Positions 1 through 41,769 of a stretch of 41,769 bases of DNA are shown here, in pieces (position 1 is the stretch's first letter; each line of letters starts with the position of its first letter). The notes under the pieces were generated by a model. The model ran no database searches and was not told the DNA's origin. It saw only the letters and a list, made by a program, of their open reading frames with translations. Origin of the DNA: an uncultured Treponema sp. (GTDB taxonomy: Bacteria; Spirochaetota; Spirochaetia; Treponematales; Treponemataceae); assembly GCA_947170195.1 (NCBI GenBank), contig CAMVSS010000004.1, forward strand, positions 1-41,769. Direction: 5' to 3'. The translations under genes were made by a program, and so were the position numbers.

Positions 1-53
1 AGAGCGCCACCCTGCGGAGGTGGAGGTCGCACGTTCGAATCGTGTCAGTCTCA
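1..53 (+). tRNA. tRNA, 3' portion (5' end outside window); anticodon reads GCG (Arg) if the loop is CTGCGGA
   Basis: Anticodon stem CCACC/GGTGG with 7-nt loop CTGCGGA; T-arm GCACG-TTCGAAT-CGTGT; acceptor strand cagtctc + A discriminator. Identity uncertain because the gene is truncated. Confidence 0.75.
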
Positions 54-64
54 AGTTCTTTTAA

Positions 65-92
65 GGTCAGTTTCTTACTGACCTTTTTTTAT
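65..92 (+). terminator. Rho-independent terminator after tRNA
   Basis: AAGGTCAG-tttctta-CTGACCTT followed by T-run. Confidence 0.8.
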
Positions 93-159
93 GCCCTGAT
101 ATCTTCTTAAAAACTTTCGCCGATTCCATTATCTCGGCACGTGCCATTCAACCCCGCCC

Positions 160-1710
160 TTACGACTTCAGCCATTTTTCGACAGCTTTTCGAACAGACT
201 GCGTTTTAAACTGAACATTCTGGCCCTGAGCGTAAAATCCGTTCTTGAAGCGGCAGCCTGAAAGCTTTGATTTTAGATTCAGCTCGGTCTGCCCGAATCC
301 GTTTCCCTCATGCGTGCAGAACGGAACTATTGTCTTGCCTTTCAAATCCACTGACTCGAAAAAAGTATACATGCACATCGGAAGATCGCCCCACCAGTTC
401 GGATACCCCACATAAATCAGGTTGTAGGCGGAAATGTCCGGAAGCGGCTGAATTTCAGGACGCTCCTCCCTCACCTGCTCTCTCTTTGCAACCGCTTTGC
501 ATTCCTCGTAGCTCTCAGGATAAGGAACCACCGGTTTGATTTCAAAAATATCAGCCCATTCCTTCTCCGCGATTATTTCCGCGAGGATCCGCGTGCTTCC
601 CTTTTCGACGTTTCCAACCTCATAGTTTTCGCCAGCGCGGGAGAAATAGAACACGGCCTTCTTCAGCTTGTTTTCGTTCAGGATTTTTCTGACTACACAA
701 TTCTTTCCGTTTCGCTTTCCGTAGTAAAGCCTGTCGTCGGCATCGCGGATTACAGACTCGTAATCGGAAAGGTTGGTTCCGGTGCACATTCCGACCGTCA
801 TCGTAACTTTTATTTCCTTTCCCTCAAATTCAACTATGGTGCTCCGTACTTTTTCGCACAGTTTTTCCAGATAATCATAGGCTTCGTTTCCGTCAGTCTG
901 CGGCATATAGAGTATGAATTCTTCGCCGCCCCACCTGACGGGGACATAGTTTTCTTTTGCGCAATCCTCGATAATTTTGCTCACTTTTTTTAAAACTTCG
1001 TCTCCGGCCTGATGTCCGTAAGTATCATTGACCTTCTTAAAATCATCTATGTCGAAAAGCGCGATCGTGTACTTGTTTTCGTTCTCGGACTTATTGCGCT
1101 TCATTATGTGCTCAAAAAAACGGCGGTTAAAAAGCCCCGTCAACAAATCGTGGTTGCTCGTGTAATTCAGCTTGTCGTTTACTGTGTTGACCTCAATAAA
1201 ATAAAGGTTGGAAATGTAAAACAACGTGAAGAGAGTTATGAACAGATTAAAAAATCCGATCTGATACTTATAGGACTCGACGATGGATTCATATTGAGGA
1301 AAAAGGGCGAAATGTTTTATCCGAATTATGTAAATCGCGATGGCATATAAAATACCGATTCCCTGAAAAATGTGCTTCATGCGCTTGTTTGGCGGAAGAA
1401 GATAGAAGACCGTGGAAATCATACCGACGACAAAGAAGATATAAAGAAAGGAGCCGCCTGAAAAAAGTTCGCTTATGAACGAAAAAGTGATGATTTCGAA
1501 GTATGTAAAGATTATATAAACATCAGTATGCCGCTTGAAAAGCTTAAGAACCGCGGCGTAAAACGTTGCGCTAAGAACATTCAGAATTGCGAGTGGAAAA
1601 AAACCAAGGAAGTAAAAAACAACCGCATTGATACCGTGCACAAAAAAGCACATTATTAAAAAGAGCAGCGTTTTCTTCTGGGAAAGAAAACTTAGGAAAT
1701 CTTGCATCAT
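160..1710 (-). CDS. Membrane diguanylate cyclase (GGDEF) fused to a C-terminal flavodoxin-like domain
   Basis: Multi-TM N-terminus; HDLLTGLFNRRFFE...RWGGEEFILYMP (GGEEF); C-terminus KKAVFYFSRAGENYEVG...YVGYPNWWGDLPMCMYTFFE. Start chosen at MMQDF (ATG at 1710 preceded by CCGGAGAG) rather than the 1791 ORF start. Confidence 0.88.
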   Translation of the reverse strand: MMQDFLSFLSQKKTLLFLIMCFFVHGINAVVFYFLGFFPLAILNVLSATFYAAVLKLFKRHTDVYIIFTYFEIITFSFISELFSGGSFLYIFFVVGMISTVFYLLPPNKRMKHIFQGIGILYAIAIYIIRIKHFALFPQYESIVESYKYQIGFFNLFITLFTLFYISNLYFIEVNTVNDKLNYTSNHDLLTGLFNRRFFEHIMKRNKSENENKYTIALFDIDDFKKVNDTYGHQAGDEVLKKVSKIIEDCAKENYVPVRWGGEEFILYMPQTDGNEAYDYLEKLCEKVRSTIVEFEGKEIKVTMTVGMCTGTNLSDYESVIRDADDRLYYGKRNGKNCVVRKILNENKLKKAVFYFSRAGENYEVGNVEKGSTRILAEIIAEKEWADIFEIKPVVPYPESYEECKAVAKREQVREERPEIQPLPDISAYNLIYVGYPNWWGDLPMCMYTFFESVDLKGKTIVPFCTHEGNGFGQTELNLKSKLSGCRFKNGFYAQGQNVQFKTQSVRKAVEKWLKS

Positions 1711-1934
1711 AAACTCTCCGGAGCATTGGCAGGTTAAGTACTGGCAAAAACGACCTATTCGTGGACATCCATGCTCAATCAAATTTAACACACGTTCCGC
1801 CGATTCCGCAAATTATAATTGACAACAGCGCTTTAAAAGTCTGTTTTGTCCAACATTTACAAATTTTGATGTTTTTTTTTGATTTTATTTCCCGCTAGGA
1901 TTAAAATAGGAACTATAGAAAAACAGAGGAGTAT

Positions 1935-2690
1935 ATGAAGAAATTTGCATTATTATTTTTGCTTTTGGTTCCAGCCTTAGGGGCTTTTGCGGAGGACATT
2001 GCTTCACCAATCGCAAACGACAGCTCGGCTTATGTTATTGAGAATCCAAACTACAAGACATGCTACAGCGACCGTTACGGCCAGCCGCTCTGGTCATTTT
2101 ACAAGCTCAATTCGTCAATGATCGTCAGCGGAACGATCACAGAAGAGTACAAGCTGGACAACCGCGTCAAGAACAACAAAATCACGCCAAAGGAAATGGC
2201 ATCATCACCGTTTGAAAAAGTCCAGCTGTTTCCTGCCACACACGCAGGGAGCAATCCGACAGTTCAGAAAAGCACATTTCTTACCACAAACGTTGTCCTT
2301 ATGAGCAAACAGCTTGCGGATACGACCTGGACAAGAATCACAAAGGACATCGAGGATATCTCAAGAAACAGCGGAAACGTCTATGTGATTTCAGGCCCGG
2401 TATTCGACAAAGAGACGGCGAAAATCAAATACATGCTGGGCAACAAATGTGCGATTCCGGCATTCTTCTACAGAATCGTACTCTACTACGAGGGCGGAAG
2501 TCCCGTTTACAAATGCTGGAAATTTACGAACCGCATTCCGAGCGACTATGAGCGAACATGCGACCTGGACACATACCGCTACAACCTTTACCAGCTCGAA
2601 GCCGAAACAGGAATCGACTTTTTTGATTCGGCAGTTGACAATGCGTTCAGAAAAGACAAGATGAAGTACCTGGAGAAACACATAAAATAG
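1935..2690 (+). CDS. Secreted, divergent DNA/RNA non-specific endonuclease (NUC1/NucA-like) family protein
   Basis: Signal peptide MKKFALLFLLLVPALGAFA; YSDRYGQPLWSFYKL, FLTTNVVLMSKQLADTTW, VYVISGPVF, IPAFFYRIVL, LEAETGIDFF resemble the NUC fold; SD AGAGGAG. Confidence 0.7.
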   Translation: MKKFALLFLLLVPALGAFAEDIASPIANDSSAYVIENPNYKTCYSDRYGQPLWSFYKLNSSMIVSGTITEEYKLDNRVKNNKITPKEMASSPFEKVQLFPATHAGSNPTVQKSTFLTTNVVLMSKQLADTTWTRITKDIEDISRNSGNVYVISGPVFDKETAKIKYMLGNKCAIPAFFYRIVLYYEGGSPVYKCWKFTNRIPSDYERTCDLDTYRYNLYQLEAETGIDFFDSAVDNAFRKDKMKYLEKHIK

Positions 2691-2791
2691 TCCGCTCGCC
2701 GACGACCTTCAGTGCGCCGGCAACGTTCAGTTTTCACACATCTTCACACATCTATTGAAAAAAATCGTCAGTTATGATAGATTTTCTGCGT

Positions 2792-2884
2792 TGGTCAGGA
2801 GCCAGCAAGATTTTTCTTCAAAACCGTGTCAGGCCGGAAGGAGCAGCACTATGAAGCAAAAAACTGTGCATGGTTTCCCTGACC
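2792..2884 (+). ncRNA. ffs: 4.5S / small bacterial SRP RNA
   Basis: Hallmark GTCAGGCCGGAAGGAGCAGCAC apical motif; closing stem GGTCAGG (2793-2799) / CCTGACC (2878-2884); trailing T-run. Confidence 0.9.
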
Positions 2885-2888
2885 TTTT

Positions 2889-4160
2889 TTATTTTTCTGC
2901 CTTCAGTGCGCTTATTCTCTCAAGCAGCGGCGGATGATTGTAATAAAACACGCTGTAGATTTTCGGCACTTGAATTTCAGACAGATTTTCTTTGTTCAGC
3001 TTGATGAGCGCAGTCACAAGGGCATCTCCGCTTCCGCAGAGCTTCTTTGAGAACGCATCAGCCTCAAACTCATCCTTCCTGCTGAAAAAATTCGAAACAG
3101 GGCTGACCAGACAGTCAAAATCTCCGAATGCGACAGAGAGCAGGAACAGACCGACCACCATCATCTGATAAGGGACGACATCGCCCACAGCAAAACCGAA
3201 TCCCGAGTACAGCGAAGGCATTTTTATAAAGATGCTGACGGCGTACAGAACTACAAACACGAGCGGAATCATAACGACGAGCCGCTTAATGATGTGATGC
3301 TTTTTCGAGTGCCCCAGCTCATGAGCCAGAACGGCCTCAATCTCTTCGACAGAAAGCTGTTCGATCAGCGTGTCGTACAAAACCACCCTCTTTGACTTTC
3401 CAAAACCTGTAAAATACGCGTTCGAGTGACCGCTTCTTCGCGAAGCATCCATCACGAAAAGCCCGCTCGCCTTAAAACCGCACGAATCAAGCATTTTCTC
3501 AAGGCGGGTCTTAAGCTCACCGTCCTCAAGCGGCTGGAATTTATTGAACAAAGGCGCGATAAAAATCGGATAAATCACGGAGACGGCAAGACTGAAAATC
3601 AGGTAAACGACACCGAGAAAGAGCCACCACAAATCCCCGGCATGCTTAAAGAGCATCGTCGCGGCAAAAATAAGCGGCGCAAGGAGCAGCAGGTTCAAAA
3701 TCAGCCCCTTGATCCTGTCCGCAACCCACAGCCCGAGAGTCATTTTGCTGAATCCGAACTGCTTTTCGATACCGAATTCCGAATGCAAATCAAACGGAAC
3801 GGTTAGCAAAAGCGCAGGAACAGAGCCCAAAATCAAAAAGAAATACGCGCAGAAAAAAGAATTTTCAGTCCAGCCCAATACCACGCCGAACAGCGCAGGA
3901 TAAAATCCCGAAAAAACGAGGTAATAGCCGAGCGCAAGCCCAAAAATCGAGCGCGGAATGCTGAATTTATACTTTGCATCCTCGTAGCGGCAAGTTTTTT
4001 TCAAGACAGACTCGTCAACATGCCCCTGAAGCATTGGCGGAATCTCAGTTCCATGCTTTTTTCTGAACCTGAAATCAATAAAATCAAGCGTTGTATCGAG
4101 CAAAAACCCAAACGCGCTGCCGACGATAAACAAAACCACGAAAATATTCGTATAATCCAT
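2889..4160 (-). CDS. M48 family metallopeptidase, Ste24/CAAX prenyl protease-like
   Basis: VLAHELGHSKKHH zinc motif; multi-TM; M48 N-terminal domain; start MDYTNIF chosen over the ORF start at 4220. Confidence 0.88.
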   Translation of the reverse strand: MDYTNIFVVLFIVGSAFGFLLDTTLDFIDFRFRKKHGTEIPPMLQGHVDESVLKKTCRYEDAKYKFSIPRSIFGLALGYYLVFSGFYPALFGVVLGWTENSFFCAYFFLILGSVPALLLTVPFDLHSEFGIEKQFGFSKMTLGLWVADRIKGLILNLLLLAPLIFAATMLFKHAGDLWWLFLGVVYLIFSLAVSVIYPIFIAPLFNKFQPLEDGELKTRLEKMLDSCGFKASGLFVMDASRRSGHSNAYFTGFGKSKRVVLYDTLIEQLSVEEIEAVLAHELGHSKKHHIIKRLVVMIPLVFVVLYAVSIFIKMPSLYSGFGFAVGDVVPYQMMVVGLFLLSVAFGDFDCLVSPVSNFFSRKDEFEADAFSKKLCGSGDALVTALIKLNKENLSEIQVPKIYSVFYYNHPPLLERISALKAEK

Positions 4161-4303
4161 AACCTTTCCTCTGAAAATTTTTAAATGGGCGCCGCCAGCT
4201 TCGCTTGCCGGCTGTTCCACGGCTCGGTAACCCTCGGTCGACGCAAGAAACTTGCATCGACTGGATTCGCCACCGTTCCATAGCCTGGCGCGTCAGCTGA
4301 AAA

Positions 4304-6100
4304 TCAGTTTTGCGCGCTTCCCCGGAAATCATCCAGCGACCTGAAGCCTTTGCGTTTCATGTACTCGCGGAGACCTTCGACAATCTCTTTCATCGCAAAA
4401 GGATTTCCAAAAGTGGCTGTTCCGACCTCGATTGCGCTCGCTCCAGCCATTATAAACTCTACGGCATCACGCCAAGTGGAAATTCCGCCAAGGCCAACCA
4501 CGGGTATTCTTTCGCTCTCAGGAAGCTTGTTCATAGCCTGAACTACATCGAACACCATTCGGAGAGCTATCGGTTTTACGGCAGGACCGCTGAATCCGGC
4601 GCGGACATTGTTAAAAACAGGCCTTCCGGTCTCGATATCGATGGACATAGCCTGGAAAGTATTCACCAGACTGATTGCATCCGCGCCCGCTTCCCGGACA
4701 GCCATTGCAATTCCGATCAGGTCGGGAGCATTCGGGCTGAGTTTTACCATGAGCGGCTTTTTAGTGACTGCCCGAACAGCCGACGTGACGCTCGCCGCGC
4801 TAGTGCAGTCCATTCCGAAAGCCATTCCGCCGGCCTTTACGTTCGGGCAGCTGATATTAAGCTCAATCATCGGAACATCTGTCGCGTCAAGCAGCTTTGC
4901 ACCCTCGACATAGGTGTCCAGCGACGAACCGGAGAGATTCGCGATCGTCTTTGTCTTTAATTTGAGCATCGATGGCAGCTCGTGTTCGATAAAATGAGCT
5001 ATTCCCGGGTTCTCAAGTCCGATTGAGTTTATCAAACCTGACGGAGTCTCAACGAGACGAACCCCGCCATTGCCCGGACGTCCCTCAAGCGTAAGCCCCT
5101 TGGAACAAATACCTCCGAGCGTATTCACGTCGAAAAGGTCGCCGTATTCCGAACCATAACCGAATGTTCCGCTCGCCGCAATCACCGGATTTTCAAATCT
5201 GACACCGGCGATACTTGTGCTCATATCCGGGATTTCGTTTTCTTTCAGAGGTTCGCGGCGCGCTGGCTTTGATGCAGGAGGCGTAAAGTCAAGGATCGAG
5301 CCGTCGAAAACAGGGCCGTCCTTGCAGCAACGTTTATTTCCTTCTTTTGTGGAGATTGTGCATCCCAGACATGCGCCGACTCCGCACGCCATTCTGTTCT
5401 CCATGCTGAGATAGCATTTTACATTTGCTTCGGCGCATATTTTCTGAATGTAGGCAAGCATCGGAGTCGGGCCGCAGGCATAAACCACGGTGTATCCCTT
5501 CGAGCGCAGGGTGTCGGCCGTGAGGGCGGCGGTGATCATTCCGTGCACGCCGACAGAGCCGTCATCTGTTGTGACAGTCAATTCGGCCGGATGAACAAAA
5601 TCAAGGCCGTATGAGCCGCTTTTGAAGCTTGCGTAAAAATCGTAGGAATTATCGCCCAGGGTTGAGGCAAAACCGGCCACAGGAGCAACCCCGACGCCGC
5701 CGCCGACAATGCAAACCTTGTCGCTTTCTTTAGGAACCGGGAAAGTGTTTCCCTCAGGCCCGATCAGCTCGATTCCGTCTCCCTCGCAGAGAGAGCAAAG
5801 CTCCTGAGTTCCGGTTCCTTTTTTTAGGATTAAAAATGATATTTGAACTGAATCGCCTTTTTTTTCGGCGGCATAAACGCTGATAGGACGACCAAGAAGG
5901 ACTTCTGATTTGACCGAGCGCAGCATGTAAAACTGCCCCGCAAGCGGAAGATCTCGATTTTTTCCATCAAAATCAACTTTAAGAAGATAAATGCTTCCGA
6001 GAGGACGCGCGCTTTCAACGACTCCGCAGAAACATACTTTTCCAACACCAAAGCTTGGGCGTGGCATACCGTTACAATCAGTCAAGTGTTCCATGCCCAA
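4304..6100 (-). CDS. pyrKD: Fused dihydroorotate dehydrogenase: electron-transfer subunit (PyrK) + catalytic subunit (PyrD, class 1B)
   Basis: FAD/NAD reductase domain with MENRMACGVGACLGCTIST...RCCKDGPVF (2Fe-2S) followed in frame by IAGVRFENPVIAASGTFGYGSEY...ELNISCPNVKAGG...VGLGGISTWRDAVEFIMAGAS. Confidence 0.93.
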   Translation of the reverse strand: MGMEHLTDCNGMPRPSFGVGKVCFCGVVESARPLGSIYLLKVDFDGKNRDLPLAGQFYMLRSVKSEVLLGRPISVYAAEKKGDSVQISFLILKKGTGTQELCSLCEGDGIELIGPEGNTFPVPKESDKVCIVGGGVGVAPVAGFASTLGDNSYDFYASFKSGSYGLDFVHPAELTVTTDDGSVGVHGMITAALTADTLRSKGYTVVYACGPTPMLAYIQKICAEANVKCYLSMENRMACGVGACLGCTISTKEGNKRCCKDGPVFDGSILDFTPPASKPARREPLKENEIPDMSTSIAGVRFENPVIAASGTFGYGSEYGDLFDVNTLGGICSKGLTLEGRPGNGGVRLVETPSGLINSIGLENPGIAHFIEHELPSMLKLKTKTIANLSGSSLDTYVEGAKLLDATDVPMIELNISCPNVKAGGMAFGMDCTSAASVTSAVRAVTKKPLMVKLSPNAPDLIGIAMAVREAGADAISLVNTFQAMSIDIETGRPVFNNVRAGFSGPAVKPIALRMVFDVVQAMNKLPESERIPVVGLGGISTWRDAVEFIMAGASAIEVGTATFGNPFAMKEIVEGLREYMKRKGFRSLDDFRGSAQN

Positions 6101-6169
6101 AAGTATAGCACGTAAACAAGAACTTGTTCGAGAGGACTCAAAAATCAGTCCTCCCGAAACATGTCGATA

Positions 6170-7105
6170 CTACAAGCCAAGCTCTCTTTTTGCGTTGAGC
6201 AAATCCTCTGAGGATGCTTTTGCAGCACGCGCGGCGCTGTCAGCAATGTCGGACAGGGTAAGAGCGCCTGACTCACGTTTTTTTGCCAGCAGCTCGTCTT
6301 TTTTCCATGCGCAAAGGATTCCGCGGCTGGAATTTACTGTGCCACCGGCCTTGTCGAGCAGCGTTGCCGCAATTCGAGCGGCTCCGCCCTGAGCACCGTA
6401 GCCAGGAATCAAGAAGAACATTTTTGGATACGCGTCGCGAAGCAGTCTGGCATCGCTTTCTTCTGTGCAGCCGACAACAGCTCCGACCGGGGAACAAGTC
6501 TCGTCCATGTATACCGAGTCAAATTCAGCTCCGAGGCGGGCAAGCTCGTTTCCCGTTCTGTCCAAAACCCTGCCGCCAGCCGCAAGCTCCTGCTGCTCGA
6601 TATCCACCATTCCGGGATTTGAAGTTCTGAGCAGAACGAACATGCCTTTTCCGCCCAGATCAGGCTTGCTGTACTCCGCGAACGGCTTTAATGTATCGAA
6701 TCCCATATAAGGATTCACCGTGATGATATCGGTTTCAAAGTCGCTGCCTGAGGCAAGATGCGCACGCGCATACGCTTTTGCAGTGTCGGCGATGTCACCG
6801 CGCTTTATATCGCTGATTGCAATCAAACCTGCCTTTTTTACAGCCTTTATCGTCTCGACATAAGCTTTCAGGCCTTCGATGCCCATCGCCTCGTAATATG
6901 CGATCTGGATTTTGCAGCAACATGCGGTTTTTTCCGCAGAAATCCGCGAGATGATTTCCTTGTTGTAAGCAAGAATCGCTTCCGCAGGGGAAGAAAAAGT
7001 CTTTAAAACCGACTCCGGCAAATAAGAAGGGTCCGTATCAAGTCCGACACAGAGCGGTCCGTTTTTCAAAGCTGCTTCCTGCAGCACCTGCATGGTGTGT
7101 TTCAT
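6170..7105 (-). CDS. pyrF: Orotidine-5'-phosphate decarboxylase (type 2)
   Basis: LCVGLDTDPSYLP, AISDIKRGDIADTAKAYARA, TVNPYMGFDTLKPF, IPGYGAQGG. Confidence 0.93.
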   Translation of the reverse strand: MKHTMQVLQEAALKNGPLCVGLDTDPSYLPESVLKTFSSPAEAILAYNKEIISRISAEKTACCCKIQIAYYEAMGIEGLKAYVETIKAVKKAGLIAISDIKRGDIADTAKAYARAHLASGSDFETDIITVNPYMGFDTLKPFAEYSKPDLGGKGMFVLLRTSNPGMVDIEQQELAAGGRVLDRTGNELARLGAEFDSVYMDETCSPVGAVVGCTEESDARLLRDAYPKMFFLIPGYGAQGGAARIAATLLDKAGGTVNSSRGILCAWKKDELLAKKRESGALTLSDIADSAARAAKASSEDLLNAKRELGL

Positions 7106-7259
7106 CGCAAAACCTCAGAATTCAAAATATAGGGCACCCCGAAAAACCGCGCTCATAGCGACGGTTTTCAGATGTTCAATAGGATAATTCTAGTTTTTTT
7201 TGCACACTAAAACAAGAATACCGCTGGCCGCAGAATCAGAATGTCGGACCTCGCAAATC

Positions 7260-9584
7260 CTATTTTGCGAAAAAAGCTTCGATTCCGCTCAAGAGGGCTT
7301 CCGCGCGAGCCTCAAGATTTTTGGTGGAGGTGTCAGTGTGCTGATTTCCAAGCTCAATATCCACGGTCGGAATTGTGCTGAAAGAAGTCTGGGTCAAATC
7401 AGTGTCGAGCTTTCCGTCCGCATAAATCGGCAAATCCGCGCTCCTCAAAGCCGCGACCAGCAGCTCTCCGAGCCTCGTGCTTTCAGCGCAATGTTTTTCC
7501 ACATTCTTAAGCTTTCTCAAACCATCAGGGATGCCGCAATAAAAGCAGCCTTTGTCGAATTTTTGTCTGTCTCCGTCAAAATGAATCGAGATATGGATGT
7601 CGGCATAGTTGTTGCAAATCACCGTGCGCGCGATGTTATCGAGCTGAACATCAGCGGAATCACGAATCATCAGCACATCATATCCTTTTTCGAGCAGCTT
7701 GGATTTTAAGATATGAGCTGTCCGAAGATTCACTTCAGCCTCCGTTTTTCCATCTGAAAAAATCATTCCGTCGCTGACAGCAATCGATTCGACTGCGCCC
7801 AAAGGATTTGTCCCTCCGGTAAGCTTAGGCGATCTGTCGGGATGCGAGAAAGTCTTTTCGGATTTGCCGCCAGCCGTACCGTGACCTGCATTCAGCGCGA
7901 CCGTGATGTTTTTTTGCTTTTGCTTTGCAGAATAAAAAACTGCCGAACCGCTGTTGATTTTTGAGAATTCCGCAAACTGCCAGCTCTTGTTAAAGCTGAT
8001 TTTTCGCTTGAAAGAAGCCTCGTCCGCGGTCAGGACAAAACTTTTTGCCTGCGTCAGATTCTCAAGCCATGTCAGACCATTTTTTCTATATACGTCGAGC
8101 GTGTTCACATTTACGGAACAAGCGTCTATTACAGCGGCCTTGCTTTCCTCGCTGTTTTTGTCAAATTTCTGCGGATAATAAGAGCCGAGCGCGCTGATGA
8201 CATAGTTTTTCCCGTTTTCCGAGCCAAGATACATCATCACATGACCGGGAAATCCCAGCACATCGCCGGGAGAGCAGGATGCGAGCACATTTTTTTTCTG
8301 GGCGACGGATTTTTTTGTAAGCTCCTCGGTCTTTCCCGAAACGGAGAGCTGCCCCCGGCTGTTTCTTGGCAGCATGAATCCGAAGCACCTGAATATATCT
8401 TTCAGATATTCTGAGCAATCCCGCGCGCTTTCCATTCCTCCCCAGCCGTAGCGGATTCCCAGCGGCTTAAAGGCAAGGTTCAGCACATTTGCTTCGGTGT
8501 AGTCCAAAAGTCCGCGCGCGCAGCAACCGGCCGGAAACGAAGCGTAGGCTATTCCGAGAGATTCGTCCGCTTTTTTGTAGGGAATCTCAACGAGGTAGCT
8601 CGCATAAGGGATTCGCGGAGAAAAGGAATCTGAAAATTTCGGGTCGTCCCAGTCCGCGGTGTGGAGATACGTTCCCATGAAAAATTCAGGGAGTGTCTTT
8701 TCTTCCTCAGGGATTTTTCCGACCGCATACTCATCGGAAAGAACCAGCCTGTCCACAGTCACCGTAACGAATGACGATGACGGCTGATTTGTGTAATCGA
8801 AATACCTCTGGAATTCTTTTTCCGTGCAGAACGCCACATCCTCGCGGTGGATCCAGCCGGTACAAAAACTGGACTGCACGAAGAACCATTTTTTGTCGGA
8901 ACTTTCCCAAAGCACCAGGACAGGCTCGTTCATCAGGATGCCTGAATTCTGGGCTATGTCGTCGTACCAAAAATCCTGATCGTCGCTGTAAAAATTGTCC
9001 GAGGGAACAAGCCTTATGTTTGCCCTTCGCACGCAAACCGCCTTTCTGACAGGAAAATCACGCAGCTCGGTTTTGTCAGAGCGCGTCGCATTGAGGAAAT
9101 AAGCGGAGCTTCCCAGCTCATTGTAATTCATCAGCTTGTAGAACTTCTGCCAATCAGCCTTTGTCAGCTGGCGGATCTCGCCGTCTTTTTTTTCGTACCA
9201 CGGGTGCCCCGGAGAATACCGCTGCATCGTATACCGAATGTCCTCGTTTGTGATAAAAGAATCAGCCGCACGCAAATCGGTCAGGGCGTAAAGGGATTTT
9301 CCGATGCCGGAATAAACGTGATCAAGCATCAGGTCGTTCCAGACCGAAATCTGCTTTTTTGACATCTTGATCTCATAAGGCTTTTTCGAGCGCAAAATCC
9401 AATAAGATGCGTCCAGCATTTTCTCCGAAACATCGGGAGCAAGCCTGACAATCTTTTTGTCGGAAATTTCGTCGTCCTCGACATCGATCTCCGAACTTCT
9501 TTTTACGGAAGCGCAGGAAAAGAGAACGGCTATGAGCTGTGCAGAAAAAACAAATTTAATAAAACGGTGGTGATTTTTTTTCAT
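7260..9584 (-). CDS. Lipoprotein with SH3-like, NlpC/P60 and C-terminal N-acetylmuramoyl-L-alanine amidase (Amidase_3) domains
   Basis: Lipobox-like VLFSCAS; RDCSEYLKDIFRCFGFMLPRNSRGQ...PGDVLGFPGHVMMYLG; VALNAGHGTAGG...DIHISIHFD...TIPTVDIELGN. Confidence 0.87.
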   Translation of the reverse strand: MKKNHHRFIKFVFSAQLIAVLFSCASVKRSSEIDVEDDEISDKKIVRLAPDVSEKMLDASYWILRSKKPYEIKMSKKQISVWNDLMLDHVYSGIGKSLYALTDLRAADSFITNEDIRYTMQRYSPGHPWYEKKDGEIRQLTKADWQKFYKLMNYNELGSSAYFLNATRSDKTELRDFPVRKAVCVRRANIRLVPSDNFYSDDQDFWYDDIAQNSGILMNEPVLVLWESSDKKWFFVQSSFCTGWIHREDVAFCTEKEFQRYFDYTNQPSSSFVTVTVDRLVLSDEYAVGKIPEEEKTLPEFFMGTYLHTADWDDPKFSDSFSPRIPYASYLVEIPYKKADESLGIAYASFPAGCCARGLLDYTEANVLNLAFKPLGIRYGWGGMESARDCSEYLKDIFRCFGFMLPRNSRGQLSVSGKTEELTKKSVAQKKNVLASCSPGDVLGFPGHVMMYLGSENGKNYVISALGSYYPQKFDKNSEESKAAVIDACSVNVNTLDVYRKNGLTWLENLTQAKSFVLTADEASFKRKISFNKSWQFAEFSKINSGSAVFYSAKQKQKNITVALNAGHGTAGGKSEKTFSHPDRSPKLTGGTNPLGAVESIAVSDGMIFSDGKTEAEVNLRTAHILKSKLLEKGYDVLMIRDSADVQLDNIARTVICNNYADIHISIHFDGDRQKFDKGCFYCGIPDGLRKLKNVEKHCAESTRLGELLVAALRSADLPIYADGKLDTDLTQTSFSTIPTVDIELGNQHTDTSTKNLEARAEALLSGIEAFFAK

Positions 9585-9686
9585 GAAAAAATTCGCGAAG
9601 ACTTATTCGGAAAGAGATTTTTTAAGCGGATTTATGAGTCACGGAACCCAACGCCGCATTCAACGGCATCGGGCCCCGGATTTATC

Positions 9687-11423
9687 TCATTTTTTGTATG
9701 TTCGCTTTACTTTTTTTGTCGTCGTCATTTCCAAAGGTTTTTCAAGGATTGTGATTTTCTTGATTCTGGCGTAAGGCTGAAGCTGCCGGTTCACCCGGTC
9801 AACATGCAGTTTCATCAGCAGGAATACATCGCTGTCCTGAGAATGTCCTTCGCGCTCAATGCCGAGCTGTTTGAACACATCGTCGCTCGGATAAATCAAA
9901 GCCTCGATCTCTTCATTTTTGCTTGCCGCATTCTCGACGAAAGCCTGAACCGTAATCTGTTCGATGTCCGTCACTAGCTGGAACAAGTTTTCGATTTCTT
10001 CCGGATATACGTTCTTTCCGCCGTTGGTAACGATCATGTTCTTGGCGCGACCGCTGAGCATCAGGTAGCCGTCGCTGTCAATCCATCCGAGGTCACCTGT
10101 CTTGAAGAAACCGTCCTCTGTAAATGATTTTGCGGTCTCCTCCGGCATTTCATAATATCCCTTGAATACCATCGGACCTTTTACGGCAACCTCACCAACG
10201 CCGTCCTTTTCCGCGTCGATAATCTTCATCTCCATGTGAGGGAAGAAATACTGTCCGACGCTCTGAATCTTAAAGTGCTCCACCGGATTGAGCGCGATGA
10301 TTGGGCTGGTCTCCGTAAGTCCATATCCCTGAACGAAGTCAATTCCCATTTCGTTGTAGATTTTGAATACGCTGTCAGCGAGCGGGCCGCCGCCACAGAT
10401 TGCAATTCTGAGCGAGTAGATGTTTGCCTGCTCCAGAACCGTCTTGAACAGCTTTTTTCCGATGTTGATTTTAAAGAATTTTTTGCAAAGGTAAGAGATT
10501 GTGAGCATAACATGAATCGCCGCATTCACGAGCACGCCCTTTGATTTGATGCCCTTCATTATTCCGGCAAGCAGCTTGTTGAACAAAAGCGGAACGCCGA
10601 GAAGCATCGTTATCTGACCTTCTTTCAGCTCTTTCATCAGCCTTGAGACCGCCATGCTCTTTCCGTAGACGATTTCCGCACCGACAGAAAGCGCTTCGAT
10701 CATAACAGCCTGCATCGTATATGCGTGGTGGATCGGAAGCAAGGCATAGAAAACATCGGTTTCGTAAAGGCGCATTCTCGTCTGCGCGATATAGCAGTCT
10801 GAAACCAGATTTTTATGAGTGAGCATTACTCCCTTAGGCTTTCCTGTTGTGCCGCTCGTAAACAAAATTGCGGCCAGATCGTTTTCCTCAGGCATATCCA
10901 GGATGCCACCCTCGCTTGAAAAGAGGTTGTATACGTACTGGTCAGGATATTTCGGGCTTAAAGAATAGGTCTTGAAATCAAAAGTCTTTTCCGAGAAGTG
11001 CGGATATTTTTCTTCATCGACGAACAGGAATTTTGGCTTTGCGGTGTTGAGAAGATTCTCAACCTCTGAGTCGTGCAGTGCGTAATCGATCGGACAGATT
11101 ACAGCTCCTGTATACAGGGAAGCCAGAAAAACGATCGTCCATTCTGGAGCGTTTTTACCTGACACGGCGATTCTGTCGCCTTTTTTGACTCCGTTTCCGC
11201 TGAGCCAAGCCGCAAGCTTTAAAACCCTGCGCTCCGTCTGGGCATAAGTCATCGTATTTTTGCTTCCGTCCGGTCCCTCAAAATCGGTAAGACAAGGACG
11301 GCTTCCGAATCGTTTTACAGAGATAGAGAACATTTCCGGCAAGGTCGGCCATTCACCGGCAAAATCCTTGCCCCTGAACTCATCAAGAAATTTCCACGGA
11401 ATATAATTCAAATAGTCTTTCAT
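9687..11423 (-). CDS. AMP-dependent long-chain acyl-CoA/acyl-ACP synthetase
   Basis: ILFTSGTTGKPKGVMLTHKN; GYGLTETSPI; FFKTGDLGWIDSDGYLMLSGRAKNMIVTNGGKNVYPEEIE. Confidence 0.92.
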   Translation of the reverse strand: MKDYLNYIPWKFLDEFRGKDFAGEWPTLPEMFSISVKRFGSRPCLTDFEGPDGSKNTMTYAQTERRVLKLAAWLSGNGVKKGDRIAVSGKNAPEWTIVFLASLYTGAVICPIDYALHDSEVENLLNTAKPKFLFVDEEKYPHFSEKTFDFKTYSLSPKYPDQYVYNLFSSEGGILDMPEENDLAAILFTSGTTGKPKGVMLTHKNLVSDCYIAQTRMRLYETDVFYALLPIHHAYTMQAVMIEALSVGAEIVYGKSMAVSRLMKELKEGQITMLLGVPLLFNKLLAGIMKGIKSKGVLVNAAIHVMLTISYLCKKFFKINIGKKLFKTVLEQANIYSLRIAICGGGPLADSVFKIYNEMGIDFVQGYGLTETSPIIALNPVEHFKIQSVGQYFFPHMEMKIIDAEKDGVGEVAVKGPMVFKGYYEMPEETAKSFTEDGFFKTGDLGWIDSDGYLMLSGRAKNMIVTNGGKNVYPEEIENLFQLVTDIEQITVQAFVENAASKNEEIEALIYPSDDVFKQLGIEREGHSQDSDVFLLMKLHVDRVNRQLQPYARIKKITILEKPLEMTTTKKVKRTYKK

Positions 11424-11647
11424 AGATATGCCCCATTTTTAAAATACAGTTCTGATTAACACCCTGCCAATCGTTTTATGAATCGGTCAGAGCTTTCTTA
11501 ATTATGACACATAAGTTTGCAGAACGCAAAGAGTCTTGATTCTGCTGCCGTCTGGTGCGAATCTACGGGTGGGAGCGTGCTACTCGACGAACGGGAGCAT
11601 TGCGAATATTACTTTACTCTCTTTAAAAAAATACCGATATTTAAGAT

Positions 11648-12796
11648 ATGGATAAAAATAAAACTTTTGTTTCGACTTTGTTTGCCATCGCAATTTTATT
11701 CATCGGAGCATTCGCTTTTGCAGAAGAAGTGTCGGTTTCAAGAAGCGAATCTGCCGTTATGCGTTCAAAACTGGTCGAATACAGCAAAAAATACATCGGT
11801 TCACCGTACGCATCAGGCGGAGTCGGTCCAAATTCCTTCGACTGCTCGGGATTCGTTTTTGCGGTCTCAAGGGAATCCATCAAAGTTCAGCTGCCGCGCA
11901 CCACACGTGCAATCTATTCTTTTTCTACCCCGATAAAAGATTCAGAGCGCGAGGCAGGAGATCTGGTTTTCTTCAAGACGACATCCAGCGGAAACATCTC
12001 GCACGTCGGCATTTACATCGGCAACAATCAGTTCATACACTGCGCGAGCGACGGCCCTAACACAGGCGTAATCGTTTCCTCGCTCAAAGAATCTTATTGG
12101 AAAGCTCACTACTATTGCTCGACACGCTTTTTGCCTGCATCAAAATCTGAGCTTCTGGCTGATAATTCAACAGGCTCAGCTGCGGAAAGTTCTTCTCAAA
12201 AAAAAAATGAATCGTCTGACTCTGCTTCAAAAAGCAGCGGGACGAGCGGCTCTTCCTCATCAAAAACAGCGTCAAATGACGCTCTCGGTGTCAGGATCCT
12301 GCGCCATTTTACGGTAGACGCAAGCGTCATGACCAACTGGAATTTCTACAGCACAAATGGAATCGGGTTGCAGTTCAGGGGCGGCTCTTCCATGGTCAAT
12401 CTGAGCTACAATTCCAAATATGTTCAGCCTGGAATCGGATCAATTTTGTGCTACGACACTCAGACACGGAACCTTCGGCTTCCTTTTGTTCTTTCGGTAT
12501 CTTTTCTGAACTATTTTCGAGTTTATGGCGGACCGGTTTTGTACGTAAAACATCCGCGCGACATAGACGATGATTCCCTGCTCAAACAGTCGATTTTTCC
12601 AGGAATTTTCGGAATTTCCGTTTCTTCTCCGTCAGCAATAATCAAAAAAGCAAGGGTTTGCGTCGTAACGGATCTCAACTACACTGTTTTTAAAAAATGG
12701 GACGGATCGGCGCTCTCTGCAAAAAAAAGCACGTCCACAGGACTTTTGCTTTCGACGGGCGTAAAAGTGACTCTTCCGTTCAATAATCTGTTTTAA
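11648..12796 (+). CDS. Secreted NlpC/P60 family peptidase with Ser-rich linker and C-terminal beta-barrel-like domain
   Basis: Signal peptide; GSPYASGGVGPNSFDCSGFVF...GDLVFFKT..GNISHVGIYIGNNQFIHC; SSSQKKNESSDSASKSSGTSGSSSSK linker; C-terminus ...GVKVTLPFNNLF. Confidence 0.85.
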   Translation: MDKNKTFVSTLFAIAILFIGAFAFAEEVSVSRSESAVMRSKLVEYSKKYIGSPYASGGVGPNSFDCSGFVFAVSRESIKVQLPRTTRAIYSFSTPIKDSEREAGDLVFFKTTSSGNISHVGIYIGNNQFIHCASDGPNTGVIVSSLKESYWKAHYYCSTRFLPASKSELLADNSTGSAAESSSQKKNESSDSASKSSGTSGSSSSKTASNDALGVRILRHFTVDASVMTNWNFYSTNGIGLQFRGGSSMVNLSYNSKYVQPGIGSILCYDTQTRNLRLPFVLSVSFLNYFRVYGGPVLYVKHPRDIDDDSLLKQSIFPGIFGISVSSPSAIIKKARVCVVTDLNYTVFKKWDGSALSAKKSTSTGLLLSTGVKVTLPFNNLF

Positions 12797-12803
12797 AGAG
12801 CTG

Positions 12804-12830
12804 CCTCGAAAAACTGCATTTTTTTCGAGG
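12804..12830 (+). terminator. Stem-loop downstream of NlpC/P60 gene
   Basis: CCTCGAAAAA-ctgca-TTTTTTCGAGG perfect inverted repeat. Confidence 0.55.
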
Positions 12831-12849
12831 TTCCCTTATATGGAGAACC

Positions 12850-13521
12850 ATGTTGAAAAAAGGATTTTTCTCTCGGATTTTTAGGATTTCATCGGCTGCA
12901 TTTTTGCTTTCAGCCATCGCTTTCACATCCTGCTCACCGGCCGTAAACGTTCAGCAAAAGCCGAACGGAGATATTTTGGTCTCCTTCCGAACAGGATTTT
13001 CACAAATCGCCGCAAAGACTCTGCGCTCAATTTCAGGAGTCGCGGATTCAGACCCGATTTTCTACACGGAGGACATCGAGACAGCCCTCAAAAGCTTCAA
13101 AATCAGGGATGCCCGCGCAACAATTCCGTCTCCGACCGAAATCGCGGCCGAGGGAAACATTTCTTCCATCTCAGAAAACGAGCTTTCAAAATCAGGAATC
13201 TTGAAAAGCTCGAAAAATTCCCTTTCCCTCTCATTGGGACCGGATCAGTTCCGTGCGCTCTATGACATTCTCGACGAAACTTCGCAGGCTTATTTTGACA
13301 TGCTGATGATTCCGTCGCTCATAGGGGAAACGATGTCGCTCGAAGATTACAAAAAACTCGTCGCTTCGCTTTACGGAGCAACTTTCGCAAACGAGCTGCT
13401 CAACGGAACGCTCTCAATAAAATTGTCATCGCCGCTCGCAAAATCAAAAATCAGCGAAACAGTATCCGTCGGTGAAATTCTGACTCTTTCAGAAACCAAA
13501 ACGTGGAGCATTTCCTGGTAA
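12850..13521 (+). CDS. Putative lipoprotein of unknown function
   Basis: Signal peptide with lipobox (AIAFTSCSPAV); SD GGAG. Confidence 0.75.
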   Translation: MLKKGFFSRIFRISSAAFLLSAIAFTSCSPAVNVQQKPNGDILVSFRTGFSQIAAKTLRSISGVADSDPIFYTEDIETALKSFKIRDARATIPSPTEIAAEGNISSISENELSKSGILKSSKNSLSLSLGPDQFRALYDILDETSQAYFDMLMIPSLIGETMSLEDYKKLVASLYGATFANELLNGTLSIKLSSPLAKSKISETVSVGEILTLSETKTWSISW

Positions 13522-13543
13522 ACTACGGTTTCTGATCTGAACG

Positions 13544-15916
13544 CTACTTTTCGATTATCGTCAGCGCGCCCAAAACCGCCGTCACAAGCCCGACAAAAAC
13601 AGTAAGTCCAAGCATGTGCACCGGCGGGAACGAAGAAAGAGCCAAAGCCCCGAAAGAAAGGGCGGTCGTCACAAACGAAAGATAAATCGCGAAATCATTC
13701 AGGGCAGCTCTTTCCTTTGATTTCGCTCCCTCAACCTCGTATATGATATAATCAAGCCCAAGTCCAAACACCAAAATCAATGATGCTATCGGAAAAAAGC
13801 TCAGCGGAATCTTTGCAAGAAGAAGAGCCGCGACGCTCACGAGTGACACAAGGCACGGCACGAAAGCGATTTTTACCACGATCGCAGGTTTGTACAGCAA
13901 GAAAAGCATCCCCACAATTATGATGAACGCAACCAAAAGCAGCTTCAGCATATTCTTTGAAAGCAAATCGAGCTGCGCGGAGATGTCAGTCACCTTGTTT
14001 ACGAAATAAACGCCATCGGTCTTTGCGGCAAACTCCCTGAAAAATTCCGACTGATCGCCGCGGACGTGAAGAGGCATGACGCAGGTATAAAATTCTCCGT
14101 CAACATTTCCGATATAAATGCTCTTTACGGCGGCTTTCAAGCTTTGAGGAAGGTCGTCCATGCCAAAAAATCTGTTTTCTGACTCTTCAAAGCTTTTTTT
14201 GTATGCCGACGCAAAATCTTCAGGGAATCCCAGCAGCTCATATTGAGAATCAACGAGCGGAACAAGTTTTTTTAGCGAATCATAGCTTTTTTTCTGGGTG
14301 GCGGCGGACGGAACGAACTGAGTCACGGACAGGTAAGTTTCGAGCCGCTCATCCTGAATCGCAGAGTCCAGCATCTTGTCCAGATTCTCGTTTTTCCTAA
14401 GCAGCTCCTCTTCGCTCGCCGCTCTCAAAATAAAATACCAGCCGGAAGATCCCGTATTCAGCACGCTGGCTGAGATTTTCTCGTTCTCAAGCATTTTAGG
14501 GGTCATGGAATACAAAGTGCTGATATTGTTGTAGATTTTCAGTTCGCCGCGCTTTTCAAAAATCACCGCGAAAGAAAGAACGGCCAGAACGACCGGAATG
14601 ATTTTCTTCGTCTTTCGGAATTTTGCATCGATAAAACCGATTTTTTCTTTAAACAAAAGCTCTTTTCGATCCGCAGGCAGATTAAAAAGCGGGTAAAGAC
14701 AGATTACGCTCAGAAAAGAAGCCGCGAGTCCCGTAAAAAGGAACAGTCCGACCTGCTTCAAGAGTGGGAACGGCGAGACAAAAAGGCAGGCAAAGCAGAT
14801 TTCCGTGGACAAAAATCCCAGGCCGACACCCTTAAAAATATGATTTCTGACATCCGCGCCGTCCTTGAGAGCCGAATTGAACTTCCAGTTGATAAAAAAA
14901 TGAATCGAATAGTCGAGGCAGGTTCCTATCAGCGTGGTTCCGAAGACAAAGGTCAGCACATGTATTGAGCGGAAAAACAGCAGGACGGAAACGAAGCCCA
15001 TCGAGCACGAGAAAACAACGGCAAGTGCGGAAACCAGCGCAGGAAAAAGGCTCCTGAAAATCAGGAAGAAAGCCGCGACAATCAGAATCAGGCTGACTGT
15101 GGAGATTAACGAAATCTGAAACTGTGCGCTCGAAGAGTTGTCGTAGCTGTGGAAAGGCACTCCCGAAAAAATGAATTCGGAATCCGAGTCAGATTGTATT
15201 GCGGCGCATTCGCGGTAAAGGCTTTTTACTGTAGATTTTTTGTTCAGAAGACTTGCTCCCGACTGGGAAATTGTTCCGCGAATCAGCACGAACCATTTTC
15301 CATCTTTAAAGCAGGCAAGAACTCCGTCCTTCGGAGACATTGAAGTTGCGCTCAGCGCGCCGCTGCCCAAAAATCCGGTCAGTTCCTTTTCGGAAATCAA
15401 AAACGGGTCTTCGGAAAGCACAGAAAGATCAGCGATGTTGAACGCGCCAAAAATCCTGCCGAGGGAATCTTCCTGAAACATTTCTTCTCCGCCGTTCTCC
15501 AGAAGCTCGGTGGATTCAGAATCAAGGAGGTTGAATTTCCAATCGGAAATCCAGCGAGTAACTTCGTCTACAGACTCGTCAGAGACATAGAGGGAAAGCT
15601 CGTCGAAAAAATCTTTTCCGGAATCCTGCGATGTATAGAATGAATAAAGCTTTTCTGCATCGCGCTTCGCCTTATCAAAATCAGCATTCTGAACCAGGAG
15701 AGTCAGCGTGCGCCCGGTGCGTTCGGCAAAAATCGTGTCCGCGTCCTGAACTTCCGAAAGATCCGATGACGGGGGAAGGATATCGAAGAGGCTTGTGCTG
15801 AATTTTATGTTCGGTGAAAAAACAAGCGACAGCGCAAAAGAAAGAAGGATGCTCGCTGTAAAAGCGAGCCACAACAGAAGATTTTTTTTATTGTTCGGTG
15901 AAAAGAGCTTTTTCAT
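13544..15916 (-). CDS. MMPL/RND-family exporter (ApeM-like)
   Basis: 790 aa, two sets of TM segments, FGTTLIGTCLDYSIHFFINW and LILVFGLGLDYIIYE motifs; overlaps the LolA-like gene. Confidence 0.85.
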   Translation of the reverse strand: MKKLFSPNNKKNLLLWLAFTASILLSFALSLVFSPNIKFSTSLFDILPPSSDLSEVQDADTIFAERTGRTLTLLVQNADFDKAKRDAEKLYSFYTSQDSGKDFFDELSLYVSDESVDEVTRWISDWKFNLLDSESTELLENGGEEMFQEDSLGRIFGAFNIADLSVLSEDPFLISEKELTGFLGSGALSATSMSPKDGVLACFKDGKWFVLIRGTISQSGASLLNKKSTVKSLYRECAAIQSDSDSEFIFSGVPFHSYDNSSSAQFQISLISTVSLILIVAAFFLIFRSLFPALVSALAVVFSCSMGFVSVLLFFRSIHVLTFVFGTTLIGTCLDYSIHFFINWKFNSALKDGADVRNHIFKGVGLGFLSTEICFACLFVSPFPLLKQVGLFLFTGLAASFLSVICLYPLFNLPADRKELLFKEKIGFIDAKFRKTKKIIPVVLAVLSFAVIFEKRGELKIYNNISTLYSMTPKMLENEKISASVLNTGSSGWYFILRAASEEELLRKNENLDKMLDSAIQDERLETYLSVTQFVPSAATQKKSYDSLKKLVPLVDSQYELLGFPEDFASAYKKSFEESENRFFGMDDLPQSLKAAVKSIYIGNVDGEFYTCVMPLHVRGDQSEFFREFAAKTDGVYFVNKVTDISAQLDLLSKNMLKLLLVAFIIIVGMLFLLYKPAIVVKIAFVPCLVSLVSVAALLLAKIPLSFFPIASLILVFGLGLDYIIYEVEGAKSKERAALNDFAIYLSFVTTALSFGALALSSFPPVHMLGLTVFVGLVTAVLGALTIIEK

Positions 15917-16502
15917 CTGCAGTCAGTGAGTCCTCGTAAACCTGATTTGAGAATTCGTATTTTAGGAAATCGCCGGTGTTTTCGTTCAAGATGACTGATT
16001 TTAAAGCGGAATCTCCGGCCATTTCTATATTCTTTGTGAATTTTTTGAGAACGTCACTTTTTGGAACAAGAACCGCGCTCCAAATCTGCCCATTCCTTGA
16101 AAAGTTGATTTCGAAATTCTTCTCAAGGTTCTCGTAATTTCCGTCAAAAACCGATGAAAGGATTTCAGAAAACTCCTCGAAGGTCTGGTTTCCGCTGCTC
16201 TTCATCACTGATTTTTTTCCTGATGCGGATGTCTGGATTACAGCCGACTTTGTTACGGCCATTTTTGACGGGAAAGGCTTTTCGGTGTTCCAGAAAATGC
16301 CCTCGCCGTCCGCAATGATGAAAGTTCCCCGCGATACAACCTCGCGATTCAGCTTTTTGATCGATTTAGTTTGAACGAAACTTCCTTTTGTAACTTTTCG
16401 CTCAGCAATTTTTGAGCACACATCTGAAAAATCATCTGCGAATGCGGCCGAGCAAGCCAAAAATGCGGAAAAAATCAGAATCGGAAGTCTTTTTATCATC
16501 AT
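15888..16502 (-). CDS. LolA-like outer-membrane lipoprotein carrier family protein (ApeL-like)
   Basis: Signal peptide; GSFVQTKSIKKLNREVVSRGTFIIADGEGIFWNTEKPFPSKMAVT. Confidence 0.8.
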   Translation of the reverse strand: MMIKRLPILIFSAFLACSAAFADDFSDVCSKIAERKVTKGSFVQTKSIKKLNREVVSRGTFIIADGEGIFWNTEKPFPSKMAVTKSAVIQTSASGKKSVMKSSGNQTFEEFSEILSSVFDGNYENLEKNFEINFSRNGQIWSAVLVPKSDVLKKFTKNIEMAGDSALKSVILNENTGDFLKYEFSNQVYEDSLTADEKALFTEQ

Positions 16503-16939
16503 CAGTCCATTTCCTCAAGAAGTTTCTCTACTTTGTCCGTAAAACATTTCGGGCAGACAAACTGAGTCTCACCGGTGGAAGCTTTTATGCACATCTGGCT
16601 GACAGAACCTTTTGTCGTCAGCTCGCCGGTCTGGGCATTGTACAGCTCGAAATTGATTTTAATCATGTTCTCGTACTCGGCAAGGATAGCTTTTGCGCGG
16701 CAAGTGTCACCGAAACGGAGCGAGTGAATGTACTTCACTTTGACTTCCGTTACCGGAAAAAGATAGCCGCTTTTTTCCATGTCGAGATAGTTGTAGCCGA
16801 TTTTGTCCAGAAGTGCGCATCGGGCGCGCTCGAAATAATTCACGTAGTTTCCGTGCCACACAATGCGCATCGAATCAACTTCGAAAAAATCAACTTTAAA
16901 TTCTATTTCTGTCGTCAGCATCTTTGATTCCATTGTCAC
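16502..16939 (-). CDS. Acyl-CoA thioesterase, 4-hydroxybenzoyl-CoA thioesterase/YbgC-like (ApeK-like)
   Basis: VDFFEVDSMRIVWHGNYVNYFERARCALLDKIGY. Confidence 0.88.
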   Translation of the reverse strand: MTMESKMLTTEIEFKVDFFEVDSMRIVWHGNYVNYFERARCALLDKIGYNYLDMEKSGYLFPVTEVKVKYIHSLRFGDTCRAKAILAEYENMIKINFELYNAQTGELTTKGSVSQMCIKASTGETQFVCPKCFTDKVEKLLEEMD

Positions 16940-16955
16940 AACTCCATGTCCGTTT

Positions 16956-19208
16956 TTATTTCACATCCATCTTGAAAACTCCGTCCCAGTCTTTTGCAGG
17001 CGGATTGTTCTTGAAGTGGAAAATTCTGTCCAAGAATACGATTGATGGCATGTCGTTATATTTCTGAGCACAGGCTTTGAAAAATTTCTCGCTTTCATCC
17101 CACTTTTGCTTTCGGTAGAAGCTGAGACCTTTTTCGAAAAGCTCCTTGATATCATACAATTTTTCTGTTCCGCGCACCGTGGTCTGCAAAATCTCATAGA
17201 TTCTGACAGGCTCGGTTTTTCCTTTTACCGTTATGAAATCCAGCTCGCGGCAGATAAACGAATCCTTGAGCTTTGAATAAACGTTTTCCGTGATGATGGA
17301 TTTTGAGCCGTAAGCTTTGTTCGCGCTTTCAAGACGTGCGGCAAGATTGACGGTGTCGCCGATCGATGTAAAATCTTTTCTTGTGCGAGATCCGACCGAA
17401 CCGAAGACGACTTTTCCAGAGTTGATACCGATTCCGATCGAAATGAAAGTCGAGCCATCCTCGCTTGCAAGCTCCTGCTGCTCGCGCATCGCCTGACGAA
17501 TTTCCATGGCGGCTTTGCATGCATTGTATTCTTTTTTAGGGCCGGAGAAGAACGCCATCATCTCATCGCCGACAAATTTATCGATGTCGCCGCCGTTGTT
17601 CAGGATGATTTCCGTTTCGATGTCCAGATAGTGGTTAAGGATATCGACAACTTTCTTTGGCGGCATTCCCTCGCAGATCGAAGTAAAGCCGCGGATATCG
17701 GTGAACAAAAAGCAGATGTCGCGGGAAATAGTGCTGCGCTTGGTGTCTTTTTCTGCATGCTGAAGCGTTGAGAAAGAAATGTAAGGGACGATTCCCTTTA
17801 TGAGCGAGAACATGTTGTCGATTTCAACGGAAAGGTCTTTTATTTCGTCGCGGGTTTTTATTGAATCGTCATAGACAATCTCTTCCGGAACAATTTTTGC
17901 GCTACCGGAAAGCATCTCAGAAATTCCGGCGGAAGTTTTTCGGACGTTCGCACGGAGATAAATCAACGGATTTACGATTACATCCGCCATGAAGATTACG
18001 AACAGAATTGAAACATACAGAAAGATGAGGCTGAACGTGAATACGAAGACTTTTGTCTGAAAATACTGCTTCATCAACACGTCCTGCCGATATGTTACGA
18101 TTGAAAAACCTACGAGCCTGTGACCTGCTTTTCTTGACAGCGTTACAGGATAAATATATTTGCAGGTTCGGTTTGCTTTGTCATAAACAGGACTTTTTCT
18201 AAATGAACCGTTCTGATAGCGGCGGAGAAAATCGTGAGCCTGCTCGTCGGTGAGTTTTTTTTCTGATTCATCAACTTTTGAAGCTCGCGCCGTCGTGTAT
18301 GCAAATACATCAAATGCCGGAAGTTCCGATTCAGGCCCAAGATTCTCGATGAAAATCTGCTCATTTTTGCTCGAAATTATGATGTCGATTCTCTCGTATG
18401 GAGAAGCGGCGATTGCATTGGTTTTTTTCTGCTGCTCAAAATAATTTACGATTTTCTCGTATTTTCCTTCTGCTGATTCGTAGACAGCGGCGGTCTGCTC
18501 TGCCTGAGTTCTGCCGACATCACTGACAGCCTCGGTAATCATCTTTTTGTAGCCGTTAAGAATCAAAATCATGAAAGTCGTAAGAACAACGGCGAGCGTT
18601 CCGATTACAGATGCAAAAAATTTTGTCTTGATGGAAACTTTGCTTTTTTTCTGGTCATTTTCCTTGAGCACCTTGTAATCTTTGTACTCAGGCTTGGAGA
18701 CTCGCAGGTAGACGAGCGTATAAATCGACATGGCTACATGAGCTACGACCGCCCCACCAAAGATTGCATACGTGTACCACGGAACCAGCACGAACCACGT
18801 CGGGCAGTTAGCCTCAAGAATAAGACAGATTATTGATAAAACCAGATAAATCGTAAGGCTTATGAAAGTCGTTATATAAAGCGGCTTGGCAAGTTTTTCG
18901 CGTATAAAAATCGAAATCAGCGTAAAAAGTGCCGTAAACGGAATAAAATAGATAAGGAAGAAAACATATTTTAAGATTCCGTTCTCCAAAAACAAAACAT
19001 CAGTGAGGGGGAGTGAAAATGGGAAGATATACTGCACGGCAGCTTCCGCATCGTACAAATCAACCGACTGAATGCTCATCGGAATGCAGAAAAGTCCCGC
19101 CAAAAGCGCCGCGGAAAAGAATTTGCCTATACCAGGAAGAATCTTAAAAAAGAAGGCTCGCACAGAATCTAAAAAATACAAAACTCGCTGAAAAATTCCC
19201 TTAAACAT
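16956..19208 (-). CDS. Membrane-bound class III adenylate/guanylate cyclase with extracytoplasmic sensor region
   Basis: CFLFTDIRGFTSICEG...DIDKFVGDEMMAFFSGP...INSGKVVFGSVGSRTRKDFTSIGDTVNLAARLESANKA; N-terminal TM helices. Confidence 0.92.
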   Translation of the reverse strand: MFKGIFQRVLYFLDSVRAFFFKILPGIGKFFSAALLAGLFCIPMSIQSVDLYDAEAAVQYIFPFSLPLTDVLFLENGILKYVFFLIYFIPFTALFTLISIFIREKLAKPLYITTFISLTIYLVLSIICLILEANCPTWFVLVPWYTYAIFGGAVVAHVAMSIYTLVYLRVSKPEYKDYKVLKENDQKKSKVSIKTKFFASVIGTLAVVLTTFMILILNGYKKMITEAVSDVGRTQAEQTAAVYESAEGKYEKIVNYFEQQKKTNAIAASPYERIDIIISSKNEQIFIENLGPESELPAFDVFAYTTARASKVDESEKKLTDEQAHDFLRRYQNGSFRKSPVYDKANRTCKYIYPVTLSRKAGHRLVGFSIVTYRQDVLMKQYFQTKVFVFTFSLIFLYVSILFVIFMADVIVNPLIYLRANVRKTSAGISEMLSGSAKIVPEEIVYDDSIKTRDEIKDLSVEIDNMFSLIKGIVPYISFSTLQHAEKDTKRSTISRDICFLFTDIRGFTSICEGMPPKKVVDILNHYLDIETEIILNNGGDIDKFVGDEMMAFFSGPKKEYNACKAAMEIRQAMREQQELASEDGSTFISIGIGINSGKVVFGSVGSRTRKDFTSIGDTVNLAARLESANKAYGSKSIITENVYSKLKDSFICRELDFITVKGKTEPVRIYEILQTTVRGTEKLYDIKELFEKGLSFYRKQKWDESEKFFKACAQKYNDMPSIVFLDRIFHFKNNPPAKDWDGVFKMDVK

Positions 19209-19243
19209 TTTTTAAGTATAACATATTTGAAAATCTTTGTTAA
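19209..19243 (-). promoter_or_regulatory. Sigma70-like promoter immediately upstream of the cyclase ATG
   Basis: -35 TTAACA (19238-19243), 17-nt spacer, -10 TATACT (19215-19220), only 6 nt before ATG. Confidence 0.65.
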
Positions 19244-19310
19244 TTTGTGCGGCAGTGCTTCTCCAAAGCAAAATCCGTTTTCGGAAAAACTTTGTCCTTG
19301 GCGGTACCGT

Positions 19311-20249
19311 CTATTTCCAAAAATCGAAGAAGTTATACCACTGAAATGGATGCATTTTGCACAAGGATTCGAGATTTCCAGCATAGTTTTTCGCAGTTCC
19401 TAAAATCCGTTCCTCGCGCTCTTTTCTTCCGCAATCAAAATTGATTCCATTCTTTTTTACGAACATGTCATACTGAGGATTGAGGCTGAAATCTTTCTGG
19501 CGCAAGCCAGTTATAAAATATGTAGGAACATTCAGAAGCGCGATCAAAAGGAATACACCATACGGAAAATTTGCTTCCTCACCGAGAAACGGAATCCTTA
19601 TGTTTCGGTCTGTATGTGCGCTGACTCTGTCACCTGCAATCACGACGACCTCACCCTTTTCAAGACGCTCCTGCATCAAAAAAATCGTTTCGGGACCGAT
19701 GTTGTCCGAGCTTACAAGATTTACGGCGGAGTCAGGGTTTATCTCGTTCAAAAGCGCGTTGAAGCCGCCCGAGATTTTGGCATCGGAAATTGTCGTGATG
19801 CTCATCTTGCGGTCGGTTCCAGATTCTCCGAGCGACGCAAGTCCCTTAAGCATCTGAGGATTTCCAAGATGGGAGATGACGATTATCGTGCCCTTTGCCT
19901 CGTTTATGTTTTTTACGAGATCGCCGACATCATCGTCCTGCCAGTGAACATTTTTGAAAGAGAAAGTGCCTGCCCAGCTCTGAATGTTTTCCACAAGATT
20001 CAGGGCAAAACTGATTATGTGCTTTGCAATTTCCAGCGAAGAAACTTTTCCGCCGTTTTTAAGATGCGAAAGATACTTTCTTGAAACGTCACGGGTCGCT
20101 TTTCCAAAAGCAAAATAGAAAAATCCGACAGGAAAAGCAAGAAAACGCATTATACGAGCCGGAAGAATTTTCATGACGGCAAAAGTCATTCTATAACCGA
20201 GGTTGTGATGCTGCTCAACTTCGTACCACTGTTCCGATTTTCTTGTCAT
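19311..20249 (-). CDS. LpxL/HtrB-like lipid acyltransferase
   Basis: 312 aa; GTIIVISHLGNPQML...KGEVVVIAGDRVSAHTDRNIRIPFLGEEANFPYG. Confidence 0.85.
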   Translation of the reverse strand: MTRKSEQWYEVEQHHNLGYRMTFAVMKILPARIMRFLAFPVGFFYFAFGKATRDVSRKYLSHLKNGGKVSSLEIAKHIISFALNLVENIQSWAGTFSFKNVHWQDDDVGDLVKNINEAKGTIIVISHLGNPQMLKGLASLGESGTDRKMSITTISDAKISGGFNALLNEINPDSAVNLVSSDNIGPETIFLMQERLEKGEVVVIAGDRVSAHTDRNIRIPFLGEEANFPYGVFLLIALLNVPTYFITGLRQKDFSLNPQYDMFVKKNGINFDCGRKEREERILGTAKNYAGNLESLCKMHPFQWYNFFDFWK

Positions 20250-20992
20250 TTATGAATTTTTCTCCATAAAAGGCACGGCGAAACAAGAATCATCTTGAAG
20301 AACATCCGCGTAAAGACCCATGAAATTCGCACGTTGTCGCGGAAAGCATGAAAATTTGAAATTCCGTCGCTCGGATAAGTAACTTTTACCGGATAGAATT
20401 CAACATCAACCCCCATCCACATAAGCTGGATGAGAATCTCCGTGTCAAATCCCATGCGTTTGTCGAACATTTTCTTTGTTACGAATTTTAGAGTCGGTTC
20501 AACCGGATAAATTCTGAAACCGCAAAGCGCATCGACGATTTTTCCACTCCATGTAACAATCGCACACCACGTATTTGCAAAAGCGTGGGCATTTTTTCTG
20601 TGCCCCGGAGCCGTTTCGTCGTATTCAGGATAACCGCAAATCATTTTATCCTGACTCGCCTTTGATTTTTCTATGAACAGCGGAATTTTTGAGCTGTCAT
20701 GCTGACCGTCAGCATCCAGCTGAAGCAAATGAGTGTAGCCCTTTTCGTGGGCAAAAATCACGCCCTGCTTGAACGCCGCACCCTTACCGGAATTTTTTGG
20801 GAGAGTGACAATCTCCACGGCAGGATGCTTTTCTTTTATTCCTCGAAGATAGGATTTTGTTTCCTCAGCGTTTCCGTCATCCACAAGAATAATTGGAACA
20901 TTGTATTGAAGAATATTGTCAACGACCTGTGCGCAGGCTTTTCCGTGACGATAAACAGGAATCAAAATGCAGGGATTAAAATTTTCGCTCAT
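20246..20992 (-). CDS. Family 2 glycosyltransferase
   Basis: CILIPVYRHGKA...IILVDDGN...LLQLDADGQHD; 4-nt overlap with the acyltransferase gene. Confidence 0.9.
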   Translation of the reverse strand: MSENFNPCILIPVYRHGKACAQVVDNILQYNVPIILVDDGNAEETKSYLRGIKEKHPAVEIVTLPKNSGKGAAFKQGVIFAHEKGYTHLLQLDADGQHDSSKIPLFIEKSKASQDKMICGYPEYDETAPGHRKNAHAFANTWCAIVTWSGKIVDALCGFRIYPVEPTLKFVTKKMFDKRMGFDTEILIQLMWMGVDVEFYPVKVTYPSDGISNFHAFRDNVRISWVFTRMFFKMILVSPCLLWRKIHK

Positions 20993-20998
20993 ACCGCA

Positions 20999-21027
20999 AT
21001 TTTACAATGAAAGCAAAAAATCAACAA
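20999..21027 (-). promoter_or_regulatory. Candidate promoter for the GT2 gene
   Basis: -35 TTGTTG (21022-21027), 17-nt spacer, -10 TAAAAT (20999-21004), 6 nt before ATG. Confidence 0.4.
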
Positions 21028-21153
21028 CAGCGGGACATCAGTTACGACATAAACTGTACTTTCGCCGACGGTACGGCAGCCCAAATCGAGATGCAGGGAT
21101 ACGCTCCGGATTATGACTACGGCCAACAGACAGAACTTTCTGAAAGAAACTGA
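21007..21153 (+). pseudogene. Remnant of Rpn/YhgA-like PD-(D/E)XK nuclease/transposase-family protein
   Basis: 48-codon fragment MKAKNQQQRDISYDINCTFADGTAAQIEMQGYAPDYDYGQQTELSERN*; D...IEMQ core followed by PDYDYG(K/Q)(R/Q)TE as in the family; remainder absent. Confidence 0.6.
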
Positions 21154-21168
21154 CCTGTCAGCAAAAAA

Positions 21169-21229
21169 GCCACCCTGCAAAGATTGTGTGTACAAAAACT
21201 CGTGCACGTTTAAGCAGGGCGGTTTTTTT
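21169..21229. terminator. Probable bidirectional terminator between the big lipoprotein gene and GT2
   Basis: CCACCCTGC (21170-21178) / GCAGGGCGG (21214-21222) flanked by A-run and T-run. Confidence 0.6.
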
Positions 21230-21259
21230 ATATGTCCGTCGCTGGGGATAATGGATTTC

Positions 21260-24200
21260 CTAGCTCCATGAACCGGTTTCCGAATTTGTATTTGGAGTCC
21301 AGGTCTTGTAGTTTGTCGTATTGTTGTTGTAATAAATTTTAACAGACATATCGGTTGCCCAGTTGACGCTCGTTGTATATCTTGCACGTTTTACACTCAC
21401 ATTCGATGTCAAATTTGAAGCAGTTCCAGCGTATATGAAAGTAACATTAGAGAAACGACTTGCGGAGTTATTCAATATTTCCAACTGTGTGACCGTTGCA
21501 GGAATGTGTATGTTCACATTGCCTGCTCCTGTATAAGTTGTACCGTCATTAGTGTAATTTAAAAGACCGTTCTCCAAATAAAGAGATGTAGCGTCCATGA
21601 AAAAGATATCTTTCAATGCAGGGCAGTTTACTATAAAGTTCGTAGTTCCAAGTCCATAAGGGTCATTTTCAGAAGTAAAACTTCCGTAAAGATATATATT
21701 TTCCAAATCTGGACAATCCTTAAATTGTTGTCCACTGACGCATTCAGATGCCTTCATAGTGACAGACTGCAGATTATTTAGCGAGTCAAATTTAACGTTG
21801 CTGTCCAAATTTGTTTTGCTGAAATCAAGATGCATCTTATAAGGTGAGTTGTTAATTGCATTCTTCACATTTCCGCTAAAGCTATAAACTTTGCCGGTAT
21901 CAACAATTACAATTTTTTCCCCGTCCGACGTAAGACTTGCTATCGTTTCAGGAAGATCATTCATTGTCGTCACAATGCCAGCCGCGATTGTTCCGTCGTC
22001 GAGGATTGTCCATTTTTTGCCGGTTGAGTCCGGGAGCAGGTCGAATTTTGCTGTGTCCGTTTTGAACTGATTATCTGAACAATTGTCGCCATGTTTAATG
22101 ATAGTGCGTCCGTCAATATATCCAATGTCGTTATATTGAGGTCTGTTATTATCCAACTTCGAAAGTGAGATTTTTCCTATCTTGCCTGTGGTAAGGATTC
22201 CATCTGTAAGAATGCTTGAAAAACTGCTTTCACTTCCAATGTAAAGGTTAATATCATTATTTTTAAAACTTCCATCTGGAATCGAAATATATCCTTTGAG
22301 AGTAATAACATTATCAGTATTACCAGTAGAAGAAACATAGTAAGATATAGCACCTCCAGATCCCCCATAGTCGGTAACGGTATTGCCTATCAATCTTGTA
22401 GGCCTTGAAGAAACGGAACTTCCAATCACAACATTTTTGTTTCCTTTAACATAAATACCACCGCCATAATATTCTGCGACATTCCCCTGAATGGTAACGC
22501 CACCAATCTCAGAATTTCCAGATTCAATTCCTATTCCGCCTCCACCCCTGCCTTTATTATAAGAAATGTTTCCGCTCGCGCATTTTAACACAGAGCCTTT
22601 ATGGCTAATGCCACCGACTGCAGGGTCACTTACATACATAGAGCCACTGTAATTATAATTATGGCAAACTCCACCAGTAAGTGTTTTTTCATGAGTCTCG
22701 CTGTCATAGCCAAGATAGCAGCTGGCATCATTAGCAATGTGTATTCCACCGCCACAAAGATCTGACCTGTTGCAAAGGTTTTCAGTGCCAGTTCTTTCAT
22801 AAATTGTAGAGGTAGAATTGCTTCCGATTAAAGCAGAACCGTACACAAAGAGTTTTGAATTTTGTCCGACATAAACACCGCCACCATAGCTATGTGCGTA
22901 ATTTCCAACAATATGAACTCCGTCTCCAAGCTTTACGGTACAATTATCTCCGATGCATATTCCGCCGCCATTTCCCGTACCAGGATATGCAGTTGAACTG
23001 TAGCCGTAGTCATCAGATTTATATCCACCGGTAATTTTGAGTTTTTCGATCGTTACCGGAGCCTTTGTCGTAATTTTTAATACACCGCCGCTGGAATAAT
23101 AGCTTTTCTCATTGTATGTTGTTTTTCCCTGCAATCCTCGGTCAATTATGTCCGTCGAAGGGCCTGTTTTACCTGTCAGTTTTATTGAAGATACCGCAGT
23201 CTCCGGAGCATTAAGATTCACAGTCCCTGCTGTTTCTATTTTACCGTCAATCGTAATCACATAATCCTGCTTGGTGTCCTGATAGTTAATAAAGGCACTC
23301 ACAGTTGCCAAATCTTTAAAATAAAAGTTTGCCAGCGAAGACGTTTCGTTAAGGCATGTTTTTCCTATACCAGGCGGGTTCCAGGTTGTATCTTTATCGA
23401 AGTTGGACGTGACTGAAAATGCGTTTTCTGCGTCAGGTTTTATATAAAGTCTGTTCGGTGTGTATTTGAGTTTGAGTTTTCCCTGATCGGTTGAAGCTGT
23501 ATTAATCTGGAATCCTCCATTATGAACGAGTGCAAATTTGCTTACATTGGAGCTCAAGGCACTTCCCGTAATCATTACGCGTTTTTTTGCAGGGTCTGTT
23601 GAAGTTACATTTATCTTCTTTGATGAATGTTTTGTTAAATTAGAATCAACCGTTATTTTTGCATTGTTGGCAAGCTGAATGATGTTTGAATATGTTTCCG
23701 GGCTTGTTCCAGAAGCCGGAATATAGGCATTTCCTCCAAGCGTACATGACGAACCAGCAGGTTGATAACTGCTATTATTAGGATTTTTTTCAACTGAACC
23801 ATCATAAAAAATTGCGTCTCCGCCCTTTGCAGCAACGTTACCTTCAATAGTTCCGCCATTCATCTTAAAAGTTGTAATTTTGGAATAAGCACCATTGTCA
23901 TAGTCGATATGACCTTTGCTTATATAAACGCCGCCACCGGTTTCCTGTGTGGTGTTTCCGGTAATCCAAACGCCGTCAGAAACAGTAAGATTAGCACCAG
24001 TGCTCAGGAAAAGCCCTGCACCGGATTTTGTTGAGTTTCCGCCTGTAATCTTAAGGTTCTTGAGCGTTATCGGAGCAGTTTCCGAATACATGCCAATCTT
24101 TAAGACTGGTTCAGAATTTCCATCAGCAAACTTTCCGTCAAAACCGTCCACAGGCCTGCCGTTTGAATCCAAACCGTTGACACCTAACACCAGAACTGAT

Positions 24201-26647
24201 TTCGCATTGTCTTCTGAACAATAAAGTTGTTGAGCACCTGTAAGGATTCCATCGACATAGACTATGTAATCTAGAGATTTGTTGTTAATTCTGTAATTAT
24301 AAGCCTGTTTAATTGATGCATAAGGACGTTTTCTTGAACCGTTACCGGTGCTGTCGCTTCCGGCGACACCGCATTTTGGGTGAATCTCCGGTCCCGCAAC
24401 ATAAAGAGGCGTCTGCATTGTCAGCGATTTGTTGTCCGAAGAAGCAATGCCTTCGTATATGGAGTTCGTAAAAGCAAAAGAATCCTGATACGGACTGATG
24501 TTCGATAATGAGCCGTAGACTTTCGCAAATTCATTTCCAACTTTCCATGCGTTACTGGTTTGGTAAAAACCGATTGTGAGATTGCTTTCAGTCGAAGGAA
24601 CACCTTCCGGAAGGGTTAAAGCACCAGCAACCTGAACAATAACTTTTTCGTTATAAAAGGTAACATCATTTTTAGCCACATTTGAAGCAGTGGTATCGAC
24701 ATACGGAATATATACCGCACCGGATATTCTAAAGGTTGCACCTTCTTTTATATAAAGAGCACCACCGCTGTTAGTACCATAAGCATAATTGGTCTGAATT
24801 CTTCCGCCTTTCATTTCCAGAGTACCGGCAGCAACATAGATTCCTCCGCCGTCGCCAGCCCCATTGCACAGCACTTTTGCGCCGTCTTCGATTGTGACAG
24901 AGCCTGATTTATTGTGAATTCCGCCACCATATTGACTTCCCCTGTTGTAGCTTACGCAGGAACCGCTTTTGAGTGTTAAAGTTCCGCCGTCATTGTAAAT
25001 TCCGCCGCCGTAACTTGCATAGTTTGCACACTCTGATGAAGAAGATCCGGAAGCATAGACGTCAGAAATGTCACCGATTAAAGTTCCTTCATCAAGAGTA
25101 ACTCTGGAGCTGCTCACCATGCTGATTGCGCCGCCATTCGAACCATTTCCGCCAGTAATCTTGAGATTTTTTATCGTGACTGGCTTTGTCGTAGAGATTT
25201 TAAGGACAGTGCCTTTCCTATTTCCTTTAAGAATGTCTGTGGAACTTCCGCTGTTGCCCTGAATCGTTATTGATTTTATCTTTGTGCTGATGGAACTTGG
25301 AAGTTCCGTAGTATTTGTACCTGTTTTGAGAGAAACTTCTCCGCTTATGTTTATCGTGTAGTCTTTTGAAGAATCGCCTGTAGCAACAATTGAACCGATG
25401 ACTTTGGAAAGAGTCTTTGCCGGTGCATAAAAAGATCCCGGATTTTCGTCGCTTCCGTTCACGCCGTCTACGTAAAAATTCGTAATAGAAGATATTGTAA
25501 TTAAGTCAGTTGAAAGCTGGAATGTTCCGTTTGCTTTGATTGCAGAAATTGAAGAAGCTGCAGGATCATACCATGTACTCGTAGTAAGTCCATCGTACAC
25601 ATTAAAAAGCTGCTCTATGCTGTAGAGAAGAGGGGTTTCAAAATTTGTAGTACCAGAAGATATAGTACCCACACTTACATTGCCGTAGAAATTTATTTTT
25701 ACGCGGTAACATCCAGAAGCAAGTTCTACTGCACTTCCGTTTGTCGCTCCAATTTTAACGCTTGTACCGCTTTTGTAAACAGTGGTTTCTTCGGTTTTAA
25801 GACCGGCCGCAGTCCATTTTGAACTGTCTCCATCAAGAAGCTGCATTGTAACTTTCGATATAGAAGTCGGAACTGTCATAGAAGGATTGAGTTTTCCTTT
25901 TTTGCCAGATGTCTGCAATGGCTTAAGTACAAGATCTGCTCTAAAAACAGCATTATCAGCCGAAAGCGCTGTCTCAACCTGAGGCGATTTGTAAATTAAT
26001 GTGTCGTCAGAATTCTTTATAGAAGATTCTACCAGCCATTTTCCGTAAGGAACCGTCATAGAGAAAGAAACATTTCCGTCGATAACAGAAAAGTTTGAAT
26101 TCGAAGCCTCGATTTTTTCGCCGGTATCAACGTTTGTCGCACATGCGTAATATGCGTAGGCCGAAAGAGTTGTTAAATCAGAAGGAACAGTCGATATTGC
26201 AGATTTTGAGATTTCTGGAACTTGGAAAGATTCGGAAGTTCTTTCTGCAGCACCTGTGCCAGAAGAAGCTGCAGAAAGTTCAGAACCAGAATCCACTATG
26301 CCAGAAGCATCCGCAGAAGTATCTTCCTTAGAGATGTTTTTAAGCGCGGCATTCAGTTTTTCTACAACCTGTGCCGGATACGCCCCCTGAGGAAGTGCAA
26401 CTGTGCCGGTAATTGTCGCATAGCCAGCAGATTCAGAATTGCCGGACGTGCCATTGTTACCGCCGGCTCTTGAAGCGAGGCTGCTTAAGAGAAGAAATTT
26501 TTTCTGGTTTTCAGAATTGTCAGAAGAATCAAACAGGTTTGAGCAGGAAGAAAATGTAAAAGAAAAGAAGGCAAGAAATAAAAGAAAGAGCGCAACTAAA
26601 GCCCGGCGACCAGCTCCTTTGACAGAAGAACGGGGGTTAAAATCCAT
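21260..26647 (-). CDS. Very large surface lipoprotein with repeated beta-helix (PMP-like) modules and C-terminal BspA-like/LRR_5-type region
   Basis: Lipobox FTFSSCSN; repeated GGGI/GGGIY/GGAI motifs and three (P)(V/I)T(I/L)(K/E)(N/K)LKITGG repeats; C-terminal LRR-like segments. Start taken at MDFNPRSS (preceded by GGGGGG); 26704 and 26764 are alternatives. Confidence 0.82.
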   Translation of the reverse strand: MDFNPRSSVKGAGRRALVALFLLFLAFFSFTFSSCSNLFDSSDNSENQKKFLLLSSLASRAGGNNGTSGNSESAGYATITGTVALPQGAYPAQVVEKLNAALKNISKEDTSADASGIVDSGSELSAASSGTGAAERTSESFQVPEISKSAISTVPSDLTTLSAYAYYACATNVDTGEKIEASNSNFSVIDGNVSFSMTVPYGKWLVESSIKNSDDTLIYKSPQVETALSADNAVFRADLVLKPLQTSGKKGKLNPSMTVPTSISKVTMQLLDGDSSKWTAAGLKTEETTVYKSGTSVKIGATNGSAVELASGCYRVKINFYGNVSVGTISSGTTNFETPLLYSIEQLFNVYDGLTTSTWYDPAASSISAIKANGTFQLSTDLITISSITNFYVDGVNGSDENPGSFYAPAKTLSKVIGSIVATGDSSKDYTINISGEVSLKTGTNTTELPSSISTKIKSITIQGNSGSSTDILKGNRKGTVLKISTTKPVTIKNLKITGGNGSNGGAISMVSSSRVTLDEGTLIGDISDVYASGSSSSECANYASYGGGIYNDGGTLTLKSGSCVSYNRGSQYGGGIHNKSGSVTIEDGAKVLCNGAGDGGGIYVAAGTLEMKGGRIQTNYAYGTNSGGALYIKEGATFRISGAVYIPYVDTTASNVAKNDVTFYNEKVIVQVAGALTLPEGVPSTESNLTIGFYQTSNAWKVGNEFAKVYGSLSNISPYQDSFAFTNSIYEGIASSDNKSLTMQTPLYVAGPEIHPKCGVAGSDSTGNGSRKRPYASIKQAYNYRINNKSLDYIVYVDGILTGAQQLYCSEDNAKSVLVLGVNGLDSNGRPVDGFDGKFADGNSEPVLKIGMYSETAPITLKNLKITGGNSTKSGAGLFLSTGANLTVSDGVWITGNTTQETGGGVYISKGHIDYDNGAYSKITTFKMNGGTIEGNVAAKGGDAIFYDGSVEKNPNNSSYQPAGSSCTLGGNAYIPASGTSPETYSNIIQLANNAKITVDSNLTKHSSKKINVTSTDPAKKRVMITGSALSSNVSKFALVHNGGFQINTASTDQGKLKLKYTPNRLYIKPDAENAFSVTSNFDKDTTWNPPGIGKTCLNETSSLANFYFKDLATVSAFINYQDTKQDYVITIDGKIETAGTVNLNAPETAVSSIKLTGKTGPSTDIIDRGLQGKTTYNEKSYYSSGGVLKITTKAPVTIEKLKITGGYKSDDYGYSSTAYPGTGNGGGICIGDNCTVKLGDGVHIVGNYAHSYGGGVYVGQNSKLFVYGSALIGSNSTSTIYERTGTENLCNRSDLCGGGIHIANDASCYLGYDSETHEKTLTGGVCHNYNYSGSMYVSDPAVGGISHKGSVLKCASGNISYNKGRGGGGIGIESGNSEIGGVTIQGNVAEYYGGGIYVKGNKNVVIGSSVSSRPTRLIGNTVTDYGGSGGAISYYVSSTGNTDNVITLKGYISIPDGSFKNNDINLYIGSESSFSSILTDGILTTGKIGKISLSKLDNNRPQYNDIGYIDGRTIIKHGDNCSDNQFKTDTAKFDLLPDSTGKKWTILDDGTIAAGIVTTMNDLPETIASLTSDGEKIVIVDTGKVYSFSGNVKNAINNSPYKMHLDFSKTNLDSNVKFDSLNNLQSVTMKASECVSGQQFKDCPDLENIYLYGSFTSENDPYGLGTTNFIVNCPALKDIFFMDATSLYLENGLLNYTNDGTTYTGAGNVNIHIPATVTQLEILNNSASRFSNVTFIYAGTASNLTSNVSVKRARYTTSVNWATDMSVKIYYNNNTTNYKTWTPNTNSETGSWS

Positions 26648-26803
26648 CTGAAGCCCCCCCCTATACAGACATATAGCCTTATTAAAGATAAAACTTTTTT
26701 TCATAGTATTCTCCGTCCTCCTTCCCGAAAATGCTCCAACATATATTATATCACCATCTATCAAGTTTTTCAGAAAATTTTAAGGGAATTACAGGCTGTA
26801 AGT

Positions 26804-27931
26804 TTAGTTGGCGGAGCGAACCACGCGGAAACCAACATCCAAGTAATAGATATCTGGTACACTTTGAAATCTGCGGGAAACAGACGACAGGGAAGCGTCT
26901 TCGCCCCAACTGCCGCCACGTGCAACTCGCTCATCACCGGATAAAGAACCAACTGGATCCGTTACAGCATCCGTTTCGTCGATGTCGCCGTATATGTCAT
27001 AGCACCATTCCCAGACGTTGCCGCTCATGTCGTAAAGTCCAAGAGCATTTGCGGTCTTTTTACCAACTTCGTGGGTACTATAACCGGCAGTTCCACTTGA
27101 AAGGGCTGTAGCAGAACTGGTACCACCAAGATTATATTTATACCAGCCGACCAGATCCAAACCGGTATTTATCTGGGCTGTATAGCTTGTTCCTTCTGCT
27201 GTGTCTGCACCACTGAATACGTAGTTCCACGCTTCGGCTGAAGAGGTCCCGCCACGGGCAGCAAATTCCCATTCGGCTTCCGTTGGCAGACGATAGCCGT
27301 CTGCATTTGCAACAGGAGTAACAGCTGCTTCCCAAATATGTCCGTCAGAATCTACTTCCGTAATTTCAATTGTATATGCTTTTGTAAAACCAAGTTTTTC
27401 GCTCAAAGCGTTGCAGAAATATACTGCGTCATACCATGTTACGCTTTCCACAGGGCGGAGGGACGAAGTTTCCCCAACCGCTATTACATAGTCTGAATTA
27501 TCATTGCGGCACTCAGAAGGAGTTGCGGCAAGAGTATATTCTGTCCCTCTGACAGTCACAGTCTGATTCGACATCACAGCTTCGTAAAGTTCCTGCGTTA
27601 CCTCATATTTTCCCATAATAAACGGAGAAAGGGTAACGTTTCTTCCGTCAGAAAAAACACCCTCATAATTGTCAGTGTACGTATTTCCACTTATTGCGGC
27701 AGCGCTCTCACTTGCATACAGTTCGCTTGTCTTTTCAAAAGTTACGCCGCCTATGGCAATAGCTTCTTTTGGCGTCCTGTCGGCTGACTGTGCACCACTT
27801 CCATTTCCTTGTGCAAGAAGAAATACGTAATTTTTGCTGTCACTTTTATTAAAACTGCACGCTGTAAAAAGTGAAATAAACACAGCAGTAAATAAAACTG
27901 CCGCTCCTTTTGATGTTCTAACTCTCTCCAT
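26804..27931 (-). CDS. SUMF1/FGE-sulfatase (C-type-lectin-fold) domain lipoprotein
   Basis: Lipobox LFTACSF; MGKYEVTQELYEAVM, PVESVTWYDAVYFCNALSEKLG, YRLPTEAEWEFAARGG, GLYDMSGNVWEWCYD, VARGGSWGEDASLSSVSRRF...GFRVVRS. Confidence 0.92.
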   Translation of the reverse strand: MERVRTSKGAAVLFTAVFISLFTACSFNKSDSKNYVFLLAQGNGSGAQSADRTPKEAIAIGGVTFEKTSELYASESAAAISGNTYTDNYEGVFSDGRNVTLSPFIMGKYEVTQELYEAVMSNQTVTVRGTEYTLAATPSECRNDNSDYVIAVGETSSLRPVESVTWYDAVYFCNALSEKLGFTKAYTIEITEVDSDGHIWEAAVTPVANADGYRLPTEAEWEFAARGGTSSAEAWNYVFSGADTAEGTSYTAQINTGLDLVGWYKYNLGGTSSATALSSGTAGYSTHEVGKKTANALGLYDMSGNVWEWCYDIYGDIDETDAVTDPVGSLSGDERVARGGSWGEDASLSSVSRRFQSVPDIYYLDVGFRVVRSAN

Positions 27932-27969
27932 TTTCCCTTTTTCCTTTTCAAAAAGATTTTCCCGACGGT

Positions 27970-27998
27970 ATTATAGCAATTAAATCTTTATGCTGTAA
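27970..27998 (-). promoter_or_regulatory. Sigma70-like promoter for the SUMF1-like lipoprotein
   Basis: -35 TTACAG (27993-27998), 17-nt spacer, -10 TATAAT (27970-27975); overlaps the 3' end of the dehydratase CDS. Confidence 0.65.
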
Positions 27999-28333
27999 CT
28001 TCCGCTGGCATAAGACTTTCCATCGCCAGCATCAGAAATCTTAAAAGTGACTTTACCCTTTTCTGCATCAAAATCCAGCGAGAAAAGCACCGTTGAATCA
28101 GGCAGAATTTTATCGCTGAATTTAAAACGCTTAATGCTCGGAGTAGAAACAGCAACTCCAAAATATTTCTGAGCATAATGGGCAAGTAAATCTATCTGAG
28201 CTACGGCTGGCAAAAGCTTAAACTGCGGAAAGTGCCCGTCAAAATAATCGCTTGTGGCAGGAATTTTTACTCTGACCTGAACTGAGGATTCTGTCTTTTC
28301 AACAACTTCTTCTTCTGGAATTCCGTGAATCAA
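27980..28333 (-). CDS. 3-hydroxyacyl-ACP dehydratase, hotdog fold (ApeI-like)
   Basis: VRVKIPATSDYFDGHFPQFKLLPAVAQIDLLAHYAQK. Confidence 0.85.
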   Translation of the reverse strand: MIHGIPEEEVVEKTESSVQVRVKIPATSDYFDGHFPQFKLLPAVAQIDLLAHYAQKYFGVAVSTPSIKRFKFSDKILPDSTVLFSLDFDAEKGKVTFKISDAGDGKSYASGSYSIKI

Positions 28334-28335
28334 TT

Positions 28336-30363
28336 TTATTCTCCGTCGCTGTTTTCAAAAAGTGCCTGAATCTCCGGCTTATGCTTTTTTCCCTGCACGT
28401 CAGTCGGGAGTTTTTCAAGATAACGCCATTTTTTCGGAAGAACTACATTCTCGAAGAACTGCAAGAGATAGTCGTGGAAGTGACGGTTAATCAGATATTT
28501 TTCCGTACCTTCAAACTTCTTTTTTCCTTCGGCATTCAAGACAATCGCCGCCGCAAGATACTGTCTTCGGTCTTGCATTGGAACGACCGAGCAGTCAAGG
28601 ACAAGTCCGCTCTGTAGCAGGCGGTTCTCGACTTCAGTAACGGAAATGCGCTTTTCTTCGATTTTGACGATTGAATCAGCGCGGCCTTTTAGAAGGAAAG
28701 TGCCATCTTCGTACATTTCGGCAAGATCGCCTGTCTTAAAACCGGCTGGATCTTTGATATACGGGGAAATAATCGTGAGGCAGCCGTCGTCCTTGTCGAG
28801 CCAGATTTTTGCGTTGTCGAACGGAGTCCAGATAAGGCCTTTTTTTGTCTGCTGGCGGTAAGCGATGCCGGAAGTTTCGGTTGAGCCGTACACTTCAAGC
28901 GGACAGAAGCCGAAAACGCGCTCCGTGTCTTTTGCAAGCTCCGGTGAGACAGCCCCACCCGACGTGAAAATCCACGGATTTTTGAGAGGAAGCTTTTTTT
29001 CGCCCATCTCGGCACAAGTTCTCTTTAAGAAAGCCGGAACTGCAATGATTATGTATGATTCGTCGTCCAGAGCCTCAAATTCCTCAGGAAATTCAATTCG
29101 CTTTCGGCGGAACGGAACGCCCGCAGCAAACGGAAGCGAAATCGTGAACAAAAAGCCGTAGATGTGGTGCTGGGAATTGACCGCGCACAGCTTTCGTGAG
29201 GCAAATTCATCGTACCATTTTGAAAGAATAAAAGCGTTGTCCAGCTCAAACTCGGTCATTCGCTGATGAACGGCTTTCGGATGGCCTGTCGAGCCTGATG
29301 TATACAGGATGATTTTTGTCTCGTCGGAAACAATCTGCGGAGTCTCCATTTTTTCGCTCTCGCCAGGCTCAGCTTCGTCTTCGAGCACTTTCGGAATAAA
29401 GAAAGCGTCTTCGATCTTTTTGCCCTCGACTTCGGTCTGGTCTGTCAGGAAGAGAGTTGTGGTTCCTGCTCCAGTTTTCATTTCCTCAATAAACTTAGGG
29501 CTGATGTTTGCGGTGAGCAGGACTTCTTTTTTGCACTGCAAGAGCGCGACGAATGTGCACAAAAAGTGCCAGTAATCTTCACAATGGAGAATCCACTTTT
29601 CGCAATCGCCGTGGCTTTTGATAAAGCGGCGCATTTTCGCGCTTTCGGTAAGGAAATCGCTCCATGTAAGGTATTTTTTATCGCTCCATTTATGCTCGTA
29701 GCACATGATTTTATCGAGCGGCCATGATTTTGAATCGAATTTTGTGATGTAAGCTAATTTCGGCATTTTTGAATTTACAACCTTCCTTACGATAAACTCC
29801 ACGGAAAAAAGAACGCTCATAAGGGCGTAGGAAATTCCGCCGTTGTAGATTGACCATATTTTATCACTTTTCCAAAAAACTGTGTATAAAGCCGCGCTGC
29901 CATTCAGCACAAAAAAAACACACCATATCAGGGTAACCCCGAAGCAATAGCGTTCGACCCTGCGGGCTATGTGCGACTTCGAAAGGTTTTTGTCGGTAAG
30001 ATTTGCAAGACGGAAGCAGAGGTTCGGCGGAAAGAGCAAGGTCGAGCCAAACGTAAAGAGAAAGATCAGGTTCATCAGGACCGGATACAGCTTGATAAAG
30101 AAGATTTTGCCCGTGGCGAGACAGACGAGGGCCGCAAAAAGCATCAGTGCCGCGCTGACCAAAAGCCTAATGTTTTTTTTGAGCCGCGAAGAAAGGGAAT
30201 CCGAGCCGCCACCGGTAGCAACAAGAACATACACCAGCGCAATAAAAACGATGAACAGAGAGAAGACTTTTATCGGCACGTTAAAAATCACCAGGCAAGT
30301 GAACACCGCAACCGGATAGACGACAGAAAGTATAATAAAAAACAATTTAGAAAAAATGCTCAT
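28336..30363 (-). CDS. Fusion of an N-terminal membrane domain (COG4648-like) and an AMP-dependent acyl synthetase (ApeG/ApeH-like)
   Basis: N-terminal ~215 aa with several TM helices; then ILYTSGSTGHPKAVHQRM...EVYGSTETSGIAYRQ...FKTGDLAEMYEDGTFLLKGRADSIVKIEEKRI. Confidence 0.85.
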   Translation of the reverse strand: MSIFSKLFFIILSVVYPVAVFTCLVIFNVPIKVFSLFIVFIALVYVLVATGGGSDSLSSRLKKNIRLLVSAALMLFAALVCLATGKIFFIKLYPVLMNLIFLFTFGSTLLFPPNLCFRLANLTDKNLSKSHIARRVERYCFGVTLIWCVFFVLNGSAALYTVFWKSDKIWSIYNGGISYALMSVLFSVEFIVRKVVNSKMPKLAYITKFDSKSWPLDKIMCYEHKWSDKKYLTWSDFLTESAKMRRFIKSHGDCEKWILHCEDYWHFLCTFVALLQCKKEVLLTANISPKFIEEMKTGAGTTTLFLTDQTEVEGKKIEDAFFIPKVLEDEAEPGESEKMETPQIVSDETKIILYTSGSTGHPKAVHQRMTEFELDNAFILSKWYDEFASRKLCAVNSQHHIYGFLFTISLPFAAGVPFRRKRIEFPEEFEALDDESYIIIAVPAFLKRTCAEMGEKKLPLKNPWIFTSGGAVSPELAKDTERVFGFCPLEVYGSTETSGIAYRQQTKKGLIWTPFDNAKIWLDKDDGCLTIISPYIKDPAGFKTGDLAEMYEDGTFLLKGRADSIVKIEEKRISVTEVENRLLQSGLVLDCSVVPMQDRRQYLAAAIVLNAEGKKKFEGTEKYLINRHFHDYLLQFFENVVLPKKWRYLEKLPTDVQGKKHKPEIQALFENSDGE

Positions 30364-30535
30364 TTTCCCCTCTTAAAATCTCCAAAATCTTTAATTTTTA
30401 GAGACTTTTTAAAAAAAATGCTCGGAATTCCGAAAATATTTTAAACTTTTTTAGTCAAAATAATCAAATAGTGTTACACTGCAAATATCGAATTTCAGAA
30501 AGTTTTGGAGAGAATTTTTTATTTAGGAGGACTTC

Positions 30536-30670
30536 ATGGACGGATGTCTGACTATTGAAAACATTTCTGACGCTGAATTTGATCAGCTCAAGGATGAGGG
30601 CTGGGTTCTTATATCAGTTGATAACTTTTACGATGATAAAAACTTTGTTTTTAAGTTTAGGAAAAACTAA
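30536..30670 (+). CDS. Small 44-aa protein of unknown function
   Basis: ATG 9 nt after a consensus AGGAGG; MDGCLTIENISDAEFDQLKDEGWVLISVDNFYDDKNFVFKFRKN*; followed by a strong terminator. Confidence 0.6.
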   Translation: MDGCLTIENISDAEFDQLKDEGWVLISVDNFYDDKNFVFKFRKN

Positions 30671-30679
30671 AAACAAAAA

Positions 30680-30716
30680 AACGGTTGATTGCCTTTTGGA
30701 ATCAACCGTTTTTATT
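30680..30716. terminator. Bidirectional Rho-independent terminator
   Basis: AACGGTTGATT (30680-30690) / AATCAACCGTT (30700-30710), A-rich and T-rich flanks. Confidence 0.85.
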
Positions 30717-30732
30717 TTTAAACCAGCCCTGC

Positions 30733-30975
30733 TTATTTTGTAAGCGGCTCCAAAATGTCGATTACGTCCTGAACAGTCTTTACTGATTTGAAAGCATCTG
30801 GCTCAACCTTGTCTTTCAGCATCGGCTTCATTTTTACGATCATTTCCACAGAATCGATGGAATCCAAATCAAGGTCGTCGGCGATCAAAGCATCTGGTGT
30901 GATCAAATCTTCTTCGATGTCAAAATCGTTAATCAAAATCGCCTTGACTTTTGCATAAAGTTCGTCTTTTGTCAT
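30733..30975 (-). CDS. Acyl carrier protein (ApeF-like)
   Basis: LIADDLDLDSIDSVEMIVKMK phosphopantetheine motif; start at MTKDELY. Confidence 0.9.
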   Translation of the reverse strand: MTKDELYAKVKAILINDFDIEEDLITPDALIADDLDLDSIDSVEMIVKMKPMLKDKVEPDAFKSVKTVQDVIDILEPLTK

Positions 30976-31001
30976 AGTAGTTAAAATCAACTCCAAATAA
31001 A

Positions 31002-31268
31002 TTAGTTTGCTTTTGCTCGCTCTGCGGAAATATATTCTGCGAGGGCATTTATTGAAGCAAAATGTTCACGCGTATCTGCATTCTCTGCATTGAATTTTAC
31101 GCCGAACTTTTTCTTGAGGGCAACGCCAAGCTCCAGCGCATCGATGGAATCAAGTCCGAGCCCGGTTCCGAACAATGGCTCTGAGTCAACGATGTTCTCT
31201 GGTTTTATGTCTTCAAGCTCAAGTGAAGAAATAATACATTCTTTGATCTGTTGTTTAAGTTCGTCCAT
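31002..31268 (-). CDS. Acyl carrier protein (ApeE-like)
   Basis: LFGTGLGLDSIDALELGVALKKKFG; SD AGGAAAGAG. Confidence 0.9.
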   Translation of the reverse strand: MDELKQQIKECIISSLELEDIKPENIVDSEPLFGTGLGLDSIDALELGVALKKKFGVKFNAENADTREHFASINALAEYISAERAKAN

Positions 31269-31440
31269 TTCTCTTTCCTATAAAAATGATAAAGTCTCAA
31301 AAATCAGACGAGTTTTGAAACTGTCTCTAATATATTGGAATTATAGTTGTTTAGTTTTTTGTACGCAATAGTCCAAGTCCGATTTGCAATGACAGAAAAA
31401 TCTAATAGGTACCTCGAAAAACATCAGTTTTTAGAATTGC

Positions 31441-32274
31441 CTAATATCGGTACTGGGCGTTTGCATCGTCCGAAAGAATTTCGCGGATTTTCTGGGTCAT
31501 TCTTTTTGCAGCTATAGCTTCCGGCAAATCTTTGAATTCTTCCGGCAGAACGGGATCTTTTATCTGAAGGTCAAACACATATCTCCCTTTTGTCGCAAAT
31601 TCCAGGACTTTGTCGCCTTTTCGCAATCCTTTTTTGCAATTTCCGCCGATATAGACCGGAATTATCGGACAGCCGGTCGCAAGAGCAACTCTGGCAGCTC
31701 CTTTTTTGTAGCGGTTCTGACCATAAAGCGTGCTTCGAGTTCCCTCAGGGAACATTACGATTGTATTTCCTCTGGCGAGATCCTCTTTTGCCCGCTCAAG
31801 GAGGACTTCGTAAGGCAGGGAATTCGGCATGTACAGCTCATTTATGACCGCATGCATGATGTTTTTCTTTGAGAGGGCTGCCTTGGCGATTATCGACGTG
31901 TGCGGAAATCTTGATATCATCACCGGTGAATCAAGATAAGCCGGATGGTTTGCGACTATAATCGCCGATTTCAGATTTTTCAGATAATTCTTTTTATTAA
32001 CCTTGATTTTTGATACACCCAGCACGTACAGGATTCCCATAAATCCATTGAAGAGCACATAGACCAAATATCGTGTGTGGTATCTGAACTCTTTTTTGTC
32101 ATGGTAAAGAAGCTTAAAAATCGGGAAGCAGACTATCGTAAGCAGGATTGTTCCGATTCCGAACAAGAGAAGAGCAATCAATTTTCCGATTATGTGCAGC
32201 ACGTACATCGGATAGTTGCTGATTTTTTCGTCCGGATAGGTCGGTTTTAAAGTTTCTTCGGGATTGTTTTCCAT
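31441..32274 (-). CDS. 1-acyl-glycerol-3-phosphate acyltransferase-like (ApeD-like)
   Basis: VANHPAYLDSPVM (HX4D) and MFPEGTRST. Confidence 0.9.
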   Translation of the reverse strand: MENNPEETLKPTYPDEKISNYPMYVLHIIGKLIALLLFGIGTILLTIVCFPIFKLLYHDKKEFRYHTRYLVYVLFNGFMGILYVLGVSKIKVNKKNYLKNLKSAIIVANHPAYLDSPVMISRFPHTSIIAKAALSKKNIMHAVINELYMPNSLPYEVLLERAKEDLARGNTIVMFPEGTRSTLYGQNRYKKGAARVALATGCPIIPVYIGGNCKKGLRKGDKVLEFATKGRYVFDLQIKDPVLPEEFKDLPEAIAAKRMTQKIREILSDDANAQYRY

Positions 32275-32900
32275 TAAGCAGTCCTTCTAATAATTTTCTG
32301 CAGAAAGGAGAGGAATTTCTGCGGAGATGCAAAGATTTCATTTTTTGGATTCAGCTCGACTTCCGTGGAACCGGAGTCAGGCTCCGAGGAAAGCACGCAG
32401 GCGAAAGCGAGCGGAGTTTCGTCCGTGTAGCCATCGCAAGACTTGTATTCCTCAGGGATTTTTTCGTCGGCGTAGGCAAAAATCACTTTTTTTTCTGAGC
32501 CGGACATGACGGAGCTTGCGGCTGAGACAAAAGCGGAATAAAAATCATTTTGTCCGGGATAGATTGCCGTGTAACCGGATTTCATTCCAAGGGCGATTGT
32601 CGTGGCTGCAGGCGGCGTGTTGAACACCGAAAGCGAGAAAGGAGCCGGCATAACATCCGCATCCTCCACCAGCCCCTTGTTTATTTTGAGCTGGCGCGCA
32701 ATTTCGCCCCGAAACGATGCGAAAACGAGCTTGAGATTTTTTACGTCGTCGCCAAGGCTGTGCACTGACTCGATGGTCATGCGCGTAATCTGCGAAAGGC
32801 GGCGACGGAACAGAGCGTCCACATACTCAAGCTTGGGCTGCTCCGCCGGATTTTCCTGAGAAGGCTGATATGATGCAAGTTTTGTTACGTATACTTTCAT
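32274..32900 (-). CDS. Beta-ketoacyl-synthase N-terminal-like protein (ApeC / chain-length-factor-like)
   Basis: 208 aa; PAPFSLSVFNTPPAATTIALGMKSGYTAIYPGQNDFYSAFVSAASSVMSG. Confidence 0.78.
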   Translation of the reverse strand: MKVYVTKLASYQPSQENPAEQPKLEYVDALFRRRLSQITRMTIESVHSLGDDVKNLKLVFASFRGEIARQLKINKGLVEDADVMPAPFSLSVFNTPPAATTIALGMKSGYTAIYPGQNDFYSAFVSAASSVMSGSEKKVIFAYADEKIPEEYKSCDGYTDETPLAFACVLSSEPDSGSTEVELNPKNEIFASPQKFLSFLQKIIRRTA

Positions 32901-32979
32901 GTTTTTATAATTTTCTCACAGGGAACACAGAGATTTATAAAACAAATTCTCTGTGAGCTCCAAAACTCTGCGAGGGATT

Positions 32980-34101
32980 TTATTTCTTCCTAAAATTGAG
33001 TATCGAATAGAAATTGCTGCCGAGGTTGTGATGCGCGGTAACCAGTTTGAAACCCGCTTTTTCGATCGCTTCGACCAGCTCGCCGTAACGGTACATCTTG
33101 CTGTTTCCGTTCGCGATGCACGTAAAGTAAAGGCTCGTAGCTTGCAGGGCGTAGCTTTCCCCCTCGAATTTCTGCATGTCCCAGAGCGGTTCCATTACGA
33201 AGATGTCGCAGTTTTCGTCAACTGAGTTGTAGATTTTCGTAAGGATTTTCGTAATCTGATGCAGGCTGAAACAGTCAAGGAACTGGCTCATCCATACGGC
33301 GTTTGCTCCCGCAGGAAGTTTTGTCTCCACATCGAGGACGTTTCCGCTCACAAAGCTGACGCGTCCCTCAAATCCTGCGTCCTTTACGTTTTTTTCTGCA
33401 ACGGCAGTCTGTCCAGGCAGGTCGATGATCGTGACATGAACATCCGGGTCGTATTTACAAGAAGTGATAGCCCATTTTGCGGTGTTTCCGCCGATATCGA
33501 AAAGATTTTTCGGCTTGTTCTTGTAAACGATTGGAAGAGCTTCCGGGAAGGCGACATCCGAGTAGAAATGGTCGAATTCAAACCATGATTTTTTCTCTCG
33601 GTCAGGAAGCGTCGAAAGAGCCTCGTAAACGGTTGTCCACTGGTCTCCAAAAACTTTCAGACCTTCCGGTTTTCCATTTTTGATCGAATCAATGAGATTG
33701 AACGCGCCTTTATAGCAGATATCGTTCGTAAAATTGAAATTTACGCGGGTGCAATCATCCTCAAGCAAAAACCAGCCGATTTTTCCGAGCACGAGCTTGC
33801 CAAGGCCGGAAAGACCGTCAGCTTCCTCATCGGAAGTGGAATTGATTTTGATTACGCCCATGCCGAGCGCCATTTCCGCAAGAACGCCGACGCCATATTC
33901 TGATATGCCGGAATCAGCGGAAAGTTCTTTTATAGTAATGCCATCATCTCCGGCATCTGAAATCTTCTTTAAGAGACCAAGCTCAATAACCGCGCGGATT
34001 GCCTGAAAAGTCATAGGCGAAAATGCAATTTTCTGTGCCTCGATTTTTGCATCAAAAGCACGAATTCTGTCTTCGTAGTACGATTTGTTTTCCATTTTCA
34101 T
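32980..34101 (-). CDS. SAM-dependent methyltransferase (ApeB / O-methyltransferase-like)
   Basis: N-terminal dimerisation-type domain; LFDIGGNTAKWAITSCKYDPDVHVTIIDLPGQTAVAEKNV. Confidence 0.88.
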   Translation of the reverse strand: MKMENKSYYEDRIRAFDAKIEAQKIAFSPMTFQAIRAVIELGLLKKISDAGDDGITIKELSADSGISEYGVGVLAEMALGMGVIKINSTSDEEADGLSGLGKLVLGKIGWFLLEDDCTRVNFNFTNDICYKGAFNLIDSIKNGKPEGLKVFGDQWTTVYEALSTLPDREKKSWFEFDHFYSDVAFPEALPIVYKNKPKNLFDIGGNTAKWAITSCKYDPDVHVTIIDLPGQTAVAEKNVKDAGFEGRVSFVSGNVLDVETKLPAGANAVWMSQFLDCFSLHQITKILTKIYNSVDENCDIFVMEPLWDMQKFEGESYALQATSLYFTCIANGNSKMYRYGELVEAIEKAGFKLVTAHHNLGSNFYSILNFRKK

Positions 34102-34108
34102 ATTAAAA

Positions 34109-34137
34109 AGTATAGAAGAATAAAGACTAAAAGTCCA
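34109..34137 (-). promoter_or_regulatory. Candidate promoter for the methyltransferase gene
   Basis: -35 TGGACT (34132-34137), 17-nt spacer, -10 TATACT (34109-34114), 7 nt before ATG. Confidence 0.5.
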
Positions 34138-34158
34138 TGTTTGTGATAAACTGAAAAT

Positions 34159-35079
34159 ATGTTAAATGGTCGTCATCTTATAAAACCAAATGATTTGTCA
34201 GTATCAGAAATTGATGAAATCTGTTCATTGGCAGAGCAAATTATTGTTGATCCTTCTTCTTTTAATGATGTGTGTCGCGGGAAAATTCTTGCGACACTTT
34301 TTTTTGAGCCAAGCACAAGAACGAGGCTCTCTTTTGAAGCTGCGATGCTTCATTTGGGCGGTGCAGTCGAGGGATTTTCCGACGCGGCGAATTCTTCGAC
34401 TGCAAAGGGCGAGTCTCTTGCCGATACGATCCGCACGGTTTCCTCTTACGTTGACGTAATAGCGATGCGAAACCCAAAGGAAGGTGCCGCGCTCCTCGCA
34501 AGCCAGTATTCTTCGTGCCCGATCATCAATGCTGGAGACGGAGGTCACTTTCACCCGACGCAGACGCTCACGGATTTGCTGACCATCCGCGCATTAAAAG
34601 GCGGTTTTGAAGGCCACACGATCGGTTTTTGCGGCGACTTGAAGTTCGGACGGACAGTCCACTCCCTCGCCGAAGCAATGAGCCGCTACCCTAAAAACCG
34701 CTACGTCTTCATCAGCCCGAACGAGCTGCAGGTTCCGGAATACGTAACGCAGGAATTGGACGAGGCAGGAATCGAATACACGACTGACGAGCGGCTCGAA
34801 AGCGTAATCGGTGACCTGGACATTCTCTACATGACCCGCGTCCAGAAAGAGCGATTCTTCAACGAGCAGGATTATCTCCGCCTGAAGGACAGCTACATCC
34901 TCGACAACCAGAAAATGACTCTCGCAAAAAAGAACATGATAGTACTTCACCCTCTTCCGCGCGTAAATGAAATCGCCCCGGAAGTTGACGACGACCCGCG
35001 CGCAGCGTATTTCAAACAGGTCAAATACGGAATGTATGTCCGAATGGCACTCATCGCAAAACTGACAGGAGTTTTATAA
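34159..35079 (+). CDS. pyrB: Aspartate carbamoyltransferase catalytic chain
   Basis: [48 protein letters not shown]. Confidence 0.96.
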
Positions 35080-35513
35080 TGCTTAATGTAGATACTATCA
35101 AAAACGGTCTTGTAATCGACCACATAAAAGCCGGTTTGGGGCCTCAGATTTTTCACTATCTGGGATTGGACGTAGCAAATTTCAGCTGCGCCCTGATCAT
35201 GAATGTGGCATCAAAAAAATCTGGCAAAAAAGACATCATCAAGATCGACAACATCATAAACATCGACTATTCGGTGCTCGGCTTCATCGATCCGAACATT
35301 TCCATCAATGTCATAAAGGATGAGCAGATAGTCCGAAAAATCAACATGTCCCTTCCGGAACGCGTTGAGAACGTCATCCACTGCAAAAATCCGCGCTGCA
35401 TCACCATGACGGAACATTACGTTCCTCAAGTGTTCAAGCTCGTAAACAAAGAAAAATCTCAGTACCGATGCGAATACTGCGACGCGCTTTACACAGCAGG
35501 TTCGATCGACTAA
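35079..35513 (+). CDS. pyrI: Aspartate carbamoyltransferase regulatory chain
   Basis: C-terminal zinc site CKNPRCIT...YRCEYCDALY; overlaps pyrB stop (TAATG). Confidence 0.93.
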   Translation: MLNVDTIKNGLVIDHIKAGLGPQIFHYLGLDVANFSCALIMNVASKKSGKKDIIKIDNIINIDYSVLGFIDPNISINVIKDEQIVRKINMSLPERVENVIHCKNPRCITMTEHYVPQVFKLVNKEKSQYRCEYCDALYTAGSID

Positions 35514-35547
35514 AAAACAAAAAATCAGCATAAGGAGAGGAGTTTCT

Positions 35548-36975
35548 ATGAAAACAATGGTTATTTACAATGCGGTTCTTGTTGACAGTAAGATAAGTCA
35601 TCCGGGCACTATTGTTGCGGTCAATGGAAAAATCCGGGCGGTTCTGCTCGGACACTGCAAGACAGCAAAGGAAGCCCTCAAGACAGCTTCTGCCGTTCTC
35701 TCGGAATCCGAATTGAATCAGAAGCCGGAATTTCTGGACGCAAACGGATTGACGCTCATGCCATCTTTCATAGACATGCACGCTCACTTCCGCTATCCGG
35801 GACAAACCGAAAAAGAAGATTTGGATTCGGGGCTTCGGGCAGCGGCGGCAGGCGGATTCGGAACTCTGGTTCTCATGCCGAACACAAAGCCGGTCATCTC
35901 GGACAAGGAAAGCGCAAAAAAAGTCATGGCAGAGGCAAACGAAAAACATCTTGCCCGCATTTTCCAGACGATAAGCATCACGAAAAATTTTGAGGGAAGC
36001 GACACGTCGGAGCTGGAAAAACTGACGGCGAAGGAATTTCCGGTTGTTTCTGAGGACGGACGCGACGTCGGCTCAGCATCGGTGATGCTCGACGGAATGG
36101 GAAAGGCTGGCGAACGAAACATAATCGTAAGCTGCCACTGTGAAGATTTGTCGCTCGCCGCGGATGCAAAACCTTACAGACAGCGCGCCCTCGATTTTAT
36201 GAAAAAATACAATATTCCCGCTGGCAAAGTAAACGCGAAAACTCCCGACGTTCCTAATTCGGTAAATTTCGAGATAGACGGAAACCTTACGACGGCAAAC
36301 AACCTTCTCGCCCTCGCCGAGGACACTGCAACCATGCGCAACATCGAGATAGCGAAACTCGCGGGCTGCCACGTGCACATATGCCACTGCTCGACAAAAA
36401 ACAGCATGGACGCCGTGCGCCGTGCAAAGGCCGCTATCAGGGCAAAAGAGACTCCGCAAAGCTTTGACTGCACCGTGGAAGTCACGCCGCACCACCTCGG
36501 GCTGGTCGGAACAGACGCACCGAACATCCGCGCGCTCGTAAATCCTCCGCTCCGCAGCGAGGATGACCGCCGCGCAATCATAGAAGCCCTCCGCGACGGA
36601 ACCGTGGACTGCATTGCGACCGACCACGCGCCGCACACACAGGAAGACAAAGCGGCGGGAAGCCCGGGATTCACAGGGCTGGAAACAGCCTTCGCCGTCT
36701 GCAACACCGTGCTCTGCAAAAAAGAAGATTTTTCTCTGAGCAAACTCTCCGAGCTGATGAGCGACAATCCTGCGAAACTTCTGAAAATCGAAAGCGGAAA
36801 ATTCGAAGAGAATTACGATGCCAATTTCGTTCTTGTAAATCCTGATGAGGAATGGACTGTAAAACCGGCGAAATTCTTCAGCAAGGGAAAATCGACTCCG
36901 CTTGAGGACAAAAAACTTATAGGCAAGGTTCATGCCACAATCTTCAACGGGGAAGTGGTCTATGGCAAATTCTAA
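35548..36975 (+). CDS. pyrC: Dihydroorotase
   Basis: PSFIDMHAHFRYPGQTEKEDLDSGLRAAAAGGFGTLVLMPNTKP; CIATDHAPHTQEDK. Confidence 0.92.
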   Translation: MKTMVIYNAVLVDSKISHPGTIVAVNGKIRAVLLGHCKTAKEALKTASAVLSESELNQKPEFLDANGLTLMPSFIDMHAHFRYPGQTEKEDLDSGLRAAAAGGFGTLVLMPNTKPVISDKESAKKVMAEANEKHLARIFQTISITKNFEGSDTSELEKLTAKEFPVVSEDGRDVGSASVMLDGMGKAGERNIIVSCHCEDLSLAADAKPYRQRALDFMKKYNIPAGKVNAKTPDVPNSVNFEIDGNLTTANNLLALAEDTATMRNIEIAKLAGCHVHICHCSTKNSMDAVRRAKAAIRAKETPQSFDCTVEVTPHHLGLVGTDAPNIRALVNPPLRSEDDRRAIIEALRDGTVDCIATDHAPHTQEDKAAGSPGFTGLETAFAVCNTVLCKKEDFSLSKLSELMSDNPAKLLKIESGKFEENYDANFVLVNPDEEWTVKPAKFFSKGKSTPLEDKKLIGKVHATIFNGEVVYGKF

Positions 36976-38887
36976 TTTTCTCAAGGTGCTCTCCCGGCAG
37001 TTTCCGACAGAGCGTTCCGTCATCACGGAAATCGTAAACTTGCAGGCAATTCTCGCGCTTCCAAAGGGAACGGAACACTTTCTGACCGACATCCACGGCG
37101 AATTCCAGCAGTTCAGCCATGTGCTAAGAAACGGATCCGGCTCAATCAGAACAAAAATCGAGGAAGTTTTCGGAAATACGGAGACTGCCAGCAACAAACG
37201 CGCGCTGGCGACCTTAATCTATTATCCGAAAGAAAAACTCGAAATCATAAGGCAGACAGAAAAAGACGAAGATCTGAACGACTGGTACACGGTTACACTC
37301 CACAAGCTGGTCGCGATGCTCCGCCGAGTCTCCTCAAAATACACGCGCTCAAAAATCCGCAAGGCAATGCCGGAAGATTTTGCGTATGTCATTGAGGAGC
37401 TGATAACCGAAAAAGAAGAAGTCAACGACAAGCAGGCGTACTACAACGAGATTTTGCAGACCGTCATCAGAATCGGGGCTGCAGAACCACTGATCGAAGC
37501 TCTCTGCAACATGATTCAGCGGCTCGTAATAGACCATCTTCACATCATCGGGGATATCTTTGACCGGGGACCTGCGCCACATCTTATTCTGGACACGCTC
37601 CTGAACTACCATTCCGTCGACATTCAGTGGGGAAACCACGACATCGTATGGATGGGAGCAGCCGCCGGAAGCAAAGTCTGCATCGCAAACGTCGTCAGAC
37701 TCTGTGCGCGCTATAACAATCTCGACGTGCTTGAGGAAGGCTACGGAATCAATCTGACTCCGCTCGTCACATTCTGCATGAAAAACTACGGCAAGATGGA
37801 CAGACAGGCGATTCACAAGGCGATTTCGATAATTCAGTTCAAGATAGAAGACCAACTCATACGCGAAAACCCGGAATTCGGAATGAACAATCGGCTAATC
37901 CTCGATAAAATCAATTTCGAGGACAAGACAGTCACGATTGACGGCAAAAAATGGAATCTGAACGTAAAAGATTTCTCAAAAGACATGCCTACAGTCGATC
38001 CGGAACACCCGTCGCAACTGACCGACGAAGAAACAGTCGTGATGAACAGACTCTGCTATTCTTTCACTCACTGCGAAAAACTTCAGAATCACGTAAAATT
38101 CCTCTACAAAAAGGGAAGCCTGTACAAAGTCTTCAACGGAAACCTTCTCTACCACGGCTGCATGCCGCTTGATTCGGAAGGCAAATTTCTCAAAGTAAAA
38201 GTCTTCGGAAAGGAATACAGCGGAAAAGCACTGTACGACGAACTTGAATTCTGGGCAAGGAAAGGCTATTTCTCAAAACAGGGAACAAAAGAAAAAGAAC
38301 GCGGCGAAAACGTCCTTTGGTATCTCTGGACAGGGCCAAAATCTCCGCTGTTCGGAAAAGACAAGATGGCGTGCTTTGAAAACATGTTCATCGACGATGC
38401 GGCGGCGAGCCACGAAGCGAAGAATCACTATTACGATGAAGTTGATGACGCAAAAGTCGTGGATGCAATTCTGACAGAATTTATGCTCAGCCCGGAAACT
38501 GCGCACATCATAAACGGACATGTGCCTCAGGAAGTCAAAAAAGGTGACTCGCCGATAAAATGTGGCGGAAAACTCCTGATTATTGACGGCGGATTTGCAG
38601 CGGCATATCACGAAAAGACAGGTATCGCGGGATACACGCTGGTCTGTAACTCTTACGGGCTGAGACTCGTCGTGCACGAAAAATTCACAAGCTGCGATCA
38701 GGTTATTGCGACCGACTCCGACATCGTAAGCGACACGATCCAGGTGGAAAAATTCCCAGCCCGCCACTACGTTGCCGACACAGACATGGGCATCGAGATA
38801 AAAGAACAGATTTCGGAACTTGAGGAGCTGCTAAAGGCGTACAGAAAGGGAACCCTGTTTTCCACGCAAACAAGAATGGATTTGTAA
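36962..38887 (+). CDS. fbp: Class III fructose-1,6-bisphosphatase
   Basis: FLTDIHGEFQQFSHVLRNGSG; IIGDIFDRGPAPHLILD; IQWGNHDIVWMGAAAGS; IINGHVPQ. Start at MANSNFLK; 14-nt overlap with pyrC. Confidence 0.95.
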   Translation: MANSNFLKVLSRQFPTERSVITEIVNLQAILALPKGTEHFLTDIHGEFQQFSHVLRNGSGSIRTKIEEVFGNTETASNKRALATLIYYPKEKLEIIRQTEKDEDLNDWYTVTLHKLVAMLRRVSSKYTRSKIRKAMPEDFAYVIEELITEKEEVNDKQAYYNEILQTVIRIGAAEPLIEALCNMIQRLVIDHLHIIGDIFDRGPAPHLILDTLLNYHSVDIQWGNHDIVWMGAAAGSKVCIANVVRLCARYNNLDVLEEGYGINLTPLVTFCMKNYGKMDRQAIHKAISIIQFKIEDQLIRENPEFGMNNRLILDKINFEDKTVTIDGKKWNLNVKDFSKDMPTVDPEHPSQLTDEETVVMNRLCYSFTHCEKLQNHVKFLYKKGSLYKVFNGNLLYHGCMPLDSEGKFLKVKVFGKEYSGKALYDELEFWARKGYFSKQGTKEKERGENVLWYLWTGPKSPLFGKDKMACFENMFIDDAAASHEAKNHYYDEVDDAKVVDAILTEFMLSPETAHIINGHVPQEVKKGDSPIKCGGKLLIIDGGFAAAYHEKTGIAGYTLVCNSYGLRLVVHEKFTSCDQVIATDSDIVSDTIQVEKFPARHYVADTDMGIEIKEQISELEELLKAYRKGTLFSTQTRMDL

Positions 38888-38944
38888 CAAAAAAACTGCG
38901 GCAAATCTCAGGATTTTACATCCACAACATTTGACAATTTCTCA

Positions 38945-39187
38945 TTAAAAGATTTTTACACTGTTATAATACAAGTCATCAGGGCAGATATCCTGTCCAT
39001 CAGGCCACTCAATATTAAACCCGTTGGTTTTTACTGCAGAGAAATATGGTTTGTCATTAAGCTTTCCAAACCAAGAACCTTTTATATAAGGCTTTACGTC
39101 AAAAAATTTCTTTTCGCCGTTTTCAAACGTAAGAAAAAGTTTGTAATCATCTTGGGGAACTACTTTTATTACTGTCGGACGCAACAT
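38945..39187 (-). CDS. DUF2442 domain-containing protein
   Basis: 80 aa: YKLFLTFENGEKKFFDVKPYIKGSWFGKLNDKPYFSAVKTNGFNIEWPDGQDICPDDLYYNS. Confidence 0.8.
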   Translation of the reverse strand: MLRPTVIKVVPQDDYKLFLTFENGEKKFFDVKPYIKGSWFGKLNDKPYFSAVKTNGFNIEWPDGQDICPDDLYYNSVKIF

Positions 39188-39363
39188 TTCATTACACCTA
39201 TTTTAAGGGTTCAATCTTAAAGAACTGTTCACCTTCAGGAGAAAATACAGATTATAGCACGTTTTTTATATATGAGAAGCGGAAGCAGGAAAGCCAAGTG
39301 CGCCGTGGGGACAGAACCCGCCTACGCAGTATTTTTATGGTTATTGAAACAATTTTGATATTT

Positions 39364-39981
39364 CTATTTTGTTACAATGACTTTCCGAAGTATTCCAATT
39401 AATAAGCGTTGGAAAAGCCATTTATAATCTGATGTCAGAACCTCTTTATATTCTTCTTCATTTTTTTCTTTTATAATTCCATAGTTATCAAGAGCTTCAT
39501 AATCAAATCTTGCACAATCTTTTTTATTTTTAAACAATTCGAACAATTCTCTATTCTGTGAGTATAAATGTAAAACGTATTTTATGTTTTTTAATGTTAC
39601 TTCCGATTCCTCACAATCCATACCGTACGGTGCAGAATCAAATATATGAAAAGTTTCATTTTCATCAATAAATATGTTTAGATCCTGATATCCCAGCATT
39701 CTCAAATAATTATCAGTTGGAAATGTCAATTTATAATACTTGCAGGGAATTATATAAGTTCCGTTCGGAGTATACCAAACCGTAAAATTCATGCTGTTGA
39801 ACTTAAAAAAATAACGGCTCTCTATCAGGAAAAATGAAATAAAAAATCCTATTATCAAAACAATTGCGCAAAACTTTAAAAAAGAGTGAGTTAAGTACAT
39901 AAAAAAAGCGAGAAAAAACTTAATGAGCGTACTAAGAAACTCGCAAGTTATATAAAGAAGACGTTTTATATTTAATAACAC
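39364..39981 (-). CDS. Hypothetical membrane-anchored protein
   Basis: 205 aa, N-terminal hydrophobic helices, AT-rich gene; probable GTG start (GTG TTA TTA) with AAGGA upstream. Confidence 0.6.
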   Translation of the reverse strand: MLLNIKRLLYITCEFLSTLIKFFLAFFMYLTHSFLKFCAIVLIIGFFISFFLIESRYFFKFNSMNFTVWYTPNGTYIIPCKYYKLTFPTDNYLRMLGYQDLNIFIDENETFHIFDSAPYGMDCEESEVTLKNIKYVLHLYSQNRELFELFKNKKDCARFDYEALDNYGIIKEKNEEEYKEVLTSDYKWLFQRLLIGILRKVIVTK

Positions 39982-39995
39982 AGGTCAATCCTTTA

Positions 39996-40115
39996 TCATT
40001 TTCGTCTATCATTTGCATTCTTGTTTTTAGAAGCAAGAACATCCCTATAATCTAATCTGAGTTGTTTCATATCAAAATCATATCCAAGTTTATATAAATT
40101 ATGAAGAAGTTGCAT
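39996..40115 (-). pseudogene. Short ORF, possibly a C-terminal gene remnant
   Basis: MQLLHNLYKLGYDFDMKQLRLDYRDVLASKNKNANDRRK*; protein-like composition but no clear start signal. Confidence 0.35.
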
Positions 40116-40121
40116 TCCACT

Positions 40122-40158
40122 AAATAAAAAAGCCACACGGAGCGTTTCCATGCGGCTT
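40122..40158 (-). terminator. Terminator downstream of tex
   Basis: Minus-strand AAGCCGCATGGA-aacgc-TCCGTGTGGCTT then T-run, 12-bp stem with G-T pairs. Confidence 0.85.
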
Positions 40159-40180
40159 TCAAGTATTTTATTTGCGCAGA

Positions 40181-41769
40181 TTATTTTTTCATCTTAGCGA
40201 AAGCTGCTGCAAACGGGTTGTAGCTCATTCCGTCGTCGCTGCCGAAGTTCTCGCGTCCCGCTCGGTTTCCGCCGTTGCGCGGGCGGTCGTCGCGAGCTCC
40301 TGCAAATGCCGGCTTTTTATCGCCAGAAGAAGCTCCTGCTCCCTTCTTTACGACTACGACGCGTTTTTTGCCTGTGCCGTCAGACGCCGGCTTTTTGCCT
40401 TCGTTGGTCTGGCCAAGGCGGGTGTGTGCGTCACTCTTCAAGCTCAAGGAGATTCGCATTCGGTCTTTGTCGAGCGCGATGATTGTGAATTCCTTTACAT
40501 CGCCGACTTTGATTACGTCCATCGGGTCAGAAACGAATGAATCGCTCAATTCTGAAACGTGAATCAAAGCTGTCTCGTGCAGGCCGATGTCAACGAAAGC
40601 ACCGAAATCAACTACGTTCTTGATTTTGCCTGTTACCTTCATGCCGACAGTCAAATCCTCGAATTTAACGACACCTTTCTGCATGATTGGAGCCGGATAT
40701 CCGTCTCGTGGGTCTCGGTTTGGCTTTCCAAGCTCTTCGATGATGTCGTTCAAAGTTGTCTCACCAACATTGTATTTTTCGCAGAGTGTTTTCTTGAGGT
40801 CAGAAGGAACCTGTTTTCCTTCTTTTACATAGCCAAGGACTTCGCGGGCTACATCATAGTTTTCTGGGTGAACCCATGTGTTGTCGAGAGGGTCAGAGCT
40901 TTCTGCGATTTTAAGGAAGCCTGCGCACTGTTCGAATGCCTTTGGTCCAAGACCTGGGACTTTTTTGAGCTCTTCGCGGCTTGTGATTTTGCCGTTCTGG
41001 TCACGGTAAGCGACGATTTTCTTTGCGGTGCTCATGTTGATGCCTGAAACATATTTCAAAAGCATGTAGCTTGCAGTATTCAAGTTTACGCCGACCTGGT
41101 TAACGACAGAGCCGACGACTTCATCAAGCTGTTCTGCGAGCTTTTTCTGGTTTACATCATGCTGATAGAGGCCTACACCGATAGCTTTCGGGTCGATTTT
41201 TACGAGCTCTGCAAGAGGGTCCTGCAGGCGGCGGCCCATTGAGATTGCTCCACGGATTGTAAGGTCAAGCTCAGGGAATTCTTCGGTTGCGACAGGGCTT
41301 GCAGAATAAACTGAAGCACCAGATTCATCAACGACTGTGTATTTTACATCGCTGTCAGCATAGTTTTCGCTGATGACTTTTGAAACCAGAGCCTGAACTT
41401 CCGGGCTTCCTGTTCCGTTACCAACGGCCACGACCTGAATGTCATATTTGTCGATTGCCTCATTCAAGAGATTGTAAGCCTCGTCTGCCTGCTGAACCTG
41501 ATAGATTTTGAAGTAGCCCAGGTATTTTCCTGTCTCGTCCAAAGCGGCACATTTTGTACCCGTTCTGATACCAGGGTCGATTCCGAGAACACGGCTTCCC
41601 TTGATTGGCTGAGTCATCAAAAGGTTCTTGAGGTTCTCACTGAAAAGCTCGATTCCGTGGTCGTCAGCCTCGTCAGTCTCGTCACTGCGGATTTCGCGGA
41701 CAACAGCAGGGCTGAGAAGGCGAACCAATCCGTCCTCAATAGCTTCTTTGTGATATTTGTTTGAGATTT
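40181..41769 (-). CDS. tex: Tex family RNA-binding transcription accessory protein (partial, 5' end beyond window)
   Basis: VLGIDPGIRTGTKCAALDETGKYLGYFKIY; GIGLYQHDV-like VGVGLYQHDVNQKKL; HhH region; C-terminal S1 domain KFEDLTVGMKVTGKIKNVVDFGAFVDIGLHETALIHVSELS; frame stays open to the window end (ISNKYHKEAIEDGL...). Confidence 0.95.
   Translation of the reverse strand, partial: ISNKYHKEAIEDGLVRLLSPAVVREIRSDETDEADDHGIELFSENLKNLLMTQPIKGSRVLGIDPGIRTGTKCAALDETGKYLGYFKIYQVQQADEAYNLLNEAIDKYDIQVVAVGNGTGSPEVQALVSKVISENYADSDVKYTVVDESGASVYSASPVATEEFPELDLTIRGAISMGRRLQDPLAELVKIDPKAIGVGLYQHDVNQKKLAEQLDEVVGSVVNQVGVNLNTASYMLLKYVSGINMSTAKKIVAYRDQNGKITSREELKKVPGLGPKAFEQCAGFLKIAESSDPLDNTWVHPENYDVAREVLGYVKEGKQVPSDLKKTLCEKYNVGETTLNDIIEELGKPNRDPRDGYPAPIMQKGVVKFEDLTVGMKVTGKIKNVVDFGAFVDIGLHETALIHVSELSDSFVSDPMDVIKVGDVKEFTIIALDKDRMRISLSLKSDAHTRLGQTNEGKKPASDGTGKKRVVVVKKGAGASSGDKKPAFAGARDDRPRNGGNRAGRENFGSDDGMSYNPFAAAFAKMKK

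Follow-up and report, generated by a model that had tools for sequence, protein, structure and literature searches.

An approximately 7 kbp block of surface-lipoprotein genes that splits an aryl-polyene-like gene cluster in an uncultured gut Treponema is probably a lineage-specific insertion, in which two independently transcribed surface-lipoprotein genes entered an operon at a junction where, ancestrally, the neighbouring genes were closely packed and coupled in translation. The two flanking genes are ancestrally adjacent, the block is unique among the genomes sampled, and the identities of its two genes and of a nuclease-gene remnant at one end are established. The block lies in a 41,769-nucleotide stretch of DNA (contig CAMVSS010000004.1; referred to here as the window) belonging to a draft assembly (G000) of 263 contigs that is about 80% complete. 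One close relative, with 81% identity in the GT2 glycosyltransferase, is a goat omasum MAG, and the setting is that of gut Treponema.

Position and composition of the block

The block occupies exactly positions 20993-27979 on the minus strand, confirming the preliminary description, and is precisely the space from the dehydratase stop codon to the GT2 start codon. Read along the minus strand, the genes are an AMP-ligase (28336-30363, the upstream neighbour of the dehydratase), an ApeI-like dehydratase (27980-28333; PF22818, 5.9e-11), an FGE/SUMF1-domain lipoprotein, a lipoprotein of 1834 codons, the GT2 glycosyltransferase (20246-20992; PF00535) and an LpxL-like acyltransferase. The junction sequences place the dehydratase at the left flank of the insertion and GT2 at the right flank, with its start codon at the junction itself. 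Two large lipoprotein genes had been described within the block; both do encode lipoproteins, but only one is large (1834 versus 375 codons).

The third-position GC contents of the block genes are 0.35 and 0.37, compared with 0.45-0.49 in their paralogues in the same genome. Most genes of the cluster are at 0.45-0.56, the exceptions being the dehydratase (0.34) and an ACP (0.40). The low values hint that the block genes may have an outside origin.

The dehydratase-GT2 junction in the genus

In a comparison of the junction across 200 genomes of the genus, we detected the dehydratase in 135 and GT2 in 132; the two are collinear on one contig in 121, in 107 of which they are adjacent (no more than 300 nt apart). 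A stop/start overlap of 4 nt is common, such as the ATGA found in L056, L057, L061 and L068-L070. The window gap of 6,990 nt is the largest among the collinear genomes, and all of the six nearest by GT2 identity that carry the pair on one contig (G144, G051, G022, G118, G149 and G020; 74-81%) are uninterrupted. The lipoprotein genes of the block are absent from this junction in all of the relatives sampled.

Two readings of the block had been proposed, either as a cargo module dropped into the cluster or as surface proteins deliberately tied to it. The presence/absence comparison across Treponema genomes supports the first of these, as the block is present here and in no sampled relative, the distant ones included, the nearest relatives have the dehydratase stop and GT2 start adjacent or overlapping, and both lipoprotein families are dispersed elsewhere in the genomes. 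The notion of a deliberate tie finds no support, as the two lipoproteins are missing from the junction in every relative; and the block is not conserved in homologous clusters, as a component of an aryl-polyene cluster would be.

Ten other genomes have gaps of 0.5-2.0 kb at the junction, and all belong to the clade of the window, with membership set by a GT2 identity of 56% or more. Those gaps that were inspected contain different genes from those of the block: a lipoprotein and a second exported protein in G036; a small membrane protein and a gene on the opposite strand in G041, G119 and G146; a SPOR-like protein (judged by eye) in G219 and G153; and a zinc-ribbon protein in G125. In G038 (L058 and L164) the halves of the cluster are on separate contigs, the ligase and dehydratase on one, and GT2 and LpxL near rplM-rpsI-like genes on the other. 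The ancestral adjacency, the uniqueness of the block and the different genes in the other gaps together argue that the block is a derived, lineage-specific insertion and not a part of the pathway. Within one clade, then, the junction has been broken repeatedly, and the block represents one derived event.

Two further features of the cluster were observed. An adenylate/guanylate cyclase gene (16956-19208 in the window) separates the LpxL-like gene from the thioesterase gene and is absent from that place in G020 and G036, where these genes directly adjoin; it represents a second interruption of the cluster that is specific to the lineage. The AMP-ligase and ApeI-like dehydratase are fused in one frame of approximately 755-794 aa in L060, L061, L062, L153, L154 and L155, which represent several species.

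Junction sequences, promoter-like sites and terminator

In G051 the junction reads ...TACAATTTATGACCGATTTC, in which the stop and start codons share ATGA. In the window, a new stop closes the dehydratase, which continues as TACAGCATAAAGATTTAA and whose last codons differ from those of its relatives, and GT2, beginning TTGCGGTATGAGC, is not preceded by a good ribosome-binding site. Judged from these sequences, coupled translation of GT2 is lost in the window. GT2 and LpxL are both whole and 70-81% identical to their G051 counterparts, and they therefore still appear to be in use.

The block was thought to begin with a strong promoter of its own, and a TTACAG-17-TATAAT site with an extended -10 (TGCTATAAT) does indeed straddle the dehydratase 3' end and the insert (27970-27998, minus strand), with the -35 hexamer at 27993-27998 in the last dehydratase codons and the -10 hexamer at 27970-27975. 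This site ties for the best match in a scan (10 of 12). Promoter-like sites in the region show no excess over shuffled sequence (18 found, 19.2 expected), and it is therefore only the position of the TTACAG site that argues for it. The second lipoprotein gene is preceded by a promoter-like CTGAAA-17-TATAAT, also with an extended -10 (TGATATAAT; 26745-26773, minus strand) and a score of 10 of 12. The bidirectional terminator reported at the end of the block (21162-21229) is of the intrinsic type and folds better than shuffled sequences on both strands, with z values of -4.19 on the plus strand and -2.38 on the minus strand. The lipoprotein genes would be transcribed from their own promoters, with transcripts ending at this terminator, and GT2 would consequently rely on read-through or on a promoter of its own. 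A 23-nt inverted repeat formed by a terminator arm and the GT2 gene was also considered and rejected, as about what would be expected by chance in a sequence of this length.

A TvpA-type lipoprotein

The 375-aa lipoprotein (26804-27931, minus strand) has an FGE/SUMF1 domain (PF03781, E 2.5e-43) and a signal peptide that ends ...FISLFTAC. The best PDB chain is 2y3c, the TvpA protein of Treponema denticola (E 2.7e-37, compared with only about 1e-12 for the formylglycine enzymes). TvpA, itself a lipoprotein, is targeted by a diversity-generating retroelement (DGR), and DGR targets are dispersed FGE-domain genes (PMC4891356). The window protein is homologous to TvpA in its FGE/C-type-lectin fold, and it shares with TvpA and other DGR targets the lipoprotein signal, the presence of several dispersed paralogues per genome and the C-terminal layout RVxRGGSW...GFRVVRS. 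Unlike those systems, neither a reverse transcriptase (PF00078) nor a template-like copy of the C-terminal DNA was found in the assembly, which is about 80% complete and may therefore be missing a DGR locus. Control of the window gene by a DGR, for which both of these components were sought, was thus set aside.

Two paralogues, on contigs C12 and C200 and both out of frame (see below), differ at 12 of their last 27 codons; there is no silent change in the other 15 (P about 0.035), and the changes cluster where they would be expected, in the C-terminal region. Several silent differences are present in the window copy. As a sign of adenine-directed variation this pattern is suggestive only. We also observed that a TvpA-like gene in G003 has, at its 3' end (L133:2269-2289), the 21 bases GGCTTCCGCGTGGTTCGCTCC, which are identical to those in the C200 paralogue even though the proteins themselves are distant; a shared retroelement template or transfer is possible.

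A putative beta-helix lipoprotein

The large lipoprotein (21260-26704, minus strand, within a frame open from 26764) is predicted to form a right-handed beta-helix. The ATG at 26702-26704, which follows GGAG, is the likely start codon, and the leader it opens is conserved in the paralogue on contig C2; an alternative in-frame ATG is at 26645-26647. The lipobox is ...FTFSSC, with its cysteine codon at 26543-26545. The protein contains 12 GG[GAS]I motifs, compared with 0.47 in shuffled sequences, and residues 436-760 are modelled as a beta-solenoid, for the most part confidently (pLDDT 82, pTM 0.87). The top PDB folds are those of right-handed beta-helix proteins, with weak E values, none of which is below 0.001.

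Surface proteins of the chlamydial Pmp type contain GGA[ILV] repeats and adopt a right-handed beta-helix. The large lipoprotein has repeated GG[GA]I motifs and a predicted beta-helix in common with these. It differs from them in having no match to the Pmp family profile, or to any Pfam family even at E 10, and in its predicted lipoprotein anchor; we found an N-terminal lipobox and no barrel family of the kind that forms the C-terminal autotransporter barrel. Its closest relatives are in the same genome, with 48-54% identity over the N-terminal third, and an E value of 1e-45 is reached in only 4 of 195 other genomes of the genus, at 34-43% identity.

Poly-G tracts in lipoprotein leaders

Following its ATG, the large lipoprotein gene contains the leader CTGTATA-GGGGGGGG-CTT, which is read in the frame of the signal peptide. 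Within this leader, a tract of eight G residues (26654-26661, minus strand) is a candidate for phase variation; at its current length the frame remains open. The gene shares the leader motif CTGTATAGG-(G)n with three dispersed paralogues in the same genome, such that the four genes represent two unrelated lipoprotein families, and two of them are out of frame. The C2 paralogue has CTGTATAGGC-G8 and is in frame, and the TvpA-like paralogues on C200 (CTGTATAGGA-G7) and C12 (CTGTATAGGGA-G6) are those that are out of frame, with leaders that give a 14-residue product and a downstream lipoprotein frame that is intact. The window's own TvpA-like gene lacks a G tract. In other species, tracts inside lipoprotein signal peptides are out of frame in G038 (G12) and G041 (G10), and in frame in G020 (G10) and in G004 (G8), the last of these in a relative of the large lipoprotein.

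Tract length thus sets the reading frame in these genes, as would be expected of a contingency locus, and the tracts look like sites of slipped-strand phase variation. In the window gene the G8 could shift the signal-peptide frame via slipped-strand mispairing, tempered by the second in-frame ATG downstream of the tract, as a result of which slippage might tune rather than abolish expression. No tract of at least seven G residues was found in a lipoprotein leader among 40 stretches of this genome sampled without regard to lipoproteins, suggesting that the tract is confined to a subset of genes; a genome-wide link between poly-G tracts and lipoproteins was therefore not supported.

Poly-G tracts are present in the promoters of the phase-variable tprE, tprG, tprJ and tprL genes and tp0126 of T. 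pallidum (PMC7864442). Those tracts and the ones described here have in common a length of approximately 8-12 G residues and a location at the 5' ends of surface-protein genes, but the T. pallidum tracts lie in the promoter whereas those here are part of the translated sequence, in the leader or signal peptide, where they would operate through the reading frame. A search of the open-access literature, a body without most subscription journals, for rumen Treponema and phase variation gave a mycoplasma match only.

Two observations on individual tracts are worth recording. In L062 (G041) a 577-codon lipoprotein frame, on the opposite strand right after the LpxL-like gene, is shifted out of frame by a G10 tract immediately before the lipobox. 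In L206, near the start of contig C8 of the window's own genome, the minus strand has a run of 20 G residues (19876-19895) a few bases after TTGACA, which could be either a tpr-like poly-G promoter or a contig-end poly-G sequencing artefact.

The nuclease remnant and a possible mechanism of insertion

The nuclease/transposase remnant noted at the end of the block is real, and is a 48-aa fragment of a PD-(D/E)XK nuclease-family gene, a PDDEXK_2-type 'transposase' (21007-21150, with the stop to 21153, plus strand). An intact 354-codon copy is present on contig C38 of the same genome, to which the remnant has 81% amino acid identity over 37 aa and 88% DNA identity over 96 nt. A 132-codon minus-strand frame at 20989-21387 was dismissed as noise opposite the remnant and the terminator. 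We found no flanking direct repeats, terminal inverted repeats or target-site duplication around the block, nor does the remnant by itself show transposon movement.

A PD-(D/E)XK gene or remnant is located beside three of the large-lipoprotein loci in this genome; those on contigs C184 (L021) and C93 (L025) each adjoin a PD-(D/E)XK 'transposase' gene. A P value of 1e-6 was set aside, as two of the three loci behind it had been chosen for being paralogues. In other species only one of 30 loci fetched for the large-lipoprotein family has such a neighbour, and the link is therefore weak.

The Rpn nucleases of E. coli promote RecA-independent recombination or joining (PMC5350276). The remnant spans part of the nuclease core, of PDDEXK_2 type, that it shares with these PD-(D/E)XK enzymes, but it is only 48 codons long and belongs to Pfam family PF12784 rather than PF04754. 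Illegitimate recombination is the simplest account of the insertion; the genes may have been moved in by this route, perhaps aided by a PD-(D/E)XK (Rpn-like) nuclease, the remnant of which would mark one end of the inserted DNA.

Alternative explanations

The remnant at one end of the block, together with the nuclease genes that neighbour the C184 and C93 loci, could suggest that a classical transposon, phage or plasmid carried the block. This is unlikely, as the block has no terminal repeats or duplications, no match in plasmid and phage collections and no intact mobility gene, such that it fits neither a transposon nor a genomic island, and the neighbouring nuclease gene is rare at the family's loci in other species. 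It is also quite improbable that selection keeps the lipoproteins in the polyene cluster as its functional partners, for example as lipid anchors or binders. They are on the same strand and inside the cluster, and some of the interruptions in the same clade resemble envelope or exported proteins, but no cluster-bearing relative keeps them there, both families are found elsewhere in many genomes, including some with no detected dehydratase, and each gene has its own promoter-like site, with a terminator ending the block.

An assembly chimera, in which the cluster flanks are joined to an unrelated repeat-rich lipoprotein contig, must be considered for so fragmented a draft, in which lipoprotein paralogues exist and the start of contig C93 (L025:1-49) is untrimmed Illumina adapter. 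We regard it as very unlikely, since each junction is no more than a few bases from the ancestral stop/start overlap and the flanking genes are whole, so that two chance joins at the same 4-nt spot would be needed, and a search for near-identical paralogues that might have mediated a join found none (long DNA matches are approximately 75%). That the block is the ancestral state, deleted in relatives, is favoured by the interrupted junctions seen elsewhere in the clade; the inspected interruptions contain different genes, and many separate deletions would be needed, each restoring the tight junction, making this a highly implausible history.

Implications

With insertion as the preferred reading, the cargo would be drawn from a repertoire for surface variation, comprising a TvpA-type C-type-lectin lipoprotein and a beta-helix lipoprotein. 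More tentatively, and with rather less confidence than in the insertion itself, we suggest that gut Treponema may carry a dispersed set of surface lipoproteins of unrelated families behind a common poly-G signal-peptide leader (MK...LYR-GG) that acts as an on/off switch shuffled between genes, with blocks of such genes, along with diversified lipoproteins of the TvpA type, inserted into housekeeping or biosynthetic operons with the assistance of PD-(D/E)XK nucleases. The block itself shows that, in one clade, variable surface genes can settle in a conserved and tightly coupled envelope-lipid operon, and the poly-G tracts in lipoprotein signal peptides represent a candidate phase-variation system in commensal gut Treponema.
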